Shown here one piece after another: positions 1 to 64,000 of a DNA stretch of 64,000 nucleotides (positions are counted from its first letter, which is position 1; each line of letters opens with the position of its first letter). The notes under the pieces are model-generated. The model worked only from the letters and a program-made list of their open reading frames with translations. It did not search any database and had not been told where the DNA came from. This stretch comes from an uncultured Fretibacterium sp. (GTDB lineage Bacteria > Synergistota > Synergistia > Synergistales > Aminobacteriaceae), in the NCBI GenBank assembly GCA_946186205.1, contig CAMHMH010000001.1:124001-188000 (forward strand), given 5' to 3'. A program made the translations under genes and the position numbers.

Positions 1-1434
<1,434 letters not shown>

Positions 1435-1453
1435 CTATTTTGCTTGCGACTTC

Positions 1454-1665
1454 AATTTTGACTTGTCGATTCGGTTTTGACTCATTGGCTAGGTTTTGAG
1501 AGTTTGAATTTTGACTCATCGATTCGGTTTTGACTCATCGGCTAGGTTTTAACACGTTCAATTTTGATTCGCCGATTCGGTTTTGACTCGTCGGCCAAGT
1601 TTTGAGAGTTTCGATTTTGACTCGCTGATTCGGTTTTGACTCATCAACTAGGTTTTGACTCTTTC
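1454..1665. repeat. Four tandem 53-bp units built on a TTTTGACTC core
   Basis: Four head-to-tail units of exactly 53 bp start at 1454, 1507, 1560 and 1613. Each unit is made of three related subunits sharing TTTTGA(C/G), separated by GATTCGG- and GGCTAGG-like spacers. The array fills most of the 414-bp gap between the divergent PFOR gene and the secreted protein gene at 1747. No open frame or RNA was recognised here. It may bind a regulator or just be a local satellite. A related motif occurs at 10852-10919. Confidence 0.9.
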
Positions 1666-1746
1666 AATAATTCACAGAGGATTTAATTCCCGTTTGATAG
1701 AATCTTACTGCACACAAAATTTTTCAACAGGAGGACTCATTCTTAC

Positions 1747-3396
1747 ATGTTCAAAGTTTCATGGGCAGGAAAGTTTTTGCTCGTTCAATTTTTTCTGCTC
1801 ACTTTCATTTTGCCTTCTCACGCTCTGAACGTCATCAACAACAACCCAAGCGGTGAAGGCTCTTTGACTTGGGCGGTTGAGCAGGTCAATTCAGGAACAA
1901 GCAGCGCAATCACAATAAGCCCGGACATAAAGACACTGCATCTTTCACAGGAGCTTACGTTCACGAGGGGCGCGACAATTTCGGGCAATGGGACTCTCAT
2001 TGACGGCGAGGAAACTCGGAGGCTCATACGAGTCACGAACGGCCGAGTCAAATTTGAGGGACTCGTTTTCACGCGGGGGAATGCGGTATCAGGCAGCGGG
2101 GGAGCAGTTGAGGTTGACGGCTCCGGGGCATCGGCTGAGTTCCGCAACTGCATTTTCTACAACAACAAAGCGAGGGATTACGGCGGGGCAGTCTGCGTAA
2201 CAAAAGGCGACAACATTAACCCGACAATCTTCAAGCACTGCACAATCACGGCAAACACTTCACAAAACGGAGGAGGACTCGCAGTCTCAGACGGTCATCT
2301 TCAATCACTCTCATCAATAATTCTCGGCAACACAGCAAGCTATGACATTTACGCAAACGGAACGGGAACATTCAGCAGCCGTTACACCGTAGCAGGGACA
2401 TCAAGCGCAGCGATGGACAATTCAGACATGGCCGGGCAGTCAGTGAGTCAAGTTCTTGTTACTGAAAACGGAGCGGCAAAACTTGAGACTCTGAACGGTA
2501 TCAACGTCATAAGAATCACAAAGTCATCACCTGCATACAATTTCGTGAAGGACTCGCAGTACGCATTGAGCAGAGACATAACGGGATCGTCTCGCCCTCA
2601 GTACGGAGCATATGACGCAGGAGCATACGAGCTGCCCGCAATAGCTTTGAGTAGCGCGGACATTCACGGAGTACCCTATATCCGAGTCGGTGATTCGGTT
2701 TCGTTCAGCCTCGATATTATTCCCTCGAACGCGACTCTTAACTCTCAGGATTACCCGCCCGCCGGAATCGTATGGCACTCGTCATCAGCAGGCACAATCA
2801 CAGCGAGCAATACGGGAAATATTACGGCACTTTCAGCGGGAAGCAGTGATGTATGGGCTGAAGTTCACGGATGGGACTCGAACGGAAAAATTTTCACGGC
2901 AGCAACAAAACGAGTCAGAGTATATGCTGGCAATGAGTCATTCACGGCACTCAGGGCGGAAATTTGGAGCGCGGACAATTCGATTCTGTACACTGGCGAG
3001 ACTATGTACACTCTGGAAATGATGAACATCACACCGAACGTGCATATGATTATTGACGGCTATGAGCTTTACGAAACTGACGGGGTGTCTTACTGGCTTG
3101 AAGCTGAGTCCTCGCGGGCTGAAATTGTTTCTGCTGATGTGATTTCGGGCGAGACTCTGACGCTAAAGACTGGGAGTCTTACGGGCGAGTCTGTCATAAC
3201 TCTTACGACTCACACGATACCGACAGGACGGACGGTGACTCAGACATTCACGGTTTATGTTGTGAATACTTCCTCAGATTATGGCACAGGCGGGGGCGTT
3301 CGCGGAACGAGTCATGGCGGAGGCGGATGCAATTCGGGATTTCTGCTTCTTGCTGGGATATTGATTTCTCTTGCGGCAATGAAGAAAGGAGAATAA
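1747..3396 (+). CDS. Secreted right-handed beta-helix protein with Synergist-CTERM-type sorting tail
   Basis: The 549-residue product starts with a basic and hydrophobic signal peptide (about residues 1-26, cleavage near SHA-LN). Residues about 30-300 have the short repeated strands and NNKA/GGAV motifs of a parallel beta-helix, as in CSLREA/pectate-lyase-like surface proteins. Residues about 310-395 look like a bacterial Ig-like (BIG2) domain (IVWHSSS...GNITALSAGS). The C-terminus has a Gly/Ser linker, GGGGCNSG, a hydrophobic segment and a final KKGE. This arrangement is the Synergist-CTERM sorting signal known from Synergistota. A GGAGGA ribosome site precedes the ATG. It is probably anchored at the cell surface; the ligand is unknown. 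Confidence 0.75.
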   Translation: MFKVSWAGKFLLVQFFLLTFILPSHALNVINNNPSGEGSLTWAVEQVNSGTSSAITISPDIKTLHLSQELTFTRGATISGNGTLIDGEETRRLIRVTNGRVKFEGLVFTRGNAVSGSGGAVEVDGSGASAEFRNCIFYNNKARDYGGAVCVTKGDNINPTIFKHCTITANTSQNGGGLAVSDGHLQSLSSIILGNTASYDIYANGTGTFSSRYTVAGTSSAAMDNSDMAGQSVSQVLVTENGAAKLETLNGINVIRITKSSPAYNFVKDSQYALSRDITGSSRPQYGAYDAGAYELPAIALSSADIHGVPYIRVGDSVSFSLDIIPSNATLNSQDYPPAGIVWHSSSAGTITASNTGNITALSAGSSDVWAEVHGWDSNGKIFTAATKRVRVYAGNESFTALRAEIWSADNSILYTGETMYTLEMMNITPNVHMIIDGYELYETDGVSYWLEAESSRAEIVSADVISGETLTLKTGSLTGESVITLTTHTIPTGRTVTQTFTVYVVNTSSDYGTGGGVRGTSHGGGGCNSGFLLLAGILISLAAMKKGE

Positions 3397-3399
3397 ATT

Positions 3400-4896
3400 T
3401 TGCTGAATAAGATTATGGATGAATATTTGTCCTCAAAGCCTGAGGATAAATGCTGCTGGTTCAATGGTGAATGGATGAGCCGGAAAAATTTCGCGTCTCT
3501 TGCTGACAAATGCACGGAAATTTTGCGGGATTCGGGATTCTCTGAGGGGCAAAGGCTCGCTGTGTTAATGCCGAACTCACCGATGACTCTTGCGGTTATT
3601 CTTGCGTGCTGGAGACTCGGCGGCGTATTCTGCCCTCTCAACGAAAAGACCGGCGAAATATCCCTGCTGAAGACTCTCGACCTGCTGAAGCCTTTTGCGG
3701 TGATACTGTCAGAAAGCGTGAAGGGAGATTTAGAGTCCTCACTCACAAAAGCGGAATGGCCATGCGTGAGACTGGGAAATGAAAAATTTTCGGGCAGTGA
3801 GAAATTCACGGGGAAGACTCAGACTGCTGATGATTACGACAAGACATTGGCCGTCATATTCTCGACTTCAGGCACGACGGGAGACCCTAAAGCCGTTCCA
3901 TTGACGCACGCGAATATTCTCGACAACATTAACGCTTGCTTGGAGCATGTTACGGATCTCAAGCCTGAAGACTCATTGCTGAACGTCCTCCCTAATTTTC
4001 ACGCATTCGGATTCACTATATGCTGCATACTTCCTTTTGTGCTTGGCGCGACTCAAGTAATCGTTACGGGCTTCATGCCTCCGTCGAACGTCATCAAGGC
4101 AGTAGAGGCTACGAAACCTACAGTGCTTCTTCTTGTTCCTACAATGCTGGGATTTGCGGCTTCATTCCTTGAGAAGCAGGGCAAAAAATTATCGGGCATA
4201 AAGTTATTGATAGCCGGGGGCGACAGGTACAACACGAAAATGGACGACAGAGTCACGGCGGCTTTTGGCGTGCCTGTTATCGAGGGCTACGGAATCACGG
4301 AATGCTCACCCGTTCTTGCTGTGAATCCGAATCCTTCAGTGCGCAAACTTGGTACAGTCGGGCCGAAACTCCCTCGCTTTGAGCTTCAGTTACGGAGTGA
4401 GTCAGGAGACCTTCAGGGCATACCGGGCGAGGGTGTTTTGTGGTGCAAGGGGCCTTCAGTAACAGCAGGCTACTACCACGCGCCCGAAATCAACAAGGAA
4501 CGCTTCATTGACGGCTGGTTCAACACTGGCGACTACGTACAAATTGACTCGGACGGCTACATCAGGATACTTGACCGGGTAACAGACATAATCATAGTCG
4601 GGGGATTCAATGTTTACCCGCAGGAAGTAGAGTCGATACTCGCTGAACATCCCGCCGTGAACATGGCCGTAGTTGTCGGAATGCCCAACGACATAAGCGG
4701 AGAAGTCCCGAAAGCCTACGTGATAAAGCAGCAGGGAGCGGAAGTAACAGAAGGCGAGCTTGTGAAGTTCTGCAAGGAAAGATTGTCTCACTACAAAGTC
4801 CCGCGGAGTGTTGAATTTGTTGACAGCCTCCCGGTCTCATCAACTGGGAAAATTTTACGGCGTGTTCTGCGTCAGAAAGAAAGGGAGAAAAACTAA
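3400..4896 (+). CDS. AMP-forming acyl-CoA synthetase, copy 1
   Basis: This 498-residue protein belongs to the ANL adenylate-forming superfamily. It shows the P-loop STSGTTGDPKAVPLTH, the GYGITE adenine motif, NTGDY, the hinge DRVTDIIIVGGFNVYPQEVE and the C-terminal lysine motif STGKILRR. These enzymes activate a carboxylic acid as acyl-AMP and transfer it to CoA. The size fits fatty- or aryl-acid CoA ligases; the substrate is not evident. A TTG start is chosen because AAAGGAGA lies 7 bases upstream; an ATG five codons later is the alternative. The stop overlaps the start of the next gene by one base, so the two are cotranslated. There are three bases between this gene and the secreted protein upstream. 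Confidence 0.88.
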   Translation: MLNKIMDEYLSSKPEDKCCWFNGEWMSRKNFASLADKCTEILRDSGFSEGQRLAVLMPNSPMTLAVILACWRLGGVFCPLNEKTGEISLLKTLDLLKPFAVILSESVKGDLESSLTKAEWPCVRLGNEKFSGSEKFTGKTQTADDYDKTLAVIFSTSGTTGDPKAVPLTHANILDNINACLEHVTDLKPEDSLLNVLPNFHAFGFTICCILPFVLGATQVIVTGFMPPSNVIKAVEATKPTVLLLVPTMLGFAASFLEKQGKKLSGIKLLIAGGDRYNTKMDDRVTAAFGVPVIEGYGITECSPVLAVNPNPSVRKLGTVGPKLPRFELQLRSESGDLQGIPGEGVLWCKGPSVTAGYYHAPEINKERFIDGWFNTGDYVQIDSDGYIRILDRVTDIIIVGGFNVYPQEVESILAEHPAVNMAVVVGMPNDISGEVPKAYVIKQQGAEVTEGELVKFCKERLSHYKVPRSVEFVDSLPVSSTGKILRRVLRQKEREKN

Positions 4897-6383
4897 TGCG
4901 CCTCGAAAATATCATCATACCCAAGCTCGAAGAAAATCCCTCAGAGAAGTGCTACTGGTGGGACGGAAAATGGCACACCCGGGAGAATCTTCTCTCACTC
5001 GCAAGCAACTGTGAGAATGTCTTGCGCGGCGCAGGATTTTCACGCGGCCAGAAGCTCGTTGTTATGCTCAGAAATTCACCGTTGATCCCGGCATTGTCAT
5101 TAGCAGTCTGGAAGCTCGGCGGAATCTTCTGCCCCCTCAACGAGAAAGCCGGCCTCGAATCTCTGACTGGGACTCTGAATCTCATTCAGCCTTTCGCGGT
5201 CATTGCTGAACATGAGATCCCCGAAATCGCTAAAGAATGGCCGTTCATTACGTGTTCGCTTGACAGTGTGAGTCTTCCTGCGTTCACGGGAAAAACTCAG
5301 GCTTCCGAATCTGATGACCTTGCTGTGATTTTCGCCACGTCAGGCACAACAGGACTCCCGAAAGCCGTACCATTAACACACGGCAACTTGCGCTCAAACT
5401 GTGAGGCAACCCTCGCAATGATTCCTTCTGTAACGAGTGCTGATACATTTTTGACGGTGCTGCCTAACTTCCATTCGTTTGGCTACACCGTAACAACCAT
5501 CATGCCGCTTACGATAGGCGGAAAAATTGCGATTGCTCCGTCGTTCCTTCCTCCCGCTGTAACAATAAGGGCGATAACAGAAGCAAAAATTGATGTCATG
5601 TTCGTAGTCCCGGCAATAATATCGTTCTTGCTGATGTCTGTTGAGAAAGGGAAAATGCCCGCAGAGCCTTTAGCGCGAATCAGAGTCATCTGCACGGGAG
5701 GCGACAAACTTAACCCGAACAATCACAAGCAGGCGTTAAAGTTATTGGGACGCGACATAATGGAGGGCTATGGACTCACGGAGACTTCACCGGTTATTTG
5801 TGTCAATCATGACTGCGAGACTCAGAAGACCGGAAGCATCGGGCCAGTCTTGCCGGGCTATGAATACAAGCTCAAGACTCGCGAAGGTGAGTCAACGAGT
5901 GACAAAGAGGGAGTCTTGTGGGTGAAAGGGCCATGCGTAACGCCGGGTTATTTGCACGCGCCGGAGATCACAGCAGAGAGATTTGACTCTGAAGGCTTCC
6001 TCAACACGGGCGACTATGTGAGGCTTGAGACACATGACGGTGAAGAGTACGTTTATGTTCTTGACCGCGTAACGGATATTATCATCGTGGGAGGCTTCAA
6101 CGTATACCCGCAGGAAGTCGAGAAGGTTTTAGCTGAACACCCTGCTGTACATCAGGCTGTTGTTGTGGGAATGCCTCACGAAATCAACGGGCAAATACCG
6201 AAGGCATATATACAGCTTGAGGACGGAGCAAAGGCAGACGAGCGAGAAATCATAAAGTACGCAAAGGAACATCTCGCGCACTTCAAAGTACCTAGAAGAG
6301 TCGAATTTGTTACGGAGTTCCCTCTTTCAGGTACCGGGAAAATTTTGAGGCGAGTCCTTCGCGACAGGGCAGCAGGGAAATAA
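4896..6383 (+). CDS. AMP-forming acyl-CoA synthetase, copy 2
   Basis: This 495-residue paralogue follows copy 1 with a TAATG overlap. It keeps all ANL motifs: ATSGTTGLPKAVPLTH, GYGLTETSP, NTGDY, DRVTDIIIVGGFNVYPQEVE and GTGKILRR. The two proteins share long blocks across both the large N-terminal and small C-terminal domains, so they arose by tandem duplication. Substrate-pocket segments between the P-loop and the adenine motif differ more, which suggests related but distinct acid substrates. No acyl carrier protein or thioesterase gene is adjacent. A rho-independent terminator follows. Confidence 0.87.
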   Translation: MRLENIIIPKLEENPSEKCYWWDGKWHTRENLLSLASNCENVLRGAGFSRGQKLVVMLRNSPLIPALSLAVWKLGGIFCPLNEKAGLESLTGTLNLIQPFAVIAEHEIPEIAKEWPFITCSLDSVSLPAFTGKTQASESDDLAVIFATSGTTGLPKAVPLTHGNLRSNCEATLAMIPSVTSADTFLTVLPNFHSFGYTVTTIMPLTIGGKIAIAPSFLPPAVTIRAITEAKIDVMFVVPAIISFLLMSVEKGKMPAEPLARIRVICTGGDKLNPNNHKQALKLLGRDIMEGYGLTETSPVICVNHDCETQKTGSIGPVLPGYEYKLKTREGESTSDKEGVLWVKGPCVTPGYLHAPEITAERFDSEGFLNTGDYVRLETHDGEEYVYVLDRVTDIIIVGGFNVYPQEVEKVLAEHPAVHQAVVVGMPHEINGQIPKAYIQLEDGAKADEREIIKYAKEHLAHFKVPRRVEFVTEFPLSGTGKILRRVLRDRAAGK

Positions 6384-6395
6384 CGTAAGAATTTT

Positions 6396-6430
6396 GCGGC
6401 GGTTAGTGCTTATGTGCTGGCCGCTTTTTT
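6396..6430 (+). terminator. Terminator after the acyl-CoA ligase pair
   Basis: GCGGC (6396-6400) pairs with GCCGC (6420-6424), with a further GU-containing inner helix AGTGC/GTGCT. A run of six T follows. It sits between convergent genes. Confidence 0.6.
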
Positions 6431-6481
6431 GTGGCAAAGGACGAGGCAGCACGGAATGTTCACATACTGCCCCGGTGAATG

Positions 6482-7336
6482 TTACTTTTCGGGCTTGAGG
6501 TGATAGAACGTATCGAACTGGTAATAAGGCTCCGAGAGTATTACGCCTTCAGGGACATCATGTCTTGTGCCTCCCTTGCGCTTGTGCTCGAACCAGAAGA
6601 CGACATCAGACCTTCCCGACGAAAGCATAGCGGCTCTTGCGTTCGACTCGATATTCTGGAGCTTGACATTGAGTCCCAAACGCCCGGCGATTTCCGCGAG
6701 TATTGCTGCGTTGAAACCTTCTGCTGAACCGTCCGGGGCTATGTAGTCGATCGGCGGCATGTCTCCTGTTACGGCTGCTTTGATTTCGGGGGCATCGGGA
6801 AAGTTCCTGAACATTATCGGGCTGTGCTGCTGCAAGTCGGGGTTAGTGATGTGTCTTTCCTCCATCACTGCCGTGTTGACTCCGAGAATATATTTCCCCT
6901 GAAGAGTTATGAGAGTCCCGTCGCGTTTCATCTCGGCTATAGTTTTGTCGAACGATTCGCAGAGTGCTTTGTGATCCTCGTTGAAGCCGAACGAAAGCAA
7001 ATAGGGATCCTTCGGAGTTATGACGATGCAGTTCACAGTGTAGCCGGGATTGGCATTGAGGAAATATTCTGCGACACTTTCGGGCATAAGTATCTCGTCA
7101 ATTTCTCCCGCATTGAGAGCCATAATCATTTGAGACAATGAGCGGTAAAAGAAAAATTGCGGCTTGTCCGGGTTGTTCGCGAGTATTACGGCATGGCCGG
7201 CACTGGCTATCATGCTGCTGAACTCTTCCGGCGTAACGTTGAGGCGTTCAACCATTCCGACTCTGTGTGTGTCTTCTGAAAACGCAGCGGGTGAAAAAAC
7301 GAGAAGCATTACGAGAGCGCATAAAAATTTTTTCAT
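6482..7336 (-). CDS. Periplasmic solute-binding-like protein, SBP_bac_3 halves in swapped order (paralogue 4)
   Basis: The ATG at 7336 is chosen over an in-frame upstream start because AAAGGAGG lies just before it and the upstream gene then ends 16 bases away. The product of 284 residues has a Sec signal peptide (cleavage near AFS-ED). Residues about 25-150 match the second half of an SBP_bac_3 domain: VGMVERLNVTPEEF, then FYRSLSQMIMALNAGEIDEI, PESVAEYFL and a closing MKRDGTLITLQGKYI. Residues about 185-280 match the first half: AAVTGDMPPIDYIAPDG, GFNAAILAEIAGRL, SSGRSDVVFW and LSEPYY. Normal family members have these blocks in the opposite order. It is probably periplasmic and ligand-binding. 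No permease or ATPase gene is nearby. It is last in a five-gene operon. Confidence 0.75.
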   Translation of the reverse strand: MKKFLCALVMLLVFSPAAFSEDTHRVGMVERLNVTPEEFSSMIASAGHAVILANNPDKPQFFFYRSLSQMIMALNAGEIDEILMPESVAEYFLNANPGYTVNCIVITPKDPYLLSFGFNEDHKALCESFDKTIAEMKRDGTLITLQGKYILGVNTAVMEERHITNPDLQQHSPIMFRNFPDAPEIKAAVTGDMPPIDYIAPDGSAEGFNAAILAEIAGRLGLNVKLQNIESNARAAMLSSGRSDVVFWFEHKRKGGTRHDVPEGVILSEPYYQFDTFYHLKPEK

Positions 7337-7352
7337 GAGTAACAATCCTCCT

Positions 7353-8219
7353 TTAATTTTCGTCAAATCTCAGATGCATGAATGTGTTCCATTCGAGATA
7401 TGGTTCTGAGATTAGGACTTCTTCAGGGACATCAAGATATTTGTCTGTCATCTTGCTGACCTCGTACCAGAAAACTACATCAGCTTTTCCCGAAACAATT
7501 GCGGCAGTCCTTGAGGCTGTGTCAACCTGAATTATATCAATGTTGAGTCTGAGTCGCCGTCCTATTTCCGCAAGTACCGCAGTGCTGTAGCCGGCAGGAA
7601 GCCCGGTCTCGTCAACAAAATCAACCGGCGGCAAGTCCCCAGTAACAGCAACTTTCACCGTTGGAGCGTCAGAATATTTTTCAAACTTGATACGATTCGA
7701 CTTCTTGCGCTCTTTCTTGTTGATTCCGTAAATGGCATCGTAAGTCTCATCTGGCGGAAAATTCTTGACGTACTTCTGAAAGAATCCTGCGAGCGTGAAA
7801 TCATTCCTCATTGAGATTATTGCGGAGTTCCAGCGGGCTAAAAGATTCCTTCTGCTATTCATGAAACCAAAGCAAAGAGTCATCTGCCCTGAGTTTGAGA
7901 TACAGCAAGGGACGTAATTCGGGTTAATCTTCATGAGATACTCAGCGACAAAATCAGGAAGTATCATCTCGTCAATATCCCCGCGAGACAAGGCCATCTG
8001 CATTTGAGTCAATGAGTCATAGAACCGCGCTTTGCTTTTCGTGTGATCGTCTCCGAGAATCGACCATCCTTGAGTCGCCCAAGTGTTACGCATGAGAGTC
8101 AGAAACTCTTCAGGTGTCGTACGCAATCGAGTCAGAAAGCCGACGTAATCATCTTCAGCAGCAAAAGCAATCCCGCAGAGCATTGCCGCAATCATCAACG
8201 CAAAAAATAATTTCCTCAC
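7353..8219 (-). CDS. Periplasmic solute-binding-like protein, SBP_bac_3 halves in swapped order (paralogue 3)
   Basis: A GTG start at 8219 is preceded by GAGAGGAG. The 288-residue product has a signal peptide ending AFA-AE. It has the same layout as its neighbours: first the block FLTRLRTTPEEF, FYDSLTQMQMALSRGDIDEM, PDFVAEYLM and FTLAGFFQKYV. Then follows VAVTGDLPPVDFVDETG, GYSTAVLAEIGRRL, VSGKADVVFWYE and LISEPYLEWNTF. The final DG-TL pair seen in the other copies is changed to DF-TL here, so the end of its C-half is slightly diverged. It lies 14 bases downstream of the next paralogue, in the same operon. Confidence 0.75.
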   Translation of the reverse strand: MRKLFFALMIAAMLCGIAFAAEDDYVGFLTRLRTTPEEFLTLMRNTWATQGWSILGDDHTKSKARFYDSLTQMQMALSRGDIDEMILPDFVAEYLMKINPNYVPCCISNSGQMTLCFGFMNSRRNLLARWNSAIISMRNDFTLAGFFQKYVKNFPPDETYDAIYGINKKERKKSNRIKFEKYSDAPTVKVAVTGDLPPVDFVDETGLPAGYSTAVLAEIGRRLRLNIDIIQVDTASRTAAIVSGKADVVFWYEVSKMTDKYLDVPEEVLISEPYLEWNTFMHLRFDEN

Positions 8220-8233
8220 GTTTTCTGCTCCTC

Positions 8234-9133
8234 TCAGTTGTGAATGTAGAAGTCAAGAAAATCACGGCTGAATATATTCCATCCCCATGATTTTCCCTTG
8301 TCAGGATTCCGGCGTATGTGAATGAATTTCTCCCAGTCGTAATATGTCTCAGACACTATGACTCCTTCGGGTATGTCCGGCTGAGTCGCAGAGCCTTTCA
8401 CAACCTCGTACCAGAAGACAACATCAGCTCGCCCCGACGCAAGAGCAGAACTTCTCGCGGCCGACTCGACATTCATCAGCTCAATGTTCACTCCGAGTCT
8501 TTTTCCGACTTCAGCAAGTACCGCTGTGCTGAATCCTGCGGGCGTTCCGTCATCGGCAATGAAATCGACAGGCGGCAGATCTCCCGTTACAGCAGCGCGA
8601 ATAGTCTGCCCGCAAACGGTCCCCCTTCGGGTGTCGGCTCCGTCAAATTTCGCAAACTCTACTGGCTTAGGGGGATTTATTCCGGCTCTGGCTAAATACA
8701 TTCCCTCAAGCGCAGACAGTGTCCAGTCATCGCGCATTGATGTTATTGCACGGTTGAATTTGTCCCGGAGCGATTCATTGTCCGCCCGGAAGCCGAATGC
8801 TAATCCCATTCCCTTTGAGTGAAGTATGAGGACTGATTCATATTCGGGATTCTGATTCATGAGATACTCCGCTGTAACTTCCGGCAAAACTATGTGCTTT
8901 ATTTCTCCCGCGTTAAGTGCCATCTGCAAGCCGTTCAAGTTTGGGTAGAATTTCACGCGCACTTCTAGAAGCTCATTGTTAGGGGCAAAAGATTTCTGCC
9001 ATTCCTGCGAGAATTGTTCCTCCGTTGAGTTCAGCTTCTCAAGCATTCCCAGATTCAGCACGCGCTTTTCGAGACCGTATGACTCAGCGCACAGCACACA
9101 AATTAACGCGAGCGCAAAAATTAATCTCTTCAC
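8234..9133 (-). CDS. Periplasmic solute-binding-like protein, SBP_bac_3 halves in swapped order (paralogue 2)
   Basis: The GTG at 9133 is preferred: the signal peptide begins there (VKRLIFALALICVL) and the previous gene ends two bases upstream. An ATG at 9154 would overlap that gene and add seven charged or polar residues. The mature protein has LGMLEKLNSTEEQF, YPNLNGLQMALNAGEIKHI, PEVTAEYLM and a MRDDWTLSALEGMYL block. This is followed by AAVTGDLPPVDFIADDG, GFSTAVLAEVGKRL, ASGRADVVFWYE and VSETYYDWEKF. The C-terminus is about 20 residues longer than in the siblings and ends in an aromatic-rich stretch. No lipobox is evident, so it is predicted soluble in the periplasm. Confidence 0.74.
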   Translation of the reverse strand: MKRLIFALALICVLCAESYGLEKRVLNLGMLEKLNSTEEQFSQEWQKSFAPNNELLEVRVKFYPNLNGLQMALNAGEIKHIVLPEVTAEYLMNQNPEYESVLILHSKGMGLAFGFRADNESLRDKFNRAITSMRDDWTLSALEGMYLARAGINPPKPVEFAKFDGADTRRGTVCGQTIRAAVTGDLPPVDFIADDGTPAGFSTAVLAEVGKRLGVNIELMNVESAARSSALASGRADVVFWYEVVKGSATQPDIPEGVIVSETYYDWEKFIHIRRNPDKGKSWGWNIFSRDFLDFYIHN

Positions 9134-9134
9134 G

Positions 9135-10055
9135 TTATTTTGACCTTCCCACAACTAAATCTGTGTCCCATTCGTAATAAGGCTCTGAGAGGATTACACC
9201 TTTTGCGGGCGAGTCGACCATTACGCTTTTGAGATTCTTCTTGAGCTTCTTGGGAGTCTGTATGCCCTCTGTGTTGCGATACCAGAAAACGACATCCGCG
9301 CGTTCTGAGGCAAGAGCCGCTGACCTTCCGCCGGAGTCTACGCTGATTACACGAATGTTTCGCTTGAGACGCTTCCCGATTTCCGCAAGTATCGCTGTGT
9401 TGTAGCCTGTTGGCCTTCCGTCTGCCGCAATAAAGTCGATGGGCGGCAAGTCTCCCGTTACCGCGACTTTTATCGGCTTTGAGTCTTTGAACTCGGTGAA
9501 CTTTACTTCCTCAGGGTCATTCGCTCCGACATTGGTTATGAATTTCTCCTGAAGCGTCATTAATGTTCCGTCTTTCTTCATGGCCTTTATTGCCTCGTCA
9601 AAATCTTTCTTCAGTGCGGTGTTTCCTGCCTTGAATCCGAATGATATTGTTGACGGCATCATGTTCAGCGAGAATTGAATCTCGTAATCGTTCGGGTTGT
9701 TCGCAAGCAGGTACATCACTACAGGCTCAGGAAGCACAAACTCATCAATATGACGAGCGCGAAGAGCCATCAGCATAGCCATCAGTGAGTCGTAGAAATG
9801 CACTACCCTTCTTGCCCTCACAAGCTCCGACAAAAAGCCCTCTAACAAGTCGTAGTCTTCCCATTCCTGCTTGGCTGACTCTTCCGTGATGAGCGGTGTT
9901 AATGCCTTCCGCAGATCGTCGAGTGCCTCTTGAAATTCTCCCTCAGTCGTGCCCAAGTATGTCAGGATTCCCGTGTCAACTTTGTCATTCACAGCTGCCA
10001 TTGCGCTGACAGACATAATCATTACGAGAACGAACGCGCATAATACCTTCTTCAT
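9135..10055 (-). CDS. Periplasmic solute-binding-like protein, SBP_bac_3 halves in swapped order (paralogue 1)
   Basis: This 306-residue protein has a signal peptide cleaved near AMA-AV. The first block is ILTYLGTTEGEF, FYDSLMAMLMALRARHIDEF, PEPVVMYLL and MKKDGTLMTLQEKFI. It carries an insertion of about 25 charged residues before the FYDSL motif. The second block is VAVTGDLPPIDFIAADG, GYNTAILAEIGKRL, ASERADVVFWY and LSEPYYEWDTD. It is the first of the four paralogues behind the RsbW-like gene, which ends 12 bases upstream. Function is inferred as ligand binding; amino acids are the usual ligands of the unpermuted family, but the ligand here is unknown. Confidence 0.75.
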   Translation of the reverse strand: MKKVLCAFVLVMIMSVSAMAAVNDKVDTGILTYLGTTEGEFQEALDDLRKALTPLITEESAKQEWEDYDLLEGFLSELVRARRVVHFYDSLMAMLMALRARHIDEFVLPEPVVMYLLANNPNDYEIQFSLNMMPSTISFGFKAGNTALKKDFDEAIKAMKKDGTLMTLQEKFITNVGANDPEEVKFTEFKDSKPIKVAVTGDLPPIDFIAADGRPTGYNTAILAEIGKRLKRNIRVISVDSGGRSAALASERADVVFWYRNTEGIQTPKKLKKNLKSVMVDSPAKGVILSEPYYEWDTDLVVGRSK

Positions 10056-10067
10056 TCTTCGTGCCTC

Positions 10068-10694
10068 CTAAAATTTTTTGGTGATCTCAATCTTAATGCT
10101 GCCTTTGTTGATTCCGACTTTCACGTCATCAGCAACATTTGCGATTATTGACTTCTCAAGCTCATCATATGAGTCTGAGTCTTCTTCCTTCTTTGCTTCT
10201 ACGTCCTCCTTGTACTTGCTCATTGACCATGCGTAAAGGGCATCCGTCATTCCGTCGTCAGGGACTCCGATTGCCCCGTAAGGCATCATCCCCGTGCCGT
10301 ATTCAGCCTGAATCGCAAAGCTCTCCTCAATGCCATAAATACCGGCCTCAATCATTGAGCGTATCTTGTCCATTATTCCGAGCTGCGCAGAATTTTTCCC
10401 GCTCGTTGATACTGAGATAAGTTCCTGCTGTTTCGGGTAATCAAGCTCAGACTGCGCGTCAAGATGAAGTGTGCATGACTTCTCTTCAGCCTCAAGCCAG
10501 AAATCCGCGCTGAAATTTCCCGCAATCGTCCGCACCATGCTGAACATTTCCTCCGCAAGCAAACGCATTCTGAGACGGTCCTTCGCTGAAATCTTCATGA
10601 AGCCCGCTGTCTGTTCCGCAACTGTGAGAGCGTGTTCCATTCCTGAACCTGTGTTTGAGATTTTTACTTTCTCGCTTGTTACTTTTTGTATCAA
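10068..10694 (-). CDS. Cytoplasmic RsbW-like (degenerate GHKL ATPase) protein heading the SBP-like operon
   Basis: This 208-residue product has no signal peptide or membrane segment. Its N-terminal part (about 1-80) resembles anti-sigma kinases of the RsbW/SpoIIAB type: MEHALTVAEQTAGF, a helix RLRMRLLAEEMFSMV, then a strand pair FWLEAEEKSCTLHL. The asparagine of the usual N-box is absent and no clear glycine-rich lid is visible, so ATP binding is doubtful. The middle and the acidic Lys/Glu stretch (about 160-185) are unassigned. A TTG start is used, with AGGAAGG seven bases before it. Being first in an operon with four periplasmic binding-like proteins, it may be part of a signalling set; that is inference. 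Confidence 0.55.
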   Translation of the reverse strand: MIQKVTSEKVKISNTGSGMEHALTVAEQTAGFMKISAKDRLRMRLLAEEMFSMVRTIAGNFSADFWLEAEEKSCTLHLDAQSELDYPKQQELISVSTSGKNSAQLGIMDKIRSMIEAGIYGIEESFAIQAEYGTGMMPYGAIGVPDDGMTDALYAWSMSKYKEDVEAKKEEDSDSYDELEKSIIANVADDVKVGINKGSIKIEITKKF

Positions 10695-10851
10695 TTTTTT
10701 TCACCTTCCTGTGATTTGATATTTTACCAAAGGCAATATGAGCTTGTACTTTTGACTCGTAAAAGTTAAAAGTGTTTATGCCGCGCAAAAATTCACCTGC
10801 TGTTACGGAATGAAAAATGTAAACTCATTCTTACAGCCTCAAATTGAAATG

Positions 10852-10919
10852 GCCGATTCGCTTTCAGACTCTTAAGAACAGATTCGCCGATTCGCTTTCA
10901 GGACTCTCAAAAGCAAACC
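10852..10919. repeat. Two tandem 34-bp units upstream of the DUF362 gene
   Basis: GCCGATTCGCTTTCAG occurs at 10852 and again at 10886, each followed by a GACTCT-type stretch. The GATTCG and GACTC elements recall the 53-bp array at 1454-1665. It lies between two divergent genes in a 276-bp gap that otherwise shows only AT-rich sequence and ribosome sites. Confidence 0.7.
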
Positions 10920-10970
10920 GCTGTAATAAAATTGAAACGCTCAAAAAATTATGAGAGGGGAAAAATTTTC

Positions 10971-12044
10971 ATGTCAAAGATCTACAACATATACGGAACA
11001 GACTCGCACTCAATGACTCTCTCTCTTCTGGAAAAAATTGACGCAGTGAGTCTCGTGCCTTCAGGAGCAAATATAGTCCTCAAACCTAATCTTGTAGTCG
11101 CAGGCTCGCCCGACAACGGAGCAACGACTCACGCTGGTGTCCTCTCAGGCTGCATAGAATATTTCCGGGACAGCGGGATTAACGACATCACTATAGCTGA
11201 GGGAAGCTGGGTAGGAGCGCAGACTCTTCCGGCCATGAAACGAGCGGGATATGATGAAGTTTGCAGACGGTATAACGTTCCTTTTGTTGACCTGAAGCAC
11301 GACAAGACACGGAAAGTTGACTCACCTATAGGGCCTCTTGAGATTTGCTCTCTTGCACTTGACGCGGGATTTCTTGTGAATCTTCCAGTCTTGAAGGGAC
11401 ATTGCCAGACGAAAATGACATGTGCATTGAAGAACCTGAAGGGGTGTCTGCCTGACAAAGAGAAGAGTCGCTTTCACGCTTTGGGACTCACGCGGCCTAT
11501 TGCGGCATTGGGCACTGTGCTTAAGCCGGGACTGATTGTTGTTGACAGCATATGCGGGGATCTTGACTTTGAGGAGGGCGGGAAACCAGTGCACACTAAC
11601 AGAATGTTTTGCGGGACTGATCCTGTCATGATTGACTCATATGGGGCGAGCCTGATGGGTCTTGACTTGTTCAGCGTGCCATATATACAGGTTGCGGAGA
11701 AATGGGGAGCAGGGACAACGAAATTTTCACCTAAAGACATAATCAGCCTGAATGACCCTGAAAGCGCGGGGAAATATCCGAGTCCATCGGGAAGAGTCGC
11801 ACATCTCGCAAAAAATGTTCGCGAGGACTCTGCGTGTTCGTCATGCTATGCTGCTTTAATTCGTGCGCTTCACACAGAAAGCAAGGGGCGTGATGAGGAG
11901 ATATATATCGGACAGGGCTGGCGGGGGAAAAATATTCCTGACGGTGCTTTAGGGATTGGGCGTTGCTGTTCGTCAGCAAAAAGAAACGTTAAGGGCTGCC
12001 CTCCGAGTGCAAGGAGTATAGCGGAAATGTTTCAGCGGGGGTAA
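10971..12044 (+). CDS. DUF362 family protein
   Basis: The ATG at 10971 is chosen because GAGAGGGG lies nine bases before it; an in-frame start 39 bases upstream has no ribosome site. The 357-residue protein matches DUF362: NIVLKPNLV near the start, a TIAEGSW motif, then LVNLPVLKGHCQTKMTCALKN, SICGDLDFEEGG and a GTDPVMIDSYG motif. DUF362 proteins are often linked to iron-sulfur proteins but their activity is unclear. The C-terminus holds several cysteines (ACSSC, GRCCSS, KGC), which could bind metal or a cluster; the usual fused 4Fe-4S ferredoxin motif is absent. A terminator follows. Confidence 0.8.
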   Translation: MSKIYNIYGTDSHSMTLSLLEKIDAVSLVPSGANIVLKPNLVVAGSPDNGATTHAGVLSGCIEYFRDSGINDITIAEGSWVGAQTLPAMKRAGYDEVCRRYNVPFVDLKHDKTRKVDSPIGPLEICSLALDAGFLVNLPVLKGHCQTKMTCALKNLKGCLPDKEKSRFHALGLTRPIAALGTVLKPGLIVVDSICGDLDFEEGGKPVHTNRMFCGTDPVMIDSYGASLMGLDLFSVPYIQVAEKWGAGTTKFSPKDIISLNDPESAGKYPSPSGRVAHLAKNVREDSACSSCYAALIRALHTESKGRDEEIYIGQGWRGKNIPDGALGIGRCCSSAKRNVKGCPPSARSIAEMFQRG

Positions 12045-12100
12045 AATACAAGGTCGCAAAATTGTGCATCGAAGTTAGTTATCCTTCCCCCTTAAAATTC

Positions 12101-12147
12101 GCGCAGTGTCAGAAAAGGAATGAAGAATCCGGCACTGCGTGTTTTTT
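12101..12147. terminator. Terminator between the DUF362 gene and the NfeD-type gene
   Basis: CGCAGTG (about 12102-12108) pairs with CACTGCG (about 12133-12139) and is followed by six T. The two flanking genes converge on it, so it could serve both. Confidence 0.65.
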
Positions 12148-12177
12148 GTTCTGTGAAAATTTTTGAGAATGTGAAAG

Positions 12178-13467
12178 TTATTCTTTTGCTGAAATTATGA
12201 GTGTCATACCGTCGATGGCCTTCACAGTTCCTTCATGGCCTACGGGAATTGTTTCTTCAGTTTCAGACTTAGCCCGCCAGATTTCGCCGCGGCATTTCAC
12301 CTGCCCTGTAACATTCGCGCCAACGTCAGAAATTATTTCAACGGTGAGTCCAATCATGCCCTGCCTGCCTGTTGAGACTTTTCGCCTGAGTCCCTTCACG
12401 ATGAAATAGGCCATGAGTCCGAAACATATACCGAGCGCAATAGCAATCCCGGCGATGAATGTCATTGAGATTTGCAGAAGCTCTCCTCCCGGCGCACGGA
12501 ACAAGAACACACCGCCGAGGCACATAACAGGAATCCCAAGAAGCATTAAGACTCCCGAAGCACCCGCGATTAAGTCAGCACACATTAAGATTATCCCTGC
12601 GATGACCAGAATAACCCCGGCCCAGTTGAACGGAAGCATTTTGAGACCGATAGCACCAAGCAGCAACATAACGCCGCCGGTTGTGCCGAGAATGAATCCT
12701 CCGGGCGTTATGACCTCAAAGAATATCGCCATCATTCCGCCGGATAATAACAAGTACGCGATTTCGGGACTCGATACGAACTGAATGATTTGCTCCGTGA
12801 ATGACATGCTGACTCTTGAGACTGTAATCTCACCGTCAAGAATAATTCTGAGAGACTGCGAGCCGTTTGTGACTCTTCTTCCTGATACGGCCTTAATGAG
12901 TGAATTAATGTCGCCCGCGATGATGTCGATTGCTCCTTCTCGTAAAGCCTCGTCAGCGGTGAGTGAAATACTTTCGGTGATCATTAATTCTGCGGTGTCA
13001 ACGTTGCGTCCTCTGAGCTGAACGACTGAACGCATTTGAGCTTTGAGATCATTCATCACCTTTTTGTTCATGTCGCCTTCGGGTATGTTCTCGCCGCCTC
13101 CTGTAACGGGATGAGCCGCGCCGATGTTAGTGCCTGGGGACATGGCTGCGATGTGTGCTGACTGAACGATGAAAGCTCCCGCGCTTGCTGCCCTTCCGCC
13201 GGGTGGAATCCATACAGCAACCGGGACTTGAGACGACAATATAGACTGAACGATTCCGCGCATTGCCTCAACGAGTCCGCCGGGCGTGTCGAGCTGAAAG
13301 ATGATGAGTGAGTCGCCGTTAAGCTCTGACTGCCTTATGGTGTCGCGCACAAATTCTTCCATCTGTACGCCGACTGTGCCGGATAATTCTGCGAGTGTTA
13401 CGGATGATTTTGCGTCTGCGGGTAATGTGAAAAGTAATAGCGTTAGTGTGAGCAGAAATTTTTTCAT
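12178..13467 (-). CDS. Membrane-bound ClpP-class serine protease, NfeD family (long form)
   Basis: The 429-residue product has a signal peptide (1-20), a ClpP/SDH-like protease domain (about 25-210), four or five membrane helices (about 230-365) and a C-terminal OB-fold NfeD domain. The protease part shows LDTPGGLVEAM and the nucleophile region GRAASAGAFI, where the serine attacks the peptide; the lysine partner is expected further on. Long NfeD proteins cleave hydrophobic C-termini of partners such as stomatin-like proteins at the membrane. No stomatin gene is adjacent. Its ATG overlaps the stop of the upstream Sel1-repeat gene (ATGA), so translation is coupled. Confidence 0.9.
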   Translation of the reverse strand: MKKFLLTLTLLLFTLPADAKSSVTLAELSGTVGVQMEEFVRDTIRQSELNGDSLIIFQLDTPGGLVEAMRGIVQSILSSQVPVAVWIPPGGRAASAGAFIVQSAHIAAMSPGTNIGAAHPVTGGGENIPEGDMNKKVMNDLKAQMRSVVQLRGRNVDTAELMITESISLTADEALREGAIDIIAGDINSLIKAVSGRRVTNGSQSLRIILDGEITVSRVSMSFTEQIIQFVSSPEIAYLLLSGGMMAIFFEVITPGGFILGTTGGVMLLLGAIGLKMLPFNWAGVILVIAGIILMCADLIAGASGVLMLLGIPVMCLGGVFLFRAPGGELLQISMTFIAGIAIALGICFGLMAYFIVKGLRRKVSTGRQGMIGLTVEIISDVGANVTGQVKCRGEIWRAKSETEETIPVGHEGTVKAIDGMTLIISAKE

Positions 13468-14174
13468 GTTCTCAAAGCCTCCTGTATCTCACGCAATCTC
13501 TCTTGAAGCCGCTGAAGTTTCTCTTGTGCAGTTTTCTCGCCTTGTTCTGCTGCTAAACGATACCATTTTGCTGCCTCAACATAATTTTTCTCCAATCCTC
13601 CCAATCCATTCTGATAGGCATTGCCGAGATTGCATTGCGCTTTTGCATGTCCCTGTTCAGCCGCCAGCCTATACCACTTAACCGACTCGGCGTAATCCTT
13701 TGGAAGGCTGGTCTTGCCGCTGTAGTATGCGTTGCCAAGAAAATATTGTGCAGTGGAATATCCCTTCTCCGCAGCTTTCCTATACCACCTGAAGGCTTCT
13801 GTATAATCCTGTTTGACTCCTAAGCCTTTGTAGTAAGCGTTGCCCAAGTTATGCATAGCAAAAACATACTCTTGCTCTGCAGCTCTTCTGTACCATTTAA
13901 CGGCTTCCTTGTAATTCTTGTCCTTGTAATAATTATTGGCGAGCTTGTACTGCGCGGCTGCATTTCCATCTTCTGCCTTCTTTTTAATTTCAATCAAGTT
14001 TTTCTCACTCTTAAGACGCTCAAGCTCTGCTAACTGCGCTTCTATTTCCGGGTTTAATTTGCTATTCTTCAAGCCTTTACACCAGCTGAACAGGGACTTG
14101 AATGGTTCTATTAAGGGTTTTAGAACTTCAAAAATTGACGCAAGCCCCCTTAGAAACTCAATGAACGTACCCAT
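13464..14174 (-). CDS. Sel1-like repeat protein
   Basis: This protein of about 236 residues is chosen to start at the ATG at 14174, nine bases after AAGGGG. A short hydrophobic/amphipathic N-terminus (FIEFLRGLASIFEVL) is followed by a charged helix. Four Sel1-like repeats of about 36-38 residues follow, each with the pattern A-x-YxLGNAYY-G and A-x-KWYRLAAEQG. A basic coiled helix ends the protein. Sel1 repeats form alpha-solenoids that scaffold protein complexes. Coupling to the NfeD protease gene suggests it might present or bind that enzyme's partner; this is inference. Confidence 0.85.
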   Translation of the reverse strand: MGTFIEFLRGLASIFEVLKPLIEPFKSLFSWCKGLKNSKLNPEIEAQLAELERLKSEKNLIEIKKKAEDGNAAAQYKLANNYYKDKNYKEAVKWYRRAAEQEYVFAMHNLGNAYYKGLGVKQDYTEAFRWYRKAAEKGYSTAQYFLGNAYYSGKTSLPKDYAESVKWYRLAAEQGHAKAQCNLGNAYQNGLGGLEKNYVEAAKWYRLAAEQGEKTAQEKLQRLQERLREIQEALRT

Positions 14175-14257
14175 TGTACACAACCCCTTATCTTACGAAA
14201 AAAGTTATTATGAAGTATCTCATGACGCGCTTATAATTTCCCCCGCAAAACAATCTA

Positions 14258-15580
14258 CTACTCCTTGTCTTTTCCCCTCCAGAACGTACGAATCGGAGTC
14301 CCAGTGAAATCTTCAAGCTCACGAATCTTATTCTTCACGTGATTCTCAAAGCCGTTATTCACAAGCGCAGGATTGTTCACGAAAAATATAAACGTCGGCG
14401 GCTCACCCTCTGCCTGCGAACAGTAATACACCTTCAGAGTCCGTCCCTTTCTGTCTGAGGGCAAACGGTCAAACGCTAACACATCACGCATGAGTCTGTT
14501 GAGCTGATTCGTCGCGATATGTTTCTTGCGGTTGCTGTTGATTGCGATTGCTGACTGCAAAATTTTTCCCACGCCGCGACCGCTTAATGCTGACGTGAAT
14601 ATTACAGGCGCGTAACTCAGGAACGGCATCTCATCGCGTATCTTCCTCGTTATCTCGTCCGCTTTCTTGTTCCCGCTCATCAAGTCCCATTTGTTGACGG
14701 CGATTATTATTCCCTTGCCTTTTCTCACTACATGCCCGGCGATTCTCTTGTCCTGATCCGTGCAAGGGTCTTGAGCGTCCATCAGCAGAAGCGCAACATC
14801 TGAACGATCAACCGCCGCCAGCGTCCTCACGAATGAATAGTATTCCAAATCACCGTCAAATTTCGCGCGCCGTCTGAGTCCCGCCGTATCTATTATCCTG
14901 AATCTTTGCCCGTCAATCTCTGCGCGTGTGTCTACAGGGTCTCTTGTCGTCCCGGCAATCGGACTCACTAGCGAGCGTTCAGAGCCAAGAATCTTATTGA
15001 GCATTGATGACTTTCCTACGTTAGGTTTGCCAGCGATTATTATTTTTATTTCGTCAGAGTCAGAATCATCATCATCATTTTCATCTGAAGGAAGGACATC
15101 AACAACAGCATCAAGAAGTTCATACAGTCCACGCTTATGCACCGCGCTTATAGGGATAACGTTCTCAAAGCCTAATATATATGCCTCGTTCGCAATGTCA
15201 TCATGCTTAGGGTCATCGAGTTTATTCACAGCGACAATAACAGGCTTGTTACCCGAACGCCGTATGAACTCTGCAATATCTTCATCAGACCCGGTAACGC
15301 CAGCTTTACCGTCAACAAGAAAGATCACTGCGTCGCATTCCCTCACAGCCGACTCAACATGAGACTTTATCCCCGCGCTGAAGTCTGAGTCCTCGCCGAA
15401 TATCCCGCCCGTGTCAACAACGTAGAAATTTCGCCCGCCGTATTCGCATTCTCCGTATAACCTGTCGCGAGTCACCCCGGGCATGTCGTCAACAATCGCA
15501 TCTTTTGTCCCGGTCAGACGGTTGAATAGTGATGACTTTCCCGCATTCGGACGGCCTATTATCGCTACGATTCCTGACAT
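14258..15580 (-). CDS. der: Ribosome biogenesis GTPase Der (EngA)
   Basis: The 440-residue protein has two GTPase domains in tandem and a C-terminal KH-like domain. G1 motifs GRPNAGKSS and GKPNVGKSS, the G3 motifs DTGG and DTAG, and NKxD motifs (NKLD, NKWD) are all visible. An acidic linker (DENDDDDSDSDE) separates the GTPase domains. Der binds the 50S subunit late in assembly and is usually essential. It begins two bases after the asparaginase-like gene, so the two are probably cotranscribed. Confidence 0.97.
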   Translation of the reverse strand: MSGIVAIIGRPNAGKSSLFNRLTGTKDAIVDDMPGVTRDRLYGECEYGGRNFYVVDTGGIFGEDSDFSAGIKSHVESAVRECDAVIFLVDGKAGVTGSDEDIAEFIRRSGNKPVIVAVNKLDDPKHDDIANEAYILGFENVIPISAVHKRGLYELLDAVVDVLPSDENDDDDSDSDEIKIIIAGKPNVGKSSMLNKILGSERSLVSPIAGTTRDPVDTRAEIDGQRFRIIDTAGLRRRAKFDGDLEYYSFVRTLAAVDRSDVALLLMDAQDPCTDQDKRIAGHVVRKGKGIIIAVNKWDLMSGNKKADEITRKIRDEMPFLSYAPVIFTSALSGRGVGKILQSAIAINSNRKKHIATNQLNRLMRDVLAFDRLPSDRKGRTLKVYYCSQAEGEPPTFIFFVNNPALVNNGFENHVKNKIRELEDFTGTPIRTFWRGKDKE

Positions 15581-15582
15581 GA

Positions 15583-16569
15583 TTACTGCCTCCCCGCTAT
15601 GTAGTCTGACAACGCAGAGCCTTCAAGACCCGCCGACATTCCTACAGCAAGTTTTATTCGAGCCTGGTACGGTGATAACATTCCGCCGTTAATGAGTCCC
15701 ATTTCGAGCAGCTGAGCCGCGCTTCCCTCGTAATTTTCCGTCGCCTGTACAATTCCGTCAGGGTATCGAGATGTCAGCACTATGGGAAAATTTGACTTCA
15801 TCAATTTACGCAGCATAGGAACCCATGAGCTTGGCACATCTCCGTCACCAAGTCCCGAAACCACAAGCCCGTCAATCTCTTCAAACCTCTTGTCAAGAAC
15901 CGCACGCAATATCACATCACCATCACCCAATGACGCGACAATCACAGGTATGTTACGCGCTAAAGGCTCTGCCATCTTCTGAATGTATCGATGACGAGGA
16001 AACCTCAGCGAGATGTAATTGCCTGAAGGCTGGCTGAAGACTCCTAACGGCGACTCAGGGAATGCAAGAAGCCCGGCCCGGTTGAAGTTTGAGATTCTCA
16101 GGACATCAGCAGGTGCATATATAGCGTCCTGTATGCAGATCAATGCGCCCTTCCCTGTGCAGAGTCCCGACAACGCTGCCCGGATTGACTGAGTCAGTCT
16201 CATGGCCGTCTCGCTGTTCTGAGTCCCGGCGTTGAAGATTGAGCTCGTGAATATCAGCGGAGGATTCAAATCCCAAACCAAGTCAGCAAAATACGCAAGC
16301 TCCGCCAATAACGGAATCCCGCACGTAACAACTACTCCCCTCGCACCGTCATCATGCACATATCCCCGCACCATGCTGATTAATTCTCCGCACATCCTCA
16401 AGGTGTAATTGCTCACAGGCTGGCAGCTCCATTGCTGAAACACTACATGATCTTTCACATCATCGGGCAATAATGCGTACAATTCTTCCTCTTTTAACTC
16501 TGAGCCGTCCTGACGCTGCACTATTCTTCCTCCCGCTAACAATACTACTATTTTGTCTCTGTTCTCCAT
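15583..16569 (-). CDS. Asparaginase-like protein lacking the catalytic threonines
   Basis: The 328-residue protein follows the bacterial L-asparaginase fold order. Where active enzymes have (T)GGTI near residue 15 it has AGGRI. Where they have VTHGTDTLEETAYFLDL it has VTCGIPLLAELAYFADL (residues 81-97). Both nucleophile/triad motifs are therefore changed (T to R; H-G-T-D-T to C-G-I-P-L) while the scaffold residues around them remain. It is unlikely to hydrolyse asparagine by the known mechanism. It could bind a ligand or protein, or be a divergent enzyme. The gene lies directly ahead of der and has a strong GGGAGG ribosome site. Confidence 0.7.
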   Translation of the reverse strand: MENRDKIVVLLAGGRIVQRQDGSELKEEELYALLPDDVKDHVVFQQWSCQPVSNYTLRMCGELISMVRGYVHDDGARGVVVTCGIPLLAELAYFADLVWDLNPPLIFTSSIFNAGTQNSETAMRLTQSIRAALSGLCTGKGALICIQDAIYAPADVLRISNFNRAGLLAFPESPLGVFSQPSGNYISLRFPRHRYIQKMAEPLARNIPVIVASLGDGDVILRAVLDKRFEEIDGLVVSGLGDGDVPSSWVPMLRKLMKSNFPIVLTSRYPDGIVQATENYEGSAAQLLEMGLINGGMLSPYQARIKLAVGMSAGLEGSALSDYIAGRQ

Positions 16570-16586
16570 TGATATAACCTCCCTAA

Positions 16587-16619
16587 AGAATAATACCCTC
16601 CCGATTCTCTCAGGAGGGC
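16587..16619 (-). terminator. Terminator after the LUD gene
   Basis: On the minus strand CCCTCC and GGGAGGG form a 6-7 bp stem followed by a T-rich TATTATTCTTT. It separates the TPR-LUD unit from the asparaginase-like-der unit. Confidence 0.6.
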
Positions 16620-16632
16620 TTGAAACTTTCTG

Positions 16633-17280
16633 CTAGTATCCTAAATCTTCACCGACAATTATCACGTGATAATCCCGGCCCTTCACGGCTTCTTCAAGTA
16701 TCAGAATTGCACGGCACATTGAGTCATCGTCCCCCGCCGCTGAGCAGTTCACACAATGCCCGGCCTTTACGCACGCTGTCTCTACGTTCTGCCGTATCGC
16801 GTTGGGAATCGTCGCTGACTTTGCGCGTTTGAGTCCGTCCTCAAGGTCAAACGCTAACTTGTTGATGCCTATCACGAACAGCACAAGCCCGTTGCCCCAG
16901 GCCATTCCCGCGACTCGGTTGCCGGTTCCGTCAATGTTGATGATTCGCCCGTCTCTTGTTACTGCATTCGCGCTCGTCAAAAATACATCCGCTGTGTTCT
17001 CCCGGAATCTTGCGGCTCTGCGTTCCTCGTTCGACATTTTCCCCCAGTGCTGAAAGACCGTGTTGCCTCTCGCCTTGAGCGCGTCCAATGCTCCGATGTC
17101 TCTCACTGTGATCGTGCCGGGGATTCCTACAGTTGCGCCTTCCGGGATTATCTCCATGACTCTCTTCAGTGCCTCTTCACTTGTCGCGACATATTCAGCT
17201 CCGAAACCCCTGCGCTTCAGTGCCTTCACAATGTCATTGCCGATGATTTCATTTGCTCGTATTACGTTTTCGTGTACCAT
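16633..17280 (-). CDS. LUD domain protein (lactate utilisation LutC/YkgG-like)
   Basis: The 215-residue protein is a single LUD (DUF162) domain: GATVGIPGTITVRDIGALDAL, VFLTSANAVTRDGRIINIDGTGNRVA and NVVIxGxNK-type VLFVIGINKLAF are recognisable. A cysteine group (CVKAGHCVNC) lies near residue 170. LUD proteins occur in LutABC lactate oxidases, but lutA and lutB are not present here, and stand-alone LUD proteins have unknown roles. The start codon follows the stop of the upstream TPR gene directly (TAGATG). Confidence 0.85.
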   Translation of the reverse strand: MVHENVIRANEIIGNDIVKALKRRGFGAEYVATSEEALKRVMEIIPEGATVGIPGTITVRDIGALDALKARGNTVFQHWGKMSNEERRAARFRENTADVFLTSANAVTRDGRIINIDGTGNRVAGMAWGNGLVLFVIGINKLAFDLEDGLKRAKSATIPNAIRQNVETACVKAGHCVNCSAAGDDDSMCRAILILEEAVKGRDYHVIIVGEDLGY

Positions 17281-18978
17281 CTATTTTGCCTCCCTCAAAA
17301 AATAAATGCACATGTCAACAGCCGGACTCCTTCCGAAAATCCGCCGTGCTTCCTCAATAATTCTGTACGAGTCGAAATACATTCCCTTCATCCTGTAGCA
17401 TGACGAAAGACCGATATACGGCCGTATGTCCCTGCTGTTGATGTTCATCGCCCTGAAAAAGTTTGTTACTGCCCTGTTGTACATCCCTATGTTGTAGGCA
17501 TAATTCCCCTCGTTAAGATAGTCCGTGAAAGTCTTGGGCTTCTCTTGCGGGATAACATGCCGTGCTTTTTGCTGCGGGATAATTTCCGGCTTTGTTTCAG
17601 TTTTCGGGGGAATGTCTTTGCTTTCGGTTTTGTTACGGTACTCATCACGCGCTGCCTTTGCTGTCTGGTGATGCCCGGCCTTTTCTGAAGCCTCAGAGAG
17701 TCCCGCGAGAAATTCCGCATTGCCCGGGTAACGCCTGTGCGCCTTCCTGTAAATCTCTTCAGCGTCTCCGAATTTCCCGGCCTCAATGAATGACTCCGCC
17801 CTCCGATTCATTCCGTCAGGAGTCTCACGCCACACAAACCACAATGCGAGGCAAGCAACTCCCATCATCATAACCAGAGTTACGCAGAGTATCACGGACA
17901 GCTGCATTATTGATTTTGACGGGGGATTGTCATTTTCCGCCTGCGCTCGTTCCTCTGCTCGTTCCTTCCTGTGCTTTAACGTGTGGTGCAGTCGCTCGGT
18001 GAAATTACGCCCGTGTATCTGTATGTATGCTGCTCCCTGAAGGCTGTCTGTAGGCTCATATTCCGGGTCAGGGTCATCATCATTTATGTGAGTCCACAAT
18101 TCCGGCGGCGGCTCATCAAGGCTCAAAGTGAATCCCGTCGCTCGTTCCTGCCACTCATGATCCTGCGGGATTTCCTCATCATCATACGAGGCCTGCTGAA
18201 TATATCCGGGCTGTTCGTCATATTCCGCTTCATTCTGCTGACTCTCAAAATCTCTTGCTGATTCACTCTGAGAATATGCGGGCGATTCCTGCTGACCCGG
18301 TTCCTGATGTGCAAGCTGAAAATTTCCGTCCGAGTCCCGCTCAATATATGCCGATGAATCATGCTGACTCAATTCTTGATTGTCATGCTGAAGATAACCG
18401 CTCAAATCTTCATGGCCTGATTCATTTTTGTGACTCTGAAAATCTATTGCTGATTCACTCTGAGAATATGCGGGCGATTCCTGCTGACCCGGTTCCTGAT
18501 GTGCAAGCTGAAAATTTCCGTCCGAGTCCCGCTCAATATATGCCGATGAATCATGCTGACTCAATTCTTGATTGTCATGCTGAAGATAACCGCTCAAACC
18601 TTCATGGCCTGATTCATTTTTGTGACTCTGAAAATTTATTGCTGATTCACTCTGAGAATATGCGGGCGATTCCTGCTGACTCAGTTCTGAAAATTGTAAA
18701 CTCCTTTTATCTATTACTGGTTTACATTCGGATTCTGCGTTTAAGTCCTGCTGATTCGGTTCTGAGTCGTATGGTTCATTGCTGAAGGTTTCATTTTGAG
18801 ACAGCGAGTCTGAGTCCTCGTCATCGGTTTGATTCTGAGTCTCTGAAATTTGAGAAGGGGTATCATCATCGAGAGCCGATAAATTTCCCGGCGTTTCTTG
18901 ACTCAAAGGCGCGACAAGCAATCCCGTCTCCTGTAATTTTTTCTGGGAATTAAGCCAGCTAAATAAATCCTGCTCCAT
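17281..18978 (-). CDS. Single-pass membrane TPR protein with acidic Gln/Ser repeat region
   Basis: The 565-residue product has three parts. Residues 1-300 are acidic, rich in Gln, Ser, Glu and His, and contain about 2.3 copies of a 64-residue repeat (SPAYSQSESA, HDNQELSQHDSSAYIERDS). Residues about 362-390 form one membrane helix. The C-terminal part has two TPR pairs (ESFIEAGKFGDAEEIYRKA; NYAYNIGMYNRAVTNFFRA). No signal peptide is present, so the repeat region is probably cytoplasmic and the TPR part outside. The repeat evolves by unequal crossover since its DNA copies are nearly identical. The partner is unknown. Confidence 0.75.
   Translation of the reverse strand: MEQDLFSWLNSQKKLQETGLLVAPLSQETPGNLSALDDDTPSQISETQNQTDDEDSDSLSQNETFSNEPYDSEPNQQDLNAESECKPVIDKRSLQFSELSQQESPAYSQSESAINFQSHKNESGHEGLSGYLQHDNQELSQHDSSAYIERDSDGNFQLAHQEPGQQESPAYSQSESAIDFQSHKNESGHEDLSGYLQHDNQELSQHDSSAYIERDSDGNFQLAHQEPGQQESPAYSQSESARDFESQQNEAEYDEQPGYIQQASYDDEEIPQDHEWQERATGFTLSLDEPPPELWTHINDDDPDPEYEPTDSLQGAAYIQIHGRNFTERLHHTLKHRKERAEERAQAENDNPPSKSIMQLSVILCVTLVMMMGVACLALWFVWRETPDGMNRRAESFIEAGKFGDAEEIYRKAHRRYPGNAEFLAGLSEASEKAGHHQTAKAARDEYRNKTESKDIPPKTETKPEIIPQQKARHVIPQEKPKTFTDYLNEGNYAYNIGMYNRAVTNFFRAMNINSRDIRPYIGLSSCYRMKGMYFDSYRIIEEARRIFGRSPAVDMCIYFLREAK
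18240..18684. repeat. 192-bp direct repeats inside the TPR gene
   Basis: Units start at about 18240, 18432 and 18624 (third partial). They differ at only a few bases, in frame, giving the 64-residue protein repeat. The copy number may vary between strains. Confidence 0.9.
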
Positions 18979-19440
18979 AATGGTTAGTCAGTTTAACAAC
19001 AATTCCGAAAGTTAGCAATGATAGAGATTAGGCGAATGCTATTGTTATTGAAATCCGCAGTAATCCTCCCCAGATTTAGCTATGTGGATATAAGTCGCAA
19101 TATAGTAAAATAATTTTGCGGTTAGTCGTTCCGCTTTAACAAAAATGTAGCAACACCATCAAAAGCAATATGGGGAAACACTTTCCTCTCGCCGCAGCGT
19201 AGCACAAAGGTGAACTATGACGGGTTCTATGAGAAAAGGTGTAAGAAGCAAAGAAAAGTAATGTTGTGTCCCTTAGGGGGCTATACAGTAGGGGCGGACT
19301 GGCCACGCCTTTAAGAATAAGGATGCCTGTTAATTCAGGTGGAGACTTAAAATCAGACTTCTTAAGAACTCCTTGCCTTTAAGCATGGAGAGGCTCAGGC
19401 GCGTAAATTTCCATTAACTGAAAGGCAGCAGATACAAAAC
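18979..19440 (+). ncRNA. Gene-free 462 bp upstream of fliW; possible structured RNA (about 19185-19393)
   Basis: No good reading frame is present. CCTCTC (19185-19190) can pair with GAGAGG (19388-19393), enclosing about 209 nt. Inside, AAAGGTGT (19235-19242) pairs with ACGCCTTT (19305-19312), and GGCG/CGCC and TTTAAG/CTTAAA helices are possible. A long closing helix with an inner stem and this size would suit a 6S-like RNA, but I do not see a decisive signature, so the class is left open. Several GGA triplets (for example AAGGATG, GTGGAGA, ATGGAGA) could bind CsrA, encoded just downstream. The segment may be an independent RNA, a long leader, or both. Confidence 0.35.
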
Positions 19441-19923
19441 ATGTCAGACATGAAATTAGAGACCGAACGATTCGGGGAAGTCTCATACACGCAGGAGGAA
19501 ATATTGTTTTTCCCCCGCGGCATTCCTGCATTTGAGACAAAGCACAGCTGGATACTAATCGGCAGTGATGACAACGCTATAAAGTGGCTACAGTCTGTTG
19601 ACGACTCATCGCTCGCGCTCCCGGTAACATCACCCGACGCAGTTCAGCCCGATTACAACGCGAGAATCCCGGAGGATGAATTGCGGCTTGTAGGCAGCGT
19701 GAACACTTCAGACATTGCATTATTGATCGTGGTGTCGATTCCTGAGTCAGCCCCGTGGAACATGACTGCGAACTTGCGCGCGCCAATCCTCATAAACCTT
19801 AAGACTCACAAAGCAGTGCAGGTTATCGCCCTCAATGAGGAATACCCGATAAGGCATGCCGTATTCCCTGAAGATGTCCGCGAGAAGATGAAAGCCTCGG
19901 CGCAGAACGGAGGCGGGAAATAA
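19441..19923 (+). CDS. fliW: Flagellar assembly factor FliW
   Basis: The 160-residue protein has the FliW hallmarks: RFGEVSY, ILFFPRGIPAFE, W-LQSVDDSSLALPVTSP and NLRAPILINLKTHKAVQ. FliW binds flagellin and, when free, binds CsrA and blocks it. That partner switch ties flagellin synthesis to assembly. The following gene is csrA, as usual. The ribosome site is weak (AAAGG 15 bases away), which leaves room for regulation of this start. Confidence 0.96.
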   Translation: MSDMKLETERFGEVSYTQEEILFFPRGIPAFETKHSWILIGSDDNAIKWLQSVDDSSLALPVTSPDAVQPDYNARIPEDELRLVGSVNTSDIALLIVVSIPESAPWNMTANLRAPILINLKTHKAVQVIALNEEYPIRHAVFPEDVREKMKASAQNGGGK

Positions 19924-20205
19924 ATGTTAGTGTTAAGCAGAAGAGTCAACGAAAGCATACAGATAGGCACGGACATTGAGATAATGGTGATTGATGTACG
20001 CGGTGATGTTGTGAGACTTGGCATAACGGCTCCGCAGTCGACTCAGATATGGCGCAAAGAGTTATGGGACGTTATTGTGAAGGAGAACAGGACGGCTTCA
20101 GAGGCTCCGAAATCAGCAGACTTCAAAGCGACTCCGTCATTACCTCTTTCAGCATTCTCGAAGCTCAGCAAGATTCCAACCGTTAAAGTGAGCAACAAAT
20201 CATGA
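19924..20205 (+). CDS. csrA: Carbon storage regulator CsrA with a C-terminal extension
   Basis: The start directly follows the fliW stop (TAAATG). Residues 1-60 are CsrA: MLVLSRRVNESIQIG, VRGDVVRLGI, IWRKELWDVI. The RNA-binding R near position 44 is kept, with Trp where His is common just before it. About 30 extra residues follow the core. CsrA dimers bind GGA motifs near ribosome sites and repress translation. The stop overlaps the purE start (ATGA), an unusual link between motility control and purine synthesis. Confidence 0.95.
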   Translation: MLVLSRRVNESIQIGTDIEIMVIDVRGDVVRLGITAPQSTQIWRKELWDVIVKENRTASEAPKSADFKATPSLPLSAFSKLSKIPTVKVSNKS

Positions 20206-20699
20206 AGACCGTAGCAATAATTCTCGGAAGCGATTCAGATTTGCCCGTCGCAGAAAAATGCATCACAGTATTAACCCGTCTCAATATCCCTCATGAAGTC
20301 CGCGTTATCTCAGCTCACCGAACACCCGAAAAAGCCCGTGATTTTGCCCTCAATGCCCGCTCGAATAACATCGGAGTCATCATAGCGATTGCGGGGAAGT
20401 CAGCTGCGCTTGCGGGAGTGTTGGCGGCTCATACGAGAGTCCCTGTGATAGGAGTCCCGGTGAGGTCAGACGATCTCGGAGGAATGGACGCTCTTTTGTC
20501 GACGGTGCAAATGCCTCCGGGGATTCCTGTAGCTTGTGTAGCGATTAACGGCGGTGAAAATTCAGCGTGGCTTGCCGGGAGGATTCTTGCTGTTGATGAT
20601 GAAGGATTGTTCATGAGGCTTGATGAAGAGGCTGTGAGAATGGCAGAAAGGGTTGACCAGAAAGACAATGACATCAGAGCGAAATACAGTCAGCAATAG
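20202..20699 (+). CDS. purE: N5-carboxyaminoimidazole ribonucleotide mutase / AIR carboxylase PurE
   Basis: The 165-residue protein shows the phosphate loop LGSDSDLPVAEKC and the catalytic SAHRTPEKA motif. The later loop reads IAGKSAALAGVLAAHT, where class I enzymes have AGGAAHLPG and class II AGRSNALSG. The discriminating His/Asn is Ala here, so the class is not decided by this motif. The nearby VPVIGVPVRS is closer to class I. No purK is in the window, which would favour direct AIR carboxylation unless purK lies elsewhere. It overlaps csrA by four bases. Confidence 0.93.
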   Translation: MKTVAIILGSDSDLPVAEKCITVLTRLNIPHEVRVISAHRTPEKARDFALNARSNNIGVIIAIAGKSAALAGVLAAHTRVPVIGVPVRSDDLGGMDALLSTVQMPPGIPVACVAINGGENSAWLAGRILAVDDEGLFMRLDEEAVRMAERVDQKDNDIRAKYSQQ

Positions 20700-21687
20700 C
20701 TACAAAGAGTCGGGCGTGAATGTTCAGGCGGGATATGACGCAGTGAGGCTAATGCGCGGCCATGTCGAAAGGACAATGACTCCCGGCGTGATTGGGAGTC
20801 TCGGCGGTTTCGGTGGAATGTTCGAGCTTCCGTCCGGCATGAAAAATCCTGTGCTGGTTTCCGGGACTGACGGAGTCGGTACGAAGCTCAAGATTGCGTT
20901 CATGATGAACCGTCATAACACTGTGGGCGTTGACTGCGTAGCGATGTGCGTGAATGATGTGCTTTGCTGCGGAGCGAGGCCGTTATTCTTTCTTGACTAT
21001 GTAGCTGTCGGCAAGAATATTCCTGAGAGAGTCGCTGAAATCGTTTCGGGGGTCGCTGAAGGCTGCGTGCAATCCGAATGCGCTTTAATCGGAGGTGAGA
21101 CAGCAGAGATGCCCGGCTTCTATCCTGAGAATGAATATGACATTGCGGGGTTCTGCGTCGGGGTTGTTGAACGTGATGAAATTCTTGATCCTCATAACGT
21201 CATGGCCGGAGATGCAGTTATCGCTGTTCCTTCATCGGGCGTTCACTCAAACGGCTTTTCATTGGTGCGAAAAGTTTTTGCTGGCGTTGACATTCACACG
21301 TACATTGATGAATTGGGACGGACATTAGGCGATGAGCTTCTGACACCGACAAGAATTTACGTCAAAGATGTGCTGCCTGTAATGCCTCTCGTGAAATCTA
21401 TAGCACACATTACGGGCGGGGGCTTCTGGGAGAATATTCCGCGCGCGATTCCTGAAGGTCTGTCAGCAAAAATTGATACACGATCGATAAATATTCCTCC
21501 GATTTTTGACGTGATAATGAGGACTGGAAATATATCCCGCGAGGAAATGTATCACGTATTCAACATGGGAGCGGGAATGATGCTGATATGTTCGCGTGAT
21601 AATGCTGACGAAATATTGAGGGCTGTAACTGGCTCATATGTTGCAGGCGAGATTGTGAAAGGCAAGGGAGGGTTAATACTTTGCTGA
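20668..21687 (+). CDS. purM: Phosphoribosylformylglycinamidine cyclo-ligase (AIR synthetase)
   Basis: The ATG at 20668 is preferred; it overlaps purE by 32 bases. A TTG at 20653 is possible. The 339-residue protein has the PurM motifs SGTDGVGTKLKIAF, GVDCVAMCVNDVLCCGA, LIGGETAEMPGFY, SSGVHSNGFSLVRK and HITGGGFWENIPR. It closes the imidazole ring of FGAM using ATP to make AIR, the substrate for PurE encoded upstream. The stop overlaps the next gene by seven bases. Confidence 0.96.
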   Translation: MTSERNTVSNSYKESGVNVQAGYDAVRLMRGHVERTMTPGVIGSLGGFGGMFELPSGMKNPVLVSGTDGVGTKLKIAFMMNRHNTVGVDCVAMCVNDVLCCGARPLFFLDYVAVGKNIPERVAEIVSGVAEGCVQSECALIGGETAEMPGFYPENEYDIAGFCVGVVERDEILDPHNVMAGDAVIAVPSSGVHSNGFSLVRKVFAGVDIHTYIDELGRTLGDELLTPTRIYVKDVLPVMPLVKSIAHITGGGFWENIPRAIPEGLSAKIDTRSINIPPIFDVIMRTGNISREEMYHVFNMGAGMMLICSRDNADEILRAVTGSYVAGEIVKGKGGLILC

Positions 21688-22910
21688 AAATTGCTGTAAT
21701 GGTATCAGGAGGAGGAACAAACCTTCAGGCGTTAATTGACGCTCAGAACAACGGCGTATTGTCATCGGGAAGGGTTATTCATGTCATATCGAGCTGTGAA
21801 GGTGCTTACGCTTTGACCCGTGCGAAAAATGCGGGCATTCCTTCAACAGTCGCAAAGAGTGAGGCTGAAATAATTTCTGTGCTTGAGACAGTGAATCCGA
21901 ATGTTATTGTCCTCGCTGGGTACATGAAGATATTGACGAAAGAATTTCTTGACCGGGTTCGAGTCCCGGTCATAAACATTCACCCTTCATTGATACCGTC
22001 ATTTTGCGGGAAGGGGTATTACGGCCTGAAAGTACATGAGGCTGTCTTGAAGTCTGGAGTGAAAGTTACGGGAGCGACTGTGCATTTTGTGAACGAGATT
22101 CCCGACGGAGGGGAGATTATCGCGCAGAAAGCAATAGACATTCTCCCCAATGACACGCCGGAAGTTTTACAGCGCAGAGTCATGGAGGCTTGCGAATGGG
22201 TGATATTGCCTCGTGCTGTTGAGAATGTATGCAGGAAGATAGAGCCGAGAATTTTCCCTCATCCGCAGAAGTATGCAGGCCGGGGAATCATTACGGGAAT
22301 GAGTCCTTCAGGCGGAAAAGTGTTAGCGTATTTCATAATGGGACGGAGCGTTTCAAGCAAGGCGAGACTCTTTGAGCGTTCCGGCGATGAGCTAATCATA
22401 AAACTTACGAGGGACGACAAAAATTTTGACCCGTCATTGATTCTGTATTCTCCCTTGCGCATAATTGGCGACAACATAATCATCACGAACGGCGACCAGA
22501 CAGACACAATATATGACTCACTCAAGGACGGCGGAACATTCGAGGAGGCATTGAGGACACGAGAATATGAGCCTGACGCGCCGCATTACACGCCCCGAAT
22601 CAGCGCAATCATGACACCTTCAGGCCACAAGCAGAGCATACTGAAGAGAGCCGGAAAATATTTCTACGAGTATGACTACACGCCGGGCAAAGGAAGACTC
22701 ATTCACACGTATGATCATGACGTAATGCCCGGAGGAGTCCTGCCTTCATTCGAGGGAGAACCGCGAGAAGTGAATATCCCTGATGACATGAATCACTTTG
22801 CGGCCTCATTGTGGAGTGAGCTCGGTGAAAGCTATCGTGTTGCGCTTTACGTGAGGTATTATGACGGTGGAAGATACACGGACAAACTTTTCAACACACA
22901 GACAGCATAA
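21681..22910 (+). CDS. purN: PurN-PurO fusion: GAR transformylase plus IMP cyclohydrolase
   Basis: Residues 1 to about 190 are a complete PurN: SGGGTNLQALID, LAGYMKIL, and the triad N99-x-H101 in NIHPSLIPS with D142 in PDGGEIIAQ. It formylates GAR with 10-formyl-THF. Residues about 198-405 match the archaeal-type IMP cyclohydrolase family PurO (PF07826): GRGIITGMSPSGGKVLAYFIMGRS, ILYSPLRIIGDNIIITNGDQTDTI, YEPDAPHYTPRISAIM and ALYVRYYDG. PurO converts FAICAR to IMP. The joint enzyme therefore supplies an early step and the last step of the pathway. A TTG start with AGGG upstream overlaps purM. The frame is continuous across the joint. Confidence 0.88.
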   Translation: MLKIAVMVSGGGTNLQALIDAQNNGVLSSGRVIHVISSCEGAYALTRAKNAGIPSTVAKSEAEIISVLETVNPNVIVLAGYMKILTKEFLDRVRVPVINIHPSLIPSFCGKGYYGLKVHEAVLKSGVKVTGATVHFVNEIPDGGEIIAQKAIDILPNDTPEVLQRRVMEACEWVILPRAVENVCRKIEPRIFPHPQKYAGRGIITGMSPSGGKVLAYFIMGRSVSSKARLFERSGDELIIKLTRDDKNFDPSLILYSPLRIIGDNIIITNGDQTDTIYDSLKDGGTFEEALRTREYEPDAPHYTPRISAIMTPSGHKQSILKRAGKYFYEYDYTPGKGRLIHTYDHDVMPGGVLPSFEGEPREVNIPDDMNHFAASLWSELGESYRVALYVRYYDGGRYTDKLFNTQTA

Positions 22911-23202
22911 ATATCCGGCTCATTCGTGGGACATGAAGACAAACACATACGCTGAAGGACTCACGCGGGACTCTGATGTATATGTTTTCTGCCTTCATGA
23001 TCACACCGAGCAGGAGAGCCTTAATATTCTTGACTTGTCGCAATGGAAATTCTTTGTGTTTCTGACTCGTTCAATTGAAGCCGGAGTCGGAATGCAGAAG
23101 ACAATCACGCTTAACCGCATAAAAACTCTCGGAGCAATTGAGACTGATTATGACAATCTCAGAGACACAATAATAAACGCAATAAGGAGTGAAAGCAAAT
23201 GA
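22861..23202 (+). CDS. Short ORF resembling the C-terminal part of a PD-(D/E)XK-like protein; probably truncated
   Basis: The 113-residue frame lies between purN-purO and the AICAR transformylase gene. The segment W-x-x-KTNTY...DVYVFCLHDHTEQESLNILDLSQWKFFVF resembles the C-terminal half of a family of small nuclease-fold proteins that usually carry an N-terminal region with an EVK-type active site. That catalytic half is missing here. The start overlaps purN-purO by 50 bases and the stop overlaps the next start (ATGA), so it may still be translated and couple the flanking genes. It may be a remnant of an insertion. The family assignment is from memory and tentative. Confidence 0.45.
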   Translation: MTVEDTRTNFSTHRQHKYPAHSWDMKTNTYAEGLTRDSDVYVFCLHDHTEQESLNILDLSQWKFFVFLTRSIEAGVGMQKTITLNRIKTLGAIETDYDNLRDTIINAIRSESK

Positions 23203-24329
23203 AAGAATACGAGCTGAAATACGGAACGAATCCCAATCAGATCCCCGCAAAAATATTCATGAGGAACGGAAGCGAATTGCCCATTGAAGTGTTAAACGGC
23301 CGACCGGGCTATATCAACTTTCTTGACGCTCTCAACTCGTGGCAGTTAGTCCGCGAACTGAAAGCGAGTCTCAATCTTCCTTCAGCAGCTTCATTCAAGC
23401 ATGTGAGTCCCGCAGGAGCCGCAATAGGACTCCCCCTCACAGAAACAGAACGCAAACTCTTCTTTGTCGACTCGACTCTCGACATTAACGCATCACCTTT
23501 AGCATGTTCATACGCTCGCGCAAGAGGCACAGACAGGTTGTCATCATTCGGGGACTGGATAGCACTTAGCGATGAATGCGACGAGATAACCGCGATGTTC
23601 ATAAAGCGTGAAGTCTCAGATGGAATCATTGCGCCTTCATACACACCGAAAGCCCTCGACATTCTCAAGTCAAAGCGCAAAGGAGGCTACGCGGTCGTTA
23701 AGATTGATGCTGATTATGAGCCTGAGTCGAACGAGACCCGCGACATTTTCGGCGTAACGTTTGAGCAGGGACGAAACACCGCGCCCGTTATTGATCCCGC
23801 CAAATATGACTCGCCCGTAACGATTCGCAAAGACATTCCCGAGTCAGCAAGAAGAGATTTGACCCTCGCACTAATCACGCTGAAATATACGCAGTCAAAC
23901 TCGGTGTGTGTTACGAAGGACGGACAAACGTTAGGAGTCGGAGCCGGGCAGCAGTCGAGGCTTCATTGTGTGAGGCTTGCGTGTGATAAGGCTGATTTGC
24001 GGCTTCTCCGTGAACATCCGAAAGTGTTGGAGCTTGAGTTCCGCGATGATCTGGGACGGCCTGAAAGGGATAATGCTATAGCCTCAATGCTTGTTGGTGA
24101 TTTTCTGAGTGCTGACGAAAAACGGAGCTTCATTTCACAGAATGCGGGGGCGAGTCTCGGAAGTGATGCGTTCTTCCCGTTCCCTGACAACATAGAGCGT
24201 GCAAGACTCAGCGGTGTGAAGTTTGTCGCGCAGCCCGGAGGATCAATCCGCGATGACTTAGTGATAAAGGCTTGCGATGATTACGGGATGGCTATGGTAA
24301 TGACTGGCAGGAGATTGTTCCATCACTAA
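23199..24329 (+). CDS. purH: AICAR transformylase without the IMP cyclohydrolase domain
   Basis: The 376-residue protein corresponds to the transformylase part of PurH: ELKYGTNPNQIPA at the start, the Lys-His pair in SFKHVSPAGAA, VDSTLDINASPLA, ALITLKYTQSNSVC, VGAGQQSRLHCVRLA and VAQPGGSIRD near the end. The N-terminal MGS-like cyclohydrolase domain of normal bacterial PurH is absent. The cyclohydrolase is supplied instead by the PurO domain encoded just upstream. It formylates AICAR to FAICAR with 10-formyl-THF. Confidence 0.93.
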   Translation: MKEYELKYGTNPNQIPAKIFMRNGSELPIEVLNGRPGYINFLDALNSWQLVRELKASLNLPSAASFKHVSPAGAAIGLPLTETERKLFFVDSTLDINASPLACSYARARGTDRLSSFGDWIALSDECDEITAMFIKREVSDGIIAPSYTPKALDILKSKRKGGYAVVKIDADYEPESNETRDIFGVTFEQGRNTAPVIDPAKYDSPVTIRKDIPESARRDLTLALITLKYTQSNSVCVTKDGQTLGVGAGQQSRLHCVRLACDKADLRLLREHPKVLELEFRDDLGRPERDNAIASMLVGDFLSADEKRSFISQNAGASLGSDAFFPFPDNIERARLSGVKFVAQPGGSIRDDLVIKACDDYGMAMVMTGRRLFHH

Positions 24330-24346
24330 CGAAAGAAGGCAATCAC

Positions 24347-24386
24347 ATGAACATACTCATAATCGGCGGAGGCGGACGCGAACACG
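24347..24386. repeat. 40-bp direct repeat flanking the toxin-antitoxin module (second copy 24907-24946)
   Basis: The 40 bases from the purD start codon occur twice, 560 bp apart, with weaker similarity continuing about 16 bases upstream and 10 bases downstream. The segment between holds only the toxin and antitoxin genes. This is what an insertion with a duplicated target, or a homologous exchange, would leave. Confidence 0.9.
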
Positions 24387-24406
24387 TTATCGCAGAAGAT
24401 GTTTAA
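24347..24406 (+). pseudogene. Duplicated 5' fragment of purD (19 codons)
   Basis: ATG and the next 37 bases are identical to the start of the real purD at 24907. The frame then diverges (VIAEDV) and stops at 24404. The preceding ribosome-site region also resembles that of purD. The stop overlaps the first codons of the toxin gene, so ribosomes starting at this fragment could feed into the toxin gene. Confidence 0.85.
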
Positions 24407-24647
24407 TGAGATTCAGTACTCAAAGCAGGCAATCAAATTCCTGAATAAACAGCCCTTGCGTATTCGTCAACTTATCGTGCAGGCAATAAAGCAAATACCA
24501 GAGGGCGACATCATAAAACTTCAGGGCAGGAATGGCTACAGGTTACGGGTCGGAAGTTATAGAGTGATTTTCGACCATGACGGCCATATCGTTTTCATTA
24601 ATAAAATCGGTAATCGCGGAGATGTATACAAAGGAGGAAAAAACTGA
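24399..24647 (+). CDS. RelE/ParE-superfamily toxin
   Basis: The 82-residue protein has the compact RelE-like order: SKQAIKFLNKQPLRIRQLI, LQGRNGYRLRVGSYRVIFDHDGHIVFINKIGNRGDVYK. The G-x-YRLRVGSYRVIF core and the final IGxRxxxYK motif are typical. Such toxins cleave mRNA on the ribosome or poison gyrase. The antitoxin gene follows without a gap. The start lies inside the end of the duplicated purD fragment. Confidence 0.88.
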   Translation: MFNEIQYSKQAIKFLNKQPLRIRQLIVQAIKQIPEGDIIKLQGRNGYRLRVGSYRVIFDHDGHIVFINKIGNRGDVYKGGKN

Positions 24648-24884
24648 TTGAACGCAATTAAGGAACGAATATTCGGAGCTGTTACCGTAATGGATAACTC
24701 CTCTGCCTTAAAGTTGTGGGAGTTTATCACTAACGAGTTTGTCCATTCGGCAGACTGGAACAGCATACCAGAAACAGAACCAGATGAATTTGACTTGCAG
24801 ATGCTGGCGGAAATTGAACAGGATAAAGACTGTCATGAATTTATCCCGGCTGATGAAGCTGAAAAAATATTAGGTCTTTCATAA
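24648..24884 (+). CDS. Antitoxin partner of the RelE-type toxin
   Basis: The TTG start directly follows the toxin stop and is preceded by AAAGGAGG. The 78-residue product is acidic, has helical stretches (MDNSSALKLWEFITNEF) and ends in EFIPADEAEKILGLS. No DNA-binding domain is recognised, so autoregulation is uncertain. The role is inferred from position and size; the toxin-first order is the reverse of most relBE operons but common in HigBA-like ones. Confidence 0.65.
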   Translation: MNAIKERIFGAVTVMDNSSALKLWEFITNEFVHSADWNSIPETEPDEFDLQMLAEIEQDKDCHEFIPADEAEKILGLS

Positions 24885-24906
24885 CCCTAAAGAAAGCAGG
24901 CACAAA

Positions 24907-26163
24907 ATGAACATACTCATAATCGGCGGAGGCGGACGCGAACACGCAATCGCAAAACTCATCGCAAAGAATCCTAACGTCAGCAAAATTTACGCGCTCC
25001 CCGGCAACGGCGGAATATCACAGCTCGCTGAGTGCGTCAAAATTTCAGCAGAAGACATTGACGGCATAATCTCATTCGTTCACACTCACACAATCGACTT
25101 CGCAATCGTAGCACCCGATGACCCGTTAGCATTGGGAGCTGTCGACAAGTTAGAGGCTGAAGGCGTTAAATGTTTCGGCCCGGAAAAGAAAGCAGCCCTC
25201 ATTGAAAGCAGCAAGATTTTTGCCAAAGAGTTAATGACAAAGTATCACATTCCCACAGCAGGCTACAAAATTTTTGACGACATCGACAAGGCTTTATCAC
25301 ACGCGGCACTCTCAGATTGTCCCATCGTCATTAAGGCTGACGGACTCGCAAAGGGAAAAGGCGTTACGGTCGCTGAAAACTTCCAGCAGGCAAAGGACGC
25401 AATAATCTCGTGCATGAAGGATAAATCTTTCGGCGCGAGCGGTGAGAAAATTTTGATTGAGGACTGCTTAACCGGCCATGAAGTTACCGTGCTTGCGTTC
25501 ACTGACGGACATACGATTGTCCCGATGGTCTCATCAATGGATCACAAACGAGCTTATGACGGCAACAAAGGCCCTAACACCGGCGGAATGGGAGTAATCG
25601 CTCCGAACCCGTATTACACTCCCGAAATTGCTGACGAATGTATGAGGACGATATTCCTTCCCACGATTGACGCTATGAACAAAGAGGGACGAACCTTCAA
25701 AGGCTGCTTGTATTTCGGTCTCATGCTCACGAATGAAGGCCCGAAAGTTATCGAATACAATTGCAGATTCGGAGACCCGGAAGCTGAAGCCGTTCTGCCA
25801 TTGATGGAGTCAGATCTTCTTGACGTGATGATTGCCGTGCGTGAAGAGAGACTCGCAGACTGCCCGGTGAAATTCCGCAGGGGTGCTTCATGCTGCGTTG
25901 TATGTGCGTCTGCCGGCTATCCTGGGTCATATCTCACAGGTTACCCGATTGATTTCGGGGATGCTGGGAATATTCCGGGCGTTGAGATCTTCCACGCTGG
26001 AACAAAATCAGAGGACGGAAAATTCTTCACAGCAGGAGGAAGAGTCTTAGCTGTTAATGCCGTTGATGATGATTTAGAGTCGGCAAGGTCAAAAGCATAT
26101 GAGGCAGTCAGCAGAATTTCTTTTGACGGAATGCGTTACCGTTCGGACATAGGCGGCTGTTAA
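24907..26163 (+). CDS. purD: Phosphoribosylamine-glycine ligase (GAR synthetase)
   Basis: The 418-residue ATP-grasp enzyme is complete: ILIIGGGGREHAIA, VIKADGLAKGKGVTVA, DHKRAYDGNKGPNTGGMGVIAPNPYY and IEYNCRFGDPEAEAVLPL. It joins glycine to phosphoribosylamine in step two of purine synthesis. The gene has stayed intact despite the module inserted at its start; its own AAGAAAGCAGG ribosome site lies just upstream. A one-base overlap links it to the next gene. Confidence 0.97.
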   Translation: MNILIIGGGGREHAIAKLIAKNPNVSKIYALPGNGGISQLAECVKISAEDIDGIISFVHTHTIDFAIVAPDDPLALGAVDKLEAEGVKCFGPEKKAALIESSKIFAKELMTKYHIPTAGYKIFDDIDKALSHAALSDCPIVIKADGLAKGKGVTVAENFQQAKDAIISCMKDKSFGASGEKILIEDCLTGHEVTVLAFTDGHTIVPMVSSMDHKRAYDGNKGPNTGGMGVIAPNPYYTPEIADECMRTIFLPTIDAMNKEGRTFKGCLYFGLMLTNEGPKVIEYNCRFGDPEAEAVLPLMESDLLDVMIAVREERLADCPVKFRRGASCCVVCASAGYPGSYLTGYPIDFGDAGNIPGVEIFHAGTKSEDGKFFTAGGRVLAVNAVDDDLESARSKAYEAVSRISFDGMRYRSDIGGC

Positions 26164-26933
26164 TGGACTGGACATTATCACAGCTATTCATCATTTGCCC
26201 GCTGATATTCATAGGCGGAGTCGTTGACGCTATCGGCGGCGGAGGAGGTCTCATCACTCTTCCTGCGTACATCATTTCAGGCTTCCCCGTTATCTTTGCG
26301 ATTGGCACAAACAAAATCAGCTCGGCTATGGGAACATTCACGGCGTTGATGAAGTTCCTGCGAGACGGTTATATGCCCCTGAAACTTTCTGCTGTCGGAA
26401 TCATTTTCGCGTTCATTGGCTCTTCACTCGGAGCAAAGACAGCACTGTTGATTGACGATTACGCCTTCAAGATTCTTATGCTCGCAATCATTCCTGTAAC
26501 AGCGTGGTACGTCTTCAAGAGTCAGGACTTGCTGCGAGAACACAAAGACTCTTCTGACGTAATCACATCACGAACGTACATCATCTGCGCTCTCGTTGCA
26601 TTGGGAACAGGATTTTACGACGGCTTTTACGGCCCGGGCGCAGGAACGTTCATGCTTCTGCTCATGGCCGGGCTTGCGGGTCTCAGCGTTCAGAGGGCTA
26701 ACGGAGTAACGAAAGCGATAAACTTCACGACGGGAGTCTCAGCTCTTGCTGTCTACCTTATGAATGACAAAGTGAATCTCCCAATCGGAATCGTTGCGGG
26801 ACTCTTCAGCATCGCAGGAAATTACATCGGCGCAAAGTTCTTCGAGAAGGGCGGCTCAAAAGCTGTAAGGCCGGTGATACTTGTCGTGCTTGCGCTGTTC
26901 TTTGTGCGTGTGATTTATGACCTGTCAGCGTGA
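26163..26933 (+). CDS. TSUP (TauE/SafE) family membrane transporter
   Basis: The 256-residue protein has seven or eight hydrophobic helices and the family repeats: GGVVDAIGGGGGLITLPA with GTNKISSAMGTF, and later GFYDGFYGPGAGTFMLLL with RANGVTKAINF. TSUP proteins move sulfite, sulfonates or other organic anions; the substrate here is unknown. It begins at the purD stop (TAATG), so it is expressed with the purine genes. Confidence 0.9.
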   Translation: MDWTLSQLFIICPLIFIGGVVDAIGGGGGLITLPAYIISGFPVIFAIGTNKISSAMGTFTALMKFLRDGYMPLKLSAVGIIFAFIGSSLGAKTALLIDDYAFKILMLAIIPVTAWYVFKSQDLLREHKDSSDVITSRTYIICALVALGTGFYDGFYGPGAGTFMLLLMAGLAGLSVQRANGVTKAINFTTGVSALAVYLMNDKVNLPIGIVAGLFSIAGNYIGAKFFEKGGSKAVRPVILVVLALFFVRVIYDLSA

Positions 26934-26979
26934 TATTATTATTACCGTTTCAATTTTTTGTGAAAGGATTGATTCATTC

Positions 26980-27621
26980 ATGCGTAAGTTAAGATTCATT
27001 CTCTGTGCATTAATCATTCTGGCCATGACATTAACGGCCTCTGCTCATCCGGGGAAGCTCGACAAAAACGGCGGGCATTACGACAAAGAGACAGGCGAGT
27101 ACCATTACCACAAAGGCCCCAACGCTTTAGAGTCCCTCGAGATTCGCCGCAACACTGTCTACAAAGCAAAGGTTGAGAGAGTCGTTGACGGCGACACGAT
27201 GATTATCACGTTCCTTTTTGACGACGGAAGCAAGTACCTCAAAGAGCGCGTGAGAATGCTCGGTGTTGACACTCCCGAAACTGTTCACCCTAACAAGCCC
27301 GTGCAGTATTACGGCAAAGAGGCAAGCAACTTCACGAAAGAAAATCTTGACGGCAAAACCGTATGGCTTCAAACAGACGTGGGAGTCAGAGACCGTTATG
27401 ACAGAATGCTCGCTTATGTGTGGCTCAAAGAACCGACAAAGAAAGAGCTTGATGACGAGTCCGCAATCCGTGAGCACATGTTCAACGCAAAGTTGCTACT
27501 CGGAGGATATGCGCAGCTCATGACCGTACAGCCTAATTCCCGGTACTCAAATATATTCGTTCACCTTCAGAGGGAAGCGCGTGAACAGAAGAAGGGACTC
27601 TGGGGCAAAGATCCTGAGTAA
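26980..27621 (+). CDS. Secreted thermonuclease (SNase-like) with YHYH-type N-terminus
   Basis: The ATG at 26980 is chosen: it begins a signal peptide (LRFILCALIILAMTLTASA) and has AAAGGA upstream. An HxxHYHKGP segment near residue 35 is seen in periplasmic YHYH/SNase proteins. The nuclease core follows with VVDGDTMIITF, the R...E pair in RVRMLGVDTPET, and VRDRYDRMLAYVWL. These match the metal and catalytic Arg/Glu/Arg residues of staphylococcal nuclease. It is predicted to cut DNA or RNA outside the inner membrane. Confidence 0.9.
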   Translation: MRKLRFILCALIILAMTLTASAHPGKLDKNGGHYDKETGEYHYHKGPNALESLEIRRNTVYKAKVERVVDGDTMIITFLFDDGSKYLKERVRMLGVDTPETVHPNKPVQYYGKEASNFTKENLDGKTVWLQTDVGVRDRYDRMLAYVWLKEPTKKELDDESAIREHMFNAKLLLGGYAQLMTVQPNSRYSNIFVHLQREAREQKKGLWGKDPE

Positions 27622-27627
27622 CAAAAA

Positions 27628-28248
27628 TCATCTGCCGTCCGTGAAACTCTGCGGGCGGTTTTGTTTTACCCTTGACACAAACTTATTGCCATCCGCAAAG
27701 TAACGCCACAAAAATTTTCTGCACTCTTCAGCGTAATCAACATTAACACGCTCTGAAGTCTTCACACGAAAATCTTTCACGCCCTCCGTTATGTACAGCT
27801 CATCACCGCACAAATCGATTCCGTAATGCTCCATCGTTATGTCCATCGCTGAACACAATTTGCCCGGACCGTTACAGAGATTGCGAACGTCATATACTCC
27901 GCGACGTTTAATCATTAACGGGACTCCTTCGACAGGTTCAAGCGCGCGTATCAATACAGCTTCAGGTTTGCCGGGGTGACTCGCTGTAACGTTGAAGCAG
28001 TGATGCATTCCGTAGATGAGATACACATACGCGAGTCCTCCTTCATGATACATAATCTCGGTGCGTGCTGTCCTTCTTCCGCTGTAACTGTGTGCGGCTT
28101 TGTCCTCCGGGCCTCTGTACGCTTCAGCCTCAACTATAATCCCTGATGTGAGTCCTTCACTCGAGTCGTGAACAAGCAGCTTGCCTATTAATTCATGAGC
28201 TACTGTGCAGGCATCCCTGAGATAAAACGAGCGGTCTAATTTATTCAT
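27628..28248 (-). CDS. DNA-3-methyladenine glycosylase (AAG/MPG type)
   Basis: The 206-residue form starting MNKLDRSFYL is chosen since family members start in this way; longer in-frame starts would extend into the promoter of the divergent gene. Motifs are VAHELIGKLLV, IIVEAEAYRGPEDKAAHS, YVYLIYGMHHCFNV and the GPGKLCSAM loop. It removes 3-methyladenine and other damaged purines to start base excision repair. Its last codons overlap the terminator of the convergent operon. Confidence 0.93.
   Translation of the reverse strand: MNKLDRSFYLRDACTVAHELIGKLLVHDSSEGLTSGIIVEAEAYRGPEDKAAHSYSGRRTARTEIMYHEGGLAYVYLIYGMHHCFNVTASHPGKPEAVLIRALEPVEGVPLMIKRRGVYDVRNLCNGPGKLCSAMDITMEHYGIDLCGDELYITEGVKDFRVKTSERVNVDYAEECRKFLWRYFADGNKFVSRVKQNRPQSFTDGR
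27635..27666 (+). terminator. Terminator of the purine operon
   Basis: CCGTCCG (27635-27641) pairs with CGGGCGG (27652-27658) and is followed by TTTTGTTTT. It lies within the 3' end of the convergent glycosylase gene. Confidence 0.7.
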
Positions 28249-28318
28249 GGCTGTTATTGTTCTTTCTGTTAGAATATCCCTCATTATCACAAATTTTTTT
28301 CTAGGAGGAAACATTATC

Positions 28319-29200
28319 ATGAAGAAGTTAGCGTTTGCATTGCTGGCTGTTGTTGTGCTTGCCTCATTCACTGCCGAGGCTGACGAAAGAATACGCGCGG
28401 GGGTTATCAGGTTTCAGAGCAGCACAGGCGTTGAAGGGGGTTATGCCGAGACATTAAGTGATACGTTCGCGCAGATGCTCGGACTGTCTGACAAATTTTC
28501 CGTCATGAGCACCGAACAGATGATGATGATCGCAACGCAGAATACTATTCCTTTGGGCGGCAATATCTCAAAGGAGACAGCAATACAAATCGGAAAGCTC
28601 GCGAAATGCAGATATGTCATCGCCGGAACAGTAACAAGTTTCGCACGTACTTCAAAGAACAGCGGACTGGTTGTCATTAGTTCACACAAAGAAGAGACAC
28701 GAGCGGAAGCAGAAATAAAAGTTTATGACACCAAGACAGGAGAAGAAGTAATGTCAGCTTCAGATTTCGGACGGTCGGCGCAGGGAGGAAGCAATATCAG
28801 CATTTACGGAGTCTCGAAAGGAAGCTCAAACTTAAGCGGAACGGACGCGGGCGCAATCTCAGAATTATCTGCAAAGCTGAGTCTCAGAGTCCTCGAGAAG
28901 CTCACAGGATATTTCCCGACAGTAACAAAGAAAGAAGGCAAAGAAGTTACTATAGACTTAGGGACAATGAACGGAGCAATCAAAGGATGCTATTACCGGA
29001 TATACACAGTCTCAGGAGATGAGGAGAAAAATCTTGCTGTCGTGAAAGTTACTTACGCGATGCAGGACTCATGCAAGGCTGTGCGTGCTGAAAAGGGAAT
29101 GGGAGATCTATCACTCGTCGAAAAAGGCGACAAAGTTTTCCCCGTCAACGCAATAGAGCTTAAGGAACTCAAGAAGAAAGGCTTTGCAGAATCACGCTAG
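28319..29200 (+). CDS. CsgG-like secreted protein
   Basis: The ATG at 28319 follows CTAGGAGGA. The 293-residue product has a signal peptide ending near AEA-DE; no lipobox cysteine is present, unlike true CsgG lipoproteins. The central part has the CsgG/curli-assembly pattern: FAQMLGLSDKFSVMSTEQM, AIQIGKLAKCRYVIAGTVTSF, ETRAEAEIKVYDTKTGE. The C-terminal 90 residues may form a small beta domain. It is likely periplasmic or outer-membrane linked. No curli genes are nearby. Confidence 0.7.
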   Translation: MKKLAFALLAVVVLASFTAEADERIRAGVIRFQSSTGVEGGYAETLSDTFAQMLGLSDKFSVMSTEQMMMIATQNTIPLGGNISKETAIQIGKLAKCRYVIAGTVTSFARTSKNSGLVVISSHKEETRAEAEIKVYDTKTGEEVMSASDFGRSAQGGSNISIYGVSKGSSNLSGTDAGAISELSAKLSLRVLEKLTGYFPTVTKKEGKEVTIDLGTMNGAIKGCYYRIYTVSGDEEKNLAVVKVTYAMQDSCKAVRAEKGMGDLSLVEKGDKVFPVNAIELKELKKKGFAESR

Positions 29201-29212
29201 GTGAAAATCATC

Positions 29213-29998
29213 ATGGCCAGCTTGAAATTTGCAGTGCGTTCCGAAATTGGCAAAGTCAGAACGAACAATGAAGATAACTTTTACTGCAACGGAGTCTTCA
29301 TGGCACCTTCAGAGTCAAACCGCCCGTTTTTTCTCAAGGGAGTCGCTGACGTTCCGAGTGTCTTTGCTGTCTTTGACGGTATGGGCGGCCATGACTGCGG
29401 GGAACTTGCTTCACTCATGGCTGCTGAAACTTTGTCTGAACACTCGGCTGAGATCCTCAAGGGCGGGCATGAAGCAGTAGACTCTTACGTGAAGGACGCG
29501 AACTCAAAACTCACAGCCTTCATGAACGAACGAAATATAACGACGGGAACGACAATGATACTTTCAGTGTTCGGAAAAAATTTCTTCACGGCCTATAACT
29601 TGGGGGACTCGCGAGTCTACAGCGTGAAGAACGGAGCACTGACACGAATCAACATTGACCACACAGTAGCAGAAGAAATGATTCAGGCAGGCCGGCTCGA
29701 TCCCAAACATGAAGAGGACTCGCGATGGAGCAACATACTTACGCGCTATATAGGGATGGGAGCTGATGAGATTTCGTCAAGCCCGGACATTTACGCGCTG
29801 AGGAGTTATGACGATGAGAAAAGAGTCCTTCTCTGCTCCGACGGTCTCAACAAAATGCTGAAGCACCGTGAGATTGCCGGCATCATGAAGAATTATGACT
29901 CGCCAGAAGAAACCGTGAACGCATTAACAGAAGCCGCGCTGATGAAAGGCGGACTCGATAACGTTACATGCATAGTGATTGATATTGAGGGTAATTGA
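29213..29998 (+). CDS. PP2C-type serine/threonine protein phosphatase
   Basis: The ATG at 29213 is chosen, with TAGGTGA nine bases upstream; a GTG at 29201 is the alternative. The 261-residue enzyme carries the metal-binding motifs RTNNEDNFY, FAVFDGMGGHDCGE, the TGTTM strand, NLGDSRVY, and LLCSDGLNKML with GGLDNVTCIVI at the end. These are the standard PPM motifs of bacterial Stp/PrpC phosphatases. No partner kinase gene is adjacent. Confidence 0.93.
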   Translation: MASLKFAVRSEIGKVRTNNEDNFYCNGVFMAPSESNRPFFLKGVADVPSVFAVFDGMGGHDCGELASLMAAETLSEHSAEILKGGHEAVDSYVKDANSKLTAFMNERNITTGTTMILSVFGKNFFTAYNLGDSRVYSVKNGALTRINIDHTVAEEMIQAGRLDPKHEEDSRWSNILTRYIGMGADEISSSPDIYALRSYDDEKRVLLCSDGLNKMLKHREIAGIMKNYDSPEETVNALTEAALMKGGLDNVTCIVIDIEGN

Positions 29999-31161
29999 TG
30001 ATGAAGAAACTTGTATTTGTGTCGAGACGCTGCAACCATCACCAGAAGGCAATATCCGATGAGTTTGTGAAAATTTACGGCGATGATTACACGTATGTGG
30101 CAATGCTTCCGTTCTTCAGCGGCGAACCTATACCCGGAGTGCGCGACCTGAACTATGAGCCTTATGTGCTGAGAGCATACGAGAGTCCCGAAGCAATGTC
30201 GGAAGCCCGGAGACTTATTGACGAGGCTGAATGCGTTCTTGTCGGCGGCCGTCCTGTGAGCGATGTGGGAAGCAGGCTGCTCAAAGGCAAGCTGACATTC
30301 ATGTACTCGGAGCGTTTCTTCAAGGGGCCATTGTGGAAAGATGCCGTGCGTTTCGTGAAGTATTGCAGGTATTCGGGCGGAAGGTCTCAGGCAAGAGATC
30401 CTCACTCAAAATTTTATCTCTTGTGTGCGAGCGCGTTTGCGGCTTGGGACTATAACACCTGCGGGCTTTTCAGGGGGAAAACTTACCGGTGGGGATATTT
30501 TCCGGAAGCAAAGATTTATGATGACATTGACGGGTTTATGTCCCGCAAAAAGAAGGGGCGTATCTTGTGGGCGGCAAGGTATCTCGCCTTGAAGCACCCG
30601 GAGCTTGCAGTGAAGCTCGCGGCTAATCTCCGTGATATGGGACTCAGTTTCACGCTGAGGATAACAGGCAGCGGAGTCATGGAGAAAGAACTTCACAGCC
30701 TCATAGAATCTCACGGGCTTAATGATTATGTGTCGCTCAATACAGGAAGGGCAGTACAGCATGAAGAGATGCGAGCGGAGATGGAAAAGTCGCAAATATT
30801 TTTGTTCACGTCAGACCGCGGCGAAGGCTGGGGAGTCGTTCTGAATGAGTCAATGAACAGTTGCTGCGCGGTTGTTGCGGGTGAAAAGATCGGGGCAGCT
30901 CCGTACCTTATTGATGACGGGCGTAACGGGCTGTTGTTCCGCGACCGTGATATTGATGACTTGACGCTGAAAGTTTCCGGGCTTCTCCGTGAACCTGAGA
31001 GGATGAATCACCTTGGGCATAATGCATACGAGACTGTTACGGGAGAATGGAGTCCGCGCAATGCCGCCGAAAGGTTTGCGACTCTATCAGAGGCCCTGAG
31101 AGATTCTGACGCTGTGAGTCTCTGGGAGGATGGGCCGTGCAGTGTTGCGCCTGTGATGTGA
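29998..31161 (+). CDS. Glycosyltransferase, GT4-like
   Basis: The ATG at 29998 overlaps the phosphatase stop (TGATG). The 387-residue protein has the GT-B order, with a weakly conserved N-terminal domain and a GT4 C-terminal domain: ILWAARYLALKHPELAVKLAANL, FTLRITGSGVMEKELHSLI, VFLFTSDRGEGWGVVLNESMN and IGAAPYLIDDGRNGLLF. The EGWGVVLNE segment is the nucleotide-sugar binding motif. The product is probably a cell-surface glycan. Confidence 0.85.
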   Translation: MMKKLVFVSRRCNHHQKAISDEFVKIYGDDYTYVAMLPFFSGEPIPGVRDLNYEPYVLRAYESPEAMSEARRLIDEAECVLVGGRPVSDVGSRLLKGKLTFMYSERFFKGPLWKDAVRFVKYCRYSGGRSQARDPHSKFYLLCASAFAAWDYNTCGLFRGKTYRWGYFPEAKIYDDIDGFMSRKKKGRILWAARYLALKHPELAVKLAANLRDMGLSFTLRITGSGVMEKELHSLIESHGLNDYVSLNTGRAVQHEEMRAEMEKSQIFLFTSDRGEGWGVVLNESMNSCCAVVAGEKIGAAPYLIDDGRNGLLFRDRDIDDLTLKVSGLLREPERMNHLGHNAYETVTGEWSPRNAAERFATLSEALRDSDAVSLWEDGPCSVAPVM

Positions 31162-31182
31162 GATTTCGAGGAAAGTGATATT

Positions 31183-31527
31183 ATGACTGATGTATATTTC
31201 AGACCTGAACCAGAAGCAGGGCTTTACATGTGGGATGAGAATAAAGCCATTGCCAACTGGAAAAAACACAAGGTAACTTTCGAGACAGCTGTAAAAGTTT
31301 TCAGCGATAAGTTTGCTGTTGTGCTTCCTGATATTGAACACAGCGACTTTGAACAGAGAAAGAGAATTATAGGTACTGTACTCGATGTTGTAACACATGT
31401 AAGAATACTCTTTGTAGTATATGTTGAACGTTTTAACACTGAAGAAGGACTCGTAACACGTATTATTTCTGCGCGAGACGCTAACAGGGAGGAGGCGAGA
31501 ATTTATGAGCGTAGTTTACCCAGATGA
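31183..31527 (+). CDS. brnT: BrnT-family toxin
   Basis: The 114-residue protein has the BrnT pattern: MWDENKAIANWKKHKVTFETAVKVF, RKRIIGTV, ILFVVYVER and RIISARDANREEARIYE. BrnT is a ribonuclease toxin of RelE-like fold. The antitoxin gene overlaps it by 23 bases. The first 13 residues extend beyond the usual start, which often begins near FxWDExK. Confidence 0.85.
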   Translation: MTDVYFRPEPEAGLYMWDENKAIANWKKHKVTFETAVKVFSDKFAVVLPDIEHSDFEQRKRIIGTVLDVVTHVRILFVVYVERFNTEEGLVTRIISARDANREEARIYERSLPR

Positions 31528-31738
31528 TTACCCGAAATCGATTCACGAAGCAATAGAAGCGGCTATTCAGGTCAAAGATGAGGATATTGATTACTCAGAT
31601 ATTCCCCCGATAACTGAAAAGGAAGCAGCATTAGCAAAGCCGGTAGGTGATATGTTCGTTGAAAGGGGCAGACGCAATTCAATGTTCATCAACAGGCTTC
31701 TGAATGAGTATTACGCGAAGAAAGGCATAACACTCTGA
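31505..31738 (+). CDS. BrnA-like antitoxin
   Basis: The 77-residue product overlaps brnT. The acidic N-terminal half (DEDIDYSDIPPITEKEAALAKP) would wrap the toxin. The C-terminal NSMFINRLLNEYYAKKG looks like the last helix of a ribbon-helix-helix DNA-binding domain. Position and size support the role; the sequence match to BrnA is partial. Confidence 0.7.
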   Translation: MSVVYPDDYPKSIHEAIEAAIQVKDEDIDYSDIPPITEKEAALAKPVGDMFVERGRRNSMFINRLLNEYYAKKGITL

Positions 31739-31778
31739 TATAATACGGACAATCCCACAAAAAGAGAGGCAACAAAAA

Positions 31779-32675
31779 ATGAAAATAGGATTTATCGGAC
31801 TGGGCATTATGGGCAAGCCTATGGCAAAAAATCTCATCAAGGCCGGCCATGAACTGAGAGTCTTTGACCGCACGACCGCGCACGCTCAGGAAGTCGCCGA
31901 TTTCGCAAAGGGGAAAGCTGTTGTAGCAGTCAATGCAGTAGACGCAGCAAAGGGAGTCGATCTTGTTTTGACGATGCTGCCCAATTCACCCCACGTCAAG
32001 AGCGTAATGCTTGAGGACGACAAAGTAGCCGACCACATGGAGAAAGGCGCGGCATTCATAGACATGTCATCAATCAATCCCATCGCGAGCCGTGAGATAG
32101 CAGACGCATTAGCCAAAAAGGGAATCGATATGCTTGACGCTCCTGTTTCAGGCGGTGAACCCAAAGCGATTGACGGCACATTAAGTTTCATGGTCGGAGG
32201 CAAAAAGGAAGTATTCACGAAATTTGAACCCGTACTCAAAGCTATGGGAAGCTCCGTAGTTCTTTGCGGTGAAATCGGCGCGGGAAATGTTACGAAGCTC
32301 TGCAATCAGATAGTCGTTGCTGTGAACATCGCGGCAGTGAGTGAAGCTCTCATGCTCGGCAAGAAAGCAGGCGTTAACCCCGAGTCTATCTATCAGGCAA
32401 TACGCGGAGGGCTCGCAGGCTCCACAGTTATGGACGCAAAAGCTCCGATGATTATGGACAGAAACTTCAAGCCCGGCTTCAAGATTGACTTGCATATTAA
32501 GGACTTGGCCAACGTAATGGACGCGGCCAAAGCTGTAGACAGCCCCATACCTTTAACGGTTCAGGTTGCGGAGATGATGAAGATACTTCACGCGGACGGA
32601 TGCGGGCAGGACGACCACAGCGCGCTCGCAAAAGTCTACGAGAAGATGGCGAACACGGAGATAACACGCGGATAA
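31779..32675 (+). CDS. garR: 2-hydroxy-3-oxopropionate (tartronate semialdehyde) reductase
   Basis: The 298-residue protein is a beta-hydroxyacid dehydrogenase: GFIGLGIMGKPMAKNLIKAGH (NAD-binding), the substrate loop DAPVSGGEPKAIDGTL, catalytic lysine in GNVTKLCNQ, and KDLANVMDAA. The pattern is closest to GarR/GlxR. It reduces tartronate semialdehyde to glycerate in glyoxylate and aldarate use. No other genes of that route are next to it. Confidence 0.88.
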   Translation: MKIGFIGLGIMGKPMAKNLIKAGHELRVFDRTTAHAQEVADFAKGKAVVAVNAVDAAKGVDLVLTMLPNSPHVKSVMLEDDKVADHMEKGAAFIDMSSINPIASREIADALAKKGIDMLDAPVSGGEPKAIDGTLSFMVGGKKEVFTKFEPVLKAMGSSVVLCGEIGAGNVTKLCNQIVVAVNIAAVSEALMLGKKAGVNPESIYQAIRGGLAGSTVMDAKAPMIMDRNFKPGFKIDLHIKDLANVMDAAKAVDSPIPLTVQVAEMMKILHADGCGQDDHSALAKVYEKMANTEITRG

Positions 32676-32710
32676 CTTCACAAAGTCTTCAAGCTCACTG
32701 AATATACTTG

Positions 32711-32754
32711 ACCCCGTGATTTAGTGTAAAATCTATTTCGCGGGGTTTAATTTT
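32711..32754 (+). terminator. Possible terminator after garR
   Basis: ACCCCG (32711-32716) pairs with CGGGGT (32741-32746) around a long AT-rich loop and is followed by TTTAATTTTA. It is weaker than the others because of its large loop. Confidence 0.4.
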
Positions 32755-32775
32755 ATTCGCAGGAGTCATTTCACT

Positions 32776-34092
32776 ATGGGCAGAATGTTTCTCACACTCT
32801 CATTTTTATTCTTAACCTTCACAGCCTCATGCGCGCAAAATATTTCGACGGACATCTCCGGGCTGTCTCTTGAAGAATGTCTCATCCTCTCGCTGAACAA
32901 TCATCCCTCACTCCGCAAGACAAAAGCATCAGCAAAAGATATTGAGGCGCAAATCGAATCACTCAGAGCCGCCACGAGAGTCAAAGTTTCTCTCACAGGC
33001 TCGGCGCGTTACAACGGGGATTATGATTACTTCAGCGACAATTATCACAACGAGTCAATCACACTCAGCGCAACGAAATTAATTTACGACAACAGCCGCA
33101 ACAAGCTTCAGCGTCAGATCAAATCCGAAAATCTCAAAGCCTCACATGAGACTCACCGTAACACAATGATAACTGTAACAGCAGAAGCGAAACGAAAATA
33201 TTATGACTTAGTGCTGAAATTTTTTGACAGGGATCTTCAGCAGGAGAGAGTGAATAATCTTGAGGAACATTTGAAGCGCGCGCAGGGTCTTTACGATGTC
33301 GGAAGCAGCCCGTACATTGACGTAACAAAAGCGCAGTCTGATCTGTCGTCAGCAAGAGTATCACTCCTCAAGGCGGACAACGATATACTTCTCGCGCAGG
33401 AAGCACTGAAAGTCGCAATGGGCACTGAGCTTCAAAGCCCGTTCAACATCGCAGTGCCAAGAGAATTATTGATGCCCTCGCTGCCAGAAAATTTTGACTC
33501 TCTCGTTGACGTTGCACTTGCTGACCGTCCCGACTTCCGCAAGCTCATGCATGACATCACAGCAGGCGAACTCACCATAAAGGACGCGGCCCGGGCAATC
33601 TCTCCGACAGTTACAGGGCAGGCAAGCACATCACTAAGCAATAGGCAGCACGGAACGACAGACACGAATTATTACGCGGGCGTGAGTGTGAATGTCCCTA
33701 TTGTTGACGGCGGCGAAACGAAAGCAGGCATAACACGAGCAAGGCTTCAATTAGAGCAGGTATATGCAGACGCTGACTCACTGAGGAACAATATCACTTA
33801 CGGGGTAATGAGCGCGGCATTATCACTCCTCAACGCAAAAGACCGGGCGAGGGCGGCAGAAGAGGCCGTGAAATATTCTGAGGAAAATTTAGAGCTTGCG
33901 AACGGACGTTACAGCGTTGGAGTCGGGAACTCTGTAGAAGTAAGCGACGCAGTTTCAGCACTGGCAGACTCAAAGCACACATACTACACAGCAATATATG
34001 ACGCGCAGACAGCAAGAGCGAATCTTGACGAGGCACTTGGGCATTTTCCGCAAGAAATAGAAGGGAGACAAGAATTATGGCAGGAACGGTAG
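32776..34092 (+). CDS. tolC: TolC-like outer membrane efflux protein
   Basis: The 438-residue protein has a signal peptide and two OEP repeats. Each begins with long coiled helices (LEECLILSLNNHPSLRKTKASAKDIEAQI; LADRPDFRKLMHDI) and carries periodic NG/GRYSVGVG motifs. This is the trimeric channel part of a tripartite exporter. It overlaps the next gene by 16 bases and stands in front of macA and macB ATPase genes. Confidence 0.9.
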   Translation: MGRMFLTLSFLFLTFTASCAQNISTDISGLSLEECLILSLNNHPSLRKTKASAKDIEAQIESLRAATRVKVSLTGSARYNGDYDYFSDNYHNESITLSATKLIYDNSRNKLQRQIKSENLKASHETHRNTMITVTAEAKRKYYDLVLKFFDRDLQQERVNNLEEHLKRAQGLYDVGSSPYIDVTKAQSDLSSARVSLLKADNDILLAQEALKVAMGTELQSPFNIAVPRELLMPSLPENFDSLVDVALADRPDFRKLMHDITAGELTIKDAARAISPTVTGQASTSLSNRQHGTTDTNYYAGVSVNVPIVDGGETKAGITRARLQLEQVYADADSLRNNITYGVMSAALSLLNAKDRARAAEEAVKYSEENLELANGRYSVGVGNSVEVSDAVSALADSKHTYYTAIYDAQTARANLDEALGHFPQEIEGRQELWQER

Positions 34093-34922
34093 ACTTGCAC
34101 ATTCACACGAACGCTTCAGACGGAACGGACTCGCCTGAGCAATTACTATGGAACATTCAGAAGGCCGGAATAAATATTTTTGCTGTAACAGACCATGACA
34201 CAATAAAAGGCGCGCTGAGAATGAAGAAGATAATACCTCCGGGGATAAAGTTCATTCAGGGCGTGGAGTTCTCATGCGTTACGGACAGCGGGACAAAGTG
34301 TCATATATTAGGACTGGGATATGATGAGTATAACCCGGACTTCAAAGAGGCATTGAGGACGGGCGACGATCTCCGTCATCAAAAGTTTCATCTGCGAATA
34401 AAGTTGTTGCGTGAAAATTTCGGGATTACGTTTACTGATGACGAAATCACAACGCTGCTTAACACTCCGAGCGTCGGCAAGCCTCACATAGCTAACATGA
34501 TGGTGATGAAGGGACTCGCTGAAAATAAGCAGGACGCAATAGAACGCTATATCGACAAATGCAGGACAGGCACAACGAGAATCAGCGCGCGGCTCGCAGT
34601 GAAGGCAATATCAGCGGCAGGGGGCTTTCCGGTATGGGCGCACCCTCTTGGCGGAGAAGGCGAGAAGGAGTCGACTGAAGAACAATTCCGTATGACTCTT
34701 CGCGAATTGATTTCATACGGCATAAAGGGCTTGGAGTGCTGGTACTCAAAATATCCCGTGAATAAATGCAGGGAGCTTGCCATGACCGCCGAAACTTTCG
34801 GGCTTCTTGTGTCGGGCGGAAGCGACTATCACGGAACGAACAAGACAATACCATTAGGACGACTCAATTCTGACAACGAGAATATAGGCTACGAACGCCT
34901 GAGCATATTACGGGGGCTTTAA
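34077..34922 (+). CDS. PHP-domain phosphoesterase (RNase AM / TrpH-like)
   Basis: The 281-residue protein has the PHP metal motifs: DLHIHTNASDGTDSPEQL, VTDHDTIKGA, GVEFSC, the helix insert with GKPHIANMMV, FPVWAHPLGG and a closing GSDYHG. These ligate three metals. Relatives cleave short RNAs or 3',5'-bisphosphonucleotides. It is wedged between tolC and macA with overlaps, so it is expressed with the exporter, for no obvious reason. Confidence 0.88.
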   Translation: MAGTVDLHIHTNASDGTDSPEQLLWNIQKAGINIFAVTDHDTIKGALRMKKIIPPGIKFIQGVEFSCVTDSGTKCHILGLGYDEYNPDFKEALRTGDDLRHQKFHLRIKLLRENFGITFTDDEITTLLNTPSVGKPHIANMMVMKGLAENKQDAIERYIDKCRTGTTRISARLAVKAISAAGGFPVWAHPLGGEGEKESTEEQFRMTLRELISYGIKGLECWYSKYPVNKCRELAMTAETFGLLVSGGSDYHGTNKTIPLGRLNSDNENIGYERLSILRGL

Positions 34923-34923
34923 C

Positions 34924-36192
34924 ATGATAGCGGGACTCAAAAAATTATTGATACTGGGAATCTTTGCGGGACTCTGCTGGCTGGGCTGGGAATATTTCTT
35001 CAAGCCCGAGCCTGTGAATTACGGACTCACAACGTCAGCAATAACTCGCGGCGATATAGTTTCAGAAGTTACAGCAACAGGAGAGCTTAACGCGATAAGT
35101 GTCGTTGAAGTTGGGACTCAGGTCTCAGGAACAGTGCAGGAGATTTACGTTGACTTCAACACACCCGTGAAAGCAGGACAGGTGATCGCGCTGATAGATC
35201 CTTCAGTCTTGAGATTGACGCTCAACGAGTCGCAAGCCTCCCTCGCAGTGAATGAAGCGGCCGTGAAAAGCGCACAGGCAGCACTTACTGACTCACAGAG
35301 GAAATACACGCGCAACAAGGAGCTGTTCAATCGTAAACTAATAGCGCGCAGTGAAGTTGACACCAGTGAAGCAGACGTAGAAATGAAGAAAGCCTCATTG
35401 CAGGAAGCACAATCACGCGTGAAGCAGGCAAAAGCATCATTAGAGCGGGCAAGAACGAATCTAAACTATACACAGATAAAATCACCCGTGAACGGAGTCG
35501 TAATTAACAGGCAGGTTGACGCTGGGCAGACAGTAGCGGCTAGTCTCCAGGCTCCGACACTCTTCAAGATTGCTGAAGACCTAACGCACATGAAGATTGA
35601 GACGAAAGTTGACGAGGCAGACATAGGGACGGTAGCAGAAGGGCAAAACGTAACATTCCGCGTTGACGCATTCCCTGACGAAATATTTTCCGGGAAGGTC
35701 GTGCAGGTCAGAATAGCCCCGAACACAAGCGACAATGTTGTAACCTACACGGTGATAATACACGTGAGCAATGATGACTTGAAGCTGAAGCCCGGAATGA
35801 CAGCAAACGTTTCAATCGAGACAGCAAAGGCCGTGAACGTTCTGCGTATTCCTGTGGCGGCATTGAGATTCACGCCTCCTGAAGACTTGCTTGCGACGAT
35901 CTCATTTGACCGCGATATATTGACGGCAAAGAAGACTCTTCATTCTGGAACTGTATGGCCTGAAAGAGACGGCTTCATGATGAGGCCTGTACAGGTTGTT
36001 ACGGGTGTAACTGACTCAAGATGGGTTGAGCTGGTGAAAGAAAGCTCTGACAGAAAACGTCCTGCACTGCGCGAAGGAGTCGAGCTTGTAACGAATGCCC
36101 AGAAAGGAGTCAGCACAGGAAGACAAACTAGCGGCGGATTGTTCGGTGCTCCCGGCGGAGGAAGGCGGCGCGGCGGAGGCGGTCCGAGATAA
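34924..36192 (+). CDS. macA: MacA-like periplasmic adaptor (membrane fusion protein)
   Basis: The 422-residue protein has an N-terminal membrane anchor (5-25), then the lipoyl half motif GTQVSGTVQEIYVDFNTPVKAGQVIALID. A coiled-coil hairpin of about 100 residues, the second lipoyl half YTQIKSPVNGVVINRQVDAGQTVAAS, a beta-barrel and a membrane-proximal domain follow. The tail is Gly/Arg-rich (GGGRRRGGGGPR), which is unusual. It bridges an inner-membrane ABC exporter to TolC. Confidence 0.92.
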   Translation: MIAGLKKLLILGIFAGLCWLGWEYFFKPEPVNYGLTTSAITRGDIVSEVTATGELNAISVVEVGTQVSGTVQEIYVDFNTPVKAGQVIALIDPSVLRLTLNESQASLAVNEAAVKSAQAALTDSQRKYTRNKELFNRKLIARSEVDTSEADVEMKKASLQEAQSRVKQAKASLERARTNLNYTQIKSPVNGVVINRQVDAGQTVAASLQAPTLFKIAEDLTHMKIETKVDEADIGTVAEGQNVTFRVDAFPDEIFSGKVVQVRIAPNTSDNVVTYTVIIHVSNDDLKLKPGMTANVSIETAKAVNVLRIPVAALRFTPPEDLLATISFDRDILTAKKTLHSGTVWPERDGFMMRPVQVVTGVTDSRWVELVKESSDRKRPALREGVELVTNAQKGVSTGRQTSGGLFGAPGGGRRRGGGGPR

Positions 36193-36908
36193 TGAGCATA
36201 ATAGAAGTGAAAGACCTGACGAAAGTTTATGTTACGGGCGACATAGAATTGCGCGCTCTTGACGGAGTGAGCTTCAAGATTGAGCGCGGTGAATTTGTCT
36301 GCGTGATGGGGCCTTCAGGTTCAGGGAAGTCAACAATGATGAATATACTGGGATGCCTCGACGTTCCGACGGGGGGACATTATGAGCTTGACGGAGTGGA
36401 CGTTAAAGACCAGACTAAAGCCGAGCTTGCTGACATTAGGAATCGTAAACTGGGATTTGTCTTTCAGGGCTTCAACCTTTTGCCGAAAGTTGACGCTGTA
36501 GAAAATGTAGAGCTTCCGTTGCTGTATCGTGGAGTCAGCTCGTCAGAAAGAAGGAAAGCCGCCGTTAATGCTCTTGAGCGAGTCGGACTCGGACAGAGAC
36601 TCCATCACCGCCCCGCGCAAATGTCCGGGGGTCAGCAGCAAAGAGTCGCAATAGCCCGCGCAATAGTCGGAGAAGCACCAATCATATTAGCCGATGAGCC
36701 AACCGGGAATCTTGACACAAAAACTACAGTTGAGATCATGAATATCTTCACGGATTTGCACAAGCAGGGAATAACGGTGATACTTGTAACGCATGAGCCG
36801 GAGATAGCGACATGGAGCGAGAGAGTTTTGCGCTTCCGTGACGGTCGACTCATTGCTGACGAGGACGCGCCGAAAATCGAGGAGTTAGACAGCGAAGCCA
36901 AGCACTAG
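36192..36908 (+). CDS. MacB-type ABC exporter ATPase subunit
   Basis: The 238-residue protein is only the nucleotide-binding domain of the MacB/LolD type: Walker A GPSGSGKST, the Q-loop VFQGFNLLPK, the signature MSGGQQQRVAIARA, Walker B ILADEPTGNLD and the switch VTHEPEIA. Canonical MacB has a fused four-helix FtsX-like permease; here the protein ends after the NBD and no permease gene follows. It starts in the macA stop (TAATG). Confidence 0.9.
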   Translation: MSIIEVKDLTKVYVTGDIELRALDGVSFKIERGEFVCVMGPSGSGKSTMMNILGCLDVPTGGHYELDGVDVKDQTKAELADIRNRKLGFVFQGFNLLPKVDAVENVELPLLYRGVSSSERRKAAVNALERVGLGQRLHHRPAQMSGGQQQRVAIARAIVGEAPIILADEPTGNLDTKTTVEIMNIFTDLHKQGITVILVTHEPEIATWSERVLRFRDGRLIADEDAPKIEELDSEAKH

Positions 36909-36918
36909 AGATAAAAGA

Positions 36919-36957
36919 AGAGTCCCCGTTATAGGCGTGAGGACTCTAAAATTTATT
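36919..36957. terminator. Bidirectional terminator shared by macB ATPase gene and prepilin gene 1
   Basis: AGAGTCC (36919-36925) pairs with GGACTCT (36941-36947); T-rich sequence lies on both sides. The conserved stretch TTATTGTGTTGTTTG then runs towards the prepilin stop. The same unit occurs at 41343 and 47505. Confidence 0.75.
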
Positions 36958-37006
36958 GTGTTGTTTGATTATAGGTTTGTCGTTGTTCGTTCGTGTGTTG
37001 TGGTGG

Positions 37007-37618
37007 TTACTCTACAGGTTCAATTCTGCCGGAAATGAGGAACACTCTGAACTTGTAATATTTATCATCATCCGTTTTGGTAGTATCAAATACATCAGCA
37101 GCTGCAACTTCATCATGTTCTGCTACACTGTTTGTTGTATCTTCATCTACATGTGTTACTTTATAGTACTTGCCGTAGCCCTTTATCGCCTTCAATGCTG
37201 TTCTGATGTCGTCTCTTTCCGGGTCTTTGCTGAAGTCTATAGTTACCGCCCAATTATCCGGGCCTTTGCCTTCCTTCTGTGTAGTGTCTTCTGCGTATTT
37301 GATTGTCGCTTTCGTATCAGCATCGCTGAAATCTGCCCACGCAGGCATACCCGCCGCAAGTACGTTATTTGCTGTTGCGTCTGAAAGGCTTGATGGTGCA
37401 GAGCTTGTATCACCTGTAATAACTGCTAAAGGCCCGCCGTTTGACTGGCATGATTTTGCTACTGTTTTCATTGTGTCAACGTTTGATGCTATTGTTGATG
37501 CTTTTGCCTTTGCTGAAGCCCCGCTAATGCTTGCTGTCATTGCCGCTGTGAGTGTCGCCAGTATTGCAACGACAATCAGCAATTCTACGAGCGTGAATCC
37601 TTTGCGTGCTTTCTTCAT
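37007..37618 (-). CDS. Type IV prepilin-like protein 1
   Basis: The 203-residue protein has a class III signal: MKKARKG followed by FTLVELLIVVAILATLTAAM. A prepilin peptidase would cut after G7 and methylate F8; E12 is the conserved +5 glutamate. The first about 50 residues are nearly identical to prepilin 2 (47580-48134), after which the two share only scattered positions (W-x-x-DFSKDPE, IKGYG, YKF/MFKV-x-L-x-SGxIE). The C-terminal domain is rich in Thr, Asp and Ala. No pilus assembly genes are in the window. A GGAGGA ribosome site precedes the start. Confidence 0.85.
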   Translation of the reverse strand: MKKARKGFTLVELLIVVAILATLTAAMTASISGASAKAKASTIASNVDTMKTVAKSCQSNGGPLAVITGDTSSAPSSLSDATANNVLAAGMPAWADFSDADTKATIKYAEDTTQKEGKGPDNWAVTIDFSKDPERDDIRTALKAIKGYGKYYKVTHVDEDTTNSVAEHDEVAAADVFDTTKTDDDKYYKFRVFLISGRIEPVE

Positions 37619-37862
37619 GTGAATCTTTCCTCCTGTGATTTTTTTCCTTGTCTCACCTGCCGCCTATTACAGATGAGTCCTTCTTGCAGAATGGTTACTG
37701 CAAACCTTCAACGCTGTTGCTTGTTACTTTGTGAAACGGAAAAATTTTTTGCACACAACTAATTCACATAATCCCTTGCCTTTGTGATATAATTTTCTCA
37801 GAGACAAAGAATATGCCTCGCACTAATTGTGTGCGTGTTTTATTGACAAACAAATTATAGCA
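37619..37862 (-). promoter_or_regulatory. Conserved prepilin promoter and long leader, copy 1
   Basis: On the minus strand an extended -10 element TGCTATAAT (37854-37862) starts a leader of about 230 nt. It contains CGCAC/GTGCG near the 5' end, a TTGCAG/CTGCAA hairpin (37684-37703) and then GGAGGA. The whole stretch is closely matched upstream of prepilin 2. In the first hairpin the paired bases change together between the copies (CGCAC/GTGCG against CACAC/GTGTG), which supports an RNA structure. Known c-di-GMP riboswitch cores were looked for and not seen. Confidence 0.6.
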
Positions 37863-37909
37863 TATACTTTGTCTTTTTTGTTATGACCTCACATAATTTT
37901 TTCACGCTC

Positions 37910-37948
37910 AAAAAAATTCCCCCCGACAATTTCACAGAAGCCGGAGGG
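37910..37948 (-). terminator. Terminator of the rfb operon
   Basis: On the minus strand CCCTCCG and CGGGGGG form a 7-bp stem followed by seven T. It lies just after rfbB and before the prepilin 1 promoter. Confidence 0.7.
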
Positions 37949-37971
37949 TTTGTATCTCTCAAATTCAATCG

Positions 37972-38955
37972 TCAGTCCTTCACCAATGGCCGCCACCACG
38001 ACTCATTACCCAGATACCAGCGTATTGTCTTCTTTATCCCGTCAGCGAATCTCGTCTCAGGCCGCCAACCCAAACGCAGATATATTTTTGTCGGGTCAAT
38101 CGCATATCTCAGGTCATGACCCTTCCTGTCTTCCACAAAATGAATAAGGCTCTCAGGCTTCCCAAGCTCGGAACAAATCAGACGGACAATATCAATGTTC
38201 CTCATCTCGTTATGACCGCCGATGTTGAAGACCTCACCTTCAGAGTCAGAGTCATGAATTATCATGTCGATCGCCCGGCAGTGATCCTCAACATACAGCC
38301 AGTCCCTTACGTTTATTCCCTGACCGTAAACAGGCAGCGGCTTATCGTGAAGAGCGTTGATTATCATCAGGGGGATTAATTTTTCCGGGAAATGATACGG
38401 CCCGTAGTTGTTTGAACAGCGCGAAATGCTCACGGGAAGTTTATACGTCCTGTGATATGCAAGCACTAACATGTCAGCTCCGGCTTTCGAGGCTGAATAC
38501 GGCGACGATGTTTTTATCGGCGAGTCCTCAGTGAAAAACATGTCGGGGCGGTCAAGCGGCAAATCTCCGTAAACTTCATCCGTGCTTACCTGGTGAAAGC
38601 GTTTTATTCCGTACTTCATGCAAGCGTCAAGAAGGACTCCTGTACCAAGAGTATTAGTCCGCAGGAAGATTCCCGGATCACTTATTGAGCGGTCAACATG
38701 AGACTCAGCCGCAAAATTTACGATCACTTCAGGGCGTTCAGTCTCAAAAAGTTTGTACATGTTCTCACGGTCGCAAATGTCCAGCTTGAAGAACGATATT
38801 TTTTCCTCGTCAATAACTCTCTGAAGCGTCGCGAGATTCCCGGCGTATGTCAGCTTGTCCACGCATATTATTCTGTCCTCAGGGTGAAACTTCAGCATGT
38901 GGAAAATGAAATTGCTTCCGATAAACCCCGCTCCGCCCGTAACTATAATCTTCAC
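37972..38955 (-). CDS. rfbB: dTDP-glucose 4,6-dehydratase
   Basis: The 327-residue extended SDR has the NAD site TGGAGFIGSNFI, FAAESHVDRSI, the catalytic TDEVYGDL and YSASKAGAD (Tyr-x-x-x-Lys), and RCSNNYGPY. It makes dTDP-4-keto-6-deoxyglucose for dTDP-L-rhamnose. The gene is last in the order rfbA-rfbD-rfbC-rfbB, with all four genes overlapping. Confidence 0.97.
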   Translation of the reverse strand: MKIIVTGGAGFIGSNFIFHMLKFHPEDRIICVDKLTYAGNLATLQRVIDEEKISFFKLDICDRENMYKLFETERPEVIVNFAAESHVDRSISDPGIFLRTNTLGTGVLLDACMKYGIKRFHQVSTDEVYGDLPLDRPDMFFTEDSPIKTSSPYSASKAGADMLVLAYHRTYKLPVSISRCSNNYGPYHFPEKLIPLMIINALHDKPLPVYGQGINVRDWLYVEDHCRAIDMIIHDSDSEGEVFNIGGHNEMRNIDIVRLICSELGKPESLIHFVEDRKGHDLRYAIDPTKIYLRLGWRPETRFADGIKKTIRWYLGNESWWRPLVKD

Positions 38956-39509
38956 GGTAATATTGCCTCCCTCAATAACGGCAGTTTGCTGTCGCGCTCG
39001 ATAATGTTCAGTGGTGCGTCAACTTTTGGCCATGCTATATTGATCTCAGGGTCAGAATATATTATCCCGCCCTCGTCGTTAGGGTGCCAGTAATCATCGC
39101 ACTTGTAGCAGAACTCCGCAAAGTCTGACACGACAAGAAAGCCATGTGCGAATCCTTTCGGAATCAAAAGCTGCTTGTAGTTGTCCTCCGTCAGAATTAT
39201 CCCGTAATACTTCCCGAATGTCGCGCTTCCCCTGCGAACGTCAACAGCCACATCATACACAGCCCCGCAAATCACACGAACAAGTTTCGTCTGCGGATAA
39301 TGTATCTGGAAATGCAATCCGCGAAGGACTCCTTTCGTGCTGCTGCTCTGGTTGTCCTGAACAAATTCGTAATCAAGCCCGGCTTCGGCCATGTCCCTGC
39401 GGTTGTATGTCTCCGTGAAATATCCGCGCTTGTCCCCGTGAACCGTCTGTGTGATTACGCAAAGACCCGCGATCCCTTCAACGTTATGTGCAACGCTAAT
39501 CTGACTCAT
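38952..39509 (-). CDS. rfbC: dTDP-4-dehydrorhamnose 3,5-epimerase
   Basis: The 185-residue cupin-type epimerase carries YFTETYNRRDMAEAGLDYEFVQDNQSSS (first blocks), GVLRGLHFQ, the catalytic His region and PKGFAHGFLV. It epimerises two carbons of the 4-keto sugar. Overlaps of 14 bases with rfbD and four with rfbB point to one transcript. Confidence 0.96.
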   Translation of the reverse strand: MSQISVAHNVEGIAGLCVITQTVHGDKRGYFTETYNRRDMAEAGLDYEFVQDNQSSSTKGVLRGLHFQIHYPQTKLVRVICGAVYDVAVDVRRGSATFGKYYGIILTEDNYKQLLIPKGFAHGFLVVSDFAEFCYKCDDYWHPNDEGGIIYSDPEINIAWPKVDAPLNIIERDSKLPLLREAILP

Positions 39510-40401
39510 ATTCTGCTAAATACCTCCTTAATGCATCCCGCCAGTCCGGGAGCGGCTCAAATCCTGATGATAATAACTTGCTTTTGTCGAGACGGGAATT
39601 ATACGGCCTCTTAGCTTTTGAGAGTCCATATTCAGAAGTTGTAACGGGAATCACATTCACATTAACGCCCGCCTGCCTGAAAATTTCACACGCGAAATCA
39701 TACCAGCTGATGTATCCGCCCTCGTTCGTAGCGTGATAGATTCCGAATTTCTCCGTCATGTTGATGTCAGCAAGAAGCCTCGCCAAATCCGGCGTGTATG
39801 TCGGCGTTCCTACCTGATCATTCACGACTCTCAGTGTGTCATGAGTCCTCGCAAGTTTCAGCATGGTGCGCACAAAATTATTTCCGTTCTTCCCGAACAC
39901 CCAGGCGATTCTCACAATGAAGAATTTTTGCAGGTACTTCCTCACCGCTAATTCTCCCTGCAATTTAGTGAGGCCGTAATAGTTAAGCGGGGAAAATGAT
40001 TCGTCATCGGGCTTTCGGGGAGTCGTCCCTGTTCCGTCAAAAACATAATCCGTGCTGATGTATGTCATGATGAGATTGTTTTCTGAACATGCCCGCGCTA
40101 TATTCTCAGTGCCTTTTACGTTTACGGCAAAAACTTTCGGGCGGTTCGCTTCGTCTTCAGCAGAGTCAACAGCAGTCCACGCCGCGCAGTGTATGACCCG
40201 TGAAGCTCCTGACTCTTTCATGGCCGAGTCAACAGCGTTCGAGTCTGTGATGTCGAGAGGAACATACGCGCATGACTCATCGCCGAAAAATTTCTCCTGA
40301 ATGTCTGACGCAACGCACTCAACCCCGCGTGATGCCAGCTCGTGAACAAGGTCGCGCCCTAACTGCCCGTTTGCACCCGTGATGAAAATTTTATCTCGCA
40401 T
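39496..40401 (-). CDS. rfbD: dTDP-4-dehydrorhamnose reductase
   Basis: The 301-residue protein shows [36 protein letters not shown], the catalytic YGLTKLQGE and [18 protein letters not shown]. It completes dTDP-L-rhamnose, a precursor for O-antigen or other surface glycans. It overlaps rfbA by 11 bases. Confidence 0.96.
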
Positions 40402-41284
40402 CTATATACTTCCCTTCTACAACGTCAAGCAAATATTGCCCGTATTGATTCTTCCTGAGCTGATTCGCAACCGTCAAAACATTCTCGCGGGTAATCCAGC
40501 CGTTAAGGTACGCAATTTCCTCAAGGCACGCAATCTTTCTGTGCTGGTGAGTCTCAAGAGTCTTCACGAAATTCGTAGCGTCAGCGAGACTCTCATGCGT
40601 CCCAGTGTCGAGCCAAGTGAATCCCTGACCGAGCAATTTCACGTTAAGCTCTCCGCGTTCAAGATATATGCGGTTAAGGTCGGTTATCTCAAGCTCACCG
40701 CGCTTTGAGGGCTTCAACGACTCCGCGAACTCTATAACCCTGTTGTCATAGAAATATAATCCCGTAACGCAGTAATTGCTTTTAGGGTGTTCGGGCTTCT
40801 CCTCGATTGAGACTGCATGACCGTGCGAGTCAAACTCAACGATTCCGAAACGCTCCGGGTCATCGACATAGTAGCCGAAAATTGTCGCGCCTCTCCCGGA
40901 CTCTGCGTCATTCACTGCCTCATTGAGTCTGCGAGTCAGTCCCTGCCCGGAGAAAATATTGTCGCCGAGAATCATTGCCGCGCAGTCTGAGCCGATGAAG
41001 TCCTTGCCGATTATGAACGCCTGGGCGAGTCCGTCGGGTGAAGGCTGAACCTTGTACGAGAAATTCACGCCGAATCTTTCGCCTGTTCCGAGCAGTTTCT
41101 CGAAGCGCGGAAGATCTTCAGGCGTTGAGATTATGAGAATGTCGCGGATTTTCGCCTGCATTAAGATTGATACGGGGTAATAGATCATGGGCTTGTCGTA
41201 AACGGGCAGCAATTGTTTTGATGTTACGAGCGTGAGAGGGTAGAGCCTCGTACCGCTTCCGCCGGCCAATACGATTCCTTTCAT
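40391..41284 (-). CDS. rfbA: Glucose-1-phosphate thymidylyltransferase
   Basis: The 297-residue protein has the nucleotidyltransferase signature [42 protein letters not shown] and [10 protein letters not shown]. It activates glucose-1-phosphate with dTTP. It is the first gene of the rfb operon; a GAGGAATC site lies upstream. Confidence 0.97.
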
Positions 41285-41342
41285 GATTTGATTCCTCCTG
41301 AATGTGTGAATGGGTATATTGTATCAGCGCGGGGAAAAAGGA

Positions 41343-41370
41343 AGAGTCCCTCATAGGCGTGAGAGACTCT
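41343..41370. terminator. Third copy of the prepilin-type terminator
   Basis: AGAGTC (41343-41348) pairs with GACTCT (41365-41370) with the inner TCATAGGCG seen in the other copies, followed by AAAATGTATTGTGTTGTTTGG. Its relation to the copies at 36919 and 47505 is clear, yet no full prepilin gene lies here. Confidence 0.7.
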
Positions 41371-41391
41371 AAAATGTATTGTGTTGTTTGG

Positions 41392-41484
41392 TTATAGAAG
41401 TAATTCTCCTGTAGTAAGGTTGACAGCGAACGATTTTGCGTGTGATTCAGGAATCTCAGCCTGAGTCTCATTATCATCTTCGTA
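41392..41484 (-). pseudogene. 3' remnant of a third prepilin gene
   Basis: Reading the minus strand up to the TAA at 41392-41394 gives about 30 codons ending KSFAVNLTTGELLL. This resembles the ends of the intact prepilins (YMFKVTLSSGKIE; YKFRVFLISGRIE). An in-frame stop lies just upstream and no prepilin N-terminus is found. The conserved 3' element follows at the same relative place as in the intact genes. The rest of the 414-bp gap holds the promoter and leader ORF below. Confidence 0.4.
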
Positions 41485-41574
41485 TCAGTATCATCTGCTA
41501 ATCACCTAAGAAAATGTCAGCATCTCAATATTTTTCCGCAGTATCTTTAACACGAAGCAGACACTTTTATGCTG

Positions 41575-41583
41575 TGCTATAAT
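41575..41583 (+). promoter_or_regulatory. Extended -10 promoter for the PRTase-HAD unit
   Basis: TGCTATAAT matches an extended -10 element. It lies about 33 bases before the leader ORF start. No good -35 hexamer is present, as is typical for extended -10 promoters. Confidence 0.45.
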
Positions 41584-41615
41584 CTATTCATTCCAGCACG
41601 CAAGGAGCTATTGCA

Positions 41616-41702
41616 ATGTCAGAATATTCTGTGTATAATGTGCCCAACGCCCAACGCCCAACGCCCATAATTGACGCTAAATCCGCCGGGGGTGCAGAAT
41701 GA
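41616..41702 (+). CDS. 28-codon leader ORF coupled to the PRTase-HAD gene
   Basis: AAGGAG (41602-41607) stands eight bases before the ATG. The peptide of 28 residues includes PNAQRPTP, encoded by three tandem GCCCAAC heptamers (41642-41662). Its TGA overlaps the ATG of the next gene (ATGA). This could be a regulatory leader peptide or a means of raising translation of the following gene. No known family is recognised. Confidence 0.5.
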   Translation: MSEYSVYNVPNAQRPTPIIDAKSAGGAE

Positions 41703-42673
41703 ATTTCAGAACCCTGGAGGATTTGAACAGCACAATCTTTTCACACATTCACGAACTCCCGAAAGACATCGACATCATAGCCGGAATACCCAGAAGCGGA
41801 ATGCTCCCTGCATGTATCATCGCGCTGTATCTGAACTTGCCGCTCACCGATATTGACGCTCTCGCAGAAAACAGGGTATATACTCCAGGTAGCGTAAGAG
41901 AAAAACCGCGCTACAGCGTTCACGAGGCGCGGAAGATTCTTGTCGTTGACGACACGTCAGCGTCAGGTAATTCACTCGCAGAAGCACGCGAAAAATTCAG
42001 AGGCTCAGAAATTTTCAGCAAGATGATTTTTATGGCTATTTATGTTGCGCCGGAATCCAGCAAATTTCCTGATATTTACTTTGAAACAGTAGATTATCCG
42101 CGCATGTTTGAATGGAACTGTTTTCATCATCATGTCTACCTTCAGACAGCGTGCTGCGATATTGACGGCGTATTATGCCCGGATCCTTCAGAAGAACAGG
42201 ATGATGACGGTGAAAAATATATCGACTTCATAAGGAATGTGCCTCCGCGTTTTGTGCCTACGTATGAGATAGGCTGGCTGATTACTTCAAGGCTTGAAAA
42301 ATATCGTGAAGAGACTGAATGCTGGCTCAGAAAAAATAATATACGTTACGGGCATCTAATCATGATGAACTTTGCAACAAAAGAAGAGAGAGTCAAAAGC
42401 GGTTCACACGGGAGATTCAAAGCTGAACATTACAAGCGGATAAAGGATGCTGATATATTCATCGAGAGCAGCGAGAGACAGGCAGAAGAAATTGCAGAGC
42501 TGTCCGGCAAATTGGTATTCTGCACAGATACGCATAAAGTTTATGAGGAAGGAATAGTAAGGAAAACCAAAAATAAACTGAAGCAAACCAAAAATAGACT
42601 GAGACACAGAATTTCCATGATGCTGCCTCAAAAACTCAAACGCATAATCAAAAGGCTCATACGCAGACAATAA
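41699..42673 (+). CDS. Phosphoribosyltransferase-HAD fusion protein
   Basis: Residues 1 to about 145 have a type I phosphoribosyltransferase fold: IAGIPRSGMLPA and the PRPP-binding loop ILVVDDTSASGNSLAEA. Residues about 150-280 look like a HAD-type domain, with the nucleophile motif CDIDGVLCPDP (Asp-x-Asp), a threonine/serine motif LITSRLEKYREE, and an IESSERQAEEIA segment. The last about 50 residues are strongly basic (KTKNKLKQTKNRLRHR) and could bind RNA, DNA or the membrane. The reaction is unknown. Location beside rfb genes suggests nucleotide-sugar or glycan chemistry; this is inference. Confidence 0.75.
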   Translation: MNFRTLEDLNSTIFSHIHELPKDIDIIAGIPRSGMLPACIIALYLNLPLTDIDALAENRVYTPGSVREKPRYSVHEARKILVVDDTSASGNSLAEAREKFRGSEIFSKMIFMAIYVAPESSKFPDIYFETVDYPRMFEWNCFHHHVYLQTACCDIDGVLCPDPSEEQDDDGEKYIDFIRNVPPRFVPTYEIGWLITSRLEKYREETECWLRKNNIRYGHLIMMNFATKEERVKSGSHGRFKAEHYKRIKDADIFIESSERQAEEIAELSGKLVFCTDTHKVYEEGIVRKTKNKLKQTKNRLRHRISMMLPQKLKRIIKRLIRRQ

Positions 42674-42710
42674 AAAAAAAGAGCCCGACTCCCTCATCAG
42701 GAATCAGGCC
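42672..42710 (-). terminator. Terminator of the mannitol dehydrogenase gene
   Basis: On the minus strand GCCTGATTCC pairs with GGGAGTCGGGC (10 bp with GU pairs), followed by nine T. It starts right after the convergent PRTase-HAD stop. Confidence 0.8.
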
Positions 42711-42735
42711 GATGACTTTCACTCAATCAATTTCC

Positions 42736-44340
42736 TTACGCAAGATACTTCTTCAGCGTCTCACGTACTGCACCATACCCGGCAATCTCTTCACGGAATA
42801 TCGACTCTATCTTCTCACCTATTCCCGCCTCATAGAGATTCACTCCGAATATATGCGCGTTGCTCAGTATAGGCTTCAGCTTCTCACCAACGGACTCAGG
42901 CTTCCCGATCTCAACTCCTGAAAGTCTCTGAGTCATCTCGTCATTCATCGGGTCGGGTGAAAGCTCGTACTTCTTCCCGCTGTCGTCAACCGCAAGAATG
43001 TACCTTAACCATCCCGCAATCGCTAACGGAATCCCCTTAAGACTCTCAGCAGTCCCGGAACGTTTGACCCACGCTTTCACAGTCTCACCGAAACGGAACG
43101 CGAGTCCCTGCGAGATGTCCGTCGCAATCCTCGCGCTTGTGTCGCCCAAATACGGATTCGGAAATCGTACCTTCATACACTCATCAAGGAATTTTCTCGG
43201 CGATAAGATTTTCGGGTCTTCAACAACAGGCAGTCCCTCAGCATATCCGACAGCATCAGCAAGTTTCGACAGCTCCGGGTCGTGCATTCCGTCAGCAAAA
43301 AGTGTATAGCCCAGCATGATCGCATACGTGCATAACGCGGAGTGAATCGGATTGAGGCACGCTGTAACCTTCATTCGCTCGGACAAGTTTACGGTGTTGC
43401 GGTCGGCCATGTATACCCCGAAATCTGACGCTTCAAGCTCAGGCCGCCCATTAGGGAATGAGTCCTCAATCACCAAATAGCCGGGGGCTTCTGCGTTCAC
43501 GAACGGGGCTATGTACGTGCGCTTTGACGTTACTACTATGTTCATGTCATCAACGCCGAGTCCCGCGAGCATTTTGGCGACATCTTCCGACGGGCGAGGG
43601 GTTATCTTGTCGATCATCGTCCAAGGGAATGCGACTCTCTTCTCATCCTCAGCGTAAGCAACAAATTCTGACGGGACAAAGCCATTCTCATGCCATTTCT
43701 TTGCGGTCTCAATGACGCTTTCACGCAGCTTTCTTCCGTTCTGTGAAACGTTGTCCATTGACACAAGCGCGAGAGGGAATGCCCCGGCCTTGAAACGCTC
43801 GTACAACATGGCCGTGATTATTGCCATTGCTCCTTTGGGATTCGCAGGGCCGTTAGTCATGTCGGCTTCAACGAACGGGAAATATTTTCCGTCAGAGCCG
43901 TGAAGGGCGTAACCTTTCTCCGTAATCGTGAATGATACAAGCTGAAGAGATTTTGCCGTGAAAATTTCTGTGAGTCGTTCGCGGTCTTGAGGAGCTTTCA
44001 CCGCTTCAGTGAGTGAGGCAAGTACGCGCTTGTCAGTCCGTCCGTCCTCGTGAAGCGTTACGGATAATGCGAGGTTGTCGAAAGGGTGATATATCTTGTC
44101 AACAACATCGTAATCAAACGACTCGGCGCATATTATCCCGGTGTCCATTTTCCCGGAGCGTATGAGGTTGTCCGCTATGCCTCCGACAAAGATACGGAAG
44201 ATATTCCCGATCCCGAAATGAATCCAGCGGGGAGTCTTGCGTGTATTGTCGGCGATTTTCTGAGGGTCATACGGTGGCAGATCTATTCCGGCATTTTTCC
44301 ATGACGCAGAATCTTTCAGCCCGTCATAAGTCAGGCGCAT
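42736..44340 (-). CDS. Mannitol dehydrogenase-family polyol/hexuronate dehydrogenase
   Basis: The 534-residue protein belongs to the long-chain polyol dehydrogenases (MtlK, UxuB, UxaB): WIHFGIGNIFRIF near the start is the NAD site, VSMDNVSQNGRKLRESV and FPWTMIDKITPRP mark the centre, and CLNPIHSALCTYAIMLGY carries the conserved Asn/His near the catalytic lysine. These enzymes interconvert mannitol/fructose or fructuronate/mannonate. The length of 534 is close to fructuronate reductase-like proteins. The substrate remains open. Single gene with its own terminator. Confidence 0.88.
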   Translation of the reverse strand: MRLTYDGLKDSASWKNAGIDLPPYDPQKIADNTRKTPRWIHFGIGNIFRIFVGGIADNLIRSGKMDTGIICAESFDYDVVDKIYHPFDNLALSVTLHEDGRTDKRVLASLTEAVKAPQDRERLTEIFTAKSLQLVSFTITEKGYALHGSDGKYFPFVEADMTNGPANPKGAMAIITAMLYERFKAGAFPLALVSMDNVSQNGRKLRESVIETAKKWHENGFVPSEFVAYAEDEKRVAFPWTMIDKITPRPSEDVAKMLAGLGVDDMNIVVTSKRTYIAPFVNAEAPGYLVIEDSFPNGRPELEASDFGVYMADRNTVNLSERMKVTACLNPIHSALCTYAIMLGYTLFADGMHDPELSKLADAVGYAEGLPVVEDPKILSPRKFLDECMKVRFPNPYLGDTSARIATDISQGLAFRFGETVKAWVKRSGTAESLKGIPLAIAGWLRYILAVDDSGKKYELSPDPMNDEMTQRLSGVEIGKPESVGEKLKPILSNAHIFGVNLYEAGIGEKIESIFREEIAGYGAVRETLKKYLA

Positions 44341-44400
44341 GATGAATCAATCCTTTCATTGTTGTGAAAAATTTGGAGTGCTTAGAGTTTACCATGATTA

Positions 44401-44751
44401 TTATGATGATGCCCGGCAATTTTCGCAGTTAGGTATAAATCCGTTATTCTTCATTTCGTCCAAAGCCCATTGAGCAGCAGCCGTCAGCATTGGGAGAGCG
44501 TTTTTGCCCCGTTCAGTGAGTGAATATTCGACTCGCGGGGGAACCTCGTTGTATTGAGTGCGTGAGACAAGCCCGGAAGATTCTAATTCCTTGAGCGAGT
44601 GTGCAAGCATCATGTTTGTGATGTCGCCGAGCCTGCGTTTTATCGCGCTGTAACGTTTGGGCGACATGTCCGACAATATGCAGATGATTGGCAGCTTCCA
44701 TTTTCCCCCGAATGTATGAGCTAAATATTTCAGCGGGCAAATATTTTCCAT
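44401..44751 (-). CDS. HxlR-family transcriptional regulator
   Basis: The ATG at 44751 (after AGGAGAT) gives the usual 116-residue HxlR protein; the frame upstream is open but unlike the family. It has the N-terminal cysteine near C5, FGGKWKLPIICIL, the wing helix region RYSAIKRRLGDITNMMLAHSLKELESSGLV and PRVEYSLTERG. A CxxC near the C-terminus (NCENC) is an extra feature. HxlR proteins often sense electrophiles or redox stress through the N-terminal cysteine. It is divergent from the redox operon it probably controls. Confidence 0.92.
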   Translation of the reverse strand: MENICPLKYLAHTFGGKWKLPIICILSDMSPKRYSAIKRRLGDITNMMLAHSLKELESSGLVSRTQYNEVPPRVEYSLTERGKNALPMLTAAAQWALDEMKNNGFIPNCENCRASS

Positions 44752-44774
44752 GTGGCAAAATCTCCTATGTATAA

Positions 44775-44833
44775 ATTTTGTACATGGTATCAAATTTCTG
44801 TGTTCTTGTGAAAATCGTACCATGAAATATAAT
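44775..44833 (+). promoter_or_regulatory. Divergent promoter/operator region for HxlR and the redox operon
   Basis: For the plus strand TTGTGA (44806-44811) and TATAAT (44828-44833) are spaced by 16 bases. An imperfect palindrome ATTTTGTAC-ATG-GTATCAAAT lies at 44775-44795. A reversed CATGGTA/TACCATG pair (44783-44789 and 44818-44824) places one half between -35 and -10. Both are good candidates for HxlR binding. Confidence 0.55.
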
Positions 44834-44871
44834 AATCTTATCCCAAAAAAATTTGAGGAGGATAATTTCTC

Positions 44872-45591
44872 ATGCAGATAAAAGCGGTAAAACTTTTCGA
44901 GGGCGGAGAGTTCACAGAAGAGTTTGTGTTCGGAGGTGAGAACAAAGCAGACGGGCGCAAGGATTTCACATATCCCGGAAGCCTTCAGAATTTCGTGATT
45001 GATACGGGCGATGAAGTGATACTTGTTGACACGGGATTCGCGCCTGGGACTCCGTTCAAAGGCTACAACATGATTAATGACTATATCCCCGCGCTTGAAG
45101 CAGCAGGATATAAGCCGGAGCAGGTCAGCAAGATTCTTGTTACTCACAAGCACCCCGATCACACAGGAATGTTATCAGCCTTCCCGAACGCGAAAATCTA
45201 CATCGGCCCAGAAGACGCAGACGCATTGAAACTCGACGGCCCGAACGTAATCAGAGCAGCATATTCAGACGGAGCGTATCACAATTTCCCTGAGAGTCAG
45301 AAAATCGCTGACGGAATATACTTCATCAAGGCAAGAGGACACACGAAAGGCAACAGCATAGTTATAGCTGAGGACAACGGAGTCTACTACATGCTTCACG
45401 GTGATGTAACGTATGTTGACGCTGCGCTTCATGCAAACAAGCTCTCGGTTGTGTTCGAGGACTTGGCCGCAGCGCGTGAGACATTAGACCGTGTTCGCGA
45501 GTTCGTGAAGAATAACCCGACAATCTATCTTTCGACTCATACCCCTGAAGGCGTAACGAACCTTGAGGGAAAAATCATAATGAAGCTGTAA
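44872..45591 (+). CDS. Metallo-beta-lactamase-fold hydrolase
   Basis: The 239-residue protein has the MBL metal motifs: VILVDTGFAPG, THKHPDHTGML (HxHxDH with Lys at x), a GHTKGN histidine, LHGDVTY and a final STHTPEG. Relatives include lactonases and glyoxalase II-like enzymes. It is the first gene of the HxlR-linked operon and has GAGGAG upstream. Confidence 0.88.
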   Translation: MQIKAVKLFEGGEFTEEFVFGGENKADGRKDFTYPGSLQNFVIDTGDEVILVDTGFAPGTPFKGYNMINDYIPALEAAGYKPEQVSKILVTHKHPDHTGMLSAFPNAKIYIGPEDADALKLDGPNVIRAAYSDGAYHNFPESQKIADGIYFIKARGHTKGNSIVIAEDNGVYYMLHGDVTYVDAALHANKLSVVFEDLAAARETLDRVREFVKNNPTIYLSTHTPEGVTNLEGKIIMKL

Positions 45592-45597
45592 ATCACA

Positions 45598-46164
45598 ATG
45601 GAATTTGAGAATGTATTGACGCGCAGAGTCTCGGCACGCAAATACACCGGGAGAATGCCGAGCGATGAAGAAATACAGAAGGTAATTGACGCGGCACTCC
45701 TCGCGCCTATAGTACGCTGGCACAAACTGCACTTGTCTGTAGTAACGAGTCATGACGCTATGTGTGTTGCAGAGAATGCAGCAGATGAAATTTTCGGACG
45801 GCCTGACTCACCCGTGAAGATGCCCCGGCCATATCTCTACAACGCGCCCGTGTGGATAATCTTATCGGGCAAAAGGTACGACGAGTCCGAGAATCCTCAG
45901 GCAAAACTGATGAATGATAATCTCTTCTGGAATGTAGGCTCAATCATCGAGAACATGGAGCTTCAGGCAACGGCGTTAGGACTCGCGAGCTGCGGAATAA
46001 ACACGACAGTTGTAGCAATGAGAGACCGCCCGGACGTGAAGAAGGCTGTCGGAATCCCAGAGGGCTACGATGCTTTAGCGTCCGTGATTCTGGGCTATGC
46101 TGACGCGGAATATGCCGAAAGAAAAGTGAGGCCGGAATTAATCCCGGTGTCTTACGTGAAGTGA
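45598..46164 (+). CDS. Nitroreductase-family FMN protein
   Basis: The 188-residue protein has the family pattern: TRRVSARKYTGRMPSDEEIQKVIDAALLAP at the N-terminus (FMN phosphate contacts), NVGSIIENMELQATALGLASC and a PEGYDALASVILGYA motif. It would reduce quinones, nitro compounds or enoates with NAD(P)H. It follows the MBL gene by six bases. Confidence 0.9.
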   Translation: MEFENVLTRRVSARKYTGRMPSDEEIQKVIDAALLAPIVRWHKLHLSVVTSHDAMCVAENAADEIFGRPDSPVKMPRPYLYNAPVWIILSGKRYDESENPQAKLMNDNLFWNVGSIIENMELQATALGLASCGINTTVVAMRDRPDVKKAVGIPEGYDALASVILGYADAEYAERKVRPELIPVSYVK

Positions 46165-46174
46165 GGAGTCATTG

Positions 46175-46678
46175 ATGGACAGGAACAAACCTTACGAGGC
46201 GTTCAACATTTTCGACAGGGACTGGGGACTCGCGACCGCTGGGACTCTCGCTGACTTTGACGGCTGCACTATCGGCTGGGGTTCAATGGGTGAAATCTGG
46301 GGATTGCCGAACCAGTCGCGCCCAATCATAACGGTGTACGTTAATCCGCTGAGAATGACGGCTGACTACATGCTGAACAACGAATATTTTTCCGTCTCAT
46401 TTTTCCCGAAAGAATACAGGAAGGATCTTGCGATTCTCGGCTCAAAGTCAAAGCGTGAAACCGATAAATTTGCGCTGACCTCATTAACTCCGCAGGAACA
46501 TGGCAACACGATAATTTTTGCGGAGGCTGATTTGACGTTCATTTGCCGCAAGTTGTACTGGGAGCAGTTCAACGAGTCTCACATGGCCGATGACGTGAGA
46601 GAATTTTACGGAAAGCACGGCCAGCCCCCTCACTATGAATTTATCGGTGAAGTGAAAGAAGTGATAGACAGGCGATGA
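46175..46678 (+). CDS. Flavin reductase-like FMN-binding split-barrel protein
   Basis: The ATG at 46175 has GAGGAG seven bases upstream. The 167-residue protein matches flavoredoxin-like proteins: WGLATAGTLADFDGCTIGWGSMGEIWG, PIITVYVNPLRMT, YFSVSFFPKEYRKDL. It probably carries FMN and moves electrons between the ferredoxin and the nitroreductase products of this operon; that link is inferred. It overlaps the next gene by four bases. Confidence 0.85.
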   Translation: MDRNKPYEAFNIFDRDWGLATAGTLADFDGCTIGWGSMGEIWGLPNQSRPIITVYVNPLRMTADYMLNNEYFSVSFFPKEYRKDLAILGSKSKRETDKFALTSLTPQEHGNTIIFAEADLTFICRKLYWEQFNESHMADDVREFYGKHGQPPHYEFIGEVKEVIDRR

Positions 46679-47493
46679 AGCGATTACACGTAATATATTT
46701 CAGTCCGAGCGGTTCAACAGAAAAAGTTGTGAAAGAGATTGCCTCAGAATTTCCCGGAATGCCCGCTGAGACAATCAATCTTTTGACATCAGCAAGCCGC
46801 AAGAAGCACTACACATTCGGCCATGATGATATTGTGATTTTCGGGATGATTACGGCGGGAAAACTCTTCACTCTGTCTGATGAGATTTTCGCGTGCCTTC
46901 ATGCTGACGGGACTCCGTTTGTCGGAATAATCACATTCGGGAACGGCTATTACGGTATCGCGCTGAAAGAAATGTTATCGCGTGCAAAGGCTCAGGGCTT
47001 CAAGGTTGCGGCATTGGGTGCGTTTGTGTCTCGTCATTCAATGGACACTGCGATTGCTGAAGGACGGCCGGACTCTGACGACATGAGGAAGATTCACGAG
47101 TTCGGGAAAAAGTCATGCGAAAAGATTCTCAGCGGTGATTGCGAGCTTCACACACAGCCCGTAACAAACTGGTCATCGTGGGACATGGGCAACAAGGTCA
47201 TAGCTTACAGGGAAGAACACCCCGATGAAGCATACGCGCTCCCGTCTTCGTGCAAGGCAAAAGAGATCACGGACGCTTGCATAAAGTGCGGGACTTGCGT
47301 CAGAAATTGCCCAGTTGACGCGATAGACATTGAGTCGAAAACGTTTGACATGGAAAAATGTATAGGCTGCTGGGGATGTATCAACCGCTGCCCTAAGCAC
47401 GCGATAAAATCAACAAGCAAAGAAGTAGCAGAAATAATGCGTTCATTCGGCGAGGCTTCGACAAAGAGACTTGAGCCGGAAATTTTCATGTAA
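46675..47493 (+). CDS. EFR1-type flavodoxin-ferredoxin fusion
   Basis: The 272-residue protein begins with a flavodoxin-like domain (YFSPSGSTEKVVKEIA for FMN phosphate; FGNGYYGIALKEM). It ends with two 4Fe-4S motifs, CIKCGTCVRNCPVDAI and CIGCWGCINRCPKHAI. Such EFR1 proteins are cytoplasmic electron carriers in anaerobes. It closes the HxlR-linked operon. Confidence 0.9.
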   Translation: MKRLHVIYFSPSGSTEKVVKEIASEFPGMPAETINLLTSASRKKHYTFGHDDIVIFGMITAGKLFTLSDEIFACLHADGTPFVGIITFGNGYYGIALKEMLSRAKAQGFKVAALGAFVSRHSMDTAIAEGRPDSDDMRKIHEFGKKSCEKILSGDCELHTQPVTNWSSWDMGNKVIAYREEHPDEAYALPSSCKAKEITDACIKCGTCVRNCPVDAIDIESKTFDMEKCIGCWGCINRCPKHAIKSTSKEVAEIMRSFGEASTKRLEPEIFM

Positions 47494-47504
47494 GCAAAAA
47501 GAGT

Positions 47505-47540
47505 GAGAGTCCCTCAATAGGCGATGGGGGACTCTCGTTT
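47505..47540. terminator. Bidirectional terminator shared by the redox operon and prepilin gene 2
   Basis: GAGAGTCCC (47505-47513) pairs with GGGACTCTC (47528-47536), followed by GTTTTGT. The conserved TATTGTGTTGTTTGGTTATAGG tract then leads to the prepilin 2 stop. Confidence 0.8.
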
Positions 47541-47579
47541 TGTATTGTGTTGTTTGGTTATAGGTTTGTTGGCTAAATG

Positions 47580-48134
47580 TTAAGACCTGCTGTAGGCTTC
47601 AATCTTACCGCTTGAGAGTGTTACCTTGAACATGTACTTGCCGTTACTCGTACCACTTGTAGCTGTGTTCTTTGCTATGATAGCGGTGCCTGTATCAGAT
47701 GTTTCTGCTGAAGAATACGAATTGCCGTAACCCTTGATTTTCAACAATTCCTCAACAATGGTATCCTTCTCCGGATCTTTACTGAAGTCAACAATGATTG
47801 CCCAGTTTGCTACCCCTTTGTTCGCATCATCTGTAAGTGCCTCATAGCTGATACCAGTAGTAGCACCAGTAGCCAGCTTAAAATCTCTCCATGTAGGCAG
47901 ACTTGCGTGAAGTACATCTTCTGCTGTAAGTGTAGATAAGTCATTCTCAAGGTTATTGACAGCGTAAAGCCTCGCCGCACTGATGCATGCATTAACGTTT
48001 GATGCTATTGTTGATGCTTTTGCTTTTGCTGTTGCTCCTGATACTGACATTGTCATTGCCGCTGTGAGTGTCGCAAGAATCGCTACGACAATGAGAAGCT
48101 CTACCAATGTGAATCCCTTGCGTGCTTTCTTCAT
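47580..48134 (-). CDS. Type IV prepilin-like protein 2
   Basis: The 184-residue protein has the same prepilin leader as prepilin 1 (MKKARKG/FTLVELLIVVA, Glu at +5) and the same AKAKASTIASNV segment. The body differs, keeping only ANWAIIVDFSKDPEKD, IKGYG and MFKVTLSSGKIE landmarks. This mosaic of identical ends and a divergent centre suggests a pilin cassette family. It is probably the subunit of a type IV pilus or pseudopilus. A GGAGGA site precedes the start. Confidence 0.85.
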   Translation of the reverse strand: MKKARKGFTLVELLIVVAILATLTAAMTMSVSGATAKAKASTIASNVNACISAARLYAVNNLENDLSTLTAEDVLHASLPTWRDFKLATGATTGISYEALTDDANKGVANWAIIVDFSKDPEKDTIVEELLKIKGYGNSYSSAETSDTGTAIIAKNTATSGTSNGKYMFKVTLSSGKIEAYSRS

Positions 48135-48388
48135 TTGAATCTTTCCTCCTAGTTATTTTTGCTGAATTTATCTGTCGCCTATTAACAGATAATCCTTCTT
48201 GCAGAATGGTTACTGCAAACTCTCAACGCTTGTTGCTTCTTGGTGCTTGTTACTTTGTGAAACGAGAAAAAATTTTGCACACAACTAATTCACATATCCC
48301 CTTGCCTTTGTGATATAATTTCCACAGAGACAAAGAAAATGCGTACACACTAATTGTGTGCTTCTTTTGTGGTAGAAAGATTATAGCA
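48135..48388 (-). promoter_or_regulatory. Conserved prepilin promoter and long leader, copy 2
   Basis: The extended -10 TGCTATAAT (48380-48388, minus strand) and a leader of about 240 nt match those of prepilin 1. The CACAC/GTGTG hairpin and the TTGCAG/CTGCAA hairpin are both present. Upstream, the stretch CATAACAAAAAAGACAAAG is also shared, so the duplicated unit includes the promoter. Confidence 0.6.
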
Positions 48389-48451
48389 TACACTTTGTCT
48401 TTTTTGTTATGTCTTCATAAAATTTTCTCACATCATTTATTTTCAGAGTGC

Positions 48452-48491
48452 AAAAAAAAACAGGGGATTACGATTCCGAGTCGCTCCCCTG
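48452..48491 (-). terminator. Terminator of the sugar-import operon
   Basis: On the minus strand CAGGGG and CCCCTG form a stem followed by nine T. It lies 35 bases after the zinc dehydrogenase stop. Confidence 0.75.
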
Positions 48492-48525
48492 CTTTTGTGC
48501 TTGCGATTCTGTTTTGTGCTTCGCG

Positions 48526-49578
48526 TTACGCCTCTTCGGGTTCGTCCGGGTCAACGTCAACGATAACTTTCATCGTCGACTCGCGGTTGTTGTCTATGAA
48601 CTCATACGCTTTAGGCCAGTCCTTGAACGCAAAGTGTGCTGTCCTTAACGGCTTGAGCTGCACCTTTCCTTCCTGAACGAACCGAATCCCGTCAAGAAAA
48701 TCTTCATGACGATACATCATCGATGTGTTGAGATCTAACTCTGAGTCATTCAGTTTCGCGAGGTCAATATTTGCCTTCTTCCCGAAAACAGCGACGAGTA
48801 TTATCGTGCTTCCCTTTCGCGCGTTCTGAATCGCCTGATCCATCGTTATGTCGCTTCCGGCGCATTCGTACGCGACATCGTACTTGTCCGGCCCGAATGT
48901 GTCGAGTACTGCCTGCTTGTAGTCGTGATTTTTTGTGTTGACGACAACATCAGCTCCGAGCTTCTTTGCGAGTTCGAGTCTTCCGTCTGAGATGTCCGTT
49001 GCCATGACTTTGGCCGCTCCGAGTGCCTTCAGCGACTGGATGAGAAGTATACCGATAGGCCCGCACCCTAACACAACAGCCGTGCAGCCCTTAACGCCGG
49101 GGAATTGCTTTGCCGCGTGAATCGTAACCGCAAGAGGCTCAAGCATTGCTCCATCGGAGTAACTCAGCTCATCAGGAATCGGCGTAACGTTCCTCTCGTC
49201 AGCAACAAAATATTCACTCCCTGTCCCGGTCGTCTGGAAGCCGTAAACTTTCAGGCTCTCGCAGAGATTGTATTTCCCGTGCAAGCAAGGGTAGCACCTT
49301 CCGCAGACAACTTGAGGCTCAAGCGTAACTCTGTCGCCGGGCTTGAACTTCTTGACGAACTCGCCGACTTTTACGACCTGTGCGCTGACTTCATGACCCT
49401 GCGTTATAGGGTATGACGTGTAGGGGTGAGTCCCGTGATAAACGTGAATGTCGCTTCCGCAGATTCCTATCTTCTTGATTTTGACGAGAACCTGATCCGG
49501 GCCGGGTTCGGGTATATCGATGTCCCTGTAGATTATGTGCTTGGGTTCCTGCATTACTTCCTGTACCATTGTTGCCAC
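48526..49578 (-). CDS. Zinc-dependent medium-chain polyol dehydrogenase (sorbitol dehydrogenase-like)
   Basis: The 350-residue MDR enzyme has GICGSDIHVYHG (catalytic Zn Cys), GHEVSAQVVKVG, structural Zn cysteines CGRCYPCLHGKYNLC, E in MLEPLAVTIHA and the NAD site GCGPIGILLIQ with ATDIS (Asp for NAD). It would oxidise a polyol to a ketose. A GTG start follows AAGGAAGG. It is the last gene of the import operon, giving a polyol as the likely imported substrate. Confidence 0.88.
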   Translation of the reverse strand: MATMVQEVMQEPKHIIYRDIDIPEPGPDQVLVKIKKIGICGSDIHVYHGTHPYTSYPITQGHEVSAQVVKVGEFVKKFKPGDRVTLEPQVVCGRCYPCLHGKYNLCESLKVYGFQTTGTGSEYFVADERNVTPIPDELSYSDGAMLEPLAVTIHAAKQFPGVKGCTAVVLGCGPIGILLIQSLKALGAAKVMATDISDGRLELAKKLGADVVVNTKNHDYKQAVLDTFGPDKYDVAYECAGSDITMDQAIQNARKGSTIILVAVFGKKANIDLAKLNDSELDLNTSMMYRHEDFLDGIRFVQEGKVQLKPLRTAHFAFKDWPKAYEFIDNNRESTMKVIVDVDPDEPEEA

Positions 49579-49584
49579 TGTGAA

Positions 49585-50160
49585 TCATTCCTTCCTTAAT
49601 CTTTCGTATTCATCCCTGCAAATGTCATCGTAATTCATAAGCTCATCACGAAATGCTTCAACCCATAACTTCATGGCCGAGTCATTTCCGCTTGACTTTG
49701 CGATTCCTCCCGACATCTGCCAAATATCCGCGCAAGCCTTCATGATTTTCTCCTCATCGCTTGCCTTCCTGAATCCCATAAAGCTGCTCGCGTAATCTCC
49801 GCTCTTGCATGTCGACAAGTAACGCCGCGCCGTGTTCCTGTACTCGTGGTACAAGACTGCCCTGTGCGACTCGTCCGTGTCATTCATGCGTAACTCATTG
49901 ATGATTGTCGTAACTTCTTTGTCCCTGAATCGCCGGAAGAATCCCCCGCGCCCGTAAAGAAGCTGAAGACATACGCACCGCCATAACCACCAGTCAATAT
50001 TTCTGCGGCCCTTGCCTTCATGGTCAGAGTAGCGGTCATTGTAGACTTCACGGACGAAATCAACAGCCCCGGACTCAGGAAGCGAGTCGAGAATCACGAG
50101 GCGTTTTTTCGGGTCAATCTCACGGAAATATTCTGTTAAGTCCGCGCTTACTTCGTACAT
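49585..50160 (-). CDS. Hypothetical protein in the sugar-import operon
   Basis: The 191-residue soluble protein is rich in Arg, Asp, Tyr and Trp (NIDWWLWRCVCLQLLYGRGGFFRRF) and appears all-helical. No signal peptide or membrane helix is seen. I do not recognise a family. Its start follows the permease stop directly (TAAATG) and it precedes the dehydrogenase, so it is firmly part of the operon and may regulate or assist sugar use. Confidence 0.75.
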   Translation of the reverse strand: MYEVSADLTEYFREIDPKKRLVILDSLPESGAVDFVREVYNDRYSDHEGKGRRNIDWWLWRCVCLQLLYGRGGFFRRFRDKEVTTIINELRMNDTDESHRAVLYHEYRNTARRYLSTCKSGDYASSFMGFRKASDEEKIMKACADIWQMSGGIAKSSGNDSAMKLWVEAFRDELMNYDDICRDEYERLRKE

Positions 50161-51177
50161 TTATGATGCCTGGCGTTTTTTCGAGAAGCAGTCAAAGCCG
50201 ACAGCAATCGCGAGAACTAATCCCTGCACTACCATCTGAGTATACTCGCTGACGTTCATCATGACCATTCCGCTTTTCAGTGAGCCGATAATCAGAACGC
50301 CCGCGATTACCCCGGACATGTGGCCAATTCCGCCCGCGACAGATACACCGCCAAGCACAACGCACGTTATGACCTCGAACTCAAAGCCTACGAGTGAAGA
50401 AGCCTGAGCTGACCCTGTTCGTGAAAGAACGATTATTCCCGCAAGTCCCGCAAAGAATCCTGAGAGCGCGTAAATCAGATACTTCATCTTGCTGACACGA
50501 ATCCCGGAAAGCTCTGATGCTTCCTCGTTGCCTCCGATAGCGTAGAAGTAACGCCCGAAATATGACTTGTTGAGAATGAAGCTGCCAACCGCGAAGCATA
50601 TCACCATGATGATGGCGCAAACAGGAATCAATCCGATACCCGTCCGAGGGAAAATGCTCCAGTGATTCAGAGTCCAACGCGCAAAGAATCCTAACGCAGG
50701 ATCACCATTGAGTCCGACTTCAGGCGCATATCTCAGCACGTCAGGTATAGGAAGTCCGCCCGAAAGTATGTACGCTAATCCCCTGAAAATAGTCTGTGAA
50801 GCGAACGTCGCAATAATCGCCGGGATTCCGATAGTCGAGACCATGAAGCCGTTCAGGACTCCGATTAGTGTAGCCATTGCGATTGATACGAGGATTGCCA
50901 ACCACATGTTCCAGCCCATATTCATCATCAAGTACGCGCATACGACATTCACAAGCACGACAATTGACGCGATTGACAGGTCGATACCAGCAATCAATAT
51001 AACGAACGTCATGCCGATTGACGCGATGCCGTAATACGAAACCTGCCTGGATATGTTGATGATGTTCGGAAGGCTGAGAAATTTCGGGTTGAAGTACCAG
51101 AAAATTGCTATCTCGATTATGAACACAAGCCATATTGCGTTCTGCTTGAATGCCGCCGCGAATCTGTTCTGCTCCAT
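50161..51177 (-). CDS. Ribose-type ABC sugar importer permease
   Basis: The 338-residue membrane protein has about ten helices and RbsC-type motifs: GMTFVILIAGIDLSIASIVVL, GFMVSTIGIPAIIATFASQTIFRGLAYI, FYAIGGNEEASELSGI and CVVLGGVSVAGGIGHMSGVIAGVL. It forms the channel with the ATPase encoded just upstream. The exact sugar is unknown. Confidence 0.93.
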   Translation of the reverse strand: MEQNRFAAAFKQNAIWLVFIIEIAIFWYFNPKFLSLPNIINISRQVSYYGIASIGMTFVILIAGIDLSIASIVVLVNVVCAYLMMNMGWNMWLAILVSIAMATLIGVLNGFMVSTIGIPAIIATFASQTIFRGLAYILSGGLPIPDVLRYAPEVGLNGDPALGFFARWTLNHWSIFPRTGIGLIPVCAIIMVICFAVGSFILNKSYFGRYFYAIGGNEEASELSGIRVSKMKYLIYALSGFFAGLAGIIVLSRTGSAQASSLVGFEFEVITCVVLGGVSVAGGIGHMSGVIAGVLIIGSLKSGMVMMNVSEYTQMVVQGLVLAIAVGFDCFSKKRQAS

Positions 51178-51181
51178 GTTG

Positions 51182-52738
51182 TTACACTGCCTCCTTCTTG
51201 CTTTCGGGGATAACGCCTGATGCGTATGTCATTATTGTGTCCGCGTTGAACTCGTCTTTCTGAAGCTCGCCCATCATTTTGCCTTCAGCGAGTACTATTA
51301 TTCTGTCTGACATTCCGATAAGCTCTTCCATTTCTGACGAGATCATGAGGACTGCGACTCCTGCTTCTACGAGGTCATTAATCAGCTTGTATATCTCATA
51401 TTTTGCTCCGACATCGATTCCGCGTGTAGGTTCGTCAAAAATTATGAGCTTTGAATTTGCAGCGAGCCATTTACCGAGAATTACTTTCTGCTGGTTGCCG
51501 CCTGAAAGATTTTTCACAAGCTGGTGAATCGACGGACATTTTATCTGTATATCCTCGCGGTATTTCTCTGCTGTTGTTCGTTCAGTCTTTGAGTCAATGA
51601 CGCTCATTTTTGAGATTCGCTCGTAGATAGGCATTGAGATATTGTTCTTGATGGAGTTCGTGAGTAATGCGCCGTGCCTCTTCCGGTCTTCAGGAAGCAA
51701 AGCGATTCCGTGATCTATTGCAGCACGCGGGGACTTGGGGTTAATCTCTTTTCCCATGAAGATAATTTTTCCCGACTCTTTTGGACGTGAGCCGAAAATC
51801 ACCTGAGCAATCTCAGTACGTCCTGCCCCGACGAGTCCGCCGAGTCCGAGTACTTCACCCGCATGAACCTTGAAGGAAATATTTTCGTCGCCGTTGCCCG
51901 TAACATTCTGAAGCTCAAGAACAACTTCATCACGCACGCAGGGTTTGCGCGGCGGATATTTTTGAGTCATTTCGCGCCCAACCATTAACTTTATGAGGTC
52001 GTCAACCTGATGCGGAATTGTCGCGGGGTCTTTGTCGGTTATGAGGGTGTCAACATATTCGCCGTCCCTGATAACTTCTATGCGGTCCGAGAGCCTGAAA
52101 ATTTCCTCAAGCCTGTGTGATATGTAGATGATAGAAACTCCGCGCGACTTCAGAAGCTCAACAACTTTGAACATACTCTCAACTTCATTCGTTGTGAGGG
52201 GTGCTGAAGGTTCGTCCATGATTAAGACTTGCGCGTTCTGCTGGATAGCCTTTGCGATTTCTACCATTTGCTGATAGCCGACGGACAAATTTTTGACGAG
52301 CGTACGAGGATTAATCTTAATGTTGAGCTGCTCGAAAGCCTTTGCTGCTTCTTCCTCCATTGCTTTGCGGTCGATAACGATTCCGTTCTTCTTGAGGATT
52401 GGACGGCCCAAGAACATATTTTCAGCCGCTGACAATTCGCCCACGTTGTTGAACTCCTGATAGATGATAGCGATTCCGTTTTCTGAGGCAAGCTGAGGAG
52501 TCATTCGTGAAAACTCTCTGACTTCTCCGTCTTTGTCCTTCTTGACTCTAATTTTTCCTGACGTGGGAATTACCGCGCCTGAGCAGCATTTTATGAGGGT
52601 TGATTTACCTGCTCCGTTTTCGCCTATGAGTCCGAGAATTTCTCCGCGCCTGAGCTGTAATGTAACATCTTTCAGCGCAACGACACCGGGATATTCTTTG
52701 CGTATATGCTCAAGTTCAAGCACATAATCTTCTGCCAC
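51182..52738 (-). CDS. Ribose-type ABC sugar importer ATPase (two NBDs)
   Basis: The GTG at 52738 is chosen: AGGAGGTG stands seven bases before it. The 518-residue protein has two ATP-binding cassettes. The first has Walker A GENGAGKST, signature LSVGYQQMVEIAKA and Walker B LIMDEPSAPL. The second keeps LSGGNQQKVILGKWL and LIIFDEPTRGIDVG, with a degenerate Walker A (GGLVGAGRTE), as is normal in RbsA/MglA. It drives sugar uptake. Confidence 0.94.
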   Translation of the reverse strand: MAEDYVLELEHIRKEYPGVVALKDVTLQLRRGEILGLIGENGAGKSTLIKCCSGAVIPTSGKIRVKKDKDGEVREFSRMTPQLASENGIAIIYQEFNNVGELSAAENMFLGRPILKKNGIVIDRKAMEEEAAKAFEQLNIKINPRTLVKNLSVGYQQMVEIAKAIQQNAQVLIMDEPSAPLTTNEVESMFKVVELLKSRGVSIIYISHRLEEIFRLSDRIEVIRDGEYVDTLITDKDPATIPHQVDDLIKLMVGREMTQKYPPRKPCVRDEVVLELQNVTGNGDENISFKVHAGEVLGLGGLVGAGRTEIAQVIFGSRPKESGKIIFMGKEINPKSPRAAIDHGIALLPEDRKRHGALLTNSIKNNISMPIYERISKMSVIDSKTERTTAEKYREDIQIKCPSIHQLVKNLSGGNQQKVILGKWLAANSKLIIFDEPTRGIDVGAKYEIYKLINDLVEAGVAVLMISSEMEELIGMSDRIIVLAEGKMMGELQKDEFNADTIMTYASGVIPESKKEAV

Positions 52739-52760
52739 TGTATTACACCTCCTGCATTGC

Positions 52761-52798
52761 AAAAAAAGGACTCCCCCATGACTCACAGGGAAGCCCTT
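52761..52798 (-). terminator. Terminator-like hairpin between binding-protein gene and ATPase gene
   Basis: On the minus strand AAGGGCTTCCC pairs with GGGGAGTCCTT (11 bp with GU pairs), followed by seven T. Partial termination or 3'-end protection here would leave much more binding protein mRNA than ATPase/permease mRNA. Confidence 0.7.
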
Positions 52799-52814
52799 GG
52801 GGATTTTCCGTTTG

Positions 52815-53840
52815 TTATTTCATTCCGGCCATGATCTTTGAGACGTTCTCGGCTGTGATGGGCGCGACTCCTCTGAAAACGTTTTTGGCATCAAGTTTGC
52901 CTTCAAGGATTAACGCGAACATTGACGCGCATGAACGCCCGGTGTCCTCGTCTGAACCCTCAAAGCCGATAATGCCCTTTGCGGGGTATGTAGGATCTGC
53001 GAGCTGTCCGAGCTGCTGCTTCGTTACGTCTGTCGTGAACACGCCCATATCTTCCGGGATTTTTCCGCCTGTGAAAATCTGTAACGCTTCATCTGCTCCG
53101 ATCATTGCGCCGGCTCCGATTCCTGTGATGACTTTTGCGTTCGGATGAGCCTGCAATATCGTGTCCATTGCGTTCTGTGCGACGTTGGCTTCAATGGCGG
53201 CTGTTGTTGCGACGATCTCATATTTTCCGTCAGCAATATTCTTCATGCCGATCTTGATTCCGTTCTCGCGCTCAAGAAGTATTACTGTCTGAGGATAACC
53301 GATTATGACAACTTCCGCTTTCTTGTCCGCTGTGAAATGCTCATTGATGAATTTTCCGGCAAGCTCTCCGATTGCGATTCCGAGATCTGTATTGTTGAGT
53401 ATCCAGTTTGCGTCGGTGTTCGTCATCGGGTCATCCCAGCACATGACTTTGATTCCGAAATTGCGGGCTTCAGCGCAGGCATCTTCAACGGCGTTCGCGT
53501 CTGACGGGTGAACCATAATCAAATCGCATCCGGCTGAAACAAAGTTTTCAATCTGTGAAATCTGAGTCGCTGAACTGTCATTGCAACCGACAATCGTATA
53601 TTCAGCTCCGGCGGCCTGGAGAATTTCTCCGAGCGCTGTCATGACTCCCGCCCAGTAAGCATTCTGTAATGACTGAATCGTTATGCCGAGCTTCTTGCCC
53701 TTGAGGACGCTCAAATCTGCCTTTGCGTAAAATTCCGGGGAAGCCTGTATTCCTTCTGTCTTTGCGGTGTCGGCGGCCATTGCGCATACGGGGAGCGCGA
53801 GAAGCATTGCGAGTGTGAAAAGTGCGATAAACTTTTTCAT
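52815..53840 (-). CDS. Ribose-type periplasmic sugar-binding protein
   Basis: The 341-residue protein has a signal peptide (cleavage AMA-AD) and a Peripla_BP_4 domain: KKLGITIQSLQNAYWAGVMTAL, the SAGCDLIMVHPSDANAVEDAC segment, DDPMTNTDANW for ligand contact, and GADEALQIF. It delivers a sugar or polyol to the adjacent permease. It lies between the SDR gene and the ATPase gene. Confidence 0.93.
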   Translation of the reverse strand: MKKFIALFTLAMLLALPVCAMAADTAKTEGIQASPEFYAKADLSVLKGKKLGITIQSLQNAYWAGVMTALGEILQAAGAEYTIVGCNDSSATQISQIENFVSAGCDLIMVHPSDANAVEDACAEARNFGIKVMCWDDPMTNTDANWILNNTDLGIAIGELAGKFINEHFTADKKAEVVIIGYPQTVILLERENGIKIGMKNIADGKYEIVATTAAIEANVAQNAMDTILQAHPNAKVITGIGAGAMIGADEALQIFTGGKIPEDMGVFTTDVTKQQLGQLADPTYPAKGIIGFEGSDEDTGRSCASMFALILEGKLDAKNVFRGVAPITAENVSKIMAGMK

Positions 53841-53894
53841 ATGTGTATCTCCTTTGTGTTATGAATAATTACGCCCGGTTAAGGACGGTGAAGC

Positions 53895-54671
53895 CTAGAA
53901 GCATGTGAACGCGCCATCGAGTCCGAAATCCGCGCCCGTTGTGAATGTGCTTGTGTCGCCCGCAAGATATACGCAGATTGACTCTAACTCTTCAGGCGTA
54001 CCGAGTCTGCCTGTGGGTGAAAGCTCTTCCCATTTCGCGATTAACGGCTTGAGGAACTCCGACGCTTTAATCAAGTCCGTAGCAATGTAGCCGGGGCTGA
54101 TGCTGTTGACTCTGACTCCTCTTTTCGCCCATTCGACAGCAAGAGATTTTGTGAGCTGAATTACTCCTGCTTTGCTTGCGTTGTACGCGCACTGAGGCTG
54201 AGGAACGTTGACGATATGAGCGGACATTGAAGCGGTGTTGATGATTGAGCCGCCTCCGTGAGCGAGCATGTATTTCCCCGCGATTGTGTCGGTGAGAAAT
54301 ACGCTGTTGAGGTTCACGTTAATGACCTTGAGCCACTGCGCGTATGTCATCTCGTCTGCCGGGGCGTTGATGCAAATTCCTGCGTTAGCGTGGCAGAAAT
54401 TGAGTCCTCCGAGTTCAGCCACAACTTTGTCAACCATCGCTTTAACGTCGTCTTCATTCGTTACGTCGCACTTGATTGCGATGACTTTGCGCCCTGTTGC
54501 CTTTGCGATTTCGTTCGCGGTCTTTGTTGCTTCGTCAATGTCAAGATCGACAATAGCAATATCAGCTCCGGCCTCAGCGAATGCGGTTGCGGTGCATTTG
54601 CCGATACCCCTCGCGCCGCCGGTAACAAAGCCCTTCTTCCCGTCAAGGCGCATTTTCTCAATGATGCCCAA
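53895..54671 (-). CDS. Short-chain dehydrogenase/reductase, probably polyol/ketose active
   Basis: The 258-residue classical SDR has TGGARGIGK, NAG, the catalytic Ser-Tyr-Lys in NTASMSAH...YNASKAG, and SPGYIATDL. The D in VDLD after strand two indicates NAD. It resembles sorbitol/arabitol dehydrogenase-like SDRs. A TTG start with AAGGAGG upstream is used; an ATG six codons on is possible. It is the first gene of the importer operon. Confidence 0.87.
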   Translation of the reverse strand: MGIIEKMRLDGKKGFVTGGARGIGKCTATAFAEAGADIAIVDLDIDEATKTANEIAKATGRKVIAIKCDVTNEDDVKAMVDKVVAELGGLNFCHANAGICINAPADEMTYAQWLKVINVNLNSVFLTDTIAGKYMLAHGGGSIINTASMSAHIVNVPQPQCAYNASKAGVIQLTKSLAVEWAKRGVRVNSISPGYIATDLIKASEFLKPLIAKWEELSPTGRLGTPEELESICVYLAGDTSTFTTGADFGLDGAFTCF

Positions 54672-54762
54672 GATTAAGACCTCCTTAAAATTAAGCAGTG
54701 TGTGAGGAAATATATTTGTTAATGAAAAATGGATGTGTAAAATTTAATGGACAGATATAATT

Positions 54763-54993
54763 TTGTCAATCGCTATAATTTACGAACAAATTTCAGACAA
54801 AGTGAAAGAGTTTATAGCCTCGCTTGAGATTGATACGCTGTACGAAATTGTGAGGGAGCGGACACCGTTTGAGAGGGGCGGAACTTCATGCTTCAAAGCA
54901 AAATGCCCTCGCACAATATTACGATTGGCGCGGCACTCCCATACATCATTAACTTTCTGGATAACCTGCCGGATGTTTAGCCTTAATGTTTGA
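54763..54993 (+). other. Doubtful short ORF, possibly a frameshifted remnant, in a 338-bp gap
   Basis: The frame from a TTG at 54763 reads plausibly as VKEFIASLEIDTLYEIVRER, then degenerates. After the G-run at about 54873-54878 both other frames read more protein-like (SHNITIGAALPYIINFLDN; KQNALAQYYDWRGTPIHH). This could be a small broken gene or chance. No ribosome site is seen. Nothing else was recognised between the SDR gene and the ankyrin gene. Confidence 0.2.
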
Positions 54994-55009
54994 GCGTATT
55001 GCTGACTGT

Positions 55010-55792
55010 TTACTCTCTTGCGCCGTATCTGCGGAGGAGGTCGGCGGTTTCGTTGTCTCTCGATGTTGCCCATATTGATGTTGCCCACATTAAAGCCGTC
55101 CAGCCGTCATTATCCTTAGCGTTGACATCAGCCCCGTGTTTCAGTAGTAATTTTGCTGTTTCTGTGTGGCCTTTCACTGCTGCTAACATTAAAGCCGTCC
55201 AGCCGGTATTGTCCTTAGCGTTAGCATCAGCCCCGTGTTTCAGTAGTAATTCTGCTGTCTCGGTGTGGCCGTTATATGCTGCCTGCATTAAAGCCGTCCC
55301 GCCGGTATTGTCCTTAGCGTTGACGTTCGCACCATTAATTATAGCCTCTTCAACTTTTCGGGCATCACCTGACTTGCACAGCTCGATAAATTCCTCATCA
55401 CTCATCGGAGGGATTCTCTTCTTGGCTTTTTCTCGCTCAAGCTCCTGCTGTACTGCCTCAATGCGCCGTGAAGCCTCGTGAGATTTTGCCTCTGACTCCC
55501 TCAATGCTTCATCTTTTCGCTGTAACTCCTGCTGTAGAGTCTCAATTTGATTCTTCACGTCCTGCCTTTGAACTTCTGACTCCTTCAGTGCCTCCTGCAA
55601 ACGTTCACATTCCTGCTTTGTCGCACCAATCTCGGAGATTTCCGCCTTCATCTGTTCAAGTTCCTTCTTCTTGAGCCTGTACATTTTCATGAATGAACGG
55701 TAACGACTGTACAGCCATCCCAGAAGCGCAAGCACAAGCCCTGCAATTATTTTTCCTCTTGCTTCCTTCAGCCATTCGATAACATTCTCCAA
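55010..55792 (-). CDS. Membrane-anchored coiled-coil ankyrin-repeat protein
   Basis: The 260-residue protein has one membrane helix (about 13-30), a long coiled coil rich in Glu/Lys/Gln (about 35-130) and three ankyrin repeats of 33 residues (NVNAKDNTGGTALMQAAYNGHTETA type). The repeats are also 99-bp DNA repeats (starting near 55089, 55188 and 55287), pointing to recent expansion. It sits between two sugar-metabolism units on the same strand but has its own terminator upstream. The partner is unknown. Confidence 0.85.
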   Translation of the reverse strand: MENVIEWLKEARGKIIAGLVLALLGWLYSRYRSFMKMYRLKKKELEQMKAEISEIGATKQECERLQEALKESEVQRQDVKNQIETLQQELQRKDEALRESEAKSHEASRRIEAVQQELEREKAKKRIPPMSDEEFIELCKSGDARKVEEAIINGANVNAKDNTGGTALMQAAYNGHTETAELLLKHGADANAKDNTGWTALMLAAVKGHTETAKLLLKHGADVNAKDNDGWTALMWATSIWATSRDNETADLLRRYGARE

Positions 55793-55818
55793 CAGTTACG
55801 CGACTCCTTTCGGGTAAT

Positions 55819-55852
55819 AAAAATCCCCCCTGCCCAAAAGACAGAGGGGAGA
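55819..55852 (-). terminator. Terminator after the transaldolase gene
   Basis: On the minus strand a TCTCCCC-CTGTC / GGCAGGGGGGA hairpin is followed by TTTTTATT. It ends the gatZ-aldolase-tkt-kinase-tal unit. Confidence 0.7.
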
Positions 55853-55860
55853 TGAAGTGT

Positions 55861-56898
55861 TTAACGTTTTCCCGCTTTCGTCTCAATCGCCGACATTAAC
55901 GACTCAAACGCAGCGTTAAACGATTTGAGTCCGTCAGCAAGAAGTTTAGCGCACACTTCATCGAGATCTATTCCGATTTCCGCAAGCCTCTTCATGTCCG
56001 CTTCAGCCTCAGCGAGTCCAGTCTCAAGAGTCAATGCAGCATGGCCGTGATTCACGAATGCTTCAAGCGTTGCAGGCGGCACCGTGTTCACTGTGTCAGG
56101 GCCGATTAATTCCTCGACATATTTCACATCGGAGTAAGCCTTGTTCTTTGTTCCCGTGCTTGCCCACAAAGGACGCTGAACGAGTCCCGCGCCAGCAAAC
56201 AGCCTCTTGAAGTCCTGATACATGAGCTTGATACCGTCAACAGCAATCCGCCCGCACAATGATGCCTCGCCCTTCTCAGCAAGCAGTTTGTCAACGGCAG
56301 TGTCGACTCGACTCACGAAAACTGACGCAACAGAAGCCGCCTTGCCTCCTCTTTTCACGCCCTCAAGGTATGCTTTTGCGACATCAACATACTGAGCGTG
56401 CGAGAAAATCAGCGTTGAGTTCACGTTGACGTTTGACGCGATGCACTCCGTTAATGCCGAAATTCCTTCAGGTGTAGCAGGAATCTTTATCATGACATTC
56501 GGACGGTTGAGAAGCGCGAAAAGCCTTTTTGCCTCGCTGATAGTCGTATCACGGTCGGACGCTAAGAGCGGATTCACTTCCAGCGAAACATAGCCGTCTT
56601 TGCCGTTCGTCCTGTCGTAAACCTGCCTCATTATGTCCGCAGCTGCTCCGACTTCCTGAACCGTTAAAGCCTCGTAGATTTCCGCCGTCGATTTGCCTGA
56701 TGATGAGAGTGATTTTATTGCGCCGTCATAGTCCGCTGTCTTTGCGATTGCGTTCTCGAATATTGACGGGTTTGTCGTAACGCCCGTAACTCCGAGATTG
56801 ATCCATTCCTGAAGACCGCCGGAAGCTACTAACTCCCTGTTGATGTAGTCAAGCCATATTGACTGGCCTAAGCTGAACGCCTGATGTATTGCTGTCAT
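55861..56898 (-). CDS. tal: Transaldolase
   Basis: The 345-residue protein shows GQSIWLDYINRELVASG, LGVTGVTTNPSIFENAI, the Schiff-base lysine in MIKIPATPEGI and VFVSRVDTAVDK. Length matches the longer actinobacterial/cyanobacterial transaldolase group. It moves a three-carbon unit between sedoheptulose-7-P and glyceraldehyde-3-P. It pairs with transketolase encoded two genes upstream. Confidence 0.94.
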   Translation of the reverse strand: MTAIHQAFSLGQSIWLDYINRELVASGGLQEWINLGVTGVTTNPSIFENAIAKTADYDGAIKSLSSSGKSTAEIYEALTVQEVGAAADIMRQVYDRTNGKDGYVSLEVNPLLASDRDTTISEAKRLFALLNRPNVMIKIPATPEGISALTECIASNVNVNSTLIFSHAQYVDVAKAYLEGVKRGGKAASVASVFVSRVDTAVDKLLAEKGEASLCGRIAVDGIKLMYQDFKRLFAGAGLVQRPLWASTGTKNKAYSDVKYVEELIGPDTVNTVPPATLEAFVNHGHAALTLETGLAEAEADMKRLAEIGIDLDEVCAKLLADGLKSFNAAFESLMSAIETKAGKR

Positions 56899-56914
56899 TG
56901 ATGATTTTTCCTCC

Positions 56915-58510
56915 TTACCATTTCATTGCGTTAATTGCTGCCTTCTCGATTTCGAGTCCCGCAACGTAACGCCGTGTAAATTCCTCAAAGCCTTTCACTT
57001 CTTCCGGGTCAGGGTTCACAGCCTCGCCCGAAAGATCTTTGAACACTCTGCTGTTGAGATAGTCTTCAAGTTTTCCCGCGCTCTTTCCGTCAGCAAGATA
57101 CGCCGCAAGAAGCGCGATACCCCATGCGCCTCCCTCGCTTGCTGTCGACATGACGTAGACGGGAGAATTTACCGCAGCCGCAAGAAATTTCTGCATGACT
57201 AACGGTGTCTTGAAGAGTCCGCCGTGTCCGGTGATTCTGTCGAGCCTGACTCCCTCGTCCTTGAGAAGAATATCCATTCCCAGTTTCACCGCGCCTAATG
57301 ACGTATAGAGATTCACGCGCATGAAGTTAGCGAGGTTGAATTTGCTGTCGGGCATTCGTGCGAAAAGTGGTCTTCCCTCGTTGATGAACGTAACATTTTC
57401 ACCGGAGTAATAGCCGTATGCTAAGAGTCCTCCGCAGTCTTTATCGCCCGTCAATGAATGAGTGTACAATTTGCCGTAAAGCTCGCCCATGTCAGCGGAG
57501 ACTCCCATCAGCCCGCAGAACTCGTGAAAGAGTGAGACCCACGCATTAAGGTCGCTCGTTCCGTTGTTGGCGTGAGACATAGCGCAGGGGAATCCTGAAG
57601 GAGTCGTAACCATATCGATCTCGCGGTGTAACTTCTTGAGCTTTTTGTCGACTACTATCATCGCAAACGTGCTTGTTCCTGCTGAAAGGTTGCCTGTGCC
57701 GGGGGCTACTGCGTTCGTGGCTGTCATTCCTGTTCCTGCGTCGCCTTCGGGAGGACACATCATCACCCCGGCTTTAAGAGTCCCGGTCTCATCGAGGAGT
57801 CTCGCGCCTTCTTCTGTGAGTTTCCCGGCGTTGTCTCCTGCGACTAACACTTTCGGGAAAACTTCTGCGAGCTTCAAATCATGGCCGTGTTTCTTCATGA
57901 GTGCGTCAAATTTTGCGGCCATGTCCGAGTCGTAGTCGTGAGTCTCCGAGTCAATCGGGAACATTCCGGCAGCGTCGCCGATTCCGATGACCTTTGCGCC
58001 CGTCAGTCTGTAATGAATGTATGCTGCAAGTGTGAAGACAGAAGCGACATTTTTCACGTGGGACTCGCCGTCTAATATTCTCTGGTACAGGTGAGCGCAT
58101 GACCATCTTAACGGGATGTTGAAGTCAAATAATTCTGTGAGTTCGTCAGCAGCCTGAGTCGTGTTAGTGTTGCGCCAGGTCTGGAAGCGCGCTATCTGCT
58201 TGTCGTTCTTGTCGAGGGCAATATAGCCGTGCATCATCGCAGAGACTCCCATTGCACCGAACGTTGAGGGTGTTACGCCGTATTTCGACTCGACATCTTT
58301 TCTCAGCGAGGCATAGCACGAACGGAGTCCGGCTTCTGCGTCCTCAAGATCATACGTCCATACGCCGTCAACGAGTTTGTTCTCCCAGTCGTGAACACCT
58401 GACGCTAACACATGGCCGTCATAATCAACTAACACGCCTTTGATTCTCGTTGAGCCGAACTCAATCCCTAATGCGGTTTTTCCCTCAAGGATTAACGTTT
58501 TTGCGTCCAT
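56915..58510 (-). CDS. FGGY-family carbohydrate kinase (xylulokinase-like)
   Basis: The 531-residue kinase has the two actin-like halves: LGIEFGSTRIKGVLVDYDGHVL at the start, SAMMHGYIALD, WRNTNTTQAADEL, then GTGNLSAGTSTFAMIV and RITGHGGLFKTPLVMQKFLAAAV. These match pentulose kinases in outline, with SHANNGTSDLNAWV as an unusual variant. It probably phosphorylates a ketose such as xylulose or a relative. Its neighbours feed the product into the pentose phosphate route. Confidence 0.85.
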   Translation of the reverse strand: MDAKTLILEGKTALGIEFGSTRIKGVLVDYDGHVLASGVHDWENKLVDGVWTYDLEDAEAGLRSCYASLRKDVESKYGVTPSTFGAMGVSAMMHGYIALDKNDKQIARFQTWRNTNTTQAADELTELFDFNIPLRWSCAHLYQRILDGESHVKNVASVFTLAAYIHYRLTGAKVIGIGDAAGMFPIDSETHDYDSDMAAKFDALMKKHGHDLKLAEVFPKVLVAGDNAGKLTEEGARLLDETGTLKAGVMMCPPEGDAGTGMTATNAVAPGTGNLSAGTSTFAMIVVDKKLKKLHREIDMVTTPSGFPCAMSHANNGTSDLNAWVSLFHEFCGLMGVSADMGELYGKLYTHSLTGDKDCGGLLAYGYYSGENVTFINEGRPLFARMPDSKFNLANFMRVNLYTSLGAVKLGMDILLKDEGVRLDRITGHGGLFKTPLVMQKFLAAAVNSPVYVMSTASEGGAWGIALLAAYLADGKSAGKLEDYLNSRVFKDLSGEAVNPDPEEVKGFEEFTRRYVAGLEIEKAAINAMKW

Positions 58511-58514
58511 AAAT

Positions 58515-60434
58515 CTATCTTCCTTTCATGAACGAGTCAGCAATTTTTTCAGCGGAGAGTCCCATTTCAGCGCGGACTGAGTCAGAATTTCCCGACTCGC
58601 CGTAATGATTCACTCCGAGTGTCTGAAGTTTCGGGAGTGCGATTCCTTTTCGTGCTGACTCAAGTGCCATCACCGCGCCCATTCCTGTATTTGCGTTGTG
58701 GTCTTCTACCGTCATGATGTGGCCGGTCTTCACTGCCTCGTTGATTGCTGACATATCCGGCTCAAGCGGGCATGATACGCCGTAAACAGAAACTTCAACG
58801 CCTTTTGACGCTAAAATCTCTGCGGCCTTCAGTGCGATTTGCGCCATGTAACCGAGAGCGAATATTGCGCCGTCTTTACCCTCGCGGAGCTTGTCTGCTT
58901 TTCCGTATGTGAATCCGTAGCTGCCTGAGTAATATTTCAGCCCGTCAATCTTTGAGCGTCCCACAGCCATGCAAATATCGCCGGGAGTCTTGAGCATCCA
59001 CCGAGTCGCACGGTCTGTCTGATTCGGGTCAACAGGTACAACGAGCTTCCAGCCGAACATGTTGCGCATGAGTCCTACATAGTCGATGCACTGATGAGTC
59101 TTACCGTCCTCGCCAACGTCAAGCCCGACATGAGTCAGAACTGTCTTGTTTCCCGCGCGGTTAATGTCGTTGAGCCTCTGCTGATTGTAGACTTCATCAA
59201 TGCCAAAAACTCCGAACTCCGCCCATACGCTTACGACTCCCGCAAGACTCGCAGCCCCTGAAGCTGTTGCTACGGAATGTTCCTGTATACCTGACTGTAT
59301 GAAATTGTCGGGGCATTCCTTCTTGAAGGCTCCTGTCATTACGGACGGTGATAAATCGCAGTCGAAAACGAGAATCGGAGTCCGGCCTTCCTTCTTGTAA
59401 TTCTTTTTGCCTACATCAGCGAGAGCTTTACCGAATGCGCCGCGGTTGTCCGAAGCCTTTTCGCCCTCGTAATCAAACGGAGTCCCCGTGTCAATGTTCG
59501 GTGCTGCGGGAAAATCTATCTTCCTTCCTGCGAATGTGGGAGGATTCTTGCGGCGTTCGAGAGCCTTTGCGAGGGTGTCAGGTTCTCCGCCGAGATGAGC
59601 AACAATTTTCGCGTAGTCATCATTTGGCACTGGCTTGCCGTGATAGGTCGGGACTCCTTCCATGACTAAGCCGTCTTTGCCCATGATTGTCTTGCACAAA
59701 AGCACGGTGGGTTTTCCGTTCTTGCCCGCGTTCCTGAGAGCCTCATATATAGCCGCGAACGAATGACCGTCAACCTCTACTGCCTCCCAGCCGTCAGCCT
59801 CCCACAATGCACGAATGTCGCACGGGAGAATCTCTTTGCGAGTCCCTGAAAGCTGTATGTCGTTCCAGTCGATGAGAGCCGTTAAGCCTGTGAGATTCTG
59901 AGAGACTGCCATGCGCCGGGCTTCTGCGATTTGTCCCTTCGTCTGTCCTCCGTCGCCCATGAGAACATACACACGGCCATGATGATTATTTGCCTTCTGT
60001 GCGAGCGCAAAGCCGACTCCCGCTGAGAGTCCCTGTCCTAAATTCCCCGTGCCTAAATCGATTCCGGGTATTTCACGCTCAACATGTCCCTGAAAGATTG
60101 AACCGCACTGCCTGAAATGCGACATTGCCTCTTCACGGTCAACGAATCCCCATTCCGCTAACGCTGCGTAGACTCCTGCTGACGTATGTCCGTGAGAGAT
60201 TACGACATAATCACGCGCTGTTGTGCTGCAATTTTCGGGCGTGAGGTCGGCGACTCCGTAAACTGTCATGAACATCTCCATGCTTGAGAACGCTCCGCCG
60301 GGGTGTCCTGACTTTGCCGCGCTTACCATTGTGAGGGCTGTTATTCTCGCTCTCTTTGCTGACGTTTCGAGGGCTGTTATCTGTTCGGGCGTTAATTTCT
60401 CTGAGGGGTATTTGTGGATATTGGGTAATGCCAT
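58515..60434 (-). CDS. tkt: Transketolase
   Basis: The 639-residue single-chain enzyme has KSGHPGGAFSSMEMF, HGHTSAGVYAALAEWG, the ThDP motif GDGGQTKGQIAEA with DWNDIQLSG, a central pyrimidine domain (VFDCDLSPSVMTGAF; GIQEHSVATASGAA) and a C-terminal domain. It transfers two-carbon units between pentose and other sugar phosphates. It lies four bases from the kinase gene. Confidence 0.95.
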   Translation of the reverse strand: MALPNIHKYPSEKLTPEQITALETSAKRARITALTMVSAAKSGHPGGAFSSMEMFMTVYGVADLTPENCSTTARDYVVISHGHTSAGVYAALAEWGFVDREEAMSHFRQCGSIFQGHVEREIPGIDLGTGNLGQGLSAGVGFALAQKANNHHGRVYVLMGDGGQTKGQIAEARRMAVSQNLTGLTALIDWNDIQLSGTRKEILPCDIRALWEADGWEAVEVDGHSFAAIYEALRNAGKNGKPTVLLCKTIMGKDGLVMEGVPTYHGKPVPNDDYAKIVAHLGGEPDTLAKALERRKNPPTFAGRKIDFPAAPNIDTGTPFDYEGEKASDNRGAFGKALADVGKKNYKKEGRTPILVFDCDLSPSVMTGAFKKECPDNFIQSGIQEHSVATASGAASLAGVVSVWAEFGVFGIDEVYNQQRLNDINRAGNKTVLTHVGLDVGEDGKTHQCIDYVGLMRNMFGWKLVVPVDPNQTDRATRWMLKTPGDICMAVGRSKIDGLKYYSGSYGFTYGKADKLREGKDGAIFALGYMAQIALKAAEILASKGVEVSVYGVSCPLEPDMSAINEAVKTGHIMTVEDHNANTGMGAVMALESARKGIALPKLQTLGVNHYGESGNSDSVRAEMGLSAEKIADSFMKGR

Positions 60435-60453
60435 AATGATTCCTCCTGTTGAT

Positions 60454-61302
60454 TTATACTCTTCCGCAGCTGCCGATGACTTGCATTCTTTCTTTTACGT
60501 AGCGTTTCACCTCCTCCATTCCGTATGAGCCGTATTTCTTCGGGTCAAATACTCCGGGGTTTTCCTTCATGTATTTCTTCACGCCGTATGTGTATGAGAT
60601 CCGCAAGTCTGTCGCGTAATTCACCTTGCACATTCCCATGCTCACACAGCGAATCACCTGGTCGTCCGGGACTCCTGATGTGCCGTGCAAAACTAACGGG
60701 ATATTCACGCACTCATGAATCTTCTTGAGAACGTCAAAATTTATGTGAGGCGTTCCCTTGTAGACTCCGTGAGCAGTTCCTACAGCAACCGCTAATGAGT
60801 CGCACCCGGTTTCCTCTACGAATATTTTTGCCTCATCAGGGTCAGTATATGGATTGTCGCCTGAATTTTCGAGGCCGTCCTCTTTGCCTCCGACTCTCCC
60901 TAGTTCCGCCTCAACGGGAATATTAACGGCATGGCAAATTTCTGTTACGGTTTTCGTGAGGGCTATATTCTCCTCAAAGGGCAGCTTGCTTCCGTCAATC
61001 ATGATTGATGTATACCCCGCGTGAAGTGCCTGAACCGCCATAGCTAATGAGTTGCCGTGGTCTAAATGACACGCTACGGGGATTCGTGTTCGTCTTGCGG
61101 CGGCTCTTATGTTCGCGAAGTACATATCAGCCCCGGCATATTTCACAGTGCCCGGAGTCGTCTGCATGATAACGGGAGAATTTGTTTCCTCTGCTGCTGA
61201 AAGAACTGCTAACACCATCTCCATATTCTCAACGTTGAAAGCTCCGACGGCGTATTTGTTTCTCTGAGCGTCAAGCAATAACTCTCGTGATTTAACCAGC
61301 AA
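60454..61302 (-). CDS. Class II fructose/tagatose-bisphosphate aldolase
   Basis: The 282-residue enzyme has AFNVENMEMVLAVL, the zinc site HLDHG, SIMIDGSKLPFEEN, EAELGRVGG, VAVGTAHGVYKG, LVLHGTSGVPDDQ and KVNYATDLR. This is the FbaA/GatY group. A partner GatZ/KbaZ gene lies immediately upstream, which favours the tagatose-1,6-bisphosphate (GatYZ-like) reading. It starts at a TTG after GAGAGG. Confidence 0.92.
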   Translation of the reverse strand: MLVKSRELLLDAQRNKYAVGAFNVENMEMVLAVLSAAEETNSPVIMQTTPGTVKYAGADMYFANIRAAARRTRIPVACHLDHGNSLAMAVQALHAGYTSIMIDGSKLPFEENIALTKTVTEICHAVNIPVEAELGRVGGKEDGLENSGDNPYTDPDEAKIFVEETGCDSLAVAVGTAHGVYKGTPHINFDVLKKIHECVNIPLVLHGTSGVPDDQVIRCVSMGMCKVNYATDLRISYTYGVKKYMKENPGVFDPKKYGSYGMEEVKRYVKERMQVIGSCGRV

Positions 61303-61315
61303 AATTTATCACCTC

Positions 61316-62623
61316 TCAATCGTAAATCTTAGTGCTTACGGCGTAATTGTAATCCTCGCACAAAGCCATTACGCAATCTTTCACGAGCGCGGAAGCCCTC
61401 ATCAATAATTTTCCGTCCCTGACTCTTTTGTGCTGTCGCGGCATGTACTGACTCAGCATTCCGTCGGGTATCTCTATGCTGTCGATGTTGGCGAATAACT
61501 TTGTGATTGATGACTTGATTTCGGGGAGGCTGAAATAGTAGCGGCATCTGTCGGAGTAACTGTACTTCCTCGCAATGTGCTTCTCCAATTCGGAGCCGTG
61601 ATAATGTTTCTGCCAGTTCGACGGGTCAGCGAGCATTACGGACTCTAACGTCTCAATGAAATTAGCGCGTTCATTTTCCGGGACTAACTCACGTTCAATC
61701 ATGCTCAGTGCGAATAATCCCTCACGCAGTGCGAACGTCAGAGCAGGACCGACCTTGAGAATCGCTATTCCGTCTTCTACCATCTCGCGCAATTTTTCCG
61801 GGGGCTGATAGTCCGTCGAATGTCCCTCGAAGACAAAACCGGGATATTTCCGCAATGTTGATGTGAGACTCGCCGCGTCATTCCTGTTATACGGGTGAAT
61901 GTCCTTGTCGCCGAACTCGACTCCGGGCTGAACAACTACGGCTATAACGTCCTGCCATCGTTCAGAGATTCCATGCTCCTCGAATTTTCGCTTGTAGGTC
62001 ATTAACGTTGTCTCGAAATCTTTCGGGCTTGTTACTGTGAGTCCCTCGTCATTCTGAGTCCCTCCTGGTATGGGCACCTCGCTTCCGATTACGTAGACCG
62101 GGCGCATTTCATTGGGATTGTTCCTGCTGAGTTCCTGATATGCTTTCTCGCACTCCTCAAGCAGCACTGCTCCCCTTTCGGCTATAACGTCATCGCGGAG
62201 TCGTTCACTCTTTGAGTCGTCAGCAACCTTCATGCTTGTGTCAATGTGAATCTTCTTGAACCCGGCCATGACGCAAAGCCTCACAAGCTCACGAGCCCGG
62301 CTCATAGCTTCAGACTCCGGGAGATTCGACCACACAAGAGGCCCCATATGATCTCCTCCGAGAATGATTCGCTCACGGTCAAATCTCACCTTGTCCGCAA
62401 TACCGTAAACGTAATCCCGGAAATCTTGAGGCTTCATTCCCGTGTACCCGCCGTACTGGTTAATCTGATTCGCTGTTCCCTCGATAAGAATCGGAGAGTC
62501 GAATCGCTTCCCCTGCTCTAATATCGCCTCTATAGCAAGCTCGTTTGCTGTGCAGTAAGACGGCAGTCCTGAGTGTATTCCTGATTTCCTTCGTTCTGAG
62601 ATGTCAAGCAAAGGATTCCGCAA
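61316..62623 (-). CDS. GatZ/KbaZ-like tagatose-bisphosphate aldolase subunit
   Basis: The TTG at 62623 is chosen, since AAAGGAGAAA lies just before it; longer frames have no site and would overlap a terminator. The 435-residue protein matches GatZ/KbaZ: GIHSGLPSYCTANELAIEA, LIEGTANQINQYGGYTGM, ILGGDHMGPLVW, HIDTSMKVADD, VIGSEVPIPGG and FEGHSTDYQ. In enterobacteria these subunits stabilise GatY/KbaY aldolases. The pairing with the next gene supports that role. Confidence 0.92.
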   Translation of the reverse strand: MRNPLLDISERRKSGIHSGLPSYCTANELAIEAILEQGKRFDSPILIEGTANQINQYGGYTGMKPQDFRDYVYGIADKVRFDRERIILGGDHMGPLVWSNLPESEAMSRARELVRLCVMAGFKKIHIDTSMKVADDSKSERLRDDVIAERGAVLLEECEKAYQELSRNNPNEMRPVYVIGSEVPIPGGTQNDEGLTVTSPKDFETTLMTYKRKFEEHGISERWQDVIAVVVQPGVEFGDKDIHPYNRNDAASLTSTLRKYPGFVFEGHSTDYQPPEKLREMVEDGIAILKVGPALTFALREGLFALSMIERELVPENERANFIETLESVMLADPSNWQKHYHGSELEKHIARKYSYSDRCRYYFSLPEIKSSITKLFANIDSIEIPDGMLSQYMPRQHKRVRDGKLLMRASALVKDCVMALCEDYNYAVSTKIYD

Positions 62624-62643
62624 CGTGGTAATTTCTCCTTTCA

Positions 62644-62678
62644 CAAAAATAAAAGCCCCGCAAGTTTTCACAGGGCTT
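62644..62678 (-). terminator. Terminator between the PfkB kinase and GatZ genes
   Basis: On the minus strand AAGCCC pairs with GGGGCTT around GTGAAAACTTGC, followed by TTATTTTT. It may make the kinase mRNA separate from, or more abundant than, the downstream genes. Confidence 0.7.
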
Positions 62679-62695
62679 CAATGTCTCATATATAG

Positions 62696-63637
62696 TTATG
62701 ACTCCTCTGTCATTTTGCGGACTGACTCAGGCGAGATTTTACCCTCCATCGGCCCGAATGCGGCGGCGTTCAATGCTCCTGCTGCTGCTCCCATTTTCGC
62801 GCACTCTGATAACGTTTTCCCTTCAGCAAGCCCGCAGATGAAAGCGGCATCATATGAGTCCCCTGCCCCGGTCGCGTCCTCCTGAATGACTTTGTAGACT
62901 GGCTGTGAGACTTCGAGTCCCTTCCGCGTGTAAATGCCTGAGCCTTTAGAGCCGTTCTTAAGCACAAGGACTTCAAGCGACGGATTAGCGAACACTGACT
63001 CTATTGCCTCGTTAAGGTCATCTTTTCCCGCAAACATTTTCAGCTCAGAGACTCCCGGCATTAATATTGATGAGCTTCTGAAAACTTCCTGTAGCATTCC
63101 GAGAACCGCATTGTCTTTCAGCATTTCGAGTCTCACATTCGGGTCAAAAGAGATTTTCACGCCGTGAGACTTCATCATGTTCATAGTCTTGACGATTTCA
63201 CGCGCAAAATTAACGTCAGCCATTAATGAACAGCCCATTATGTGAAAGTATTTCGTGTCCTCAAAGCCTGTGAAACTCTCAGGAGCTTTAGCCTTAACGC
63301 ATGGTGAGTTGTCCATGTAGAAGAGGAACTTGCGCGAACCGTCAGCAAAATACGTAACGAACGCTATACCCGTATGGCCGTCTTCAGGAATGATTACCCG
63401 GCTCACGTCAACGCCGTCATGCTTAAGCCGCTTCATAATGTTTTCGCCGAAATCATCATTGCCGACTCCGCTGATTATCGCTGTAGAATGTCCGAGTCGA
63501 GCCGCTGTGCTGATGAAAATTCCGGGCGCGCCGCTTGGGAATGGCCCGCGGAAATAATCGGACTCATATAACGGTATATCTTCTTTCGGGCGCATTATCT
63601 CAACAAGTAATTCGCCCATTGTTACAATTTCTGCCAT
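62696..63637 (-). CDS. PfkB-family sugar kinase
   Basis: The 313-residue ribokinase-fold enzyme has the N-terminal sugar motif GELLVEIMRP, PSGAPGIFISTAARLG, SFDPNVRLEML and the catalytic signature EDATGAGDSYDAAFICGLA. Likely substrates are 2-keto-3-deoxygluconate, a ketose or a ketose-phosphate. With GatZ and the aldolase it could make the bisphosphate from a ketose-6-phosphate; this is inference. Confidence 0.88.
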   Translation of the reverse strand: MAEIVTMGELLVEIMRPKEDIPLYESDYFRGPFPSGAPGIFISTAARLGHSTAIISGVGNDDFGENIMKRLKHDGVDVSRVIIPEDGHTGIAFVTYFADGSRKFLFYMDNSPCVKAKAPESFTGFEDTKYFHIMGCSLMADVNFAREIVKTMNMMKSHGVKISFDPNVRLEMLKDNAVLGMLQEVFRSSSILMPGVSELKMFAGKDDLNEAIESVFANPSLEVLVLKNGSKGSGIYTRKGLEVSQPVYKVIQEDATGAGDSYDAAFICGLAEGKTLSECAKMGAAAGALNAAAFGPMEGKISPESVRKMTEES

Positions 63638-63734
63638 GAAAAAGACTTGCCCCCTTGATGCTGAGGATGATAGATATTGTTGTGGGATTCAACGGTGAGT
63701 TTACTATAACTGACTGGAAATGTAAAACTTTCAG

Positions 63735-63814
63735 TGCGGAGGAGGGGACTTGAACCCCTACGTCTAAGACACCAGATCCTAAGTCTGACGCGTCTACCAT
63801 TCCGCCACCCCCGC
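63735..63814 (-). tRNA. tRNA-Leu (anticodon UAG)
   Basis: The minus strand folds into a class II tRNA: acceptor GCGGGGG/CCTCCGC (one GU), D-arm GCGG...TAGACGC, anticodon stem TCAGA/TCTGG with loop CTTAGGA (anticodon TAG), long variable arm TGTC/GACG, and T-arm AGGGG-TTCAAGT-CCCCT. The discriminator is A. CCA is not encoded. Confidence 0.95.
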
Positions 63815-63837
63815 AGCTTCTTGCTATTGTATCACGC

Positions 63838-64000
63838 TTACTTGTATATGTTGCTACGATGTCCTATTTCAAGCACAAGCACAACAAGGACATCATTACG
63901 AATTTCGCATATCAGGCGGTAATCTCCCACACGGTAACGCCACTGCCCTGCGCGTGAACCCGTAAGACCTTTTTCGCGCTGTCTTGGGTCATCAATTTCC
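63838..64000 (-). CDS. RelE/ParE-family toxin, C-terminal part, cut by window edge
   Basis: The last 53 codons read DPRQREKGLTGSRAGQWRYRVGDYRLI, then VLVVLVLEIGHR and NIYK before the stop. The G-x-WRYRVGDYRxI and IGHRxxxY motifs are typical of RelE. The start and any antitoxin gene lie to the right of the window. Confidence 0.85.
   Translation of the reverse strand, partial: EIDDPRQREKGLTGSRAGQWRYRVGDYRLICEIRNDVLVVLVLEIGHRSNIYK

Follow-up and report, generated by a model that had tools for sequence, protein, structure and literature searches.

Tandem substrate-binding proteins with a circularly permuted SBP_bac_3 domain in an uncultured Fretibacterium, probable receptors of a shared ABC importer

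Results

A cluster of four predicted exported binding proteins

The window analysed here is a stretch of 64,000 nucleotides from the genome of an uncultured Fretibacterium sp. Its minus strand contains four neighbouring open reading frames, W1 to W4 (6482-7366, 7353-8219, 8234-9154 and 9135-10055), whose products of about 285-306 aa each carry a separate Sec-type signal peptide, as judged by eye. The W1 frame opens at 7366, with the likely start at the ATG at 7336, and that of W3 opens at 9154, with the likely start at 9133. Throughout, L1 and L2 denote the first and second halves of the canonical SBP_bac_3 (PF00497) domain. The features of the locus are as follows:

10068..10694, minus strand: gene for a 208-aa protein, at the head of what looks like an operon of five genes, 12 bp upstream of W4
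9135..10055, minus strand: W4, permuted SBP of 306 aa (order: signal peptide, L2, L1)
9534..9983, minus strand: lobe-2 half of W4 with the C-terminal helices (the canonical SBP_bac_3 second half), residues ~25-174
9144..9473, minus strand: lobe-1 half of W4 (the canonical SBP_bac_3 first half; VAVTGDLPP ... LSEPYY), residues ~195-304
8234..9133, minus strand: W3, permuted SBP (L2 ~8693-9064, L1 ~8279-8611)
7353..8219, minus strand: W2, permuted SBP (L2 ~7767-8150, L1 ~7368-7667)
6482..7336, minus strand: W1, permuted SBP (L2 ~6887-7267, L1 ~6491-6793)
6383..6482, no strand: rearrangement breakpoint in the collinearity of the window with L048, a close relative

The gene for the 208-aa protein and W4 to W1 look like a single operon, with neighbours that overlap or lie 12-14 bp apart. 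The 208-aa protein matches no family in either Pfam or NCBIfam, and its gene (cluster 2) is kept beside such SBP clusters in 16 loci.

The two halves of the SBP_bac_3 domain are swapped

PF00497 matches all four proteins, each in two stretches (E 2e-11 to 2e-16), with scores of 44-60 bits that exceed the gathering cut-off of 26.4, and essentially no other Pfam family is found in them. Positions 1-62 of the profile align to residues ~185-256, in the C-terminal half, and in a PF00497 scan of the same genome the C-terminal part of the profile lies upstream of the profile start in three of the four window proteins; the canonical N-to-C order of the profile is therefore reversed. The full-length NCBIfam profiles agree for W4, as positions 147-250 of TIGR01096 fall on residues 76-173 and positions 31-105 of NF008426 on residues 183-257. 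In a PDB profile search, AncQR (4zv1) was matched over 140-230 by query residues 61-150 and over 13-104 by residues 174-270. As a control, HMMs were trained on 21 canonical SBPs alone, and the rotated model was compared with the unrotated one. The rotated model scored equal or higher for all 14 permuted proteins, while the six canonical SBPs were all fitted far better by the unrotated model (206-279 bits, versus 115-157 rotated). Because the profiles and the rotation control agree, the permuted order can be put down neither to chance nor to an error in one place. Thus, the first-pass annotation was right that each protein holds one full SBP_bac_3 domain with its halves exchanged and that the exchange is consistent over all copies, and aligning the profile half by half gives the reversed rather than the normal order.

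The order shown by the sequence profiles is supported by structural models. The AlphaFold2 model of W4 (pLDDT 82, pTM 0.78) has the strand and helix order of a canonical SBP rotated, that is cut, at the first hinge. Foldseek matched this model to type-II periplasmic binding proteins (PBPs) with E ~1e-6, and among its 50 best matches none gave a good superposition in sequence order (TMt <=0.47, rmsd 7-12 Å). Taken with the signal peptides, the W4 model and its PBP matches predict an exported, bilobed fold for W1 to W4.

Permuted proteins occur in single, clustered and fused forms

The PF00497 scan, together with inspection, indicated that the permuted order is general in this genome, where three groups can be told apart: (a) ABC-type single proteins, one of them (L022:5623-6420) within an SBP-permease-ATPase operon (L022:4076-6420); (b) the VTGDLPP subfamily of the window, with ten proteins and an identical copy on contig C10; and (c) a 2015-aa protein (L021:2799-8846) with seven L2-L1 units and then an ABC permease domain. 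The genome also has SBPs in canonical order (e.g. L030:8137-8925). In 13 proteins from this genome and its relatives, strict L2-L1 repeats occur 1, 3, 4, 6, 7, 8 or 12 times, always with L2 at the start and L1 at the end, and with a permease region next where the contig is complete; two-unit forms come from a sister genus.

We surveyed 188 Synergistota genomes with a model of the L2-linker-L1 bridge. It matched strongly in 43 of 43 genomes of the window's genus and in 4 of 4 of a sister genus, with scattered strong matches elsewhere. Of the matches near 1e-10 in other genomes, those inspected proved to be canonical SBPs. Follow-up confirmed three more genera with single ABC-type permutants and two with single-unit L2-L1-permease fusions, and one genome carries a second L2-L1-permease fusion that takes in the ATPase as well. 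The VTGDLPP subfamily is confined to 45 of these genomes, from two genera, apart from a single gene (SELR_RS16275) carried by a Selenomonas ruminantium plasmid and followed there by permease and ATPase genes. This Selenomonas operon is the sole plasmid-borne permuted relative outside the Synergistota among the best matches listed.

In a tree of rotated sequences the permuted proteins form three well supported clades (ABC-type, VTGDLPP and fusions). A single origin of the permutation is not rejected (p-AU 0.44) and appears in 22% of bootstrap trees. The permuted order may have arisen, as the first-pass annotation proposed, by duplication of a domain and later loss of its outer halves. A canonical tandem SBP (L1-L2-L1-L2), the kind of ancestor that this route would need, was found in the phylum, but it groups with the canonical SBPs. 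Such tandems, together with two genome sites where neighbouring genes give a canonical-order match across a stop, are what one would cite for the clusters being a decayed or split canonical tandem SBP polyprotein with stops at the hinge. We regard this as highly improbable, however, given that W1 to W4 each have their own signal peptide and each start at L2, that the subfamily is conserved across 164 distinct proteins and also occurs as single genes, that conserved members with a single L2 and a single L1 exist as single copies, and that every array has L2 first and L1 last.

L2 and L1 of one chain form the unit

In the array proteins the linker from L2 to L1 is constant (17.9±0.8 aa, n=76), and that from L1 to the next L2 is variable (14.8±6.0 aa, range 7-46, n=64; Levene p 8e-11). 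The new L2-to-L1 linker is about 18 aa in the arrays and exceeds that length in the window subfamily, and the L1-to-L2 linker of canonical Synergistota SBPs is mostly about 6 aa. Within single proteins, the pairwise distances of L1 and L2 correlate with r=0.87 in their own unit and 0.35 with the next unit. L2-L1 is thus the unit, since its linker is constant, the L1-to-L2 linker is variable and the halves of one unit co-evolve. A model of a two-unit array fragment (pLDDT 91.5) is consistent with the same unit: placed in canonical order on ArgBP or AncQR, it gives ~23-27% identity and an rmsd of 16-26 Å, and therefore the L1 of a unit does not pack against the L2 that follows. From this model and the W4 monomer model, we infer that L2 and L1 of one unit pack together. 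Pairing of the Arg and Asp ligand residues, taken as an indicator of which halves pair, gave Fisher p values of 0.06 and 0.78.

Canonical pairing across array units was rejected on the linkers, the co-evolution and the model. More generally, L2 and L1 of one chain could stay unpaired and form canonical domains across units or by swapping between chains, as the canonical L1-L2 order is also present over the unit borders of arrays and domain swapping has a precedent in T. maritima ArgBP. This appears very unlikely to us: the linker statistics, the co-evolution, the failure of the array model to superpose in canonical order, the existence of proteins with just one L2 and one L1, and the pTM of 0.78 of the monomer model speak against it, although pairing in trans, as in domain-swapped dimers, may occur.

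Relatives of the cluster precede ABC transporter genes

Across the 77 loci examined, the VTGDLPP genes form runs of 1-5. About 20 of these loci have a permease gene (cluster 13) and an ATPase gene (cluster 14) a short way downstream in the same orientation, with a gap after the last SBP gene that is often 4-13 bp. The relatives often have 3-5 SBP genes directly before the permease and ATPase genes, and permuted units are also fused to BPD_transp_1 permeases. The C-terminal stretch of the ATPase matches HATPase_c_2 weakly, and the upstream genes of the related loci include those for a dCache-HAMP-SpoIIE phosphatase, an RsbW-like HATPase_c_2 protein and STAS proteins. The cluster-13 permease is present in 40 of the 43 genomes of the genus, as a single copy in 38, and the two genomes with two matches have both at or near contig ends. 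Thus, up to 13 SBP matches per genome stand against what is usually one permease copy.

In this genome, the matching permease and ATPase genes lie on another contig (C2, ~99.5-101.3 kb). In L048, one stretch carries a regulator, four SBPs, a small gene, the permease, the ATPase and two glycerol genes; the window, from the breakpoint at 6383-6482 up to ~15 kb, is collinear with the first part of this stretch, and C2 matches the second. ABC genes are missing beside the window cluster because a rearrangement separated the permease and ATPase from it. The breakpoint may instead be a misassembly, which would leave the conclusion unchanged. From the linkage in relatives, the SBPs of this genome probably work together with the permease and ATPase on C2.

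The first-pass annotation had taken the lack of an adjacent ABC permease or ATPase as a sign that the proteins are sensors rather than transport proteins. The lack is real inside the window, but it does not extend to the 20 or so related loci. As stand-alone periplasmic sensors, the proteins would serve a signalling partner as orphan receptors; the partner-switching genes (SpoIIE, RsbW-like, STAS) beside related clusters and the loss of the usual amino-acid ligands would fit such a role, as would the absence of ABC genes within the window. We nevertheless consider it unlikely. In the related loci and the Selenomonas plasmid operon such SBP genes lie directly before an ABC permease and ATPase, this genome retains both genes, split off by the rearrangement, and the permuted proteins have no fused transmembrane or signalling domain.

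The binding pocket and its possible ligand

In the window subfamily, neither the carboxylate-binding Arg of the T-x-x-R motif nor the lobe-2 Asp is present; both residues occur in the ABC-type permuted SBPs. Among 164 distinct subfamily proteins, R244 is conserved in 162 and P109 in 160. Pro109 occupies the position of the lobe-2 Asp, and R244 aligns with a position that, in HisJ-like proteins, contacts the side chain of the ligand. In five genomes, this one included, one paralogue is encoded immediately after a 2-hydroxycarboxylate (2HCT) transporter gene, and four of the five also have a malic enzyme gene there. The ligand is perhaps not an ordinary alpha-amino acid, and our working guess, because of the near-invariant R244 and the paralogue behind the 2HCT transporter, is an anionic one such as a small carboxylate. 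Ligands may differ between copies, and it is possible that some copies have lost transport function, as the pocket lacks the features for the usual amino-acid ligands. Genes for D-Ala-D-Ala dipeptidase-like proteins adjoin other copies and point elsewhere than to an anionic ligand.

Discussion

We consider it very probable that W1 to W4, natural circular permutants of class-F SBPs, are alternative receptors of one ABC importer. They would be secreted SBPs with the SBP_bac_3 (class F/type II) fold in circularly permuted form. In the order given by the profiles and supported by the models, the chain begins in lobe 2, makes a single crossing to lobe 1 by the long strand and the C-terminal helices, then reaches the canonical N-terminal half of lobe 1 by way of a new linker, and stops where the first canonical hinge strand would cross to lobe 2. 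Venus-flytrap closure would then proceed with one covalent hinge crossing in place of two. Several such receptors would share one PAAT-type ABC importer, made of a single permease and an ATPase with an RsbW-like C-terminal stretch. In relatives, the SBP genes often precede the permease and ATPase genes and follow a module for partner switching (SpoIIE phosphatase, RsbW-like kinase and STAS protein); in this genome, the rearrangement would have parted the permease and ATPase genes from those of the SBPs.

Compared with class F SBPs such as HisJ, GlnH, ArtJ and AncQR (4zv1), both halves match with significant scores, and relatives of W1 to W4 have PAAT permease and ATPase partners. They differ in that the halves are swapped and a new linker joins the C-terminal helix to the first strand, and in the predicted single covalent crossing between the lobes, where the canonical proteins have two.

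A permuted SBP of class B and tandem SBP_bac_3 domains on a permease are already known. The former is Tp0684 (MglB-2) of T. pallidum, for which a 'Type Ic / Cluster Bc' has been proposed and which was reported to bind glucose and change conformation despite its permutation (PMC4990184). MglB-2 shares with our proteins the natural circular permutation of a bilobed SBP. However, three N-lobe strands have moved in MglB-2 and a fourth hinge crossing has been added (PMC4990184), whereas W1 to W4 move the whole first half and would lose a crossing; with this and their class F profile, they fall outside class B Type Ic. The second example is GlnPQ of Lactococcus, in which SBD1-SBD2 are fused to the permease (PMC8025302, PDB 6h30). 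The fusions described here likewise carry tandem SBP_bac_3 domains N-terminally to an ABC permease, but with up to 12 units in a permuted register instead of two domains in canonical order. Our literature search, outside which most subscription papers lay, turned up no description of class-F SBPs in permuted form and none of arrays with more than two domains.

Venus-flytrap receptors are rarely found circularly permuted in nature, and the one described case that the search returned belongs to another SBP class. A family with free, clustered and fused forms, some of them apparently working transporters, is a natural test of whether flytrap closure and docking require two covalent hinge strands. 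Moreover, the series of 1, 2, 3, 4, 6, 7, 8 and 12 receptor domains in one fusion goes beyond the two domains of GlnPQ and bears on how one translocator is shared among several receptors. In databases the permuted proteins would be annotated like any other SBP, and their permutation therefore goes unnoticed.

It is also tempting to propose, as a tentative idea that may well prove wrong, that an importer lineage of the Synergistaceae (and, by transfer, of Selenomonas) adopted single-hinge permuted class-F receptors and expanded them into gene clusters and chains of up to 12 domains per permease, giving an import hub coupled to an Rsb-type partner switch through the RsbW-like domain of the ATPase. 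The named relatives are Synergistaceae or uncultured Fretibacterium MAGs, for the most part derived from ruminants.

The VTGDLPP subfamily of permuted binding proteins (SBPs), in which the second half (L2) of the SBP_bac_3 domain precedes the first (L1), is also represented on pSRC1, a plasmid of rumen Selenomonas ruminantium that carries a lipoprotein of this subfamily together with its ABC partners (L166:3608-6291, in local coordinates of the extracted locus, as for the other L-numbered loci). Horizontal transfer of the window's subfamily among rumen bacteria is therefore suggested.

M15 D-Ala-D-Ala dipeptidase-like genes recur between or next to permuted SBP genes (L069:7300-7995, L071 and L023:13270-13959), and one lies close to the Selenomonas operon (L166:238-1053). 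At L055:1163-12468 and similar loci, partner-switching genes for a SpoIIE phosphatase, an RsbW-like HATPase, a STAS protein and a STAS-APH fusion share a gene run with those for permuted SBPs and for an ABC transporter. The ATPase of this transporter ends in an RsbW-like C-terminal stretch.

The longest receptor array is a predicted ABC protein of 3249 aa from a related genome (L121:3857-13606; G005:C39), with 12 permuted L2-L1 units per chain followed by an ABC permease region; other permuted-SBP chains have 1, 2, 3, 4, 6, 7 or 8 units. Immediately downstream of a ribose-type ABC permease gene in the window's genome, G000, is the gene of a 214-aa relative that retains L2 and has lost most of L1 (L029:8109-8753; contig C1, ~822 kb).

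Two further contigs of this genome, C2 (~8-26 kb; L026) and C10 (~44-62 kb; L027), have in common an apparently identical stretch of several kb, encoding a malic enzyme, a 2HCT transporter, a permuted SBP and an AEC-type transporter, which may reflect recent duplication or assembly redundancy.
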